A program made the translations under genes and the position numbers. 40,014 nucleotides of DNA from a virus. The stretch spans positions 1-40,014 of IMG/VR virus record IMGVR_UViG_3300023179_000234; one strand, given 5' to 3'. Positions within the stretch are counted from its first letter, which is position 1. Every line of letters starts with the position of its first letter. Below are positions 1-40,014 of the stretch, in pieces. A model generated the notes under the pieces. The model saw only the letters and a program-made list of their open reading frames with translations. It did not search any database and had not been told where the DNA came from.

Positions 1-111
1 GTCTACAACACCATTACGCATGGCAAAGAGCAATCTTGGTGTTAATGCGGTAAACAACTTTGGCGGTTCATCATCTGGGCAGATGGTAAATGTGTATGGA
101 AGTTTAGCCAT
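1..111 (-). CDS. Hypothetical protein, N-terminal part only (runs off the window)
   Basis: An open frame of 37 codons starts at an ATG at 111 and continues past the left edge. It begins MAKLPYTFTICPDDEPPKLF. Its start overlaps the stop of the gene before it by eight bases, the same tight packing as the rest of this leftward operon, and this is the main reason to call it. No family is recognised from the 37 residues visible. Confidence 0.6.
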   Translation of the reverse strand, partial: MAKLPYTFTICPDDEPPKLFTALTPRLLFAMRNGVVD

Positions 112-409
112 GATTTTTCTCCTTTAGTTTGGCTTCGATGGCACGATCTTGTTGTTGCAATCTATTTACAACCTTGTCCATCTCCTCATCAGTCATCCTC
201 ACACATTCTGTCGGTGCGCGGTATAGGGCCATGCCAACAGGTAAAACAACAGCAGGATTTAATGGTTGAATGACGCAATGCCCCCTGTAATACCCTGTTA
301 TATGCGCCACAGGTTTTTGTTCTGGTGTGCTGGCTCGCGCTTGCGCTTCGGTCCAAGACTTTTCAAGCCAAGCCATCCACTCATCTCTTGTCATTATTGG
401 TTTAGACAT
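104..409 (-). CDS. Hypothetical small phage protein (101 aa)
   Basis: The frame starts MSKPIMTRDEW; a GAGAAG ribosome site lies five bases upstream of the ATG at 409, so this start is preferred over an ATG 15 bases earlier. The C-terminal third is charged and probably helical (EEMDKVVNRLQQQDRAIEAKLKEKN). No signal peptide, membrane segment or known domain is visible. It overlaps both neighbours by eight bases and so is probably translationally coupled within the replication operon. Function unknown. Confidence 0.65.
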   Translation of the reverse strand: MSKPIMTRDEWMAWLEKSWTEAQARASTPEQKPVAHITGYYRGHCVIQPLNPAVVLPVGMALYRAPTECVRMTDEEMDKVVNRLQQQDRAIEAKLKEKNHG

Positions 410-659
410 TGTTCTTCTCAGCAATTGATCTTTTCATAAATGGTGGATCTTCTTGGCTGTTGAGTATACGAGCAATTTCGCGGTCTATGTACCACCGAGC
501 TTTACGCAAGTCCTCAACCTGCTCGCCTTTAAGCCCAGCTCGCCAAAGATATTTAATAGCATTACCAATGCAAAAGTTAAAGTGCTCGGTAATTTGTATG
601 CATTCCACACCCGATGGGTGTGAGGTGTAATGCTTAGGATGATTTACCGAATCATTCAT
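402..659 (-). CDS. DUF3310 protein, T7 gp1.7-like
   Basis: The 85-aa product starts MNDSVNHPKHY and carries the DUF3310 signature: NHPKHY, then HPSGVECIQITEHFNFCIGN, AIKYLWRAGLKG, and a DLRKARWYIDREI helix. DUF3310 occurs in T7 gp1.7, which is described as a nucleotide kinase, and in many phages as a short stand-alone protein like this one. A nucleotide-metabolism role fits the neighbouring DNA polymerase and MazG-like genes but is inference. The start at 659 is supported by a GGAGAG site and an ATGA overlap with the upstream gene. A start 12 bases earlier would place its ATG on top of that ribosome site. Confidence 0.85.
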   Translation of the reverse strand: MNDSVNHPKHYTSHPSGVECIQITEHFNFCIGNAIKYLWRAGLKGEQVEDLRKARWYIDREIARILNSQEDPPFMKRSIAEKNNV

Positions 660-895
660 AGAACTCTCCAACCCTTAACTTCTTTTGTCCAAAACCTTTC
701 CCATAAATCCATTGTGCTAAGTCGTGCACCACTTGCTACAAGCTCTGTTGTTGTATATGTTTTTGATGTATGTGTGTTGCCGGGCCCAATCCATCGATGC
801 TTTTCAACATAGCTAGGCATATATGGTATGCCGTATAAAATAAATATAGGCTGCGTTGTGGTCTCGGCTGGTAAGTTCATCTTTAAAATGCTCAT
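656..895 (-). CDS. Hypothetical small phage protein (79 aa)
   Basis: The product begins MSILKMNLPAETTTQPIF and has no recognised domain, signal peptide or membrane helix. It is rich in Thr and aromatics, including a WERFWTKEVKGW stretch near the C-terminus. The ATG at 895 overlaps the upstream stop as ATGA and has a TGGAG site about ten bases away; an ATG at 880 is possible but poorly placed. It sits between the small Cys/His protein and the DUF3310 gene in the leftward replication operon. Function unknown. Confidence 0.65.
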   Translation of the reverse strand: MSILKMNLPAETTTQPIFILYGIPYMPSYVEKHRWIGPGNTHTSKTYTTTELVASGARLSTMDLWERFWTKEVKGWRVL

Positions 896-1092
896 ACTTT
901 GTTATCTCCAAATCTTATTTCTTGCGCATTCATAGTATGTAACCAATATTTTTCCTGTGCTTTTGATAAAGGCATACCGAGTAAAGGCATTTGATGTTGA
1001 TGAAAATACTCGCATGCCTGTGCTTCTTTATTTGTGTCATATATCTTATGACAGTCATCGCAGATGTAACGTGTAATTTGCATCGTACGCAT
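892..1092 (-). CDS. Small putative zinc-binding protein (66 aa)
   Basis: From the ATG at 1092 the protein begins MRTMQITRYICDDCHKIYDT and then has EAQACEYFHQHQ. The CxxC plus downstream C-x3-H arrangement resembles a single treble-clef or C2CH zinc finger of the kind common in small phage regulators. This start forms a TAATG overlap with the upstream gene and has GTGGAA about ten bases away. A longer frame starting at 1140 would overlap the neighbour by almost 50 bases and is less likely. A nucleic-acid-binding role is inference. Confidence 0.65.
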   Translation of the reverse strand: MRTMQITRYICDDCHKIYDTNKEAQACEYFHQHQMPLLGMPLSKAQEKYWLHTMNAQEIRFGDNKV

Positions 1093-1337
1093 TATGCGCT
1101 TTTTCCACTTTCGGCAAAGAGTTTGCGCCAAAAAGCCCATTTTTCTTGATAATACGGATCCTCACTTGGTGGAATCCATTGCGTCGGTGTTTGATTGCGA
1201 TGCTTTTCAAGCGGTTCATCAATAATGTCTTGCTTGCCATAAACGTCCCAGCGATTTAATCGCGTAGGATAGGGAAGTTTACGCCACCGAGCCATGACAT
1301 CGGCTCCACTTTTCCACATATGAATTTTGTCGTCCAT
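1092..1337 (-). CDS. Hypothetical phage protein (81 aa)
   Basis: The product is tryptophan-rich and basic in the middle (WRKLPYPTRLNRWDVYGKQ) and ends in KWAFWRKLFAESGKSA. No domain is recognised. It starts at a TAATG overlap with the stop of the DNA polymerase gene and ends in a second TAATG with the next gene, so it is probably co-translated with polymerase. A polymerase accessory role would be plausible from position only. Confidence 0.65.
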   Translation of the reverse strand: MDDKIHMWKSGADVMARWRKLPYPTRLNRWDVYGKQDIIDEPLEKHRNQTPTQWIPPSEDPYYQEKWAFWRKLFAESGKSA

Positions 1338-3166
1338 TATTTAGTTTCCTGATATGAGTTGCCAACTTTGTAATCCGAGACCATAGGCACGTCCATTTGC
1401 AAGGCATGGCACATGGCGTTGACCAAACACTGTGCCTCGCGCTCTACAGCATCTTCCGGCGCTGAAATAACCAACTCATCATGCACGGATAAAAGCAATC
1501 GACTGCCTTGACGAGTTTTTTGAAATAACAACATGGCTGCTTTGGCCTGATCCGCAGCCGAGCCTTGAATAAGTAAATTTACGCCTTTGTAATCAAATTC
1601 ACGCAAACGGCCATTGATAATCTTAGGCGGCTCCATTTTGACTAACCGACCACCAAGGGTGCGTATGGGCTGACCAAGCTTATATCGCGTACGCATGGTG
1701 TCTTGCATAGGCTTTAGACCTGGCGCCACGGCCGATGTGTAGGTATCCATCAACGTACGGGCTAGGTCAAGATCTATCTCCAACATCTCACTAATTTTCT
1801 TTGGACCCGCACCATACAAAATGGCAAAACTTACGCCTTTGGAATACGTACGGCTTACTTCACGACCAGATGCTTTGGTCATCATCTTTGCAGCGTAGGT
1901 ATGCAAATCTGCTCGTGCATCCTGTTGGTATTGCTGCATAAGATTGCCGCCTTCAAAGTGAGCAAAAATACGTAATTCCTGAGCATTAAAGTCGCATGCA
2001 ATTAGCTTGTGCCCTTCGTCCGCGAGGATGAAGCTTCTGATGAGCGGCAGGGGTCTAACGTTAAGGTCTTTCGGGAGTTCAACTTTCGGGTAACGGATAG
2101 GCGCATTTTGAAAGTTGGGGGTAGATGAGAGTCGACCGGTTCGGGTGCCCCCACGCTCACCTCGAACACTGTTCCAGTTGGTGTAGATTCGACCTGTAGA
2201 TCGAGAAGCTTCCAACCAAGGCTCAATGAAAGTTGACAAACATGTTGATAGGTTGGCTCGATATCTAAGTACGTTTTTAAGTCCTTCATGTGTAAGCACC
2301 TCTGCTAAGGTTTCCTTATCAGCCTTTGGCTGACCTTTATCTGTTTGAGGCCATCCATTTTCTTTTCTCCAAAACTCGGTTGAATAAATAGCTTCGACCA
2401 GCTGCTGATCGCTGTCAATATTCAACTCAGGAGACTCTAACAATGCACGGACCCAAACATTACATGACTCAATATCTTCTATGGCTTCTGCTTTTGCTTT
2501 GGCTAAGCCATCACGGTCGACTCGAACACCTAACCGTGAGTTTTCAAGCAACATGGGAATTAATGCAATCTCACGAAGATAAGGCTCATGCTGTGCCGGT
2601 AAAACCTTGTCAACCAAAAAAGAATAAAGCTTGTAAGTAAGCCGTACATCGGCCTCGGCATAACGGCCAACCAACTCGCCAGGGGCACGGCAAATATACG
2701 CGCCCCATGTTGACTTTTTACGCTTAGCCTCGAGAACATAAGTGGTAATCCATTCACGTAATTCGTCGCGTTCTTGCGTATGATCCAACTGCCAATGCTT
2801 GGTTAGATCTTTGAGACTAAGGCTAGGTACGTGAGGATCGAAAAGAAAAGCCATGATAAGCGTATCATGCACTAATTCAGGCTTTGGTATATCAAGTTGC
2901 CAATACGTTTCGGCAACGTCAAGGTCAAACATTGCATTGTGAAAGCAAACCGGTCGTCGTGTGGCGTAGATGGTCGCCATGACATCTTTGGCAATATCCT
3001 CAGTACAATTATTACCTTCACTATGACCAAAGGCCAGATAGCCATTATCAAACTGGTTGGCAGGATCAAAAACTGCTAAGCCAACGGGTTTAGGTGGGTA
3101 CTTTGGCCGCGCTTTGATGCCTTCGGTTTCAAAGTCTAAAAAAATCGGTGTCTGTTCTAAATTCAT
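1337..3166 (-). CDS. DNA polymerase, family A (phage PolI/T7 type) with 3'-5' exonuclease
   Basis: Phage replicative polymerase of about 610 aa. Counting from an ATG at 3172, the proofreading domain shows Exo I (FLDFETEG, D13/E15), Exo II (HNAMFD, N79/D83) and Exo III (YAEAD, Y171/D175). The polymerase domain shows TRTGRLSSTPNFQN, motif A (ACDFNAQELR, D394), motif B (R441, K445, F449, YG 453-454) and motif C (LSVHDELV, H564/D565). There is no 5'-3' exonuclease domain. Motif A differs from the usual DYSQIELR, which is a real oddity. F449 occupies the site where T7 polymerase has Tyr, so discrimination against dideoxynucleotides is expected. Two ATGs lie six bases apart (3172 and 3166); an AAGG site is eight bases from the second and only two from the first, so 3166 is preferred. 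Confidence 0.97.
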   Translation of the reverse strand: MNLEQTPIFLDFETEGIKARPKYPPKPVGLAVFDPANQFDNGYLAFGHSEGNNCTEDIAKDVMATIYATRRPVCFHNAMFDLDVAETYWQLDIPKPELVHDTLIMAFLFDPHVPSLSLKDLTKHWQLDHTQERDELREWITTYVLEAKRKKSTWGAYICRAPGELVGRYAEADVRLTYKLYSFLVDKVLPAQHEPYLREIALIPMLLENSRLGVRVDRDGLAKAKAEAIEDIESCNVWVRALLESPELNIDSDQQLVEAIYSTEFWRKENGWPQTDKGQPKADKETLAEVLTHEGLKNVLRYRANLSTCLSTFIEPWLEASRSTGRIYTNWNSVRGERGGTRTGRLSSTPNFQNAPIRYPKVELPKDLNVRPLPLIRSFILADEGHKLIACDFNAQELRIFAHFEGGNLMQQYQQDARADLHTYAAKMMTKASGREVSRTYSKGVSFAILYGAGPKKISEMLEIDLDLARTLMDTYTSAVAPGLKPMQDTMRTRYKLGQPIRTLGGRLVKMEPPKIINGRLREFDYKGVNLLIQGSAADQAKAAMLLFQKTRQGSRLLLSVHDELVISAPEDAVEREAQCLVNAMCHALQMDVPMVSDYKVGNSYQETK

Positions 3167-3226
3167 TGCCATAGCCTTAATATGCGTGGAGTACTTACTG
3201 TGAAAGCTTTCCTCCGCGCTTTGTGA

Positions 3227-3961
3227 TTAGAAACGTGTAGATGTCGACTCGGTCAAAGCGTCATCACCCATTTCACCTGCCGTTGCTATGGCACGTTCAA
3301 CTTCTTGCTCCGCCCTTTGCATTAAAGCCTTAATGATTGCAGGCTCGGCAATGGGCTTTACCATATTAAAGTTAACTTTAAACTGTGTCTTGGCATCGGG
3401 CACGACAGAGATTTCACTAATCACCGCAACGGGGGGTCGTTTAATCGACGCGGCCAATGTTTGAACATAGCTCGAGTAGTTCTTCAAACTGGTTACCGGC
3501 GGACGCAATGCAGCAACCTCAGCCTTTGCCACTGCATCAGCCGTTGTAATGGCATCGACGGGTATGAGCAAAAGCCTTCGCGTTTCCCGACATGCTTTAC
3601 CCTTACCACCTTGTAAGGATGAGCCCCATTCGTTGCGGGGACAAAGTTCACAGCTCGTATGCTGTGGCTTTTCAACCGAAGGATGCGGTGTCATTTCATG
3701 CGCCAATCGCCCGATGGCAAAGCAGCTTGGGGGTACGATCTTTGTGGGATCGTATCGTTCGGAGTAAAAAAGCCTTTCAATTGGACTGGAAAGAATCACG
3801 CAAGCAAGTTTATTGCCTGCAACCGGATCGCCACGATAGCTAAGAACACCGCTTTTGGTGGATAAAAATGTCATGCCGGCTGTTGATTGCTCAGCCTTTA
3901 CGACTTCCAAAGCCATTTTGGCCATTTCATTTTCAAAAGAAATAAGTTCACCTTTAGACAT
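3227..3961 (-). CDS. Conserved Cys-motif phage protein, possible ssDNA-binding role
   Basis: A 244-aa soluble protein. Residues 101-130 carry a compact motif, HTSCELCPRNEWGS, then GKGKACRETRRL (Cys at 104, 107 and 124), which looks like a metal- or nucleic-acid-binding knuckle. The C-terminal half is beta-rich (PPVAVISEISVVPDAKTQFKVNF) and ends in an acidic/Ser/Thr tail. It lies directly upstream of DNA polymerase, where T7-like phages often keep an ssDNA-binding protein, but no such fold can be proven here. The start at 3961 has a GGAG site eight bases away. Confidence 0.8.
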   Translation of the reverse strand: MSKGELISFENEMAKMALEVVKAEQSTAGMTFLSTKSGVLSYRGDPVAGNKLACVILSSPIERLFYSERYDPTKIVPPSCFAIGRLAHEMTPHPSVEKPQHTSCELCPRNEWGSSLQGGKGKACRETRRLLLIPVDAITTADAVAKAEVAALRPPVTSLKNYSSYVQTLAASIKRPPVAVISEISVVPDAKTQFKVNFNMVKPIAEPAIIKALMQRAEQEVERAIATAGEMGDDALTESTSTRF

Positions 3962-3981
3962 GTCACAAGCTCCAAGTAGGA

Positions 3982-4350
3982 CTATTTACGAACGATGCGA
4001 AGATCCCAGACTTCCGTTGCCGTTGTTCCGGGTATTGACTCGCCTGCGTCCCATCGTTCTTTAAACGCAGTCGAACTGAGTCGTTTATGCAACAACTCAA
4101 ATTGCTTGGTTTCTGCCACGTAGCCATAAAAAGCATTCCAATCAACGATGGACGGTTGCTTGGTTTGTCGCATAAAGCAATTTGCCTTATCACTGCCTGC
4201 CTGTGAAATGCCAGCCTCGGACATTTGCATCATAATATCGCCTTCCAAAGCTGTCATACGCCGTGTGCATTCTTTGACTTGTTCTTGCAAGTCATCACGT
4301 TTGTTTTTTTCTATTACAAAAGCATCAATTAGCTCGGCCAAAGTTATCAT
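3982..4350 (-). CDS. Conserved phage protein with N-terminal coiled coil (122 aa)
   Basis: Residues 1-45 form a charged helical region (FVIEKNKRDDLQEQVKECTR), followed by a globular part with SIVDWNAFYGYVAETKQFELLHKR and FKERWDAGESIPGTT. The second half resembles a small conserved phage protein commonly found beside replication genes; I know no assigned function. It starts in an ATGA overlap with the MazG-like gene and ends 21 bases before the Cys-motif protein, so all three are probably one transcript. Confidence 0.75.
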   Translation of the reverse strand: MITLAELIDAFVIEKNKRDDLQEQVKECTRRMTALEGDIMMQMSEAGISQAGSDKANCFMRQTKQPSIVDWNAFYGYVAETKQFELLHKRLSSTAFKERWDAGESIPGTTATEVWDLRIVRK

Positions 4351-4745
4351 GACTTTCTTAATCCTAAGTGTACGCTAATTTCCCATTCGGGGCCAACAAA
4401 ATTGCTGGGCTTAACGACGTCGTATTGCCGACCGCGTAAAGATCGCCATTCTTCCGTAGCAGGAATCTTTTGCATATTGCATTGATGGACAACCTCAAAC
4501 AGTTTGTCAAAAGGCAAACCCATGGCATGGGCACAGCCTAATGTTACATACACAAGATCGACCAATCCATCGGCAGCTGAAGTAAGATCACCTTCCTCAC
4601 AGGCGCGCATATATTCGCTAAGCTCCTCAAGGATAAACCTTGCAAAGTAACTGGTCTCGGCCGGTGTCATAAACTGCGCTTTATCGGATATGGGCAACTT
4701 CATCTTACGACGAAACTCACCTACAAGATCAAAATTACTTTTCAT
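4347..4745 (-). CDS. MazG-like / PRA-PH family nucleotide pyrophosphohydrolase
   Basis: A 132-aa all-alpha NTP pyrophosphohydrolase-like protein. The helix ARFILEELSEYMRACEEGD supplies the ExxE pair and AADGLVDLVYVTLGCAHAMG supplies the second acidic helix (DxxxD), the metal-binding pattern of the MazG/PRA-PH superfamily. Its probable role is hydrolysis of (d)NTPs or alarmones during infection; the exact substrate cannot be read from sequence. Start at 4745 has AAAGGA eight bases upstream. It overlaps both neighbours (11 bases upstream, ATGA downstream). Confidence 0.85.
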   Translation of the reverse strand: MKSNFDLVGEFRRKMKLPISDKAQFMTPAETSYFARFILEELSEYMRACEEGDLTSAADGLVDLVYVTLGCAHAMGLPFDKLFEVVHQCNMQKIPATEEWRSLRGRQYDVVKPSNFVGPEWEISVHLGLRKS

Positions 4746-4956
4746 CGGTGTTTTCCTTTATGCTAACTTGTTTCATGCGAACTTGGCTGGCTGCGCCTAA
4801 AAAAACTAAGCTTACAGCTATGCGAGTACTTTTATCTTCAGGGCACTTAAAAGTTACGCGATCACGACCGGAAAAATCCTCCTCAATATTTAGCAATTCA
4901 ATGTATTCGGTACGGTGCCGCCCGCCGCAAATATCACACATGACAAAGTGATACAT
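4735..4956 (-). CDS. Small Cys-containing hypothetical protein (73 aa)
   Basis: Begins MYHFVMCDICGGRHRTEYIEL and has a later KCPEDKS. CxxCGGxH plus one more Cys suggests a small metal-binding module, but a full zinc ribbon is not present. GGAG lies seven bases before the ATG at 4956. The gene is sandwiched between the HCDKHV-motif protein and the MazG-like enzyme, overlapping the latter by 11 bases. Function unknown. Confidence 0.65.
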   Translation of the reverse strand: MYHFVMCDICGGRHRTEYIELLNIEEDFSGRDRVTFKCPEDKSTRIAVSLVFLGAASQVRMKQVSIKENTDEK

Positions 4957-4957
4957 A

Positions 4958-5473
4958 TTAAGACTCCATCATTTCTAGGTTGGAATACTCAATGAACCAG
5001 TCGGGAGCCGGCTGTTCACCACGGTACCACACCATAGGCATACGGTTTTGTTTGCTGGTGTAAAAGCGACGGTAGCTTTGAATGGCATCATCGCATTTGA
5101 ATTCGTCAGGCATTGCAAGCGTTGGCGGCTGCCATGTTTTGGGCATGGCAATTAATGCTGGGGGTGGCTGTAAAAGCTGATCGATAAGGACTTGCCGACA
5201 GGCATGAACCTTGCCATAACGAAACCAAAATTCGCGGCCAAGGTAAACGGCAAGGTTAACAAGCCACATGTAATGCATGGCACTGGAACGGGTCCATATG
5301 GCCGATGGATGATTTTGATGCGTAGGCTTATAGGTAACTGCATGGCCGTTGCCATGAAGGTGATGGGCCGTGGCCAGGAGTTGGCAGGATTCGATAAGCA
5401 TTTTGCCAACATGCTTGTCGCAATGTTGCCGTGCTGCAATCGGTGCAGCGTGATGTAGATAGAAGATGTTCAT
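4958..5473 (-). CDS. Conserved phage HCDKHV-motif protein (171 aa)
   Basis: From the ATG at 5473 the product begins MNIFYLHHAAPIAARQHCDK and continues HVGKMLIESCQLLATAHH, THQNHPSAIWTRSS and YLGREFWFRYGKVHA. This His/Cys-rich pattern recurs in many aquatic phages. Some annotations call related proteins pyrimidine dimer DNA glycosylase, which I cannot confirm from sequence. The conserved polar residues (HCDKH, NHPSxxW, YGKxHA) look catalytic. AAAGG lies nine bases before this start; a 17-codon upstream extension would run through the promoter and leader and is rejected. Confidence 0.8.
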   Translation of the reverse strand: MNIFYLHHAAPIAARQHCDKHVGKMLIESCQLLATAHHLHGNGHAVTYKPTHQNHPSAIWTRSSAMHYMWLVNLAVYLGREFWFRYGKVHACRQVLIDQLLQPPPALIAMPKTWQPPTLAMPDEFKCDDAIQSYRRFYTSKQNRMPMVWYRGEQPAPDWFIEYSNLEMMES

Positions 5474-5510
5474 TGGTAAGTACCTTTCAAAAGTCAGTTG
5501 CAACAGTTGC

Positions 5511-5541
5511 AATATACCACACAATCATGCAGGTGTGTCAA
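5511..5541 (-). promoter_or_regulatory. Sigma70-like promoter for the HCDKHV-to-polymerase operon
   Basis: Read leftward, TTGACA (5536-5541) is followed by GTATAT (5512-5517, spacing 18) or TATATT (5511-5516, spacing 19). Directly downstream is a TTGCAACTG element that also follows the promoters at 6788 and 7101. The -35 box lies inside the last codons of the preceding gene. It would drive the operon from 5473 leftward. Confidence 0.6.
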
Positions 5542-5746
5542 CTTGAACAGCATATTTTTCAAGAATTGCCTCAATTCGTAACTTACAAAGATGAGAAGTT
5601 TTAAGCAATTCGATTCGAGCATCATCTACGGATGCAGGCATATCAGGCGCCCAGGATCTGCGCATGGGCAAACTGGTAAGAGCAATCATTTGGTCGGCAG
5701 CGGCAATAAGAGCCTGAACCTGTGCAAGCGTAAGATTGTGTGTCAT
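5525..5746 (-). CDS. Small helical hypothetical protein (73 aa)
   Basis: From the ATG at 5746 the protein reads MTHNLTLAQVQALIAAADQM and is mostly alpha-helical with Ala/Leu-rich segments; no domain is recognised. The start has AAAGGA six to seven bases upstream inside the conserved leader (GATCATTGAAAGGA on the minus strand). An ATG five codons earlier overlaps that ribosome site and is rejected. It lies between a terminator and the next promoter, so it may be read from transcription passing the terminator. Confidence 0.65.
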   Translation of the reverse strand: MTHNLTLAQVQALIAAADQMIALTSLPMRRSWAPDMPASVDDARIELLKTSHLCKLRIEAILEKYAVQVDTPA

Positions 5747-5766
5747 AGTAGTTCCTTTCAATGATC

Positions 5767-5792
5767 AAAAAAGAGAGGCACTTGGCCTCTCT
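5767..5792 (-). terminator. Rho-independent terminator after the DUF932 gene
   Basis: Read leftward, an 8-bp stem AGAGAGGC/GCCTCTCT with a 5-base loop is followed at once by six T residues. It lies 14 bases past the stop of the DUF932 gene and just before the leader of the next gene. It should end or attenuate transcription from the promoter at 6788-6816. Confidence 0.8.
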
Positions 5793-5805
5793 AAGTGTTT
5801 AACAA

Positions 5806-6741
5806 TTAAGCCAAAGCCATCAATTCATCCATGGCACGTTGCTTAAGATCAGCACCACCACCAAACCAAGCATTGGCAAGTCGCGCATCGGTGGTACGAG
5901 CCGTTTCCCAATCGAGCAACTGAGTGACAGCGTTAAACGCACCCCATGCCGTACCTTTGGCACTATCCATCTCCGAGCCGATGCCGGCGCCATCAAAGAG
6001 TGCTTGCGCACGAACGGCTGCGCGGCTAGGCTTTTCAACATCACCGCCAAGAAGCTTAGCAAAAAACTTAGTTGATTGCTCGGCCGAGATTTTGATACGA
6101 GCCAAAGTCTTGGACGCCGCAGCAAAGCCGACAAAAGCCTCATTCAAATCGCCGAGCTGCTCTTTAACAGTAATTGGATCAAACACCGAGGAGTGGCGAA
6201 CCTGGATAGCGCGGCCCCCATTAACGGCAATCTGCATGGTGTTGTTACATACAACGCGGATGGGAGTGAGTCGTGCCTGAGTGGCAAGTGAACCATCGGC
6301 CGAGCTAGCCAAAAGGAGATACTGTTTGACCAAATCGCCGTTGATGTCAAACTCACCACGCATACGGGCCAAGGCCCAATAATGCGCGCCATCGCGTAAG
6401 ACGCCGGCGGTTTCCAATTCGGCGATCGTACCAACCATGTCGCGAAAGAATTCCAAAACCTCGATAGGCTGAACAATTTTGTAACGGCTTGAGACCAGAC
6501 CAAGAGGCATTTGCGTATCGGTGCGGTACATCACCTTGCGGCCTTCAAAGCTACGAAGGGTGTTGTTGGCACCAAACTGCACGGTTGCCGTAGCAAGTTT
6601 GAAATCCAGACCAGACTCGGTGGCCCAGGTCTCGATGGAAGAATCCGCCGTGAGCTGCTGGCCAAGGCCATGCCAAGGCGTTTGGCCAACGTAAGCCATT
6701 GCTGCTTTGCCGGTTGTGGTGGTTGCTAACATATGTGCCAT
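5806..6741 (-). CDS. DUF932 / TIGR03299 phage-plasmid protein
   Basis: A 311-aa soluble protein of the DUF932 family, found in many phages and plasmids and of unknown activity. Diagnostic stretches are TPWHGLGQQL, FEGRKVMYRTD, PLGLVSSRYKIVQPIEVLEF, HYWALARMRGEF, YLLLASSADGSLATQ and RVVCNNTM. Length is usual for the family. It has its own promoter, a GAAAGGA site seven bases upstream of the ATG and its own terminator, so it is a separately regulated and probably highly expressed early gene. Confidence 0.93.
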   Translation of the reverse strand: MAHMLATTTTGKAAMAYVGQTPWHGLGQQLTADSSIETWATESGLDFKLATATVQFGANNTLRSFEGRKVMYRTDTQMPLGLVSSRYKIVQPIEVLEFFRDMVGTIAELETAGVLRDGAHYWALARMRGEFDINGDLVKQYLLLASSADGSLATQARLTPIRVVCNNTMQIAVNGGRAIQVRHSSVFDPITVKEQLGDLNEAFVGFAAASKTLARIKISAEQSTKFFAKLLGGDVEKPSRAAVRAQALFDGAGIGSEMDSAKGTAWGAFNAVTQLLDWETARTTDARLANAWFGGGADLKQRAMDELMALA

Positions 6742-6749
6742 TTGAGTTT

Positions 6750-6846
6750 CCTTTCAAAGATCAGTTAAGTGGGTTGCTACAGTTGCAATAATAACACGTT
6801 TAAGGGACTTGTACAATCTTTTTTGTGATTTTTTACAACTTTTTAC
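6750..6846 (-). repeat. Promoter/leader module, copy A
   Basis: One of two near-duplicate blocks of about 100 bp (the other at 7061-7160). Identical segments are the 16 bases at 6750-6765 (leader plus ribosome site), 25 bases from 6778 (the -10 and start region) and 18 bases at 6829-6846 (an A/T-rich block upstream of the -35). The intervening parts differ. The block covers the whole region between two genes. Confidence 0.85.
6788..6816 (-). promoter_or_regulatory. Sigma70 promoter for the DUF932 gene
   Basis: Read leftward: TTGTAC (6811-6816), a 17-base spacer, TATTAT (6788-6793). An A/T-rich stretch upstream (TTGTAAAAAA) could act as an UP element. The transcript would start near 6780 with TTGCAACTGTAG and a leader ending in GATCTTTGAAAGGA. 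Confidence 0.82.
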
Positions 6847-7052
6847 TCTTCTTCATCCAGCCGCCAGTCAATCACAATGACTTGATCGGTGTATTCATAG
6901 ATGACGTCGGCAACGTCTTGGTCTGTCCACTTCACAGGCAGGTCGTTTTGGCCTAACAAAAAGTCGCAAAGCTCGGCCTGATCGGCATTCTCAACAATGA
7001 GACGAACTGCTGCAAGTACGGCTTCGTTACGGGACATCTTGATGGGTTTCAT
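6843..7052 (-). CDS. Small acidic hypothetical protein (69 aa)
   Basis: Begins MKPIKMSRNEAVLAAVRLIV and ends with a run of acidic residues (WRLDEEE). It is predicted helical, acidic and soluble, with no recognised domain; DVADVIYEYTDQVIVIDW forms the conserved-looking core. It has its own copy of the promoter and leader upstream, with GAAAGGA seven to nine bases before the ATG, so strong early expression is likely. It could be a host-takeover or DNA-mimic type protein, but that is speculation. Confidence 0.7.
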   Translation of the reverse strand: MKPIKMSRNEAVLAAVRLIVENADQAELCDFLLGQNDLPVKWTDQDVADVIYEYTDQVIVIDWRLDEEE

Positions 7053-7060
7053 TTGCGGTT

Positions 7061-7160
7061 CCTTTCAAAGATCAGTAAGTTGTGAAGTACTACAGTTGCA
7101 ATAATAACACGTTTTTGAGGCTTGTGTAAGAATTTGTGACTGTTTTTTACAACTTTTTAC
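7061..7160 (-). repeat. Promoter/leader module, copy B
   Basis: Near-duplicate of 6750-6846: identical leader (7061-7076), identical 25-base start region (from 7090) and identical 18-base A/T block (7143-7160). The 3' end of the block contains the stop codon of the preceding small membrane peptide, as copy A contains the stop of its preceding gene. Confidence 0.85.
7101..7129 (-). promoter_or_regulatory. Sigma70 promoter for the small acidic gene
   Basis: Read leftward: TTACAC (7124-7129), 17-base spacer, TATTAT (7101-7106), followed by the same TTGCAACTGTAG start region as at 6779. It drives the 69-aa gene and may read on into the DUF932 gene. Confidence 0.8.
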
Positions 7161-7243
7161 ACTATGACGCCAAAGCCTACCAACAACACCAAGGCTATGG
7201 CAATCACAAGCATTCCGAGTAATACCAAAGTATCAGATATCAT
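7157..7243 (-). CDS. 28-aa single-span membrane peptide
   Basis: The frame reads MISDTLVLLG, then MLVIAIALVLLVGFGVIV. After six polar N-terminal residues it is one continuous hydrophobic stretch long enough to cross the membrane. It overlaps the end of the upstream gene by 11 bases, has a purine-rich AGAGAAAAAG before the ATG, and ends just before the next promoter. No homologue is recognised. It may be a small inner-membrane effector, but the only direct evidence is the frame, its hydrophobicity and its operon position. Confidence 0.55.
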   Translation of the reverse strand: MISDTLVLLGMLVIAIALVLLVGFGVIV

Positions 7244-7415
7244 GGCTTTTTCTCTGTGTCAAAAAAGCTACGGCTTGCTCGGCCATGTCATACGCCTCGT
7301 CCTCGCTGTAGCCATCAAGGATGGCATCATGGTAGACTTCATTGCGAAGCTTATCGACCTGGATGGCGAGGCCCTCATCCGTACTGGCCGTGTCATTGAT
7401 AAGGTAGGTACGCAT
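7233..7415 (-). CDS. Small acidic hypothetical protein (60 aa)
   Basis: Begins MRTYLINDTASTDEGLAIQV and contains DGYSEDEAYDMAEQAVAFL, an acidic helical protein with no known domain. Its start forms a TAATG with the upstream gene and its end overlaps the 28-aa membrane peptide, which argues for a real operon member. The opposite-strand frame here has no ribosome site and is a shadow. Confidence 0.65.
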   Translation of the reverse strand: MRTYLINDTASTDEGLAIQVDKLRNEVYHDAILDGYSEDEAYDMAEQAVAFLTQRKSHDI

Positions 7416-7585
7416 TAGTGGATCTCGATTTCAAATTGTTCCAACGCACGCTTTAAGGGTAAGCTTTTAACAAAGCATTCAGCCCGTAGCCTGCCTACAA
7501 AAACTGGGTCTTTGAAAGTACTCATTTGCGTATCGGCAATTTGTTGAAGGATTGTTAGGACATCGGCTAGGTCTTTTGCGTTCAT
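7415..7585 (-). CDS. Small hypothetical protein (56 aa)
   Basis: Begins MNAKDLADVLTILQQIADTQ and ends FEIEIH. It is short and mostly helical with a basic middle (GRLRAEC, KSLPLKRAL). AAGGAG lies eight bases before the ATG at 7585, and the stop overlaps the next start as TAATG. Function unknown. Confidence 0.65.
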   Translation of the reverse strand: MNAKDLADVLTILQQIADTQMSTFKDPVFVGRLRAECFVKSLPLKRALEQFEIEIH

Positions 7586-7621
7586 GTGCAAGACTCCTTG
7601 TGTGTGTGTGTAAGAAGTGAA

Positions 7622-7635
7622 GGGGCCGAAGCCCC
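7622..7635 (-). terminator. UUCG-tetraloop hairpin between small genes
   Basis: Read leftward, GGGGC-TTCG-GCCCC sits seven bases past the stop of the 59-aa gene. It is followed by TTCACTTCTT rather than a clean T-run, so it may be a weak terminator, a processing site or an mRNA stabiliser. A TG-dinucleotide run lies just beside it (7600-7610). Confidence 0.5.
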
Positions 7636-7642
7636 CGGTTAA

Positions 7643-7822
7643 TTAACGCCATTGCCCATCAGCGGTGAGACGGTTTTGATCCAACATACGATCCATTGTT
7701 TTGCTCAGAACTTCTTTCGCAACATCGTGAGATTGGCGACTGTTGGCCATGATAAACGATGGCTCAGACAGTATTTTTTTGGCCCATGCTTTTTCGGCAA
7801 GGTTGAATTGACTATTGTTCAT
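7643..7822 (-). CDS. Small hypothetical protein (59 aa)
   Basis: Begins MNNSQFNLAEKAWAKKILSE and ends LTADGQWR. It is amphipathic and helical, with no known domain. AAAGGA lies seven bases before the ATG at 7822. It is flanked on both sides by UUCG hairpins, so its mRNA segment may be separately processed. The opposite-strand frame across it has no supporting start signal. Confidence 0.65.
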   Translation of the reverse strand: MNNSQFNLAEKAWAKKILSEPSFIMANSRQSHDVAKEVLSKTMDRMLDQNRLTADGQWR

Positions 7823-7841
7823 TTGCTGATCCTTTACTGAA

Positions 7842-7857
7842 AGGGGCCGAAGCCCCT
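7842..7857 (-). terminator. UUCG-tetraloop hairpin, possible attenuator
   Basis: Read leftward, AGGGGC-TTCG-GCCCCT followed by TTC lies four bases after the stop of the first leftward gene and eight bases before the ribosome site of the next. The short T-tract suggests partial termination or an intercistronic stabiliser. It has the same core as the hairpins at 7622 and 25311. Confidence 0.55.
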
Positions 7858-7861
7858 GTTA

Positions 7862-8146
7862 TTAGCGGCTGGTGACTCTAACTGAAAATACGGCCGAGGT
7901 TTTAAGAAACCGGTCATATACGTCTTGGCCATAAGCCTGTATAAAATCTATTGAGTTGAAGATGCGGCGGTTGGTTTCGACATAAGAGGCTTTGAACAAA
8001 GAACCTTCGATGACCTTAGGCCCACCGGCCGATGCCGCGTCCTTGATAGCATCCTTGATGGCGTCGGCTTGTTTTTGCAAATCGGCAATCTCGGCCAGGA
8101 GAGCACCGAGGCGGTCAACATCGTTAAGTTTGAGATCGTTTAGCAT
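7862..8146 (-). CDS. Conserved small phage protein, first gene of the leftward operon (94 aa)
   Basis: Residues 1-40 are a charged helical, probably coiled-coil segment (RLGALLAEIADLQKQADAIK). The C-terminal half (KASYVETNRRIFNSIDFIQA, then VRVTSR) resembles short phage proteins of unknown function with an F-x-A-x-Y ... VRVxSR pattern. GAAAGGA of the shared leader lies eight bases before the ATG. As the first gene after the divergent promoter it should be expressed very early. Confidence 0.75.
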   Translation of the reverse strand: MLNDLKLNDVDRLGALLAEIADLQKQADAIKDAIKDAASAGGPKVIEGSLFKASYVETNRRIFNSIDFIQAYGQDVYDRFLKTSAVFSVRVTSR

Positions 8147-8203
8147 TTGTGATTCCTTTCAATGATCAGTTAGAGTCAGGGTGTTACTTTGTACTACAAG
8201 TGC

Positions 8204-8232
8204 ATAGTACACCATTCTCGTGTTAAGTACAC
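8204..8232 (-). promoter_or_regulatory. Leftward sigma70-like promoter of the divergent control region
   Basis: Read leftward: GTGTAC (8227-8232), 17-base spacer, TACTAT (8204-8209). The leader ends in the same GATCATTGAAAGGA block used by the other early genes. Its -35 box lies only four bases from the -35 box of the rightward promoter at 8237, so the two should compete for polymerase or be controlled together. Confidence 0.65.
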
Positions 8233-8236
8233 AAGT

Positions 8237-8265
8237 TTGACAAAACTTTTACACTCTGTTACAAT
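8237..8265 (+). promoter_or_regulatory. Rightward consensus sigma70 promoter
   Basis: TTGACA (8237-8242), 17-base spacer, TACAAT (8260-8265): nearly perfect consensus. It would start transcription near 8272 and drive the primase-helicase gene through a leader of about 290 bases. Confidence 0.82.
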
Positions 8266-8292
8266 TTACATACCCCACAACGTAGATATAAT
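8265..8292 (+). promoter_or_regulatory. Second, overlapping rightward sigma70 promoter
   Basis: TTTACA (8265-8270), 16-base spacer, perfect TATAAT (8287-8292). It overlaps the end of the first rightward promoter by one base and would start near 8299. Confidence 0.65.
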
Positions 8293-8342
8293 GGCTATCT
8301 GGCAGTGTGATGAGAGCCAGGTATGATATGGCGCTTTGGCAC

Positions 8343-8360
8343 TGTAAAGGCGCCTTTACA
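8343..8360 (+). promoter_or_regulatory. 18-bp perfect palindrome, possible operator
   Basis: TGTAAAGGCGCCTTTACA reads identically on both strands. It lies 51 bases past the second rightward -10 box, inside the leader of the primase-helicase transcript. Dimeric repressors bind sites of this shape; no cognate regulator is identified in the window. Confidence 0.5.
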
Positions 8361-8438
8361 CAAGGCGTAAGTATATGATTCGATTGCACTTTTTGATCAT
8401 TGACAAGGACATGTATGCCACCATCATAGCATAAAAAT

Positions 8439-8474
8439 AAGGCCCATAAGTCACTTGAATGGCTTATGGGCCTT
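8439..8474 (-). terminator. Long hairpin, leftward terminator-like
   Basis: A perfect 12-bp stem AAGGCCCATAAG/CTTATGGGCCTT, extendable by three pairs (one G-U) to leave a 6-base loop. Read leftward it is followed by ATTTTTAT, as in a Rho-independent terminator. Read rightward it lacks a T-run and would be a leader hairpin. A second, 6-bp stem (AGGGCC/GGCCCT, 8479-8484 with 8497-8502) follows at once on the right. Confidence 0.6.
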
Positions 8475-8561
8475 GAAAAGGGCCGCGTTGGGAAATGGCC
8501 CTGAGGAGTCAACACACGCACACACACATCAACAGCAGGAGAAAACAAGGAGCATGGGACA

Positions 8562-10661
8562 ATGACTACAACAACGGGGTTTGCCGCACAAACCGTATCT
8601 CACGAGCAATTATACCAGGATTTCCTGACACAAAGACAATTTACCCCTTATGATGAGCAGGTTTTAGGCCTCCAGTTGCTCACTCCAGATGATACTTTAG
8701 TACTACTTGGCCACACAAAAGATTGGTCTATCAAAGTACCGTATCGAGATTGGTCGGGGCAGGACACGGGCTTTAACCGCGTTAGGCTTCTACGGCCAAA
8801 GAGTAAGATGAAGTACTCGCAGCCAAGGGCCAGCGGATCGCATATCTACTTTCCGGTTGGCCCCACGTGGGGGAAAGTTGCTCAGGACGTGGACGTGCCG
8901 ATCATCATCACGGAAGGCGAGTTTAAAGCCTGGCAAATTTGGAAGTTCGTACAAACCAACCAATTGGACTATGTACCGATTGGGTTGGCAGGGGTGACGA
9001 GTTGGGGCGATAAAGGCGGATTGCCCCTACATAAGGACCTTATGCAAATTGCATGGCGGCGAAAAAACGCCTTTCAAGATAAAAGCCGCAAGGTATTTAT
9101 CATCTTCGACTATGATGGGGCCGAGGACCATGGCGAGCCGAATGAACAGGTTGGTATGGCGGAGACAAAGCTAGCCGTGTCATTGCGGGGTCTAGGCGCC
9201 ACGGTCCATCTTTGCCGCGTCGGACGGTTTGGTCCTGGCAAGGGGCAAAAGTACGCCATTGATGATCATTTGCTATCGGGTGGAGACTTGGGGCAAGTCT
9301 TAACGACGACGTCGGTGACGATGAATGGCGTTGACACATTAGATACGCGACTTTATGAGTTTAAGACTAAATATGCTTTGTTGAATGGCGATGTCATACG
9401 GTTAAGGGACGGCCTTATACTGAGTTGGGCAAAGGCTAAGATTGACTCGGCACAGGAATTTTTTACTCTCGTGTCGACCAATAGCCGTGGTCAGCCCATA
9501 TCGAGAGAATTGCCTTTATTAGATGAGTATAAGAAATGGGGAAGGTGTTGTAAGTTGGACTTTGTAGGTATGTATCCGGAATTTCAGGGATTGCAAATCA
9601 CGCCGGATAGATGCTACAATCTTTTTAAAGCCTGGGCGCATGAACCCATACTTGGCGACCCATCACCGTACTTGGAATTTTGCAATCACTTTTTTCAAGC
9701 CGAGCCCCATTTTGCTGAATACTGGCATGATTGGGTTGCAAATGTCATTCAATACCCATGGAGACGGAATAACACGACGCCTCAGTTTATTCACGACATG
9801 GAAGGGATGGGCAAATCGGCCATTCCGGAATTTATTGCCGAAATGCTAGGCATGGGTGAAGGAGGCGCAGCGGCAACGTTGGGGCCCGACGATCTATTTG
9901 GTAGCTTTAATGGCGTTATGAAGGGAAAGATCTTCATCGTGGTGAATGAGCCCTCATCGGATAGAGATGATCACTCGGCAAAGTTGAAGAATCTGGTCAC
10001 GGGCAAAGAAATTACCATCAACAACAAGTATGGGGCTCAGTACTCGGTTAAGAACTACGTTAACTACGTATTTACATCAAATAAGCCTTACATTACGCAT
10101 ATGGGGAATTCCAGCCGCCGTGAGGCTATTTATAAATGCCCGACTTTTGAACAGATGGACATACTTAAGCGAGTATCGGCTTTGATGAAGTGGGCTCGAG
10201 CAAATAAGGGCATGGGCTTCAGCCATGTATTGAATTGGTATATGGAAAGAGACATAACCGAGTTTGATTCGTATGCTCCGGCGCCAATGACCGAGTACAA
10301 ACAAGTCGCCATCCAGTTAAGTAAAACGCCCATTGAGGCTTTTTGCCAAGAATTGGCCGAGTGGACCGAGCAGCGATTGGATGGTATAGGCGCATTCACG
10401 GCTCCGCAGTTGGCAGTGTTATGCGAGCGTTGGGGGCATGACGCGCGGCCCAAGGCGCAGTACATCAAAAAGGCGTTGCAGCCGTTTGGCGACGTGGAGC
10501 CAGCAAGGCCCATCTCGGTTGGAGGAAAAACCAGCCGGTATACGATCTTAAGAATTACAAAATTCAAGGCACTTGGAAAAAGCCACGGAGAGTGGTCGGA
10601 AGTGGCGCGGAAGACTGAGCAAGAAATTCAACGAGAACTGGGCACTGATAGTAGTTTTTAG
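8562..10661 (+). CDS. Primase-helicase: Toprim-like (DUF3854) plus SF3-type helicase (DUF5906-like)
   Basis: A 699-aa replication protein. The N-terminal part has a Toprim-like core: ITEGEFKAW (E118, E120) and IIFDYDGAED (D183, D185), typical of DUF3854 domains in primase-like proteins. The C-terminal part is an SF3-type ATPase: HDMEGMGKSA (Walker A, GK417-418), KIFIVVNEPSS (Walker B, N462/E463) and YVFTSNKPY (sensor). It presumably unwinds DNA and may prime synthesis for the family A polymerase encoded leftward. AAGGAG lies nine bases before the ATG at 8562; an ATG at 8554 is out of frame and opens only a three-codon frame. It is transcribed away from the other replication genes. Confidence 0.9.
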   Translation: MTTTTGFAAQTVSHEQLYQDFLTQRQFTPYDEQVLGLQLLTPDDTLVLLGHTKDWSIKVPYRDWSGQDTGFNRVRLLRPKSKMKYSQPRASGSHIYFPVGPTWGKVAQDVDVPIIITEGEFKAWQIWKFVQTNQLDYVPIGLAGVTSWGDKGGLPLHKDLMQIAWRRKNAFQDKSRKVFIIFDYDGAEDHGEPNEQVGMAETKLAVSLRGLGATVHLCRVGRFGPGKGQKYAIDDHLLSGGDLGQVLTTTSVTMNGVDTLDTRLYEFKTKYALLNGDVIRLRDGLILSWAKAKIDSAQEFFTLVSTNSRGQPISRELPLLDEYKKWGRCCKLDFVGMYPEFQGLQITPDRCYNLFKAWAHEPILGDPSPYLEFCNHFFQAEPHFAEYWHDWVANVIQYPWRRNNTTPQFIHDMEGMGKSAIPEFIAEMLGMGEGGAAATLGPDDLFGSFNGVMKGKIFIVVNEPSSDRDDHSAKLKNLVTGKEITINNKYGAQYSVKNYVNYVFTSNKPYITHMGNSSRREAIYKCPTFEQMDILKRVSALMKWARANKGMGFSHVLNWYMERDITEFDSYAPAPMTEYKQVAIQLSKTPIEAFCQELAEWTEQRLDGIGAFTAPQLAVLCERWGHDARPKAQYIKKALQPFGDVEPARPISVGGKTSRYTILRITKFKALGKSHGEWSEVARKTEQEIQRELGTDSSF

Positions 10662-10907
10662 TAATTGTGTTACCAATCTGTAATTGCTAAGTGATTGATT
10701 TTTATCTATAGATACAAAATTACATAATTACTTATAAGAATTTAATATTATTAATATATATATATGCATCGTATATAAAAGAGTTTTTGCTAAATGTAAT
10801 TTTTTCTGTAATTTTGCTGATAAGACGTCTCACGGCCTTCATTGTGTACATTTATGCTCGCAGCCGAGTACAATGCAACCGTCATCGGCATAACGTAAGG
10901 GTTTTGC
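10662..10907. other. AT-rich intergenic region with repeated TGTAATT
   Basis: A gap of 246 bases without a gene. Positions 10690-10800 are very A/T-rich, with an alternating TA run near 10755-10765. The heptamer TGTAATT occurs at 10679, 10795 and 10807, and inverted at 10718. No clean terminator is visible. It could be a replication origin, a duplex-unwinding element or a transcription boundary between replication and late genes; none is proven. Confidence 0.5.
10845..10874 (+). promoter_or_regulatory. Candidate late-region promoter
   Basis: TGTACA (10845-10850) is followed after 18 bases by TACAAT (10869-10874), about 34 bases before the small terminase start. The -35 resembles the GTGTAC and TTGTAC boxes of the early promoters. 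Weak evidence. Confidence 0.35.
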
Positions 10908-11372
10908 ATGGTTACTAAGACACAATCACCATCGGGCGCCTATCTCGGCCGTCCTACAAAATATGATCCTAAGATTTGCAAGGCGATTCCTGCTCTTGGC
11001 AAACAGGGCTTATCACGTTGGCAAATTGCTGCGAAACTAAATATCGGGTACAAAAATCTTCATAGCTGGGAACTCGCACATGAGGAATTTCGAGACGCCA
11101 TGACTGAAGCACGTCTTAATGCACTTGCTTATTGGGAGGATTTAGCCAATAATCATGTGATTGAGACGCAGGGCGGACCAAAGATCAACACAGGACTTTG
11201 GTCAAGGTCCATGGCGGCGAGGTTCCCCAATGAGTATCGTGAAAACTCCAAGATCGAGCACACCGGGCCAAACAATGGCCCCATTCAGCATGATCATGCA
11301 ATTGACTTTTCACAAAAACTGATTGACGATTTGCTTGGCATGAGACAAGAGGATGATAAGTCAGGAGCTTGA
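10908..11372 (+). CDS. Terminase small subunit
   Basis: A 154-aa DNA-recognition subunit of the packaging motor. The N-terminal part reads GRPTKYDPKICKAI then LSRWQIAAKLNIGYKNLHSW, a helix-turn-helix like that of many phage small terminases. The middle is EEFRDAMTEARLNALAYWED followed by NTGLWSRSMAARFPNEYRE, also typical of this family. The C-terminal part should contact the large subunit. The gene overlaps the large terminase by 20 bases. Confidence 0.88.
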   Translation: MVTKTQSPSGAYLGRPTKYDPKICKAIPALGKQGLSRWQIAAKLNIGYKNLHSWELAHEEFRDAMTEARLNALAYWEDLANNHVIETQGGPKINTGLWSRSMAARFPNEYRENSKIEHTGPNNGPIQHDHAIDFSQKLIDDLLGMRQEDDKSGA

Positions 11373-12774
11373 GTCAAGGTTTGTTGCTCGGATTAAGCAA
11401 ACGCCTCAGCTCAATACGCTTAACTCTGAGCAACAAGTTGCTTTGTCAGCTCGTATTAAGTGGCTTCGCATTGCCAATAAGCATCAAATCCCGCCCAAAG
11501 GCGATTGGTGGCGTATTTGGCTTTTGCTGGCCGGACGGGGTGCGGGCAAAACACGCGCAGCAGCTGAGTGGACTTGGAACGAAGCTTGGACTAAGCCTAA
11601 AACTCGATGGTTAGTCTCGGCACCGACATCAGGGGATGTCCGCGACGTATGCTTTGAGGGCGACTCGGGTCTTATGTCAATCATCCCCAATGAGATCATT
11701 GATCATTATACTCGAAGCCTGCATGAGATTTACCTCATCAATGGGTCCTTGATTAAAGGCATTCCTGCATCGGAGCCTTCTCGATTTCGAGGTCCACAAT
11801 TTCATGGTGGCTGGCTGGATGAGCTTGCAGCATGGGAGTATCTGGACGATGCCTGGGATATGATTCAATTTGGTATGCGATTGGGCAGCGCCCCTCGATT
11901 AATCTGTACCACTACGCCAAAGCCAAAGCCTTTGATTGTGGACTTGGTAAACCGCGATGGCGAGGATGTGATCTATACATCGGCGTCGACCTATGATAAT
12001 CTCCACAATCTGGCCGCAACATTCAAACAGCAAATTCTCCAATATGAGGGCACAAAGCTTGGACGCCAGGAAATCTACGCCGAGATTATCGATCCGGAAG
12101 AATCCGGCATCGTCAAACGTGATTGGTTTAAGCTTTGGCCTAGCGAAAAGCCTTTGCCTCAGTTTGAGTATATCGTGCAATCTTATGATTGCGCAACCAG
12201 CGATAAGACTCATAATGACCCAACTGCCTGCAGCGTTTGGGGTGTCTTTAAGCCTAGTCCTGATAAACCGACCAGTGTAATGCTCATCGACTGTTGGGAA
12301 GAATACATGCAATACCCGGACTTGCGGCCTAAGGTCGTCGATGAGTCGCAAATCGTATATGGCGACCCCAATGAGTTTGGGCATGGTAAAAAAGTGGATT
12401 TGATTTTGATCGAGGACAAATCCGCAGGCATTAGTCTTCTCCAAGACTTGCAACGCGCCGGTTTGCCTGTTCGAGCTTATAATCCGAGCAACGCCGATAA
12501 GATGTCCCGTCTTAATATTGTGGCACCCATCATACAGCGTGGCCGCGTATATATACCCGAAAGTATGAAGAATGAAGGCTGCGCTCGAGATTGGGCTGAA
12601 CCTCTTATCACACAACTTTGTGCATTTCCTGAGGTCCGACATGACGATTTATTGGATACTGTGACACAGGCACTCAGGATTTTACGTGACATGGGGTTCA
12701 TAAACATCGATCCGGTGTATGATGATGAGGACTACGATGAGCGACCAAGAAGGGTAAATCCATATGCCGTCTGA
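11353..12774 (+). CDS. Terminase large subunit (ATPase and nuclease)
   Basis: A 473-aa packaging motor. Walker A is AGRGAGKT (residues 60-67), Walker B is GWLDELAAW (D156/E157), and CTTTPKPKP is a coupling motif. The RNase H-like nuclease domain has YDCATSD (D279), LIEDKSAG (E354/D355) and HDDLLD (D431, D432, D435). It cuts concatemers and drives DNA through the portal. The ATG at 11353 lies inside the small-subunit gene with AAGAGG directly in front, which suggests translational coupling. Confidence 0.96.
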   Translation: MISQELESRFVARIKQTPQLNTLNSEQQVALSARIKWLRIANKHQIPPKGDWWRIWLLLAGRGAGKTRAAAEWTWNEAWTKPKTRWLVSAPTSGDVRDVCFEGDSGLMSIIPNEIIDHYTRSLHEIYLINGSLIKGIPASEPSRFRGPQFHGGWLDELAAWEYLDDAWDMIQFGMRLGSAPRLICTTTPKPKPLIVDLVNRDGEDVIYTSASTYDNLHNLAATFKQQILQYEGTKLGRQEIYAEIIDPEESGIVKRDWFKLWPSEKPLPQFEYIVQSYDCATSDKTHNDPTACSVWGVFKPSPDKPTSVMLIDCWEEYMQYPDLRPKVVDESQIVYGDPNEFGHGKKVDLILIEDKSAGISLLQDLQRAGLPVRAYNPSNADKMSRLNIVAPIIQRGRVYIPESMKNEGCARDWAEPLITQLCAFPEVRHDDLLDTVTQALRILRDMGFINIDPVYDDEDYDERPRRVNPYAV

Positions 12775-14125
12775 TACGCCTGATCTAGCTCAAATGCGAG
12801 CTGAGATGCTCATGAACGAATTGCCTACTTATGGCAATGACGGCATGGACATGTTTCAACGAGATCCGAGCATGCAACAAGTCGGATTGTTTGGCAAAAA
12901 GCCACCTGCACCTAAAGCACCGCCTGTTGAACTTGCCGATCCAACTAGGCGAGCATTCTTTAAAATGCCTATGCAGGATCAATTACCCGCGGTTGTGCCA
13001 TCACCCATGGCTCCAAAGCCAGGTAATTTACCCATGGTGCCTGCTCAGCCAAGTATCGAAGCACTTATGCCACCCACGCCCAATGTGGCGCCGTCTACAC
13101 CCAATGTGGCGCCGCCGCCAACGCAGCCTGAACAACCTGGCATTTTGGAATCCCTTGCCAATAAGGCGCTTGAAACGCCTATGACGCGCCGTGGGTTCTT
13201 GGAAACTACCGGCCGAGCCGCTGCATCACACATGCTCAAGCCTAAGATTGATCTTGGTCTATTTAATGAGTCGCCTTTAACTCAAGCAGCCGAACTTGCT
13301 CCACAAGCTGCGCCGATGTCAATTACAACGGCTGCGGCAAACTTCGTATCCAAGCAACTTAATAGCCCAGAGTTTGATAGCGTAACAGATAAGATCAAGG
13401 GTATATTGCAGGAAAATGGCTATGGGAATTATGCGGATGAGCTGGATGAAGAGCCTTCACTACTCTTTTCATTCATAGAACCTTACATGGAAGAGTATGA
13501 GCCTGGTTTACGAAATCAAATTGTCAACGTGATTGACAACTTTATTGGCGTTAAACGTCTTGCTGAGGACTCGGGTATTCCACTTAATGTTTTACATGCA
13601 AATGGAATTACTGATATCGTATTGCAAAGTCCTTTGGAAGATGTTTCTCATTCGATGCGAGGCGCATTTAAAGAATATATTGAAGATGGTGACGAATACG
13701 GCGCGATTCAAACATTTCAAACGCATTTTGTCGATGATGACATGGAACAAATTATCGACGCAGAATTGGCAAAATACCCTAAACGTATGTCATTAAAAGC
13801 ACTTGATGACGCAGGTGCAGTAGATAACATTTACAATAGCATGCTTGAAGTATTTTTGCGTAGTTATGCAAACATTAAAACGCGCAAATCAGCCGACCCA
13901 ACTCAGCATGACTTATTGCATGAAGAGTTACATGAAAAGCTTTCCGAAGTAGGCATAAAAGATTTAACCAATGTGGCGCAACATATATTTGGTTTAGTAC
14001 AAAACATGGTAGGGCCTTTCGAAGAACTTATTCGACAAAACATTTCTCTTCGTCGTAGAAACAAACCTATTAAGTCTGTAGGCGATGTTTTAGATGGTAA
14101 CAACGAATACGACTATGATGACTAA
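12764..14125 (+). CDS. Uncharacterised 453-aa phage protein with two internal twin-arginine motifs
   Basis: No known family recognised. Residues 45-130 are Pro/Met/Ala-rich and probably disordered, with a short tandem repeat (TPNVAP twice, about 104-116). Two motifs resemble Tat signals but are internal: TRRAFFK (61-67) and TRRGFLETTGRAAA (141-154). Residues 190-453 are acidic and helical, with LHEELHEKLSEVGIK and a DNNEYDYDD-like acidic end. It overlaps terminase by 11 bases and precedes a 1211-aa protein and the portal, so a virion-associated or ejected protein is plausible. No catalytic motif is visible. Confidence 0.75.
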   Translation: MPSDTPDLAQMRAEMLMNELPTYGNDGMDMFQRDPSMQQVGLFGKKPPAPKAPPVELADPTRRAFFKMPMQDQLPAVVPSPMAPKPGNLPMVPAQPSIEALMPPTPNVAPSTPNVAPPPTQPEQPGILESLANKALETPMTRRGFLETTGRAAASHMLKPKIDLGLFNESPLTQAAELAPQAAPMSITTAAANFVSKQLNSPEFDSVTDKIKGILQENGYGNYADELDEEPSLLFSFIEPYMEEYEPGLRNQIVNVIDNFIGVKRLAEDSGIPLNVLHANGITDIVLQSPLEDVSHSMRGAFKEYIEDGDEYGAIQTFQTHFVDDDMEQIIDAELAKYPKRMSLKALDDAGAVDNIYNSMLEVFLRSYANIKTRKSADPTQHDLLHEELHEKLSEVGIKDLTNVAQHIFGLVQNMVGPFEELIRQNISLRRRNKPIKSVGDVLDGNNEYDYDD

Positions 14126-14133
14126 GGATAACC

Positions 14134-17100
14134 ATGGCAACTGATGAACTTGCGGGTTTTCTTTCAGCATTGCAAGAACCTGAACAGCGCCCACCTACAG
14201 ATTATGAAATGCGGTACGCATTGGCGTTGGATGAGCTAAGAAAGCGACAAGAAGCAAGATCGGAAGTGCCTAGTGTTGCACGCGCAAGTCCGGATCAGCA
14301 AACACAAGCTATTCGAGACATGTACACTCGACAGTATGTTGAGGGCATGCAACCTAGGCCTGATACCTCACAGCGTTTTCCGCCACAGCCTAAGTCATAT
14401 GCTTATAAGTTGGCCGATGCCACGCGAAAAGCGTATGGTGCTTTATCATCTGTGTCGCCCACAATGCGTGCAGCAGAGTCGATGAGGCCTGCAGCCGAGG
14501 TGGCTGCAACGCTTGGCACAGGTGCATTAGCTTTTCCCACAGCAGCGCTTTATGGCGTAGGTCGTGCCGGAACCGAGGCCATTCGACAAAAACTAGGCTA
14601 CGCACCCTCACCCGATGTTAACAAAGACATCGTGTCGGATGCTATCAAAGCCATGACGTATGAGCCTAAGACCGAGAGCGCGCAAGGCGCCTTAGGTGCT
14701 ATTGCACAAGGTTTTGAAGCGTCCAAGATACCGCATGCTTGGCCTGGCGTGCCTCGAACTCTTATAACGCCGGAAGCCCTGCAAGTTGCAGGTGCTCGAA
14801 CCGGTATGCGTTTAGGGGAATTGAGAGATATTCCGGCCGATATTGCTATGCAACGGCAAGGTTTAACGCGCCGCAATGTGATGAATGAGCCTACTCTTGG
14901 TGCGCAAATGGGTAAAGGCATTGACATTGTTGGTGAGGCTTTGCCACAGCAACGACAGGACTTAGGTCTGTTATTAGAAAGCCAAAGTGGTGCCGTACGG
15001 CCACAGGGTTCTCGAATCTTGCAGCCTGAAATTCCACCTGGAATGCAGCCTGAGCAATCTGCCATAGACAGTAATCTATCGCAGACACTTAAGCATGTTC
15101 TTAAGCTTTCTGCTGTGCCATATACAACAGAGCAGTTTCGACAGCCTCGTAATTTAGAAGGTGCAATTAGCAATGCCTATTTTGATAGGCGTGAAATACC
15201 ACGCGCATTAGGCATTGATATACCTCAAGAAAAAATAAATAAGTTAAATGAGATGCGTCAGGCATTTACCGAAGACTACATACAAAAAATGTTTCCTATG
15301 GCTACAGACGCCGCGGAAGCTTTTGACATGTATCGATTGCGTTTTAATACAGCTCCAGCAATAGAAGCGCAAGATGCAAAGATCTTTTCAGAGTTCTTAA
15401 AGTCTGATGAATTGCAAAAATGGAAAGACGCCGAAAGCGTTTATATTCCAACCATGGAAGAGTTTGAGCATAAACTTTCTAAGTTTGATGATTGGATTGA
15501 TAAGAAAGTTGTACACAATTACGTATCAAAGTTTGTAGGTACTGCACAAGACCCAATGATTCAGCTTATTGCGAAGGGTGAAGGCCCCGAATCGGCTGAA
15601 GTTCTTTCCAAAAGGCTTGATCGACCGCACCCATCAGATTATATTCAACAGATGCGAAAGCAAGCCGGTTTCCCTGAAATAGAGACACCAACACGTATTG
15701 CGGCTGTGCAAGCTGAAAGAGAATTAGAACAGCTAGAATATCGTTTAGACGCTTTAGAGTTTGCTAAAGAAGAAGCAAGTCGTGAGGCTGATGTATTGGG
15801 CATAGCACCTATAACGCACCCGCCCTTTTTAGATGCTCGAAATCAAATTCGAGAAATAGCGCCACAAGTCGAAGCAGCACAAGAAAATGTTAATAACCTT
15901 AACGCAGCTTTGCAATACGAGCATACGGCCGATCGAGCAATTAGCCCTATCATACCTGAAAAAAGAGCAGAGTTTATAAAACACTTAGGTGCTAGGCGGT
16001 TTATTTATCCGAATCTTCATAAGATACCTGAATCTGAAACGTTATACACATATTATCGAGGCGCAAATTTACAATCGCTTATATTACAAGATACTGTTAG
16101 TGAAATTGCAAGAAAATATTTTTCAGGCCGACTTACCGATGCGCAACTTGATAATTTAGATTTTCCTAAAGCCGTGCAAAAAGAAGCACAAGAACGTATT
16201 GTACGTGAAAACAAAGAAAAAATTGCGCTAAAGCAATACGTTTTTGACGTAAAAGAAAAAGCTAAAGAAGACATGCATCAATTTGCAAACTTTTTGGATG
16301 ATTCAGGCAAGATTGCGGTGATTGAGCTTGATGACTCACTTCCCATAGACGAGCTTAAACGATTGGCTTCAATGGATACCGAGGTGTTGAATCATTGCAT
16401 AGCTGAAGGCGGCGAGCATACATGGAAACAACACCCTTTTACATTGGAAAAAGATAAATACTTTTATAAGGGTATTGTGCATCCGGTAACGGGCAAATCC
16501 CAATCAGGCGTAGACTTAACACGATATCTTCAGCTTGCAGTTGACAATAAAGCAATGTACCCTAGCATTAGAGATGCTGAGACAGGATTGCCTATTGCAA
16601 CTTTAAAATTTAGTAAACTATCAAATGGATTGCTTGCACTTTCGGAGTTAAAAGGCCCTAAAAATGAACAAATCATCAATGTCCATCAACTTGCAGGTCC
16701 CATTGCTGATTATTTAAACTCAAAAGCGCATTTAATTACTAATAACTACGATGGCATCCACGATTTAACTGTTAACACGAATGGTCATATTGTTGACTTG
16801 CTCCATGAAGACTCATCATCAAAAATTGCGCAATCTATAGGCGTAAAAGAACCTGAAGTGCTTAAATACGACTTCTCGCCCGTTGATGGTAAAAGGTTTG
16901 TTACGCGCAAAGAATTACGCGATCAATACAGATCATATAAAGAAATGGAAAAGCTTGGTCCGCCTGAAGTTGCGCCTGAGCCCCCACCCCCTCCGCCTCC
17001 TGAACCCGCACTCGCGCCGCCTATTGCAGAAGAGCCTTTGAATTTTGAAGGTGATTGGGTCGCAGAGCCTGTATATTTGCATGTACCTAATGCGCAAACG

Positions 17101-17769
17101 CTACTTAATTATGCGTTATCTCTTGAAGATCTTCCCCCAAATCAATATATTGTTCCAGCTGAGATACAACAGTTAACAACACCGCAAGTTTACGCAATGG
17201 TTAATGGCCCTGAATTACAAGAATTACGGCATTTTTTTAATGGGCTTTATCGCGAAATATCACAAGATATGACGCCACTTGATTGGCCTGGTCCACCAGA
17301 ATCGCTATATGATATACAGCTTGGTATATTAAATTGGGCCAAAAGTGCTAAAGACCATCTTAGACAAGGCAATTCTTTGGGGCCTATGTTTGACGACCCG
17401 ATAAGACGCGAAATACTTGTAAGAATGCTTGATGAGATTAGAATGCCTGTTATTGTTGATGAGATTCTTAATGCAGCCAATGAAGAGGGTTGGTTTAATG
17501 GCAATGCCGAGTATAATCGTATTCCTTATGAGATCACGGCGCTTTCGGATGAAGATTTAAGCGCCGCACTTGCTGGCCAAGACACCGCTTCACTCTCATC
17601 GCTTGCATATAATCTTATGCTTGGTTATGGCATTGAAAATAATCCTGAAAGATTGATGGAAATAGCCTCGGAGATTCGCAATCGTAATATGTTTGGGCCT
17701 ACGCTAACGCATCCGCATGATCGCGAATGGATTGCAAGGTATTTAGAGCAATCGGCGGGTGAAAGATAA
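14134..17769 (+). CDS. Giant 1211-aa protein with PcfJ-like segment, possible ejected virion protein
   Basis: No full-length family recognised. Residues 117-142 form a hydrophobic Gly/Ala-rich stretch (ATLGTGALAFPTAALYGVG). Residues 520-620 are coiled-coil-like (AVQAERELEQLEYRLDALEF). Residues 750-865 resemble PcfJ-like domains: EVLNHCIAEGG (750-760), then SIRDAETGLPIATLKF (811-826) and ELKGPKNEQI (837-846). A Pro-rich linker follows near 948-970. Base composition is AT-rich compared with terminase. Position between terminase and portal, length and hydrophobic N-terminus fit an internal protein delivered with the DNA, but this is inference. AAGGA lies five bases before the ATG. Confidence 0.8.
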   Translation: MATDELAGFLSALQEPEQRPPTDYEMRYALALDELRKRQEARSEVPSVARASPDQQTQAIRDMYTRQYVEGMQPRPDTSQRFPPQPKSYAYKLADATRKAYGALSSVSPTMRAAESMRPAAEVAATLGTGALAFPTAALYGVGRAGTEAIRQKLGYAPSPDVNKDIVSDAIKAMTYEPKTESAQGALGAIAQGFEASKIPHAWPGVPRTLITPEALQVAGARTGMRLGELRDIPADIAMQRQGLTRRNVMNEPTLGAQMGKGIDIVGEALPQQRQDLGLLLESQSGAVRPQGSRILQPEIPPGMQPEQSAIDSNLSQTLKHVLKLSAVPYTTEQFRQPRNLEGAISNAYFDRREIPRALGIDIPQEKINKLNEMRQAFTEDYIQKMFPMATDAAEAFDMYRLRFNTAPAIEAQDAKIFSEFLKSDELQKWKDAESVYIPTMEEFEHKLSKFDDWIDKKVVHNYVSKFVGTAQDPMIQLIAKGEGPESAEVLSKRLDRPHPSDYIQQMRKQAGFPEIETPTRIAAVQAERELEQLEYRLDALEFAKEEASREADVLGIAPITHPPFLDARNQIREIAPQVEAAQENVNNLNAALQYEHTADRAISPIIPEKRAEFIKHLGARRFIYPNLHKIPESETLYTYYRGANLQSLILQDTVSEIARKYFSGRLTDAQLDNLDFPKAVQKEAQERIVRENKEKIALKQYVFDVKEKAKEDMHQFANFLDDSGKIAVIELDDSLPIDELKRLASMDTEVLNHCIAEGGEHTWKQHPFTLEKDKYFYKGIVHPVTGKSQSGVDLTRYLQLAVDNKAMYPSIRDAETGLPIATLKFSKLSNGLLALSELKGPKNEQIINVHQLAGPIADYLNSKAHLITNNYDGIHDLTVNTNGHIVDLLHEDSSSKIAQSIGVKEPEVLKYDFSPVDGKRFVTRKELRDQYRSYKEMEKLGPPEVAPEPPPPPPPEPALAPPIAEEPLNFEGDWVAEPVYLHVPNAQTLLNYALSLEDLPPNQYIVPAEIQQLTTPQVYAMVNGPELQELRHFFNGLYREISQDMTPLDWPGPPESLYDIQLGILNWAKSAKDHLRQGNSLGPMFDDPIRREILVRMLDEIRMPVIVDEILNAANEEGWFNGNAEYNRIPYEITALSDEDLSAALAGQDTASLSSLAYNLMLGYGIENNPERLMEIASEIRNRNMFGPTLTHPHDREWIARYLEQSAGER

Positions 17770-17793
17770 CAACGTAAACCGGAGTTTATAGCC

Positions 17794-20325
17794 ATGGCTA
17801 TTGAGATGCCAATCCCTCAAGACTTTAATCGGTTTATCGACCCGGTAGTTGAAGATGCCGAAGTTGAAGAGTCTGAGGAAAATACTTCAATTTTTGAATT
17901 ATTTGATAAACAAGAGCCTGAAGTTGAAGAATTACCTGATGGCAGCGCTATTGTTCGTGTTAAAGACCCCGGACCTTTAGAGGAGCCTGACTTTTATGAA
18001 AACATGGCCGATTCAATTCCACAATATAAACTTACGCCGCTTGCTCAGAAATATCTTGATCTTATTGAGAAAGACCGCGAGGCGCGTGAAGATCGCGACA
18101 AGCAATACGAAGAAGGAATCCGTCGAACGGGATTAGGTAAAGACGCGCCGGGTGGAGCGCAGTTTCAAGGCGCCAGCAAAGTCGTGCACCCCATCATGGC
18201 CGAAGCATGCGTGGATTTTTCGGCTCGTGCCATCAAAGAGCTATTCCCACCTGAAGGACCTGTGCGAACTAAAATTGTAGGCGAGACGACCGATGATAAA
18301 GTTGCTCGTGCCGAGCGTAAGCGCGACTTTATGAATTGGCAGCTCACCGAGCAAATTGTTGAGTTTAGAGCCGAGGAAGAGCAAATGCTTTCGCAAATGC
18401 CTCTTGGCGGTAGCCAATACTTTAAGATGTGGTTTGATGAGCAGCAACGTCGGCCGTGCGTCGAGTTCGTCCCCATCGACAATATCTATTTGCCCTATGC
18501 GGCAGGAAGTTTTTACACAGCTCAGCGCGTAACGGAAGTTAACGACATTACGCAAGAAACCTTTGACATCCGCGTTAATCAAGGCTTGTATATTGACTTG
18601 GATTTAACGCCACCGTCCGAAGCGCCTGATCAAACCAAGGCCGAACAAGCAACGGATAAGGTTGAGGGTAAAGCCGCGCAGGCTATGAACATTGACGGCG
18701 TCCGCCGCGTCTTCCATATCTATACATGGTTGGAAATGGATGAGGAAGATGATGGCTTTTCAAAAGGCGAACGGGCGCCTTATATCCTTATGGTTGATGA
18801 GCTTAACCGCGCCGTGGTTGGTTTATATCGTAACTGGGAATATAACGATAAGCGGATGGAAAAGCTTGATTGGCTCATTGAGTTTCCATTTATTCCGTGG
18901 CGAGGAGCCTACGCCATTGGCATGCCGCATTTAATTGGTGGTTTATCGGCGGCGTTGACGGGAACTTTGCGCGCATTGCTCGACGCCGCACATATCGTCA
19001 ACGCGCCTACCATGTTGAAGCTTAAAGGCGCAAAGATTAGTGGGCAATCCACAAGCATTGAGCCGACGCAAGTTTCGGAAATCGAAGGTGCTCCTGGTGT
19101 AGACGATATTCGTAAAGTCGCTATGCCTGTACCATTTAATCAGCCTAGTCCTGTTTTATTTGAGTTGCTTGGTTGGTTAACCACTGCTGCAAAAGGCGTT
19201 GTAACAACATCTGAGGAAAAAATTGCCGATGTTACGTCCAACGCGCCTGTTGGTACAACACAGGCTTTGATTGAGCAAGGCGCTGCGGTCTTCTCGGCCA
19301 TTCATGCGCGATTGCATGCCAGCCAACGCCGTGTTTTACAAGTACTTGCGCGAATCAACCGCTGGTATTTTGAGGATATGGACAAGGCCGAGATGGTCGA
19401 GGAGCTTGGCATTTCAAAGGAAGACTTTGAAAAGAATAGCGATGTTATGCCGGTTAGCGACCCGCATATCTTTGCCGAGACACAACGGTATGCGCAAATT
19501 CAAACTTTGGCAGCACGTGCCGAGAAAAACCCGGACTTGTATAACCGCATAGCCGTTGAAAAGAGAATTCTAAAGCAAATTAAATTGCCTGATATTAACG
19601 AGGTTTTACCCGATCCTAAAGACGTTAAGGAAATGAATCCGGCTTTGGAGAATGTGGCCATGACGTTGGGTAAACCCGTCGGTGCGTTTCCTCAGCAAGA
19701 TCACATTGCGCATCTCATGGTCCATTGTGCCTATGCCATTGACCCTACGTATGGCGCCAGTCCATTGATTGCTAAGACTTTTACACCGGCGTTTTTAGAG
19801 CATACTAAACAGCATTTGGCACTTTGGTATTTGAATCAGGTTGATGGGTATGCCAGCGCCGCGCTTGATCGGCCTTTTAATGTCTTAAAAGAACAGCGCT
19901 TGCCTTATGAGGCTGATAAGTTTATGGCCGTTATTGCGCAGTTGGTGCATAAGGATACGGCTATGACGTTTGAAAAGATCCAACAAGTCGTACAGGGCGC
20001 TATGCAAGTCATGCAGCAATTGCAACCACAGCCGCCTATGGATCCGGCAACACAGGCGTTTGTACAAACATCTATGGCTGAAACGCAAAGACGTGCTGTT
20101 AAGGACCAAGCCGACGTACAGCTTAATATGGCTAAGTTGCAACAAAAGGCCGAGTTTGATCAATCTAAGCTCCAAGCCGATATTATTATGAACACGGAAG
20201 ATAACTTAGTGAATGAAAGAATCAAGACGGCAGAACTAACGCGCGATGCTGCCGAATTGCAAAATGAGCAGGTACGTACTGCTCTTGACGCGCAGCGTGT
20301 TGTTCAAACTTCTTTAGGAGCATGA
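17794..20325 (+). CDS. Portal protein
   Basis: At 843 aa this is a large podovirus-type portal, forming the dodecameric DNA gate at one capsid vertex. Characteristic parts are an acidic N-terminal extension (1-70), QYEEGIRRTGLGKDAPGGAQ, KVVHPIMAEACVDFSARAIK, KMWFDEQQRRPCVEFVPIDN, and PFIPWRGAYAIGMPHLIGGL. A Gln-rich coiled-coil barrel-like C-terminus follows (residues 730-843, QVVQGAMQVMQQLQPQPP). CGGAG lies nine bases before the ATG. It binds terminase during packaging and the connector proteins encoded further right afterwards. Confidence 0.93.
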   Translation: MAIEMPIPQDFNRFIDPVVEDAEVEESEENTSIFELFDKQEPEVEELPDGSAIVRVKDPGPLEEPDFYENMADSIPQYKLTPLAQKYLDLIEKDREAREDRDKQYEEGIRRTGLGKDAPGGAQFQGASKVVHPIMAEACVDFSARAIKELFPPEGPVRTKIVGETTDDKVARAERKRDFMNWQLTEQIVEFRAEEEQMLSQMPLGGSQYFKMWFDEQQRRPCVEFVPIDNIYLPYAAGSFYTAQRVTEVNDITQETFDIRVNQGLYIDLDLTPPSEAPDQTKAEQATDKVEGKAAQAMNIDGVRRVFHIYTWLEMDEEDDGFSKGERAPYILMVDELNRAVVGLYRNWEYNDKRMEKLDWLIEFPFIPWRGAYAIGMPHLIGGLSAALTGTLRALLDAAHIVNAPTMLKLKGAKISGQSTSIEPTQVSEIEGAPGVDDIRKVAMPVPFNQPSPVLFELLGWLTTAAKGVVTTSEEKIADVTSNAPVGTTQALIEQGAAVFSAIHARLHASQRRVLQVLARINRWYFEDMDKAEMVEELGISKEDFEKNSDVMPVSDPHIFAETQRYAQIQTLAARAEKNPDLYNRIAVEKRILKQIKLPDINEVLPDPKDVKEMNPALENVAMTLGKPVGAFPQQDHIAHLMVHCAYAIDPTYGASPLIAKTFTPAFLEHTKQHLALWYLNQVDGYASAALDRPFNVLKEQRLPYEADKFMAVIAQLVHKDTAMTFEKIQQVVQGAMQVMQQLQPQPPMDPATQAFVQTSMAETQRRAVKDQADVQLNMAKLQQKAEFDQSKLQADIIMNTEDNLVNERIKTAELTRDAAELQNEQVRTALDAQRVVQTSLGA

Positions 20326-20326
20326 A

Positions 20327-20617
20327 ATGTCAGACGAGGGAATTAATCTTCATAAGCGTATGGCTATGGGAGCGGGCGAAGGTGTTGCAAAAGCTGCCGG
20401 CAAAGGGCCTATTCAAAAATACAAAGCCGGTGGGCAGGTTATGCCTGAAAAGGGTGTTGCTAATTTGTCAGCCCGTGGCTCTGCGCCTCCACCCTTACCC
20501 ATGGGCGGTAAGACTAAGATTGCGACAATGAAAAAAGGCGGTATGTCAAAAAAGCCACCCGGCTTGATGATTGCCATTGGTCTGCCTGTTAAGAAGTCAT
20601 CCGGTCGGGGCCGTTAA
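20327..20617 (+). CDS. Small basic Gly/Lys/Pro-rich protein (96 aa)
   Basis: A low-complexity basic protein: KAAGKGPIQKYKAGGQVMPE, then GGKTKIATMKKGGMSKKPPG and a KKSSGRGR tail. Its KYxAGGxV motif recurs in the 164-aa protein at 24809. No folded domain is evident. Such proteins occur in phage head modules and might bind DNA or coat the inner capsid; this is inference. It starts one base after the portal stop and ends in a TAATG overlap with the next gene. Confidence 0.75.
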   Translation: MSDEGINLHKRMAMGAGEGVAKAAGKGPIQKYKAGGQVMPEKGVANLSARGSAPPPLPMGGKTKIATMKKGGMSKKPPGLMIAIGLPVKKSSGRGR

Positions 20618-20799
20618 TGCGTGTATCCGATCTTATTGGTCGAATAAAAGCTGCGCAATTAAAGCTTGCAGGATCTCTAACTAATGGAACTCCGCAATCT
20701 TTTGATGCCTATCAGCGTTTAGTCGGTCAGCACCAAGGCTTGGATGAAGCCTTGAATATTATCAATCAACTTTTAGAAGAGGCTGAAAATGTCGAATGA
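20617..20799 (+). CDS. Small helical protein in the head module (60 aa)
   Basis: Begins MRVSDLIGRIKAAQLKLAGS and ends NIINQLLEEAENVE. It is almost all helix, with a QHQGLDEALNIINQLLEEAE coiled-coil-like end, and resembles short phage proteins of unknown function that follow portal genes. It overlaps the basic protein upstream and the GroES-like gene downstream (11 bases), so it is translated as part of the same block. Confidence 0.7.
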   Translation: MRVSDLIGRIKAAQLKLAGSLTNGTPQSFDAYQRLVGQHQGLDEALNIINQLLEEAENVE

Positions 20800-21211
20800 C
20801 ATTGTAGAACAAACGCTTGAAGAAGCGTTTCCTGACGTCGATCCTATGATGACGCCTTACGGAGCAAGAGTCTTAATACAATTGCGTGCGGTAAAGGAAA
20901 AAGTATCAAAAGCAGGCTTGGTTTTGGTTGAAGAAACTCGAGAAGCCGAGAAATGGAACACAATGATTGGTAAAGTCATTGCAATTGGGCCTTTGGCCTT
21001 TAAAAAACGTGACTCAATGGAGCCTTGGCCTGAAGGATCTTGGGCTGAAGTAGGTGAATTTGTTCGCGTGCCAAAGTGGGGCGGTGATCGATGGGAAGTC
21101 GACTATGAAAATGGTGAGCAAAATGGCAAAGCTTTGTTTACTTTTTTCAATGACCATGAATTAATTGGCAAAGTCACCGGCGACCCATTGAAAATCAAAG
21201 CTTTCATTTAA
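20789..21211 (+). CDS. GroES-like co-chaperonin (phage Cpn10)
   Basis: A 140-aa protein with the Cpn10 beta-barrel pattern: PYGARVLIQLRAVKEKVSKA, GLVLVEETREAEKW (the mobile-loop region, with GLVL in place of the usual GGIVL), GKVIAIGPLAF, then VGEFVRVPKWGGDRWEVD and FNDHELIGKV. It is longer than bacterial GroES (about 97 aa) because of inserts around residues 70-80 and 100-115. Phages such as T4 encode a GroES substitute (gp31) that works with host GroEL to fold capsid protein; its place between portal and capsid genes suggests the same role. GAGG lies about seven bases before the ATG. Confidence 0.85.
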   Translation: MSNDIVEQTLEEAFPDVDPMMTPYGARVLIQLRAVKEKVSKAGLVLVEETREAEKWNTMIGKVIAIGPLAFKKRDSMEPWPEGSWAEVGEFVRVPKWGGDRWEVDYENGEQNGKALFTFFNDHELIGKVTGDPLKIKAFI

Positions 21212-21232
21212 GTTTTGAAAGGAAACTATGAA

Positions 21233-22222
21233 ATGAACGCCACAGAAAAGTTGGAACTACAAGTTGCGGAGTCACAAGATGGCTCGGCAATTGTCAAAAT
21301 GCCTATTACCGGTGCTGATCTTAGTCAAGAACAGTCTGAAGACTCACAAGAAGCATTATCGGATGCATCAGATGATGCTGAGGGACCCGATTCTCAAAAT
21401 GATGATGGCAATTATGGCCCCGATGATGATCGAGAAGCCATAAGGGCTGCACGCCGTGAAGAAAGAAAGCTCAAAAAGCAACTTCACCGTGAAAAAGCAC
21501 GCGAATCTAATCATCTTATCAACGCTTTGCGTAAACAAAACCAAGATTTGGCTCAGCGCCTTGCTGCGGTTGAAACAAAAACGTCTGGCGCTGAACTTGC
21601 AAGATTAGAAAAAGCAATTGATGATGCGTCGACTCGCGTAGAATACGCAAAGTTGCAAATTAAGCAAGCGACGACTTCCAGAAATGGCGATGACATGGCC
21701 AAAGCACAACAGCTTTGGTATGATAGTCAGCGTCAGTTGGAAAGTTTGCAATCTATAAAAGATACGGCATCGCGGCAGCTTTCTCAGCCTAGGCAAAATA
21801 TATCCGTACCGGATCCAATGGTTCAGAAGAACGCCGCCGACTGGATGGGTCGTAATCGTTGGTATGACCCACAGTTGCGAGATCCGGATTCAAAAATTGC
21901 GCAAATGATTGATAATCAGCTTACCGAAGAGGGCTATGACCCATCTTTGGCAGATTATTGGGAAGAATTGGATGAAAGAGTGCAAAAATACCTTCCACAT
22001 CGCTATAATTCGGGGTATAGTAGCAATACACGAACTCCGAAACCGAGATCTCCTGTGACAAGTTCCGGCCGCGAATCAACATCTGCCAGATTTACTGAGT
22101 ATAAACTCAGCAATGACCGCGTCAAAGCTATTAAAGACGCCGGCATGTGGGATAACGTTGAACAACGTAATCGCATGATCGAAAAGTACGCGGAATTTGA
22201 CCGTCAACAGAAGAGAGGTTAA
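21233..22222 (+). CDS. Scaffold-like acidic coiled-coil protein
   Basis: A 329-aa protein with a strongly acidic, Ser/Asp-rich N-terminus (residues 20-70), a long coiled coil (REERKLKKQLHREKARESNH, then INALRKQNQDLAQRLAAVET and on to about residue 180) and a C-terminal region with NAADWMGRNRWYDPQLRDPD and ADYWEELDERVQKYLP. Its position directly before capsid genes and its composition match phage scaffolding proteins. A TTG at 21215 would extend it by six codons, but GAAAGGA sits nine bases before the ATG at 21233, which is preferred. Confidence 0.8.
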   Translation: MNATEKLELQVAESQDGSAIVKMPITGADLSQEQSEDSQEALSDASDDAEGPDSQNDDGNYGPDDDREAIRAARREERKLKKQLHREKARESNHLINALRKQNQDLAQRLAAVETKTSGAELARLEKAIDDASTRVEYAKLQIKQATTSRNGDDMAKAQQLWYDSQRQLESLQSIKDTASRQLSQPRQNISVPDPMVQKNAADWMGRNRWYDPQLRDPDSKIAQMIDNQLTEEGYDPSLADYWEELDERVQKYLPHRYNSGYSSNTRTPKPRSPVTSSGRESTSARFTEYKLSNDRVKAIKDAGMWDNVEQRNRMIEKYAEFDRQQKRG

Positions 22223-22223
22223 C

Positions 22224-22760
22224 ATGGACGATCGCTTAAGAAAGAATGTACGTGCTGGTCGTGAAAATCGTGCAGCTGAAGATGAATCACGACAAGCTCC
22301 TGAAAAACAATTTGCATTATCCGAGGAGCGTCGTAAGATGTTCCGCACGGAATGGCTGCAAGAAGCCCTTCCAACACCCCCCGAGATTCCAGGCTACCAT
22401 CTATGCTGGCTCTCTTCCAATAACTCGTATGACCCGATTCACAAAAGAATGCGCCTGGGCTATGAGCCCGTGAAAGCCGATGAGTTGCCTGGCTTTGAGC
22501 ATTTAAAAGTGAAAGCTGGTGAGCATGTTGGGTTTGTTGCATGTAATGAGATGCTTCTCTTTAAGCTCCCGATGGATATCTATCAGGAGATGATGTATGA
22601 ATTACATCATAGGCTGCCTCTTGAAGAGCAAGAGAAAATCAAAGTGCAACAAGACCAGTTACTCGATGCTCGCGATAAGAATGGTCGTTCACTTGTTATG
22701 GTCGAAGGCGACGGCATGAATTTTAGAAACCCTGCTCCAGCAATCCCAGTCTTTGAATAA
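22224..22760 (+). CDS. Conserved head-module protein of unknown function (178 aa)
   Basis: The basic N-terminus (DDRLRKNVRAGRENRAAEDE) is followed by a globular part, EIPGYHLCWLSSNNSYDPIH, RMRLGYEPVKADELPGFE, VGFVACNEMLLFKLPMDIYQ, and a helical region with LPLEEQEKIKVQQDQLLDAR. Similar proteins occur between scaffold and capsid genes in related phages, but no function is known to me. GAGAGG lies five bases before the ATG at 22224, one base after the scaffold stop; earlier starts are not supported. Confidence 0.78.
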   Translation: MDDRLRKNVRAGRENRAAEDESRQAPEKQFALSEERRKMFRTEWLQEALPTPPEIPGYHLCWLSSNNSYDPIHKRMRLGYEPVKADELPGFEHLKVKAGEHVGFVACNEMLLFKLPMDIYQEMMYELHHRLPLEEQEKIKVQQDQLLDARDKNGRSLVMVEGDGMNFRNPAPAIPVFE

Positions 22761-22799
22761 GCTACTGCGATGTTTGAGCATTTTTGATAAGGACTAATC

Positions 22800-23375
22800 A
22801 TGAGCGCTACTAGTGCTCCGTTTGGCCTTCGTCCCGTGTACCATCCTTCTGGTTTGGATCGCGCGACGGTATTGGCCGGCGGCATTCCGTCCGGGTACGC
22901 TACTCAGATTCTGAAAGGCCAACCCGTTAAGTATAACAGCAGTGGTCAGATTGTACCCGCTGCTGCAGGTGATTCATTTGTTGGCGCCTTTGCTGGCGTG
23001 GAGTTTACTGATAGTACCGGTCGGTATCGCGTGTCAAATTATTGGCCCGCCAGTACAACTTTTGCAGCCAACACTGTATCTACTGTGTATTTTTATAGCG
23101 ATCCGCTTATTGTATATGAGATCCAAGCAGATGGTTCGTTGGCTCAAACAGCAATTGGCGATCAGGCTGACTTTACCAACATTACGGCTGGTTCTTCAAC
23201 TACAGGTTTGTCGCAAGCTACGCTATCGACAACTTTGGTTGGTGCAGGTAATTCGGCTCAAATGCGTATCGTTGATATTGCACCTTACCCTGGCAATGCT
23301 TGGGGCGATGCATTCACGATTGTTCGTGTAACTATTAACGAGTCGCAAGTTCAAGCGACCGTTAATGCATTCTAA
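22800..23375 (+). CDS. Head structural protein, decoration-like (191 aa)
   Basis: A beta-rich, Ser/Thr/Ala-rich protein beginning MSATSAPFGLRPVYHPSGLD, with SGYATQILKGQPVKYNSSGQ and SFVGAFAGVEFTDSTGRY. This APFGLRPV...SGYA...GQPV pattern is common in aquatic phage virion proteins placed just before the major capsid gene and may represent a decoration or cement protein. The AAGGA site lies six bases before the ATG. The role is inferred from position and composition. Confidence 0.78.
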   Translation: MSATSAPFGLRPVYHPSGLDRATVLAGGIPSGYATQILKGQPVKYNSSGQIVPAAAGDSFVGAFAGVEFTDSTGRYRVSNYWPASTTFAANTVSTVYFYSDPLIVYEIQADGSLAQTAIGDQADFTNITAGSSTTGLSQATLSTTLVGAGNSAQMRIVDIAPYPGNAWGDAFTIVRVTINESQVQATVNAF

Positions 23376-23388
23376 GGAGGGCTAACAA

Positions 23389-24303
23389 ATGGCAGCCCCG
23401 ATGCGCAGTACCGACTTTAGGTCGATAGTCGAACCTATTCTTAATGAATGTTTTGATGGCGTCTACGACCAAAGATCGGATGAATGGTCCACGGTTTTTC
23501 GTGAGCAAATGGGTATCCCCCGTAATTACCACGAAGAGCCTGTGCTTTATGGCTTTGGCGCAGCACCGCAACTTCCCGATGGTAGCCCAGTTGCTTACCA
23601 ACAGGGCGGTGTGCTCTTCCTCAAGCGTTATGTTTATTCGGTGTACGGCCTAGCCTTTGCACTGACTAAAGTGCTTGTGGAAGACGGCGACCATATTCGG
23701 ATTGGTCAAGTTTATGCGAAGCATTTGGCGCAGTCTTTGGTGGAAACCAAAGAAACTCTTGGTGCAAATGTGCTTAATAACGCATTTAACTCGAGCTATC
23801 CTGGTGGCGACGGCGTGCAATTGAATGCTACTACTCACCCCATTGTGAATGGTAACGTTTCCAATCTGCTGTCAACCGCAGCCAACTTGTCACAAACCTC
23901 GCTTGAGCAAATGCTCATTCAAATCCGTCAAGCAGTTGACAACAACAACAAAAAGATTCGCTTACAGCCTCTTAAGTTGGTTGTTGCACCCGGCAACGTC
24001 TTTCAAGCAGAAGTTTTGCTGAAGTCAGTGCTTCGTGCCGGTACGGCAAACAATGACATCAACCCGGTTAAATCGATCGGTTTGCTGCCTGAAGGCGCCA
24101 CGGTGCTTTCACGTTTGACGAATGCCAATGCTTGGTGGGTGCAGACTGATGCTCCGGAAGGTCTAAAGCTCATGATGCGTCGTAAGCTTGAAAAGACCAT
24201 GGAAGGTGACTTTGAAACCGACTCCATGCGTTATAAAGCCACCGAACGTTATGATTTTGGTTGGACTGACTGGCGTTCCCTATACGGCACTCCTGGTGTC
24301 TAA
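23389..24303 (+). CDS. Major capsid protein
   Basis: A 304-aa shell protein. Sequence landmarks are DFRSIVEPILNECFDGVYDQ, RYVYSVYGLAFALTKVLVED, YAKHLAQSLVETKETLGANV, PLKLVVAPGNVFQAEVLL and WWVQTDAPEGLKLMMRRKLE, followed by a DSMRYKATERYDFGWTDWR end. This is the layout of Mu gpT/HK97-fold capsid proteins. It has the strongest ribosome site in the window (AAGGAGG, eight bases away), as expected for the most abundant virion protein, and is followed by a hairpin that may mark its mRNA end. No protease gene is seen nearby. Confidence 0.9.
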   Translation: MAAPMRSTDFRSIVEPILNECFDGVYDQRSDEWSTVFREQMGIPRNYHEEPVLYGFGAAPQLPDGSPVAYQQGGVLFLKRYVYSVYGLAFALTKVLVEDGDHIRIGQVYAKHLAQSLVETKETLGANVLNNAFNSSYPGGDGVQLNATTHPIVNGNVSNLLSTAANLSQTSLEQMLIQIRQAVDNNNKKIRLQPLKLVVAPGNVFQAEVLLKSVLRAGTANNDINPVKSIGLLPEGATVLSRLTNANAWWVQTDAPEGLKLMMRRKLEKTMEGDFETDSMRYKATERYDFGWTDWRSLYGTPGV

Positions 24304-24309
24304 ATTGGC

Positions 24310-24327
24310 GAGAGGCGTAGGCCTCTC
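24310..24327 (+). terminator. Hairpin after the major capsid gene
   Basis: GAGAGGC-GTAG-GCCTCTC, seven bases past the capsid stop. There is no T-tract (CTCCTTC follows), so it is more likely an mRNA stabiliser or weak terminator than a full stop. Confidence 0.5.
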
Positions 24328-24346
24328 TCCTTCTAGGAGAAAATAA

Positions 24347-24796
24347 ATGGCACAAACGTATTTTGGTTCAACAGTCCGAGCAGGTTCTGACGCACTGTCA
24401 GATACTGTAAATGGTGGCTTTATGGTGCTTACGCAGACAAGCACGGTTACGACTGTGGCTGCAGGCACTGCTGTAAGTGTTACCGAGGTTCTTCCAGCTT
24501 CTTCGCAAATTTTGCAATTTTTTATTGATCAAGTGCAGGATGAGGTGGTTGGTGGTGGTACAGCGACGCAAATCAATGCAACCATTGGGACGGCAGCAGC
24601 AGGTACTCAGTACCTTTCATCGACCAACGTAATTTCTGGCGGTCGTGCCGCTCTGGCTTTCACCGCAGCTCAGCTTGCAGCGATGGCCGATATAACCACG
24701 AATACCAACGTGGTTTTAACTTTAACGCCTAATGGCACGATCAGCACAACGCAAGGCATTTATCGCTTTACCGTTGTGTATGCTCAAAAAGTTTAA
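24347..24796 (+). CDS. Virion structural protein, head-associated (149 aa)
   Basis: A Thr/Ala/Gly-rich, beta-strand protein: MVLTQTSTVTTVAAGTAVSV, then SSQILQFFIDQVQDEVVGGG and NVVLTLTPNGTISTTQGIYR. It has no Cys and few charged residues, a composition typical of capsid decoration or head-fibre proteins. AGGAG lies seven bases before the ATG, directly after the capsid hairpin. The exact role is unknown. Confidence 0.72.
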   Translation: MAQTYFGSTVRAGSDALSDTVNGGFMVLTQTSTVTTVAAGTAVSVTEVLPASSQILQFFIDQVQDEVVGGGTATQINATIGTAAAGTQYLSSTNVISGGRAALAFTAAQLAAMADITTNTNVVLTLTPNGTISTTQGIYRFTVVYAQKV

Positions 24797-24808
24797 GGGG
24801 CTTATATC

Positions 24809-25303
24809 ATGGGTCAATTTAAGCTAATGCCAAAGATGGAAACGACTGAGCCTTCAGTTATTCTTAAACTTGCAAATGGTGGCACTGTGAAAAAAGCAAT
24901 GGGCGGAGCTATGAAAAAAGCAATGGGCGGTGCTATGCGCAATCCTACATTGGCTACTACAAATGAGCGTATGCCCATGGCCGCAATGCCTTCGGAACGT
25001 GGCGCGCCCATGGCAGCTCGTCGCGGTGTAGCGCCTAAAATGACAGTGCCTTCAGGTGGTATGCGCGGTCCTATGATGCGTAAAAAAGGCGGCGAAGTTG
25101 AGTCCAAGTCGATGCATAAGGCAGAAATGTCTGAAATGAAAGGCATCAAGAAGGAACTCAAGTCGCATGAGGATAAGCCTGCTTCAAAGGCTCACAAAGG
25201 CCTGAAGACTGGTGGCGCAGTACCTAAGTATAACACCGGTGGCGTTATTGAAAAATACGCTAAAGGTGGTAAAATGAAGAAAGCCTACGGCGGCGCGTGC
25301 TAA
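24809..25303 (+). CDS. Basic low-complexity Lys/Gly/Met-rich protein (164 aa)
   Basis: Rich in Lys, Gly, Met and Ala, with a direct repeat KKAMGGAM (residues 28-43) and a C-terminal set of Gly-Gly motifs: LKTGGAVPKYNTGGVIEKYA and GGKMKKAYGGAC. It resembles the 96-aa protein at 20327 in composition and in the KYxxGGV motif. No folded domain is predicted. It may condense DNA or decorate the shell as a packaged protein; that is inference. It is followed by a clear terminator. Confidence 0.75.
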   Translation: MGQFKLMPKMETTEPSVILKLANGGTVKKAMGGAMKKAMGGAMRNPTLATTNERMPMAAMPSERGAPMAARRGVAPKMTVPSGGMRGPMMRKKGGEVESKSMHKAEMSEMKGIKKELKSHEDKPASKAHKGLKTGGAVPKYNTGGVIEKYAKGGKMKKAYGGAC

Positions 25304-25306
25304 ATA

Positions 25307-25330
25307 GTGGGGGCTTCGGCCCTCACTTTT
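25307..25330 (+). terminator. Rho-independent terminator in the head module
   Basis: GTGGGGGC-TTCG-GCCCTCAC forms an 8-bp stem with one G-U pair and a UUCG tetraloop, followed by TTTT. It lies four bases past the stop of the basic protein. The loop and core match the leftward hairpins at 7622 and 7842. Confidence 0.78.
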
Positions 25331-25344
25331 AATTGGGGAATATC

Positions 25345-25752
25345 ATGGCAGATGCAGTAGCAAGTCAAACATTGTTTGATGGCGAACGCATGGCCATCAT
25401 GAAATTTACCAACATTTCAGATGGCACTGGTGAAAATAAAGTCTTAAAAGTTGACGTTTCAGCTTTAGGCGCAAGCAATTCAGGCAAAGCCTGTGATGGC
25501 GTAACAATTACTAAGATTCATGCTGCAACTCATGGCATGGAAGTACAGATTTATTGGGACGCAACGACTGATGTATTTGCCTGGGGCATCGCGCAAAACT
25601 CTCAATATTCATTTGATTTTGAGAAGATGGGTGGCTTAATAAATAATGCTGGTGCAGGAAGTACTGGCGATGTTTTGTTTTCAACCGCTGACGCTTCGGC
25701 AGGAGATTTTTACACCATCGTTTTGGAAATGGTGAAGAGCTATGCCAGCTAA
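25345..25752 (+). CDS. Virion structural protein (135 aa)
   Basis: A beta-rich protein: MADAVASQTLFDGERMAIMK, then FTNISDGTGENKVLKVDVSA, MEVQIYWDATTDVFAWGIAQ and a final FYTIVLEMVKSYAS. The length and strand pattern suggest a small head-tail joining or decoration protein, but no family is certain. GGGGA precedes the ATG at 25345 by about six bases; a TTG at 25333 is an unlikely start. The end overlaps the next gene by 11 bases. Confidence 0.72.
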   Translation: MADAVASQTLFDGERMAIMKFTNISDGTGENKVLKVDVSALGASNSGKACDGVTITKIHAATHGMEVQIYWDATTDVFAWGIAQNSQYSFDFEKMGGLINNAGAGSTGDVLFSTADASAGDFYTIVLEMVKSYAS

Positions 25753-26176
25753 ATCAAAAGCGCAGTTTAGATTAATGAAGGCCGCCGAAACAAGCCCTTT
25801 ATTTGCTAAAAAAGTAGGTATACCTTCAAAGGTTGCAAAAGAATATACGCAATCTAATGTTAAGAGCAAAGCCTATTCTAAATTACCTGAAAAGATGGCT
25901 AAAGGTGGTGACCCGCGGCTATCTGTTTCTCGTGGTGAAAAGCTGCCTACATCACAAGGCGCCGGTTTAACTGAAAAAGGGCGTCAAAAATTTAATCGCG
26001 CAACAGGTGCAAACTTAAAAGCACCTGCGCCACACCCAAAAACAAAAGCAGATGCTGGGCGTAAAAAATCATTTTGCGCCCGTATGAGTGGCATGCCTGG
26101 GCCAAAATATGATGATAAAGGTAACTTAACGCGCAAAGCAGCATCGTTAAAACGTTGGAAATGCCCGGGGTGGTAA
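25742..26176 (+). CDS. DUF6321-like basic protein
   Basis: A 144-aa Lys/Arg-rich protein. The N-terminal part is MPAKSKAQFRLMKAAETSPL. The C-terminal half has GAGLTEKGRQKFNRATGANL, KAPAPHP, GRKKSFCARMSGMPGPKYDD and a final ASLKRWKC, which matches the DUF6321 pattern seen in many phages. The function is unknown; a packaged or structural role is suggested by position and charge. It starts inside the previous gene and ends directly against the next ATG. Confidence 0.82.
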   Translation: MPAKSKAQFRLMKAAETSPLFAKKVGIPSKVAKEYTQSNVKSKAYSKLPEKMAKGGDPRLSVSRGEKLPTSQGAGLTEKGRQKFNRATGANLKAPAPHPKTKADAGRKKSFCARMSGMPGPKYDDKGNLTRKAASLKRWKCPGW

Positions 26177-27235
26177 ATGGCAACAAGCGGAACAGTTGGA
26201 CAAACCGTAGTTACTGTTCAGCAATTGATTGATCATGGCGCTAGACGCGCCGGCAAACTTGCTGAAGAGCTAACCAACGAACAAGTTTCTGCAGCTAAAA
26301 CCAGCCTATTTTACTTGCTATCTAACCTTGCCAATTATGGCATTCATTATTGGTGTATTGAAAAGACAGTCATTGGTCTTGTGCCTGAAAAATACGTTTA
26401 TTCGTTGCCTGTAGGCACGGTTGACGTTTTAAATGCAAATTATCGAACTGTTACGGCTAACACAACAGGCGGGTATAGCTCATCAGGTGTTGCAGCTAAT
26501 GCTTTTGATGGGCAATTTACCAATATTTGCCAGCTTACAACTAACACTGGCAATATTGGCATTAACCTAGGCACAGGTAATAACGTTTACATTGGCACCG
26601 TAGGTATTTTGCCAGCCATTACAGGGTCGGTTACAATACAAATCCAGTATTCAACTAATAATTCCACATGGACTACGATTACGAGCCCTGGAGCCACATC
26701 TTGGGTCTCTGGACAATGGATTTATTATGACCTTGAACCTTCAGCCTCGGTACCCTATTGGCGAATTTTACAGACGGCCGGTAGCAATATGGGTGTCTAC
26801 CAAGTTGTGTTTGGTTCAAACGCCACGGAAATTCCTTTGGCACGTCTTAACCGCGATGACTATACTAATCTTCCTAATAAGAATTTTTCTAATAACTATC
26901 CTCTTCAGTATTGGTTTGATCGCACTATTCCTCAGCCTAGTATGTATTTGTGGCCTGCACCTAGTACATATCAGCCTCAGTTGGTTGTATGGCGTTATCG
27001 GCAGATTGAAGACGTAGGCGCTTTATCAGGTTCTTTGGCTATTCCACAACGTTGGTATTTAGCCATACAAAATATGCTTGCGCATCAAATGGCTATGGAA
27101 CTCCCCACCGTTGCAACCGATCGTATACAATACTGTGAACAACAGGCAGATAAGTATTGGCTTATGGCCGAGCAGGAAGAAAGAGATAAGAGCCCAATTT
27201 ATTTTGCGCCCAATATTAGTTACTATACGCGGTAA
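26177..27235 (+). CDS. Tail connector-like protein with inserted discoidin-like domain (352 aa)
   Basis: The N-terminus (TVQQLIDHGARRAGKLAEEL) and C-terminus (EIPLARLNRDDYTNLPNKNF, MYLWPAPSTYQPQLVVWRYR, IPQRWYLAIQNMLAHQMAME) resemble phage connector or tail accessory proteins found after head modules. Between about residues 95 and 215 lies a beta-rich insert that looks like an F5/8 type C domain: NAFDGQFTNICQL, VTIQIQYSTNNSTWTTI, PYWRILQ. That fold usually binds carbohydrate. The connector assignment is moderate and the insert assignment tentative. Confidence 0.75.
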   Translation: MATSGTVGQTVVTVQQLIDHGARRAGKLAEELTNEQVSAAKTSLFYLLSNLANYGIHYWCIEKTVIGLVPEKYVYSLPVGTVDVLNANYRTVTANTTGGYSSSGVAANAFDGQFTNICQLTTNTGNIGINLGTGNNVYIGTVGILPAITGSVTIQIQYSTNNSTWTTITSPGATSWVSGQWIYYDLEPSASVPYWRILQTAGSNMGVYQVVFGSNATEIPLARLNRDDYTNLPNKNFSNNYPLQYWFDRTIPQPSMYLWPAPSTYQPQLVVWRYRQIEDVGALSGSLAIPQRWYLAIQNMLAHQMAMELPTVATDRIQYCEQQADKYWLMAEQEERDKSPIYFAPNISYYTR

Positions 27236-27237
27236 TT

Positions 27238-27573
27238 ATGCCACGCTTTCTTAATACACTTGGTAACACGGTTCTTTCGATTGCAATATGCGATCGTTGT
27301 AAAATGAAGCGTGCATATCCAAGTCTTGGCATGGACCCTAATTTTCCTGGATTGCGTGTATGTGATCAGGGTTGCGCGGATCAAAAAGACCCTTATCGCT
27401 TGCCTGCAAGACAGCCTGAAAAAATTGCATTACGATTTCCTCGCCCCGATGTTAGTGTTGCAGCTGATAATGACGCGATTGTTAATAACCCTTATGGTAA
27501 TTATCTCATATCGCCTGAGTCCAATACAGCAACGCCGCCGCTAAATGGTAATCTCAACAATTTGAGTCCATAA
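27238..27573 (+). CDS. Small putative zinc-binding phage protein (111 aa)
   Basis: A ribbon-like motif lies near the N-terminus: CDRCKMKRAYPSLGMDP, then CDQGCADQKDPYRLPARQPE (C18, C21, and a C-x3-C pair at 42 and 46). The rest is Pro/Asn-rich with no evident domain. Proteins like this recur between connector and fibre genes in aquatic phages. Function unknown; the ribosome site is weak, so it may depend on coupling to the gene two bases upstream. Confidence 0.72.
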   Translation: MPRFLNTLGNTVLSIAICDRCKMKRAYPSLGMDPNFPGLRVCDQGCADQKDPYRLPARQPEKIALRFPRPDVSVAADNDAIVNNPYGNYLISPESNTATPPLNGNLNNLSP

Positions 27574-27574
27574 T

Positions 27575-30500
27575 ATGACAGCAAATGTTCGTATTACTGA
27601 ATTACCTGCAGCAGGGGCTATTACTGGTGCCGAGCTTGTACCTATTGTCCAAAATGGCGTTACGGTTAGAACAACAACCGGCGCCGTTGCTGCATCGCCT
27701 AGTCAAACGCAAACATTTTTAACAAAGAATCAAGAGCTTACACTACCCAATAGCCGGTATCTATCAACTGATATAGGGTTAGGTCTTACTGATGGCGGTG
27801 CGCTTTCTTTTTATCGCATTTCTTTAAATGGCGCATCAGGCTCGTTGGAATCTGCAGGCTCAGGTTTAATAGTTAAAACGGGCGCCTCGACAGTTGTTGC
27901 AAGACAAATTGCGGTATCCGGCTTAGGTCTCTCTATAGCTAACGCTGATGGTACGGGCGCAAATCCTACATTATCACTTTCAGGCCTTGCAGCATCATTT
28001 GCTGCATTAGGCGGCTCCGGTATCGCGTTTGTAAATTCTGGGACCACTGCAGGATTAAGACTCATAGCAGGGACAAGTAACCAAATAACCGTAACAAATG
28101 GTAATGCCGTATCTGGAAATCCGACGATTTCGATCTCCACGGACCCAGTTCTTCCTGGAACTGGCGCTGTGCAGCTTCCTGGGGGTTCAACCGCGCAACG
28201 TCCCGGAGGCATTGACGGACAAGTTCGGTATAACTCGTCACTTAGCGCTTTCGAAGGATACACAGCGGGTTCCTGGCAGCAGTTCTCGCTCACCGGTGGC
28301 GTAAGTAGTTTTAGCGCGGGATCAACGGGATTTTTACCCTCTTCCCCTACTGGCGGAAATATCGTTTTGTCCGGCATTTTGAATGTATCAAATGGTGGTA
28401 CCGGAGCAAGTAGTTTGACTGGGTATGTTAAAGGCGCGGGTTCATCGGCATTTACTGCGTCTGCCACAGTGCCCACATCTGATCTTTCGGGCACAATATC
28501 CAACGCTCAGCTTGCAAACAGTTCGCTTACGTTTAATGGTGTAACTGTCGCCTTAGGGGCTTCAGGAACGATTACCGCGGCTGCGCCCAATCCTTTAACG
28601 ATTGGCACCGGGCTAAGTGGAACAAGCTACGACGGCTCCTCCGCAGTCACCATTGCCATATCCAATACGGGCGTGACGGCTGCTTCTTACGGCGCAGCAT
28701 CAAAGACGCTAACCGCGACAGTTAACGCTCAAGGCCAACTGACCGCGCTTGCAGATACAAACATTGCGATTGCCAATACACAGGTATCTGGCCTGGGAAC
28801 CATGTCAACCCAGAATGCCAGCAGCGTTGCGATTACCGGCGGCAGCATTAACGGCACCACAATCGGCGCATCGACCCCCTCGTCAGGAGCTTTTACGAGC
28901 ATCGCGACCACGACCGGCACGATCAGCACGACGCCAACCAACGCGACTGACATTGTTAATAAGTCCTATGTAGACACAATCGCAGCGCAGGGTATTACTT
29001 ATCACACGCCGGTCAAATACGAAGTTCCAAACACTACGGGAAATCTCACCGCTACTTATAACAATGGCGCTTCAGGTGTTGGCGCTACGCTGACCAATGC
29101 AGGCGCTCTAGCGGCTTTTACGCCAGACGGTGTTGTGGCTTCGGTTAATGATCGCATTCTGATTTACAACCAGACCAACGCGGCGCAAAACGGCGTCTAC
29201 ACGGTCACAACGGTTGGTAGCGGCTCAGTAGCTTGGGTGCTTACTCGTTCGACCGATACAAACAGTTACGGGCTAAAGAGCCCAACTGCGCTTGGTGAGG
29301 GCGACGCTTTCTTTGTCACCTCGGGCAATACCGGCGCAGGCGAGACTTACGTCTGTAATACTTCGGGTGTCATCACCTTCGGCACAACAGCCATTACGTT
29401 TGTGCAGGTGTCGTCGGCTCAGATCTACAGTGCAGGCACAGGGCTTTCTCTTTCTGGCACGCAGTTCTTAATTTCAAACACAGGTGTAACAGCCGCTGCG
29501 TATGGTTCAGCCTCCCAGGTCCCTACCTTCACGGTTAACGCGCAAGGGCAATTAACGCTTGCCTCAAACACCTCGATTGCGATCAACGCAAACCAGATCA
29601 CCTCTGGAACGATTACCAATAGCCAGTTGGCTAATAGCTCGATTACGATCAACGGAAGCTCAGTAAGCCTGGGTGGCTCCACAACAGTCACAGCCTCGAC
29701 TACGGCAGCTTTAACCGCAGGCACGGGAATTGTTTTCAACAGCGGAACGACTTTTGATGGCTCAACGGCCAAGACGATCCTGCTTGACGTCAGTGGCGTT
29801 ACGGCAGCAACTTATGGCTCAGCCTCTCAAGTTCCAGTCTTTGCAGTAGATACTTATGGACGCGTTACATCCGTTACGAACACGTCGATCGCAATCGCTG
29901 CCGCCGCAGTCTCAGGCTTGGCCGCTTCGGCTACAACGGACACTACAAACGCTTCTAATATCACTTCTGGCACTCTGCCTACTGCCCGTCTGTCTGGTTC
30001 TTATACTGGTATTACCGGTGTTGGCACGCTTGCTGCGGGTACCTGGAATGGTACGGCTATCGGTATCGCTTATGGCGGAACCGGCCTCACAGCGACTCCC
30101 ACCAATGGACAGTTATTGATTGGTAATGGAACTGGTTATACGCTTTCGACACTCACTGCAGGTACTAACGTTTCGGTAACAAACACCGCAGGCGGGATCA
30201 CGATTTCAGCTACTCCTGCTGCAGGCGGTACGGTGACGTCAGTTGCCATGACGGTCCCTGCGTTCTTATCAGTCACAGGATCGCCAATCACGACGTCAGG
30301 AACGCTCGCAGTAAGTCTCTCGGGTACTGCGTTGCCTGTGGCCAATGGCGGATCTGGTGCGACAACGCTCACTGGTTATTTGTATGGTAACGGAACTTCA
30401 GCTTTTACCGCATCGACAACTATACCTAACTCAGCAATAACGGGTTTGGGCACGATGTCGACTCAGAACGCCAGCAGTGTGGCGATCACGGGCGGTACGA

Positions 30501-30592
30501 TTGACGGAACCACGATCGGTGCCACCACTGCAACGACGGGTAAGTTTACAACCGTGACCGCAACAACAGGTATTTATGGAGGTGCCTTCTAA
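27575..30592 (+). CDS. Large tail fibre protein (1005 aa)
   Basis: The N-terminal anchor region reads ITELPAAGAITGAELVPIVQ, NGVTVRTTTGAVAASPSQTQ, then TFLTKNQELTLPNSRYLS, a pattern shared by many phage fibres. The rest is Thr/Ser/Gly/Ala-rich repeats such as GTGLSGTSYDGSSAVTIAIS and GVTAASYGAASKTLTATVNA. A less repetitive module (PVKYEVPNTTGNLTATYNNG to ETYVCNTSGVITF) interrupts them at about residues 475-620. A unit GLGTMSTQNASSVAITGG occurs twice, near residues 408 and 958. Codon use shifts near 28100. It probably forms the trimeric shaft of a receptor-binding fibre. Confidence 0.88.
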   Translation: MTANVRITELPAAGAITGAELVPIVQNGVTVRTTTGAVAASPSQTQTFLTKNQELTLPNSRYLSTDIGLGLTDGGALSFYRISLNGASGSLESAGSGLIVKTGASTVVARQIAVSGLGLSIANADGTGANPTLSLSGLAASFAALGGSGIAFVNSGTTAGLRLIAGTSNQITVTNGNAVSGNPTISISTDPVLPGTGAVQLPGGSTAQRPGGIDGQVRYNSSLSAFEGYTAGSWQQFSLTGGVSSFSAGSTGFLPSSPTGGNIVLSGILNVSNGGTGASSLTGYVKGAGSSAFTASATVPTSDLSGTISNAQLANSSLTFNGVTVALGASGTITAAAPNPLTIGTGLSGTSYDGSSAVTIAISNTGVTAASYGAASKTLTATVNAQGQLTALADTNIAIANTQVSGLGTMSTQNASSVAITGGSINGTTIGASTPSSGAFTSIATTTGTISTTPTNATDIVNKSYVDTIAAQGITYHTPVKYEVPNTTGNLTATYNNGASGVGATLTNAGALAAFTPDGVVASVNDRILIYNQTNAAQNGVYTVTTVGSGSVAWVLTRSTDTNSYGLKSPTALGEGDAFFVTSGNTGAGETYVCNTSGVITFGTTAITFVQVSSAQIYSAGTGLSLSGTQFLISNTGVTAAAYGSASQVPTFTVNAQGQLTLASNTSIAINANQITSGTITNSQLANSSITINGSSVSLGGSTTVTASTTAALTAGTGIVFNSGTTFDGSTAKTILLDVSGVTAATYGSASQVPVFAVDTYGRVTSVTNTSIAIAAAAVSGLAASATTDTTNASNITSGTLPTARLSGSYTGITGVGTLAAGTWNGTAIGIAYGGTGLTATPTNGQLLIGNGTGYTLSTLTAGTNVSVTNTAGGITISATPAAGGTVTSVAMTVPAFLSVTGSPITTSGTLAVSLSGTALPVANGGSGATTLTGYLYGNGTSAFTASTTIPNSAITGLGTMSTQNASSVAITGGTIDGTTIGATTATTGKFTTVTATTGIYGGAF

Positions 30593-31617
30593 TGGCCCAG
30601 TCAGGATTCACCCCATTACTTCTTTACGGTAGCGGTACTGCATCTGCAGTTCCAGCAGCAGCGAATCTAACATCGTCCGCTAACGGTGCCGAACTTGCGC
30701 TGAACTACGCCGACGGTCGTTTGTACTACAAAGATAACGCCGGGACTCCAGCCGTGCAGATCGTCGGGGCCAGACTCGGCGCAAACGTCACGGCTGGTGG
30801 CACTATAGCCGCTGGGTTCGGGGCAGCGACAGGCGTAACTGGAAGTGGGGCGTTTGTGTTCGCTACTTCTCCCACGCTGACGACGCCGAACTTAGGTACA
30901 CCCAGCACTATTACTTTGACTAACGCGACCGGTTTGCCGCTAGGTTCAGGCGTTACGGGCACGTTGCCTGTTGCTAACGGTGGTACAGGTGGCGCGACTC
31001 AAGCTGCAGCGCGTACAGGCATCGGTGCTACGACAGTTGGTTCTAACTTCTTTACTCTAACCAATCCTTCTGCGATCACCTTTCCGCGAATTAACGCTGA
31101 CAACACCGTTTCCGCGCTTGATGCCCCTACATTCAGAACCGCGATTGGTGCTGGTACGGGCTCAGGCAGTGTGTCCTCGGTTACGGTCAGCGCAGGTACG
31201 GGGTTGTCCGGGGGTGGAACGGTTACCACGACCGGTACCATAACGCTTTCGAATGCGGGTGTGACTAGCTTAACCGCTGGTTCAAACATCACCTTGTCTG
31301 CATCTACTGGATCTGTTACTATTTCAGCCTCAGGTGGTGGTACCTGGACAGTGATCACGACCACAGCTACCGCCGCGAGTGGTAGCGCAAATTTAGTGGA
31401 CACTTCGGCGGGATCTTTTACGGTGAGTTTGCCTGCCTCGCCTTCAACGGGCGCAGCGGTTACGTTTAGTGATCGATCGTACACTTGGGATAGATACCCG
31501 GTGACTATCGGTCGAAATGGTCAGACCATTGAGGGATTATCCGAAGACATGATCTGTTCGATTCAAGAAGCTACATTTACTTTGGTTTTTGACGGTTCTA
31601 CTTGGAGGCTCGTGTAA
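30592..31617 (+). CDS. Second tail fibre protein (341 aa)
   Basis: Begins MAQSGFTPLLLYGSGTASAV and has ADGRLYYKDNAGTPAVQIVG, then Gly/Thr-rich fibre repeats (SGVTGTLPVANGGTGGATQA, SVSSVTVSAGTGLSGGG). It ends with an eight-stranded-looking tail (AAVTFSDRSYTWDRYPVTIG, MICSIQEATFTLVFDGSTWR), which is a common C-terminal fold of phage fibre distal parts. It starts in a TAATG overlap with the first fibre, so the two are made in fixed ratio. Confidence 0.85.
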   Translation: MAQSGFTPLLLYGSGTASAVPAAANLTSSANGAELALNYADGRLYYKDNAGTPAVQIVGARLGANVTAGGTIAAGFGAATGVTGSGAFVFATSPTLTTPNLGTPSTITLTNATGLPLGSGVTGTLPVANGGTGGATQAAARTGIGATTVGSNFFTLTNPSAITFPRINADNTVSALDAPTFRTAIGAGTGSGSVSSVTVSAGTGLSGGGTVTTTGTITLSNAGVTSLTAGSNITLSASTGSVTISASGGGTWTVITTTATAASGSANLVDTSAGSFTVSLPASPSTGAAVTFSDRSYTWDRYPVTIGRNGQTIEGLSEDMICSIQEATFTLVFDGSTWRLV

Positions 31618-32885
31618 TGAGCAATTTAACCCAGTTTTATCAATCAGGGCAGGGTGCGTATAACACCTGTGAAGTATTTTACAACTCAGGTACTTGGACT
31701 GCCCCGCCGGGAATTACTAGAGCTATGGTGCTCGTTTGGGGCGGTGGCGGAAGCGGAAGCAGTAACAATTCTGGTTCCACTCTTTCTCTGGGTGGAGGTG
31801 GCGGAGGTTTTGCGCAGGGTATCGTGGCTACAACCCCCGGCACTGGCTACACAATAACCATAGGGGCTGGTGGTGCGGCAGTGACTCCTAATAATAATGG
31901 AAATGCTGGAGGTACATCCTCATTCAGCACACTATTAACTGCTACGGGTGGTGGGGGTGGTGCAAGAAATACAAACATTATGGCAACAGGAGGGACGGGG
32001 AGTTCGTCCGGAACTCTATGGTCTAAAACAGCTATTGGAGGAGGCTCGAACTCCGTCAGAGCGAATGGCGGCAACACTAACACATGTTATGGTGGTGGAG
32101 GAATGGCATCGGGTTCACCTTACGGGGATGGTGGAGTAGTACGGTTCACCTTTAATGCTGGTTTTGGCACTGGCGGTTCAGGCTGGGGTGGAAACAGCGG
32201 TAATGACGCTGGTACTGTCAATACAATCACAAGCGCTCTAGCTACTGGGGGTGCAGGTTTGCAGAACGCTGGATCTCCTACCTATGGATATATATGTGGC
32301 GCTGGTGGATCGCATGCGCAAGGTCCGTCAGGCGCTATAAGTTCTAACGCGTCAGGAGTGTTTACGGTTCCTGGAGGCGGATCAGGCGCAGGTTTTACAG
32401 CAAACATACAAGCTACTTATGGTGGCGCATGGGCTCATCCCGATAATTCAGGAGAAAGTAGGGGATCATTTTTTGATATACCGAGTTGTAGCATCGTTGG
32501 GGCAGGTGGTTATTCTGTGTATTGCAACAACAATACCGCTTATCCGATTTCAGCAGGTAATGGAGGACCGGGAGGTGGAGGGGGTTGCTACTTGGCAAAC
32601 TTTTCAAATAACGGCAGTCCAATATCTGCCGGAAGCGGTGGAATGGGTGGAGGGGGTGGAGGAATATACTCCTACTCTAACATCGTCGCTAATTTAGGTG
32701 GTCCCGGTGGGCTAGGGGGTGGTGGCGGAGGTGCGTGTGGGAATACATCCACTTCTAGTCAGTCTCATGGCGGTGATGGTGGTAAAGCCGGTGGGGGTGG
32801 GGGTGCCGCAAACGCCGCCACTTCTAACGGGTATAGCGGAATGGGCGGAAGCGGTTGTGTGATGATTTTTTATAGGGCTACTTAA
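31617..32885 (+). CDS. Glycine-rich adhesin (fibre tip) protein
   Basis: A 422-aa protein. The start, FYNSGTWTAPPGITRAMVLV WGGGG, matches the N-terminal sandwich of glycine-rich domain proteins used as phage tail adhesins. It is followed by many poly-Gly turns (LSLGGGGGG, GGPGGGGGC, GGMGGGGGG, GGPGGLGGGGGGAC), which suggests a stacked polyglycine II-type fold as in T-even gp38 adhesins. It probably contacts the host receptor. Start at 31617 is a TAATG overlap with GGAGG eight bases away; a start five codons earlier is not needed. Confidence 0.85.
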   Translation: MSNLTQFYQSGQGAYNTCEVFYNSGTWTAPPGITRAMVLVWGGGGSGSSNNSGSTLSLGGGGGGFAQGIVATTPGTGYTITIGAGGAAVTPNNNGNAGGTSSFSTLLTATGGGGGARNTNIMATGGTGSSSGTLWSKTAIGGGSNSVRANGGNTNTCYGGGGMASGSPYGDGGVVRFTFNAGFGTGGSGWGGNSGNDAGTVNTITSALATGGAGLQNAGSPTYGYICGAGGSHAQGPSGAISSNASGVFTVPGGGSGAGFTANIQATYGGAWAHPDNSGESRGSFFDIPSCSIVGAGGYSVYCNNNTAYPISAGNGGPGGGGGCYLANFSNNGSPISAGSGGMGGGGGGIYSYSNIVANLGGPGGLGGGGGGACGNTSTSSQSHGGDGGKAGGGGGAANAATSNGYSGMGGSGCVMIFYRAT

Positions 32886-32886
32886 T

Positions 32887-33324
32887 ATGAAACACGCATG
32901 GATTGAGAACGACATTGTTCGGGATGTCGCCCCCGGCGACCCATTTAAGTTTTACCATCCCGATATTGCGGCGTATTACAATACGCTAATCCCTGAAGAT
33001 ATTCAAATGGGAGCGGCTTGGGATGGTGAGAAATGGGTAAATAGGATTATTCTTCCCACTACCACGCTTTTGAAAGAAAATGTTCTACTACCCCGTCGAG
33101 TGGGTCAGGCTGAGCTACGAGAGGCTATGTCTTTAGCCGAGCGAGTAAAGTGGGACAACGACACGTCGCCCACGATTAAGACCGCAAAGATTGAATTAGC
33201 TATTGCTAGGCTCGTTAGTGAGGCAAAACCTGTCTTGCAAATGCTCGTAGACGCTGGCGACATTACACAAGCCACGGTTGATGCGCTCGATCTCGACGCA
33301 CCCCAAACACCACAAGCTGCATAA
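32887..33324 (+). CDS. Fibre-assembly-like or minor tail protein (145 aa)
   Basis: The N-terminal half reads KHAWIENDIVRDVAPGDPFK, FYHPDIAAYYNTLIPEDIQM and GAAWDGEKW, a small beta domain that recurs just after phage fibre genes. The C-terminal half is helical (VGQAELREAMSLAERVKWDN, KIELAIARLVSEAKPVLQM). Proteins with this layout often help fibre folding or assembly; that is inference. It starts one base after the adhesin stop. Confidence 0.72.
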   Translation: MKHAWIENDIVRDVAPGDPFKFYHPDIAAYYNTLIPEDIQMGAAWDGEKWVNRIILPTTTLLKENVLLPRRVGQAELREAMSLAERVKWDNDTSPTIKTAKIELAIARLVSEAKPVLQMLVDAGDITQATVDALDLDAPQTPQAA

Positions 33325-33335
33325 CAGGAGTAAAC

Positions 33336-33500
33336 ATGAAACTGCATATTCCCATTGAGCTTGCTAATCAGATTATTGGCTATCTTGGCACTCGGCCGTA
33401 TCAAGAGGTCTACCAACTGATTGACGGCATGAAAGAGGCTGCAAAGCCACCCATGACACCCTTGCAGGAGGTTCCTCCAGTAGAAGAGCAAGCAGCGTGA
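33336..33500 (+). CDS. Small hypothetical protein (54 aa)
   Basis: Begins MKLHIPIELANQIIGYLGTR and continues with PYQEVYQLIDGMKEAAKPPM, ending in an acidic Pro-rich tail. CAGGAG lies five bases before the ATG. It lies between the fibre-assembly-like gene and the lysis cassette. Function unknown; it is short, soluble and helical. Confidence 0.65.
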   Translation: MKLHIPIELANQIIGYLGTRPYQEVYQLIDGMKEAAKPPMTPLQEVPPVEEQAA

Positions 33501-33506
33501 CCGATT

Positions 33507-33704
33507 ATGAGCGACGATCTGGACAAGCGCTTGTCAGTGCATGAGGCCATTTGCGCCACGCGGTATGAGAATATTGAGAAGCGTCTAAGCGACGGCAGCA
33601 AGCGTATGCGCCACATTGAGTGGCTGCTGTACATCACGATTGCTGCTGTGCTGCTTGGGCCAGGAGTCGCTGCAATGTTCGTTAAGAAATTGCTGGGGAT
33701 ATGA
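33507..33704 (+). CDS. Small holin-like / XhlA-like membrane protein (65 aa)
   Basis: Residues 1-36 are a charged helix (MSDDLDKRLSVHEAICATRY ENIEKRL) and 38-60 a membrane segment (HIEWLLYITIAAVLLGPGVA), with a short basic end. This helix-then-single-span layout resembles XhlA-type lysis proteins. It is the first gene of a lysis block that ends with an endolysin. The exact role (holin, antiholin or accessory) cannot be told from sequence. Confidence 0.68.
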   Translation: MSDDLDKRLSVHEAICATRYENIEKRLSDGSKRMRHIEWLLYITIAAVLLGPGVAAMFVKKLLGI

Positions 33705-33705
33705 C

Positions 33706-33978
33706 ATGGCTTGGTCAGACGTTCTCAAAGCGGTTATACCTATCGTAGTGGCGGCGCTTGCTTGGTTACTGGGGCAAGTTGCTTCATTCTCAGAACGTCT
33801 CACCAAAATCGAGGGGCAAATGCCTGCTTTGATTACTAAAGAAGGTACTCCGACTGACAGTCCAATCAGCGCCGAGCGACGCGCTATTCAGAAAGAGCAA
33901 TTGATGACCCATATCAACGAGCTTCAGGTCAAAGTGCGATTGCTTGAAGAGCGGGAGCGTATCAAGGGAGGTAAGTAA
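33706..33978 (+). CDS. Membrane-anchored coiled-coil lysis protein, i-spanin-like (90 aa)
   Basis: From the ATG at 33706 an N-terminal membrane segment (VLKAVIPIVVAALAWLLGQV) precedes a linker and a charged coiled coil (SAERRAIQKEQLMTHINELQ, then KVRLLEERERIKGGK). This is the topology of an inner-membrane spanin subunit. GGGG lies seven bases before this ATG, directly after the previous stop; the longer upstream frame has no support. No matching o-spanin lipobox was found. Confidence 0.65.
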   Translation: MAWSDVLKAVIPIVVAALAWLLGQVASFSERLTKIEGQMPALITKEGTPTDSPISAERRAIQKEQLMTHINELQVKVRLLEERERIKGGK

Positions 33979-34463
33979 TGTTTGACCTTCTTTCAGGTGG
34001 ACTCCTCGGCTCCATATTCGGAGGCTTATTCAGGCTTGCCCCTGAAGTCCTTAAATTCCTTGATAAGAAGAATGAACGCGCTCACGAACTCAATATGTTT
34101 CAACTCCAGACTGACCTTGAGAAGATGCGAGGTGAGTTCAAGATGGAGGAGAAGTATGTTGACTACTCGATACAGCAAATGGATACGATTAAGGAGGCAT
34201 TCAAGGAACAGGCCCAGACCGCAAAGGAAGCTGGCTGGTTCGCTTCTTTTATCACTGCCGTTACCCGTCCCGGTCTTACTTGGATTGCTTTCGGTGTTTA
34301 TGTGGCCGTTAAAGCAGCCGGTTTAACAATCGCTTTTCAGACCAATGCAAATTGGGCAGAAGTGCTGACCAAGAGCTATGACGAGGATGACTTTGCCATG
34401 CTCAACATGATGCTGACGTTCTGGTTTGTAGGACGATCTATCGAGAAATATCAGAAATCATGA
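33978..34463 (+). CDS. Holin-like membrane protein (161 aa)
   Basis: A hydrophobic Gly-rich N-terminus (FDLLSGGLLGSIFGGLFRLA) is followed by a charged helical region and two hydrophobic segments near the C-terminus (PGLTWIAFGVYVAVKAAGLT, FAMLNMMLTFWFVGRS). Three membrane-associated segments and length match 3TM holins of the gene-transfer-agent holin type. It directly precedes the endolysin (ATGA overlap) and has GGGAGG six bases before its ATG, so a holin role is the best guess. Confidence 0.75.
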   Translation: MFDLLSGGLLGSIFGGLFRLAPEVLKFLDKKNERAHELNMFQLQTDLEKMRGEFKMEEKYVDYSIQQMDTIKEAFKEQAQTAKEAGWFASFITAVTRPGLTWIAFGVYVAVKAAGLTIAFQTNANWAEVLTKSYDEDDFAMLNMMLTFWFVGRSIEKYQKS

Positions 34464-34930
34464 ACGATGAGGCTAAGAAGCTTTGCAAGGATGTATTAAT
34501 CAAGCCCTTTGAGGGCCTTGCAAAGCGCTTGCCTGATGGCCGTGTGACGGCCTATCCCGACCCTGGAACCCGTGGACACCCATGGACCATAGGCTGGGGT
34601 GCTACAGGCCCGGGCATCGAGCCCGGTACCGTATGGACCATGGAGCAGTGTGAGGACGCGCTAGATCATCACGTTGATTACTTTGTCCAAGGTTTATTGA
34701 AGATGTCGCCAGGGCTCTCTAAAGCGCTCCCAAGGCGTATGGCTGCGGTCACTTCCTGGGTTTATAACTGCGGCCTTGGTAACTACCGTGTCAGCACCTT
34801 CAAAAAGCGTATTGATGCCGGCGATTGGTCCGGGGCAGCTGAAGAGTGTGTGAAGTGGAATAAAGCAGCAGGTCGCGTTCTCCCAGGCTTAACAAGACGT
34901 CGAGTAGCCGAAGCTGCTTTAATGCAATAA
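34460..34930 (+). CDS. Endolysin, GH24 lysozyme (156 aa)
   Basis: A T4/P21-type lysozyme that cleaves peptidoglycan glycan strands. Catalytic residues are E18 (KPFEGL), D34 (AYPDPGT) and T43 (PWTIGWG), with a longer E-to-D spacing than in T4 lysozyme, as seen in RrrD-type enzymes. SWVYNCGLGNYRVSTFKKRI and CVKWNKAAGRVLPGLTRRRV are typical of the family. No SAR or secretion signal is visible, so it should rely on the holin for release. Confidence 0.93.
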   Translation: MNDEAKKLCKDVLIKPFEGLAKRLPDGRVTAYPDPGTRGHPWTIGWGATGPGIEPGTVWTMEQCEDALDHHVDYFVQGLLKMSPGLSKALPRRMAAVTSWVYNCGLGNYRVSTFKKRIDAGDWSGAAEECVKWNKAAGRVLPGLTRRRVAEAALMQ

Positions 34931-34960
34931 CTATGTTTTATTTACGACTGGAGGTTTACA

Positions 34961-35128
34961 ATGGCAACATCCAAGCCTGTTTGGGAAAAACAGCGACCTA
35001 AATCATTAGGTAAACCAAAGTCTTTGTCGCCGCAGAAAAAAGCGGCAGCAAAAGCAAGGGCTAAAGCCGCAGGGCGACCCTATCCTAATTTAGTTGATAA
35101 TATGGCCATGGCACGCAAAAAAGGATAG
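34961..35128 (+). CDS. Small very basic protein (55 aa)
   Basis: Begins MATSKPVWEKQRPKSLGKPK and ends KARAKAAGRPYPNLVDNMAM ARKKG. Lys/Arg/Ala-rich, with no predicted fold; the RPYPNLVDNM end is shared with short phage proteins in virion gene clusters. GGAGG lies six bases before the ATG. It is a fourth member of the basic protein set (20327, 24809, 25742) and may be packaged with DNA; that is inference. Confidence 0.68.
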   Translation: MATSKPVWEKQRPKSLGKPKSLSPQKKAAAKARAKAAGRPYPNLVDNMAMARKKG

Positions 35129-35133
35129 ACACC

Positions 35134-35766
35134 ATGCCTGCTGTTGTCATGACATATACATCGCTTGCCGCGGATATCCAATCTTACTTGGAGCGTACCG
35201 ATACGGCAACGGTTGATAAGATTCCTACTTTCATTATGCTGGCTGAGCAGATTATTGCTTCTCAGCTCAAAGCACTTGGCAATCTTACGGTTAACACTAG
35301 CACAATGACTTTAAATAATCCTATTATTGCTAAGCCTGCGCGGTGGCGCAAAACTGTATCATTTAACTTAACAAATGGCACTGATCGTCAGCCTGTTTTG
35401 CTTAGAAAATACGAATACTTAAGAAGTTATTGGCCTGATCAAACCGAAACAGATCAACCTTTATACTACGCTGACTATGACTATCAGCATTGGTTTATTG
35501 CCCCTACGCCTGATCAAGCCTACGCATTTGAGGTGCTATATTATGAACGCGTTCAGCCGCTCGATGCAACTAACCAGACTAATTGGTTTACAGAATACGC
35601 GCCGCAGGCTTTATTATATGGCTCATTGCTGCAGGCAATGCCTTTCTTAAAGAATGATCCTCGCATAGCCATGTGGCAACAACAGTATAATGACATTATG
35701 ACAGCGTTGATGAATGAAGATAAGCTTCGCATTGCAGATCGTCAAGCCATTGCGGTTGATTCATGA
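35134..35766 (+). CDS. Adaptor protein, SU10-like (head-to-tail connector)
   Basis: A 210-aa protein of the phage adaptor type that sits under the portal. Characteristic stretches are YTSLAADIQSYLERTDTAT, PTFIMLAEQIIASQLKALGN, ARWRKTVSFNL, KYEYLRSYWPDQTETDQPLY and a helical end, APQALLYGSLLQAMPFLKND. It starts five bases after the small basic gene and ends in an ATGA overlap with the next gene. Confidence 0.85.
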   Translation: MPAVVMTYTSLAADIQSYLERTDTATVDKIPTFIMLAEQIIASQLKALGNLTVNTSTMTLNNPIIAKPARWRKTVSFNLTNGTDRQPVLLRKYEYLRSYWPDQTETDQPLYYADYDYQHWFIAPTPDQAYAFEVLYYERVQPLDATNQTNWFTEYAPQALLYGSLLQAMPFLKNDPRIAMWQQQYNDIMTALMNEDKLRIADRQAIAVDS

Positions 35767-36965
35767 GCTACGTTAGTCCTTTTACTGGCGATGTTATTCA
35801 GCCCACGGATGTTTATTACCGCGCCATTGCGCTATCGGTTAATACGCAATTAAATTGGCCTTCTAATAGCACGACTAATACGGACCCTGCTGCAAGGATT
35901 ATGAATGTTACTCCTGCAGGCGGGTCATTATCCATTTATATGCCTGCTGCAAATCAGGCTTCGGTTGGTCAAGACGCGCTATTTAGAAATGTTGGCGGTT
36001 CAACGTTTACTGTTAAAGATTACGCAGGCGTAAATACAATTTGCACCGTTGCAGCAGGCGAAGCCAAGTACATCTACATTACCACTAATGCAACGGCTCA
36101 AGGTACGTGGGGTGTTATTGCGTTTGGTACAGGCTCGTCAACTGTTGATGCTGCAGCTTTAGCAGGCTACGGGCTTAAAGCCATCTCAACCACACTTAAT
36201 CAGTCGCATCCCGTTACGACAACTGCAGCAACTTTTACTGCTAATGCAACTTATCGTGCCAAGACATTGGTCTGGACAGGTGGCGTTGGTACCGTCACGC
36301 TTGATAGCGCTGCAACGCTTGGTGACGACTGGTTTATGCTCATCAGAAATGGTGGCACCGGGCTATTAACTGTTGATTGCTCTGGTGCCGATACGATTAA
36401 TGGCGACCCCAATCTTGCGCTCCAGATCAACGATTCGACCTTTATCTGCTGCTCAGGTACAAGCTTCTTCACGGTAGGCTTAGGACAGTCCACGACCTTT
36501 GCTTACTCACAGCTTGTACTGCCGGTTACCTCAGGCACTTACACATTAACGCCATCTCAAGCGCAAAATACGATCATCAAGGTCACGGGCGCTTTGACGG
36601 GCGCTGTTACCGTCCAATTTCCCGCGGCTGTTCAGGTCTACTTTGTTCTTAATCAAACGACCGGAGCCTTTAACGTCACCTTTGAGACAGGGGTCGTAGG
36701 AGGCCTTATAGCCACACTACAGCCTAATCAGCAGGCCACCTTGGTATGCGACTCGGTCAACGTCTTAAACGCCACCACGGTCATTACAGGTGCCTTGGCG
36801 GTATCTTTAATTGATGGCTCAGTTGGCGCGCCTTCATTGAATTTCTCGACCGAGACAAATACTGGCATGTACAAAGCCGGAACCAACCAAATTGGCTGGG
36901 CTGTCGCGGGTATTGCCAAGATGCGATTAACCTCGGATGGGCTTTCTGGGGGTTCATTTCCATGA
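35763..36965 (+). CDS. Tail or neck fibre-like protein (400 aa)
   Basis: Thr/Gly/Ala-rich beta-strand protein. The N-terminus (YVSPFTGDVIQPTDVYYRAI) and the end (LNFSTETNTGMYKAGTNQIG, then AKMRLTSDGL) are both common in phage tail fibres or virion-bound neck proteins. The middle has repeated short strands (FTANATYRAKTLVWTGGVGT, LLTVDCSGADTINGDPNL). The ATGA overlap with both neighbours places it between adaptor and gp10-like genes, so a neck or tail appendage is likely. Confidence 0.78.
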   Translation: MSYVSPFTGDVIQPTDVYYRAIALSVNTQLNWPSNSTTNTDPAARIMNVTPAGGSLSIYMPAANQASVGQDALFRNVGGSTFTVKDYAGVNTICTVAAGEAKYIYITTNATAQGTWGVIAFGTGSSTVDAAALAGYGLKAISTTLNQSHPVTTTAATFTANATYRAKTLVWTGGVGTVTLDSAATLGDDWFMLIRNGGTGLLTVDCSGADTINGDPNLALQINDSTFICCSGTSFFTVGLGQSTTFAYSQLVLPVTSGTYTLTPSQAQNTIIKVTGALTGAVTVQFPAAVQVYFVLNQTTGAFNVTFETGVVGGLIATLQPNQQATLVCDSVNVLNATTVITGALAVSLIDGSVGAPSLNFSTETNTGMYKAGTNQIGWAVAGIAKMRLTSDGLSGGSFP

Positions 36966-38788
36966 CAGCCAAAGTTATTACGATCAACACGCAGCCAGGT
37001 ATTCGCCGAGATGGCACCACACTGGACGGTGACCAATACTCTGATGGCCTATGGGTACGTTTTCAACGTGGAAGGCCTCGTAAACTAGCAGGCTATAATC
37101 GCATATCAAATCAGATTAAAGGCCCAACTCGCGGCATGTTTGTTGATTCTACAAATGGAATTAACAATATCTTTACATCATGGTCGGGTGGCATTCAAGT
37201 TATTGGCGTTGATAATAATGGCGTAGGGGCAGGTGTTTCGAATTTTACTTTTACAGGCCCAGTTTTAACGCTTAATACTTTGGTAGGTGGAACCGGCTAT
37301 ACTAATGGATCTTATACTAATGTATCACTTACAGGCGGATCAGGTATAGGCGCAACGGCTAATATTACTGTTGCGGGCGGTGCAGTTACAGTTGTAACTT
37401 TAGTAAATGCAGGCACAGGCTATACAGTAGGTAATACGCTTTCAGCGGCAAATACGAGTATTGGTGGCACAGGGGCAGGCTTTAGTATTAACGTTGCCAC
37501 AATCTCACCGGTCTTTACAGCAAATGCCAATAATCTTTATCAATTTGATACGTCATACGATTCCGGTGGTAGTGTTAATCAGCTTTTAGTACATCCAGGG
37601 CAAAACCTTGCGCAAATTGATTCAACTGTTAATACTTCTGTATTATATGGTGCTATTAATGGAACGATTCTAACTGCATTGCGTGACGTTTCAGGCACAG
37701 GTCCATCAGGCAATCTTATTGAAGTTTCTGGCGGTGTAATTGCTCTTCATCCGTATATTTTTGTATATGGCAATGCCGGGCTGATTAAGAATAATTCAGC
37801 AGGCAATCCATTGGATTGGAATGGCGCAGATGCCAATGAGACTAACGTTGCCACGGGAAAGATTGTTAAAGGCCTTCCGGTCCGAGGTGGTACCAATGCG
37901 CCATCCGGTTTATTCTGGTCTTTAGACTCTCTTATTCGCGTGTCCTATTTAGGGGGCACTGGAAGCCCTCCACAGTTTTGGCGGTATGACATTATTACGA
38001 GCCAGTCGTCCATTCTCTCGTCCTCATCTGTGATCGAGTATGATGGCATTTATTATTGGTGTGGCGTAGATCGATTTTTGATGTACAACGGCGTGGTTCA
38101 AGAAATTCCTAATGATATGAACCAAAATTGGTTTTTTGACAACTTAAACTACAATCAACGTCAAAAAGTTTGGGCTTGGAAAGTACCACGTTTTGGCGAG
38201 ATTTGGTGGTTTTATCCAAGAGGGGCTGCCACGGAATGCACGGATGCGATTATTTACAACGTTCGTGAAAAGACTTGGTATGACGCCGGGCAAGCCGTAG
38301 GTGCGCAACGCTCATCGGGGTACTTTTCAAACGTTTTTAGATTCCCCGTTGCAGGGGGCACAGAAGATATAGGCGGTGGGTATGTTAAACTGTGGCAGCA
38401 TGAAGTAGGGGTTAATGTTGTTGATGGCGCGGCGGCTTCGGCATTGCAATCCTATTTTGTTACACATGATCTATCGTTAGTAACAGGCAATCCGGCGCAA
38501 GAATCACCTATTGGTGATAATTTTTGGACGCATTTAGAACGTGTTGAGCCCGATTTTTTGCAAGTCGGCGATATGAATTGCTATGTTATTGGTAGGCCAT
38601 ATGCGCAGGCACCGGACGTAACCAGTTCTGCATATCAGTTTTCACCTACTACGACAAAGATTGATATGCGTGAACAGCGTCGTGAAATTCGACTGCAGTT
38701 TGAATCCAATATTATTGATGGTAATTATCAAATGGGTAGGATTCTTTTATCGGTCGACGCCGGCGATGTTAGAGGCTATACACCATGA
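36962..38788 (+). CDS. P22 gp10-like tail (packaged DNA stabilisation) protein with inserted repeat domain
   Basis: A 608-aa protein. The N-terminus (TQPGIRRDGTTLDGDQYSDG LWVRF, RGRPRKLAGYNRI) and later parts (GLPVRGGTNAPSGLFWSLDS, FWRYDIITSQSSILSSSSVI, YYWCGVDRFLMYNG, WAWKVPRFGEIWWFYPRG) form a beta-propeller-like tail hub similar to gp10 of P22-like phages. Residues about 105-175 are a separate Gly/Thr-rich insert with paired GTGYT motifs (GGTGYTNGSYTNVSL, NAGTGYTVGNTLS). It probably plugs the portal channel after packaging. It overlaps the neighbouring starts as ATGA. Confidence 0.85.
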   Translation: MTAKVITINTQPGIRRDGTTLDGDQYSDGLWVRFQRGRPRKLAGYNRISNQIKGPTRGMFVDSTNGINNIFTSWSGGIQVIGVDNNGVGAGVSNFTFTGPVLTLNTLVGGTGYTNGSYTNVSLTGGSGIGATANITVAGGAVTVVTLVNAGTGYTVGNTLSAANTSIGGTGAGFSINVATISPVFTANANNLYQFDTSYDSGGSVNQLLVHPGQNLAQIDSTVNTSVLYGAINGTILTALRDVSGTGPSGNLIEVSGGVIALHPYIFVYGNAGLIKNNSAGNPLDWNGADANETNVATGKIVKGLPVRGGTNAPSGLFWSLDSLIRVSYLGGTGSPPQFWRYDIITSQSSILSSSSVIEYDGIYYWCGVDRFLMYNGVVQEIPNDMNQNWFFDNLNYNQRQKVWAWKVPRFGEIWWFYPRGAATECTDAIIYNVREKTWYDAGQAVGAQRSSGYFSNVFRFPVAGGTEDIGGGYVKLWQHEVGVNVVDGAAASALQSYFVTHDLSLVTGNPAQESPIGDNFWTHLERVEPDFLQVGDMNCYVIGRPYAQAPDVTSSAYQFSPTTTKIDMREQRREIRLQFESNIIDGNYQMGRILLSVDAGDVRGYTP

Positions 38789-39018
38789 CGGCGCAGATTT
38801 ATGACCCGCGTAATATGGATTGGAGTTATTGGACGGCTTTGGTTGCCGAGCAATACGAAGCGCAGCAGCTTACTTGGCCGGTTCCTGAAGAGAAATGGCA
38901 AGACTTTGCCTTATCAATTTGTGCAATTGCTTTATTTTCTAACTATGGAGTTCCAAGCCCAATTGGATTTGATCGATGGCAAGATTGGGCATTTGCTTAT
39001 ACTAACGCGGTGAACTGA
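38785..39018 (+). CDS. Small conserved tail-module protein (77 aa)
   Basis: Reads AQIYDPRNMDWSYWTALVAE, then FALSICAIALFSNYGVPSPI and WQDWAFAYTNAVN. Trp- and Tyr-rich with one moderately hydrophobic helix; no known family. Starts in an ATGA overlap with the gp10-like gene and ends two bases before the next start. Function unknown. Confidence 0.68.
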   Translation: MTAQIYDPRNMDWSYWTALVAEQYEAQQLTWPVPEEKWQDFALSICAIALFSNYGVPSPIGFDRWQDWAFAYTNAVN

Positions 39019-39019
39019 C

Positions 39020-40014
39020 ATGTCTTCTGCTGCATATCAATGGGCAATGGGTGAAGGCGGTATCGGCTTGGATGCCATGAATAAAAACATCCAAGACTTC
39101 TTTGCGGCAAACCCTGATCAGGCTGCAACCGAGGCGGCTATGCAACAATGGGGTGTGTCTAATGAAGATATTCAACGTGCTACGGGTAAATCTTTTGCTG
39201 ACTATTATCCAGTTATTAAAGCACCGTCAACTGGACCATTAGGCTCAATTGCTTATCAGAATGCAATAAGCGAGGGCGGCATCGGTCTTGATGCCATGAA
39301 CCAAAACATTCAGAGCTTTCTTGCTGCAAATCCAACCGAGCAAGCCACACGAGATGCCATGCAGCAATTCGGCGTTTCTGAAGAAGACATCCAAAGAGCA
39401 ACTGGTAGGTCATTTGCTGATTACTACCCGTCACAAGGCGCGTTGCCAGTAAGCAACACATATACGGTAGATCGTTACAATCCAAATGACCCTGCGTCAT
39501 CACACTGGATAGCTGATCCCAACGCAGGTCATTGGACGTTTAACACTGAAACTGGTGAACGCACGCTTGTGCCTGCCGGTTCAACAAGCGGCGCTTTATC
39601 AACGGTCACCGCACCTGCGTCTGATGTTTCAATAACAAGTCGTGATGACCGTCAGCAAGACGCAATTGATGCAGCAACTGTAAAGCCTGCAGCAAACATT
39701 TATCGTGGCGTTCAAATACCAACATTTACAGATAAATACATAGACCGCGGTGATGAAGGCACACAGATTCTTTCAGCAGCCGATCAACTTGCAAGCTGGA
39801 AACAAAACCAAGATTATCTTGCGTCTTTAACGCCAGCGCAAAGAGCAATTCTAAACGCAGCACGCACTGAAAGCCAAGAAAATGCTTTAGTAACCACATA
39901 CGACCCAGTTACATTAGGCGGCAAGGAATGGACCGTTGCCGGAGATGGCAAAACGCTTATACGTTTGTCGGACAATCAGTCTGGATTGGCTGCAAAACAG
40001 ACTCGATACGATGT
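39020..40014 (+). CDS. Repeat-containing protein, N-terminal part (runs off the window)
   Basis: An uninterrupted frame of 331 codons begins at an ATG two bases after the previous stop and is still open at the right edge. Residues about 9-66 and 81-138 are a tandem repeat: EGGIGLDAMN, IQ and AANP blocks, then a VS.EDIQRATG core and SFADYYP. The repeat is followed by a domain with Trp/His-rich NPNDPASSHWIADPNAGHWT. Its position at the end of the tail genes would fit an internal virion protein, but no family is recognised. Total length unknown. Confidence 0.75.
   Translation, partial: MSSAAYQWAMGEGGIGLDAMNKNIQDFFAANPDQAATEAAMQQWGVSNEDIQRATGKSFADYYPVIKAPSTGPLGSIAYQNAISEGGIGLDAMNQNIQSFLAANPTEQATRDAMQQFGVSEEDIQRATGRSFADYYPSQGALPVSNTYTVDRYNPNDPASSHWIADPNAGHWTFNTETGERTLVPAGSTSGALSTVTAPASDVSITSRDDRQQDAIDAATVKPAANIYRGVQIPTFTDKYIDRGDEGTQILSAADQLASWKQNQDYLASLTPAQRAILNAARTESQENALVTTYDPVTLGGKEWTVAGDGKTLIRLSDNQSGLAAKQTRYD
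39044..39430 (+). repeat. Tandem protein-coding repeat, two copies
   Basis: Two copies of a unit of about 72 codons start near 39044 and 39260. They share GGIGLDAMN, AANP, the AMQQ and EDIQRATG blocks and SFADYYP, but have diverged at the DNA level, which implies an old duplication kept by selection. Confidence 0.8.

Follow-up and report, generated by a model that had tools for sequence, protein, structure and literature searches.

A conserved antisense unit predicted at the start of the primase-helicase gene in a family of uncultured phages

The gap that precedes the primase-helicase gene of the virus considered here is probably a control region for replication genes, in which a short cis-antisense RNA would limit the synthesis of the primase-helicase, and in which a perfect 18-bp palindrome, previously read as an operator, would be a by-product of an RNA hairpin. 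The putative antisense unit consists of a leftward promoter −10 element, located inside the primase codons, and of an intrinsic terminator, located in the primase 5′ untranslated region (UTR). The position of the unit, its conservation, the constraint on the synonymous codons, and the joint presence or loss of promoter and terminator are visible directly in the sequences of the relatives. From the sequence, we infer that the antisense RNA is transcribed and that it limits the primase-helicase.

The window and its relatives

The window, i.e., the whole stretch of DNA that was analyzed, is a linear virus record of 40,014 bases. The genes to the left of the gap are read leftward and are related to DNA metabolism, as they encode a DUF932 protein, a nucleotide pyrophosphohydrolase, and DNA polymerase A, while those to the right include the primase-helicase, the terminase, and the structural genes. 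Sequenced phages gave no DNA-level match to the window, and the closest annotated terminase, with 64% identity, is that of MW202545.1, an uncultured circular genome of 57 kb. The comparisons were made with about 100 related contigs taken from IMG/VR, and since several of these reach 53–58 kb, the window is probably incomplete. DNA-pattern searches for closer relatives returned zero new contigs, and the scan of genome contigs gave a single weak match, L113, which is probably unrelated.

In some relatives (L021-L024, L029, and L066/L025), the primase gene is separated from the rightward promoter by a small gene of about 60–80 codons, and in the window only a 7-codon open reading frame (8411-8434, MYATIIA) is left in this slot. 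It was rejected as a gene because the relatives do not preserve its reading frame.

The antisense promoter and its terminator

The features that define the proposed unit and its surroundings are the following:

8147-8561: gap of 415 bp between the leftward operon and the primase-helicase gene, proposed control region
8562-10661, plus strand: primase-helicase gene (DUF3854 and DUF5906, from Pfam and PHROGs matches), presumed antisense target
8547-8552, plus strand: Shine-Dalgarno site AAGGAG of the primase gene, recognized from its sequence, inside the antisense region
8609-8614, minus strand: antisense −10 element, exact TATAAT preceded by TGG, inside primase codons 16-18
8441-8472, minus strand: stem-loop GGCCCATAAG...CTTATGGGCC of the leftward intrinsic terminator, in the 5′ UTR of the primase gene, with its T tract at 8440-8432
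8433-8602, minus strand: antisense RNA of about 170 nt, predicted from the −10 element and the terminator

Of 42 distinct loci, 40 have the exact minus-strand TATAAT at these codons, and the next best minus-strand column in the primase gene reaches 36%. It recurs in 9 of 11 further distinct loci, which were obtained afterwards and played no part in the discovery of the pattern. The codon for Leu17 is TTA in 40 of the 42 loci, against 15.7% TTA among Leu codons; among 72 other Leu-Tyr pairs, TTA is used in five and TATAAT is formed by only one. The fourfold sites of the primase are near saturation, with a mean pairwise identity of 0.37. Evidence for a promoter opposite the target strand takes the form of a conserved −10 sequence, with no −35 element conserved across the relatives, and with a TG one base ahead of the −10 in the window and in only some of the relatives. 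The unit lies 70–250 nt to the right of the palindrome, outside the region that had been described in the original prediction.

Regarding the 3′ end, the stem-loop at 8472-8441 defines it as an intrinsic terminator. No terminator of the window is stronger, whichever strand is considered, and no other has an exact TATAAT on its own strand within 220 nt upstream. Across the family, the hairpin is located 14–89 nt upstream of the primase start, and its T tract is on the minus strand, as for a leftward terminator, in 40 of the 42 distinct loci; a rightward terminator occurs in seven (7/42), three of which are other hairpins. The stem itself is present in 29 different sequences among 47 loci. A rightward terminator or attenuator at 8439-8474 was considered and discarded, as it would need its T tract on the opposite strand.

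The two parts of the unit are kept or lost together. Among the 42 loci, L066 and L069 are the only ones without the −10 and also the only ones without the terminator. The 11 further loci gave seven with both parts, two with neither, two with the −10 only, and none (0) with the terminator only, so that the combined set of 53 distinct loci, expressed as raw counts of related loci, has 47 with both, four with neither, and two with the −10 only. Moreover, the unit is retained in L013 and L093-L111, where the DUF932 gene has the same direction as the primase gene and the unit has no leftward operon beside it, and for this reason it is regarded as distinct from the divergent promoters discussed below.

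The predicted antisense RNA

With its start set 6–7 nt after the −10, the predicted RNA shares 41 nt with the primase coding sequence. It spans both the start codon and the Shine-Dalgarno site, and therefore overlaps a regulatory part of its target mRNA. The equivalent RNAs predicted for 47 distinct loci range from 93 to 170 nt, with a median of 102, that of the window being the longest.

Within the first 45 nt, the antisense strand folds better than the sense strand in 44 of the 47 loci, and, when compared with synonymous recoding, the antisense has a mean z of −0.84 and the sense one of +0.32. Covariation was analyzed in a 26-sequence subset, where 82% of cells are paired in the hairpin and double changes occupy 15 cells, versus 7.2 expected from shuffles. 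In the window's own copy, the 5′ domain has no unusual stability relative to synonymous recoding (z +0.43), and for this reason the claim of structure applies to the family and not to the window member. The search in Rfam returned no family match at the gathering score.

Proposed mechanism and comparison with known systems

In the mechanism that we propose, the gap at 8147-8561 would control the phage DNA replication genes. Host-type promoters would fire both leftward and rightward, and the rightward transcript would open with a structured leader, the palindrome being a by-product of one of its hairpins. A separate leftward promoter, in primase codons 16-18, would oppose this transcript and give rise to a short antisense RNA, which would cover the start codon and the Shine-Dalgarno site before ending at the intrinsic terminator of the primase 5′ UTR. 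Pairing of this RNA with the primase mRNA would block the ribosome and expose the duplex to cleavage by RNase III, and/or colliding transcription would lower the synthesis of the primase-helicase. A more speculative extension, possible but doubtful, is that the unit may act as a plasmid-like copy-number device, in which the RNA, made from replicating templates, would rise with the genome copies and throttle the primase-helicase, or that its transcription may directly govern the origin, as for pO of lambda.

If true, the unit would represent a new replication control switch, and the control of phage genome copy number could be tested via one synonymous codon change. This uncultured phage family seems to keep an antisense unit whose promoter is part of the very coding sequence that the RNA would target, and conserved antisense units would thus be findable in uncultured phages from sequence alone.

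Plasmids offer the classic cases of replication genes under antisense control, where the RNAs CopA of R1 and RNAI of ColE1, which act either on the Rep leader or on the primer RNA, are experimentally proven. As for these, the RNA predicted here would be small and structured, placed opposite the leader of a replication gene, provided with its own promoter and terminator, and proposed to set the level of replication. CopA and RNAI differ in that they are proven, and on plasmid targets, whereas the RNA discussed here would have a phage primase-helicase as target and is predicted from the sequence.

We read the layout as resembling the pO-oop-tO segment of lambda, where the leftward promoter pO, at the start of gene O, lowers transcription from pR and affects replication (PMC3985674). 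The likeness consists of a short leftward RNA that begins at the start of a replication gene, opposes rightward transcription, and ends at a terminator. However, the known mutation in the −10 of pO is 2 bp from the O start codon, while the −10 described here is inside primase-helicase codons 16-18. In addition, lambda oop RNA, at first taken for a primer, then turned out to be antisense to cII (PMC3985674), which lies next to gene O, whereas the RNA predicted here would cover the ribosome-binding site of the primase-helicase gene itself; the overlapped gene is the DUF3854/DUF5906 primase-helicase, and no cII-like gene was recognized here. Among other phage examples, the sar RNA of P22 is a cis-antisense RNA that keeps the antirepressor at the right level (PMC12197685), its target being part of a lysogeny circuit and not, as here, a replication enzyme. 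Antisense transcripts with a proposed regulatory role were also described for LUZ100, LIT1, and LUZ7 (PMC10134795), where they are discussed for structural genes instead of a replication gene.

Other readings of the antisense unit need to be weighed against this mechanism. It is unlikely that the leftward unit serves replication itself, either as an RNA primer or as an origin-activating transcript, with antisense repression being incidental: the unit does sit at the start of a replication gene, and pO activity at the equivalent place in lambda affects replication (PMC3985674), but the gap has no iterons or long direct repeats, and the role of oop RNA as a primer was considered unlikely for lambda (PMC3985674). 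A pure coincidence, with the TATAAT being a chance product of coding and the hairpin an unrelated two-way terminator or mRNA stabilizer, appears very improbable, despite a few clades in which short T runs flank the hairpin on both sides, given the choice of the Leu17 codon (TTA in 40/42), the strand bias of the T tract, and the fact that all four loci without the −10 are also without the terminator. Least probable of all is the view that the −10 adds one more leftward promoter to the left operon and that the hairpin is its attenuator. The leftward genes do come next in the window and in the divergent relatives, but a separate, conserved −10 already belongs to the left operon, and the unit is retained where the neighboring DUF932 gene points rightward (L013, L093-L111).

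The divergent promoters

The antisense unit is flanked on its left by a divergent promoter region, whose elements are listed below:

8237-8265, plus strand: rightward promoter 1, TTGACA-17-TACAAT, 11/12 consensus (−35 TTGACA at 8237-8242; −10 TACAAT at 8260-8265, extended by a preceding TGT)
8265-8292, plus strand: rightward promoter 2, TTTACA-16-TATAAT, 11/12 consensus (−35 at 8265-8270; −10 at 8287-8292)
8209-8204, minus strand: leftward −10 TACTAT, without a recognizable −35, position-conserved in 33/33 divergent loci
8217-8223, minus strand: conserved CACGAGA element, adjacent to the leftward −10 on its upstream side and possibly bound by a regulator

The original prediction had placed a divergent promoter region between the two operons, and this is borne out by the strength of the promoters and by the relatives, with every sequence that it named present where it had been located. 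The region is real and ordinary in kind, the back-to-back arrangement being supported by both sequence and conservation. The two rightward promoters are the only sigma70-type matches of at least 11/12 in the 40-kb window, and none (0) of 2000 shuffles of the gap yields two such sites on the rightward strand, so that both are far beyond chance. In L003-L005, the 3′ part of the spacer of promoter 1 and its −10 (TGTTACAAT) are identical and the −35 is weaker (AAGACA), while both hexamers of promoter 2 are preserved.

On the leftward side, the −10 has at least 4/6 matches in 33/33 divergent loci and at least 5/6 in 23 of them. It had been paired with GTGTAC (8232-8227), in the layout GTGTAC-17-TACTAT with four bases between the two −35 boxes, and this part of the prediction does not hold: GTGTAC matches TTGACA at only 2/6 positions, the relatives have no good −35 there, and the hexamer was rejected as a −35. 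As for the neighboring element, CACGA occurs within 25 nt of the leftward −10 in 12 of 33 loci versus 2.4% of background 25-mers.

Several dyads were noted among the divergent promoters. In the window, an imperfect dyad, AGTACACAAGTTT-GACA-AAACTTTTACACT (10/13), covers 8226-8255, at the −35 regions of the divergent promoters, with a right half nearly identical in L037, and represents a possible candidate operator. Between the divergent promoters of L044 and L052 lies TGTGACACATGTCACA, a CRP-type site that is perfect and is located about 240 nt before the start of the primase match; it is more plausible as a shared operator than the palindrome of the window. The dyad CATCCAT-GTACA-ATGGATG is placed between the divergent promoters of L041-L045, L054, L058, and L063, and is identical across all the representatives of its clades. 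These dyads of other clades would fit better the idea, put forward in the original prediction, of one regulator switching between two operons.

The palindrome and the leader of the rightward transcript

Downstream of the rightward promoters, the leader of the putative transcript includes:

8296-8323, plus strand: leader hairpin 1, stem TATCTGGC/GCCAGGTA; the stem is largely kept and the loop diverged in L037
8330-8354, plus strand: leader hairpin 2, GGCGCTTT/AAGGCGCC, source of most of the palindrome and kept in all close relatives
8343-8360, no strand: 18-bp palindrome TGTAAAGGCGCCTTTACA, made up of the hairpin 2 loop, the 3′ arm of that hairpin, and the flanking TTTACA

This perfect palindrome exceeds in length all others in the window, where it is present in single copy even when three mismatches are allowed. 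When the window was shuffled 200 times with dinucleotides preserved, 38 of the shuffles contained a palindrome of this length or more, and the palindrome is therefore not significant genome-wide by itself. With respect to promoter 2, it spans about +45 to +62, i.e., downstream of both starts, and it neither overlaps nor separates the divergent promoters. The exact sequence is found only in the window and in L002/L033, whose primase is 99% identical; L003-L005, at 87–88% primase identity, have one arm altered (TGTAAAGGCGCCTATACA), and all the other relatives lack the palindrome, which is thus not conserved where promoters are kept. Loss in relatives that maintain both promoters would have spoken against the operator by the logic of the original prediction, and this is nearly what occurs, L003-L005 having kept promoter 2 in full and promoter 1 with a weaker −35.

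The view that the palindrome is an operator, through which a dimeric phage or host regulator would switch both divergent operons, is consequently not supported, and we consider it quite unlikely. It was rejected on position, conservation, and chance, the latter evaluated on the whole window, and the changes seen in L037 affect either a hairpin loop or the sequence beyond the hairpin, with the dyad broken by one of them. In its favor are the perfect 18-bp dyad within the promoter region, the surrounding 50 bp that are 92% identical in L037, and the rarity of such a length for the 415-bp gap alone (42 of 20000 shuffles). On the other hand, the dyad is broken in L003-L005 despite the retention of promoter 2, is absent in all others, and is not repeated even at three mismatches. 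Repressors of the HTH_3 family, the only one searched, were not found in eight relatives, and no regulator gene was recognized among the left-arm genes of one relative. The remark, in the original prediction, that no repressor gene is seen in the window carries little weight, because the window is a 40-kb linear record and the relatives reach 53–58 kb.

The palindrome is best read, with moderate and not strong confidence, as the combination of the loop and the 3′ arm of hairpin 2 with the adjacent TTTACA. In L037, the differences inside hairpin 2 are confined to the loop, and the single change within the palindrome falls outside the hairpin and breaks the DNA dyad; the pattern, with the stems of the leader kept, the loops different, and the dyad broken, points to RNA, a reading that rests on two sequence variants. 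Segment 8330-8379 has 92% identity with L037, compared with 48% at the primase fourfold sites, and on this basis it is under selection, although a role as a DNA site keeps some small probability. The palindrome as a free RNA hairpin was discarded, being weak (−4.9 kcal/mol in the window and −1.2 in L037). The stability of the whole leader RNA over the family, with a mean z of −1.0, is only partly supportive. A motif, TACAC after a hairpin, recurs in several leaders and is suggestive, having been chosen post hoc.

Leaders of the early genes

A further leader element was noted at the left end of the gap:

8155-8168, minus strand: leader TGATCATTGAAAGG of the first leftward gene, with a related copy at 8394-8407 (plus strand), repeated upstream of early genes

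In its general form, TGAYYATTGAAAGG, this leader is repeated at 5483-5496, 5754-5767, 6750-6763, 7061-7074, 8155-8168 (minus strand), and 8394-8407 (plus strand). Upstream of the early genes, it has 10 matches with at most two mismatches, versus 3.5 expected, and it is also found across the phage family; it is possibly an extended ribosome-binding or translational control element.

The leftward leaders of L046, L053, L056, L064, L071-L088, and L021-L029 begin with a stable hairpin, ACAGCAA...TTGCTGT, or CATCATC...GGTGATG in L053, with a mean z of −1.4 over all loci; this hairpin was not seen in the window. Finally, the space that separates the DUF932 gene of the window from the leftward gene after it holds, at 5792-5772 on the minus strand, a terminator-like hairpin, AGAGAGGCCAAGTGCCTCTCT, with TTTTTGATCATTGAAAGG directly after it.

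What the first reader, a model, noticed from the sequence alone, without database searches (positions are those of the whole stretch)
14134..17769. 1211-aa protein with a PcfJ-like segment between terminase and portal
Residues 750-865 carry LNHCIAEGG, SIRDAETGLPIATL and ELKGPKNEQI, matching the order seen in PcfJ-like proteins of plasmids and phages, whose function is poorly known. Here it appears embedded in a giant protein with a hydrophobic N-terminal stretch and a coiled coil. If it is a virion protein delivered with DNA, this would be an undescribed context for the PcfJ fold.
Basis: partly seen in the sequence, partly recalled or inferred. Interest (0 to 1): 0.72.

Follow-up and report, generated by a model that had tools for sequence, protein, structure and literature searches.

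The report
Divergent PcfJ-type phage cargo protein
A freshwater-type phage carries, in a swappable slot between its DNA-packaging and portal genes, a giant protein with a diverged copy of the little-understood PcfJ module, which probably rides with the phage DNA into the host and, on predicted structure, resembles enzymes that acetylate other molecules.

Summary
The ORF and all three motifs are real (752-760, 811-824, 838-847). PF14284 itself does not hit the protein, but residues ~450-935 are a collinear, diverged copy of a ~400-500-aa PcfJ module (profile-profile E 3e-11; column-shuffled controls 0.06 or worse). Relatives of that module at the same place do pass PF14284.

The context is not unique. 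In the 80 best IMG/VR relatives a PcfJ ORF sits between TerL and portal nearly wherever the contig allows it to be seen, and one deposited metagenomic phage is annotated that way. In close relatives the window-type module is the only gene in the slot, preceded by the same 453-aa ORF as here, or fused behind a canonical PcfJ module. Some phages with related portals lack it. Slot proteins are sometimes fused to ART-PolyVal or LPD23, hallmarks of polyvalent proteins.

AlphaFold models of both module types retrieve GNAT acetyltransferases almost exclusively (Foldseek E 0.025 at best; VIA Z 8.4, canonical), with the conserved QxKGxxN loop where GNATs bind acyl-CoA. Sequence profiles do not support GNAT homology.

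Most likely: a modular polyvalent-type accessory protein with a divergent PcfJ module, probably packaged and injected. Packaging and enzyme activity are inferred. New variant of a known kind.

The parts
14134..17769 (+). 1211-aa ORF (P0001), window-type PcfJ slot protein
   Evidence: relatives L001, L002, L096-L099
14124..14128 (+). ribosome-binding-site-like AAGGA before the ATG
   Evidence: sequence
14134..15423 (+). N-terminal region, residues 1-430, found only in near relatives; mildly hydrophobic at 121-142
15484..16203 (+). pre-core part of the PcfJ module, residues 451-690 (WIDKK..GT.QDP, ALQYEHTAD, PESETLYTY, LTDAQLDNLDFPKAV)
   Evidence: hhalign to canonical PcfJ modules, E 4.4e-11
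15688..15939 (+). predicted long helical hairpin, residues 519-602, inserted relative to canonical modules
   Evidence: AlphaFold model and alignment
16339..16938 (+). PcfJ core, residues 736-935, predicted GNAT-like fold
16387..16413 (+). LNHCIAEGG motif, residues 752-760 (H754 invariant in 45 sequences, C755 nearly)
16564..16605 (+). SIRDAETGLPIATL motif, residues 811-824 (beta2-beta3 of the model)
16645..16674 (+). ELKGPKNEQI motif, residues 838-847; loop between beta4 and alpha3; E838 replaces a Q present in the other 44 sequences
16984..17007 (+). proline-rich linker, residues 951-958
   Evidence: sequence
17011..17766 (+). C-terminal region, residues 960-1211, no match; fastest evolving part (dN/dS 0.26)
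12764..14125 (+). 453-aa ORF sharing the slot; also in L099; replaced by a canonical PcfJ module (fused) in L001 and L002, absent in L096 and L098
11353..12774 (+). large terminase, 5' border of the slot
17794..20325 (+). portal protein, 3' border of the slot

Best explanation
P0001 is an accessory, modular protein of the phage 'polyvalent protein' type, encoded in a variable slot between TerL and portal and carrying a diverged, full-length copy of the PcfJ module. Proposed working: it is made late with the virion genes, packaged into the head, and enters the cell with the DNA; there the PcfJ core, which has a predicted GNAT-like fold, binds an acyl-CoA or similar ligand and modifies or occupies a host target such as RNA polymerase, the ribosome or a defence protein. 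Shown by computation: the collinear PcfJ module, the conserved slot, the module shuffling, absence from some relatives, polyvalent-domain fusions in relatives, purifying selection. Inferred from prediction only: the GNAT-like fold. Not shown: packaging, injection, enzymatic activity, target. In this copy the invariant Q of the candidate ligand loop is E, so it may be altered or inactive.
For: PcfJ kinship: hhalign E 3.3e-11, 379 collinear columns; 20 column shuffles give 0.06 or worse and the reversed profile 0.19; the core alone is weak (E 0.001). PF14284 passes in the same slot in L006, L007 and DSL-LC04 and in 34 of 37 slot ORFs. The P0001 model retrieves proteins named PcfJ-like (EFDG1 prob 1.00, ctkvU4 0.99). 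Slot: 83 PcfJ loci, TerL upstream in 69, portal downstream in 73, both in 60, most of the rest truncated contigs. Accessory: absent between TerL and portal in Caulobacter phage RLK and Roseobacter phage CRP-901; other content in MW202545 (GP88 domain) and HTVC027P. Shuffling. Polyvalent: ART-PolyVal in 4 of 37 PcfJ ORFs, LPD23 in 1; Iyer et al. describe phage polyvalent proteins as encoded near virion genes, with ART and GNAT as neighbours (PMC5512222). Virion link: L063 PcfJ ORF has an N-terminal tag shared with PHROG virion structural proteins and with window ORF 25742-26176; YerA41 PcfJ protein labelled structural protein. GNAT-like. dN/dS 0.22 against 0.03 (TerL) and 0.02 (portal).
Against: PF14284 does not hit P0001 and core-only profile similarity is weak. 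No Foldseek PDB match reaches E 0.001. GNAT and PcfJ profiles do not align (E 0.79, like controls). The 6th position of the GNAT motif Q/R-x-x-G-x-G/A is not G/A in P0001 or in most bacterial PcfJ relatives, and YerA41 lacks the G. P0001 itself has no recognised polyvalent domain. No proteomics of this clade is available; DSL-LC04 is metagenome-assembled, and the YerA41 label could not be traced to its proteome table. The VIA list for the P0001 model is filled by its helical hairpin, not by GNATs.
Confidence: 0.58

Rival explanations
1. A late protein that acts only inside the producing cell (counter-defence or host take-over) and is not packaged; the slot is merely a convenient late-expressed locus.
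For: No virion proteomics for this clade. The window protein lacks the (F/Y)AxGGxV motif and the N-terminal tag seen on relatives. Accessory distribution and fast evolution fit.
Against: Placement inside the packaging and head gene block; polyvalent-type fusions; virion-type tag on L063; YerA41 label.
Confidence: 0.22
2. A structural or assembly protein of the head or portal vertex (scaffold, internal core, ejection protein) in which the PcfJ module is a non-catalytic building block.
For: Conserved location directly before portal; large size; helical hairpin; one PHROG virion label by tag.
Against: Absent from RLK and CRP-901, whose portals are 47% and 33% identical to the window's; module content varies freely between close relatives; dN/dS 7-10 times that of TerL and portal.
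Confidence: 0.15
3. The PcfJ core is not GNAT-like; the fold hits reflect a common alpha/beta arrangement in an abundant PDB superfamily, and its activity, if any, is of another kind.
For: Foldseek E at or above 0.025; the canonical model's best VIA Z of 8.4 lies near the background for models without true relatives (note); no profile match; the loop motif is not strictly conserved.
Against: All 50 VIA entries listed for the canonical module and most Foldseek hits of both models belong to one superfamily; viral hits mix PcfJ-like and N-acetyltransferase names; order of elements and position of QIKGKG match GNAT.
Confidence: 0.45
4. The window-type module is a decaying or inactive duplicate of the canonical PcfJ module.
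For: Q838E at a position that is Q in the other 44 sequences; large insertion in the core; PF14284 no longer detects it.
Against: dN/dS 0.21 for the module; intact ORF in the window and in L001, L002, L096 and L098 (L097 and L099 reach a contig end), where it can be the only gene in the slot; H, C, S-x-R-D and KG retained.
Confidence: 0.2

Closest known systems
PcfJ family (Pfam PF14284; enterococcal pCF10 PcfJ and phage PcfJ-like proteins)
   Same: Same order of motifs HC..., S-x-R-D...P..T, [QE]xKGxxN followed by a helix; collinear with slot relatives that pass PF14284
   Different: P0001 is below PF14284 detection, has a ~37-residue longer HC-to-SIRD spacing than canonical copies, a helical hairpin inserted upstream, E in place of the invariant Q, and unique N- and C-terminal regions
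'PcfJ-like protein' WJZ48068 of Phage DSL-LC04 (OR003939, metagenome-assembled)
   Same: Same place: TerL - PcfJ ORF - portal - GroES - major capsid
   Different: Canonical HCVGGY module; aligns with the N module of L001, not detectably with P0001 by tblastn
Phage polyvalent proteins (Iyer et al. 2017, PMC5512222)
   Same: Large, modular, variable, encoded beside virion genes of terminase-portal phages; slot relatives carry ART-PolyVal or LPD23
   Different: P0001 itself has no recognised polyvalent domain; the word PcfJ does not occur in that paper's main text
GNAT N-acetyltransferases (HAT1, RimI-like, phage phiKMV Rac)
   Same: Predicted order of elements b1-a1-a2-b2-b3-b4-a3; loop QIKGKG in canonical copies resembles Q/RxxGxG/A
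   Different: No sequence-profile similarity; motif only partly kept in P0001; activity unknown

Membership tests
PcfJ (PF14284) | Match to the PF14284 model at its cut-off | tested here: not met
   P0001: no match in hmmscan to E 1 or in six-frame search to E 10; slot relatives L006, L007, DSL-LC04 match. P0001 is therefore filed as a diverged relative of the family, not as a PF14284 member
PcfJ (PF14284) | HC, SxRD..xP, [QE]xKGxxN motifs in order | tested here: met
   Residues 752-760, 811-824, 838-847; H, S, R, G, G invariant over 45 aligned sequences; Q replaced by E
PcfJ (PF14284) | Homology to bona fide members by profile or fold | tested here: met
   hhalign E 3.3e-11 over the module against the canonical set, mostly from the pre-core part; Foldseek viral hits to PcfJ-like proteins at E 0.004-0.03. 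The model's alignment contained canonical rows, so the fold test is not fully independent
Phage polyvalent proteins | Multidomain polypeptide with recognised polyvalent effector domains | tested here: inconclusive
   Not in P0001; in slot relatives ART-PolyVal 4 of 37, LPD23 1 of 37
Phage polyvalent proteins | Encoded beside virion genes of a terminase-portal phage | tested here: met
   TerL, portal, GroES-like and major-capsid genes around it
Phage polyvalent proteins | Packaged in the virion and injected | not testable with these tools
   Needs virion proteomics; indirect hints only
GNAT acetyltransferases | GNAT fold with acyl-CoA loop Q/R-x-x-G-x-G/A between beta4 and alpha3 | tested here: inconclusive
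   Both models retrieve GNATs, none at E below 0.001; canonical loop QIKG[K]G/A fits, P0001 ELKGPK fits only at G; profiles do not match
GNAT acetyltransferases | Acyl-CoA binding or transfer activity | not testable with these tools
   Needs biochemistry

The most novel reading that the evidence does not exclude
PcfJ, a domain of unknown function spread over phages, plasmids and bacteria, is a divergent GNAT-type acyltransferase, and a large group of aquatic phages keeps it in a dedicated cargo slot between terminase and portal, delivering it with the genome, sometimes next to an ADP-ribosyltransferase in the same polypeptide, to modify the host at the moment of entry.
Probability: 0.25. Interest if true: 0.8.

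Novelty: new variant of a known kind. Interest (0 to 1): 0.52.

Why it matters
PcfJ has been a name without a function. The work gives it a concrete, testable fold hypothesis (GNAT-like), a very common genomic home (a cargo slot between TerL and portal of aquatic phages), and a link to polyvalent proteins through fusions with ADP-ribosyltransferase and LPD23 domains. If right, it adds a widespread module to the weapons phages inject with their DNA. If only the slot part is right, the locus is still a place to look for new injected effectors.

Tried and rejected
Pfam, PHROG, NCBIfam and PADLOC on P0001: nothing significant (the SidC_N hit on the portal at E 0.06 is below its cut-off and was ignored). 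tblastn of P0001 against phages: no match. phmmer against PDB sequences: only chance-level hits; profile of the canonical module: only a chance SecB patch HC.G.Y. GNAT against PcfJ by hhalign: no support. VIA search of the P0001 model: filled by coiled-coil matches to the helical hairpin, uninformative for the core. PcfJ in PLSDB plasmids by tblastn from the phage copy: none found, as expected at that distance. Literature: searches for PcfJ with phage, bacteriophage or acetyltransferase, and for PcfJ-like, gave no paper on its function in the open library. I first took DSL-LC04 for an isolate; its paper says it was assembled from a metagenome. The GenBank label 'structural protein' for YerA41_160 could not be checked against the proteome table, as supplements were closed. 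The N-terminal region of P0001 was searched for other fusion partners; only near relatives turned up.

Full report
WHAT IS THERE. The ORF is 14134-17769 (+), 1211 aa, with AAGGA five bases before its ATG. Upstream are TerS (phrog_309, 9.5e-20), TerL and a 453-aa ORF; downstream are portal, a GroES-like protein and the major capsid protein. The window is itself an IMG/VR virus record. Pfam, PHROG, NCBIfam and PADLOC find nothing in the protein, and PF14284 searched directly gives no match to E 10.

RELATIVES AND MODULES. Two metagenomic contigs gave the key. In L001 and L002 the window-type protein is fused, in one ORF of 1769 and at least 1981 aa, behind another module that contains YSLRDAKGQ.H.TIEV and ITQIKGxGNK...PFVQDFVRSG. 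That first module is a PcfJ module: its relatives L006, L007 and DSL-LC04 pass PF14284 (2.6e-6, 2.3e-7, 5.2e-9), and DSL-LC04 carries it between TerL and portal under the name PcfJ-like protein. Four more window-type relatives (L096-L099) show the slot's freedom: in L096 and L098 it is the only gene between TerL and portal, and in L099 it follows a relative of the window's 453-aa ORF. So the slot holds, in close relatives, the window-type module alone, a 453-aa ORF plus the module, or a canonical PcfJ module fused to it.

IS THE WINDOW SEGMENT PcfJ? Profile-profile comparison of seven window-type proteins with 80 canonical modules gives E 3.3e-11, collinear over 379 columns from WIDKK..GT.QDP to RFVTRKEL. 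Twenty column-shuffled profiles gave 0.06 or worse, and a reversed one 0.19. The signal comes mostly from the part before the core (4.4e-11); the core alone gives 0.001. In an alignment of 45 sequences H754, Y798, S811, R813, G818 and G841 are invariant and C755, D814, P820, K840 and N844 nearly so, while Q, present in the other 44 sequences, is E838 in the window. Bacterial relatives have QLRGPxN or QVRGKYN at this place, close to ELKGPKN. A fold search of the P0001 model against predicted viral proteins lists PcfJ-like proteins of EFDG1, ctkvU4, LP-064 and ME3 among its first ten; that model was built with canonical rows, so this is not fully independent.

CONTEXT. A scan of IMG/VR with the canonical module matched at least 573 places; of the 80 best, nearly all have the PcfJ ORF next to TerL and portal (83 loci: TerL upstream 69, portal downstream 73, both 60, the rest mostly at contig ends). 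The sample is the closest relatives, so it describes this clade, not all PcfJ. Phages with related portals can lack the gene: in Caulobacter phage RLK (portal 47% identical) TerL and portal are separated only by a tRNA, and in Roseobacter phage CRP-901 (33%) they overlap. Others hold unrelated proteins there: MW202545 has an 890-aa protein with a GP88 domain, and HTVC027P has two large proteins. Against L001, dN/dS is 0.22 for P0001 but 0.03 for TerL and 0.02 for portal. This is a retained, fast-changing accessory gene.

LINK TO POLYVALENT PROTEINS. Of 37 long slot ORFs, 34 match PF14284, 4 also carry ART-PolyVal and 1 carries LPD23. Iyer et al. (PMC5512222) describe phage polyvalent proteins as large multidomain proteins near virion genes, predicted to be packaged and injected, and note that one of their GNAT families typically has an ART as neighbour. 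PcfJ is not named in that paper's main text. Two hints place slot proteins in the virion: the PcfJ ORF of L063 starts with a ~40-aa tag shared with PHROG virion structural proteins and with window ORF 25742-26176, and a PcfJ protein of Yersinia phage YerA41 is labelled structural protein. YerA41 virions were analysed by LC-MS/MS, but I could not see the table.

FOLD. The canonical module folds with mean pLDDT 89 and the window module with 79. Foldseek against PDB lists GNAT acetyltransferases almost exclusively for both (best E 0.025 and 0.027). VIA-align on the canonical model gives HAT1 at Z 8.4 (121 residues, 3.5 A), and the 50 listed entries are GNATs. The order of elements fits GNAT, and the conserved QIKG[K][GA]N lies between beta4 and alpha3, where GNATs hold Q/R-x-x-G-x-G/A (the GNAT motif is established knowledge). 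Against this: no E below 0.001, Z 8.4 is near the stated background, profiles do not align (E 0.79), and the last motif position is not kept in P0001 or in the wider family. I put about one half on a GNAT-like fold for PcfJ and about one quarter on acyltransferase activity of this copy.

VERDICT. Packaging, injection and activity rest on inference only.

Noticed in passing
PcfJ slot ORFs in L005-L093; window 20327-20617 and 24809-25303: A short motif (F/Y/M)AxGG-x-(V/I/L) occurs 107 times in 76 PcfJ ORFs, at module borders and often 10-32 residues before the C-terminus, and not once in ~104,000 aa of TerL, TerS, portal, GroES and capsid ORFs. GG-x-V elements also recur in two small window ORFs. 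Possibly a linker, processing or capsid-targeting signal.
   Followed up: partly
window 25742-26176 and L063 4585-4710: N-terminal ~42-aa tag (MPxKSxxQxxFMxA...FAxKxGIP) shared by a small window protein, the PcfJ ORF of L063 and PHROG virion structural proteins.
   Followed up: partly
window 12764-14125: The 453-aa slot ORF has an internal twin-arginine-like stretch TRRGFLETTGRAAASHM near residue 140; HTVC027P gp42 in the same slot has a similar SKRKFIKLGAG.
   Followed up: no
window 20789-21211: Phage-encoded GroES-like co-chaperonin (PF00166 2.4e-5), conserved downstream of portal in many relatives and in pelagiphages.
   Followed up: no
window 16645-16647: GAG (E838) where L001 has CAG and all other aligned modules encode Q, at the candidate ligand loop.
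   Followed up: partly
window 5806-6741 (-): 311-aa protein starting MAHMLATTTTGKAAMAYVGQTPWHGLGQQLT; a similar one lies upstream of TerL in DSL-LC04 (L008 8062-9111).
   Followed up: no
L007 5787-8903, about residues 720-870: Between the PcfJ module and the last module lies a segment (GWHVTQDLPGVLQTGALTNRNVG...) that by eye looks like an ADP-ribosyltransferase-type domain; Pfam did not call it.
   Followed up: no
L009 5227-7899 (MW202545): Same slot filled by an 890-aa protein with a GP88 domain (PF17338 2.8e-7), whose role is unknown.
   Followed up: no
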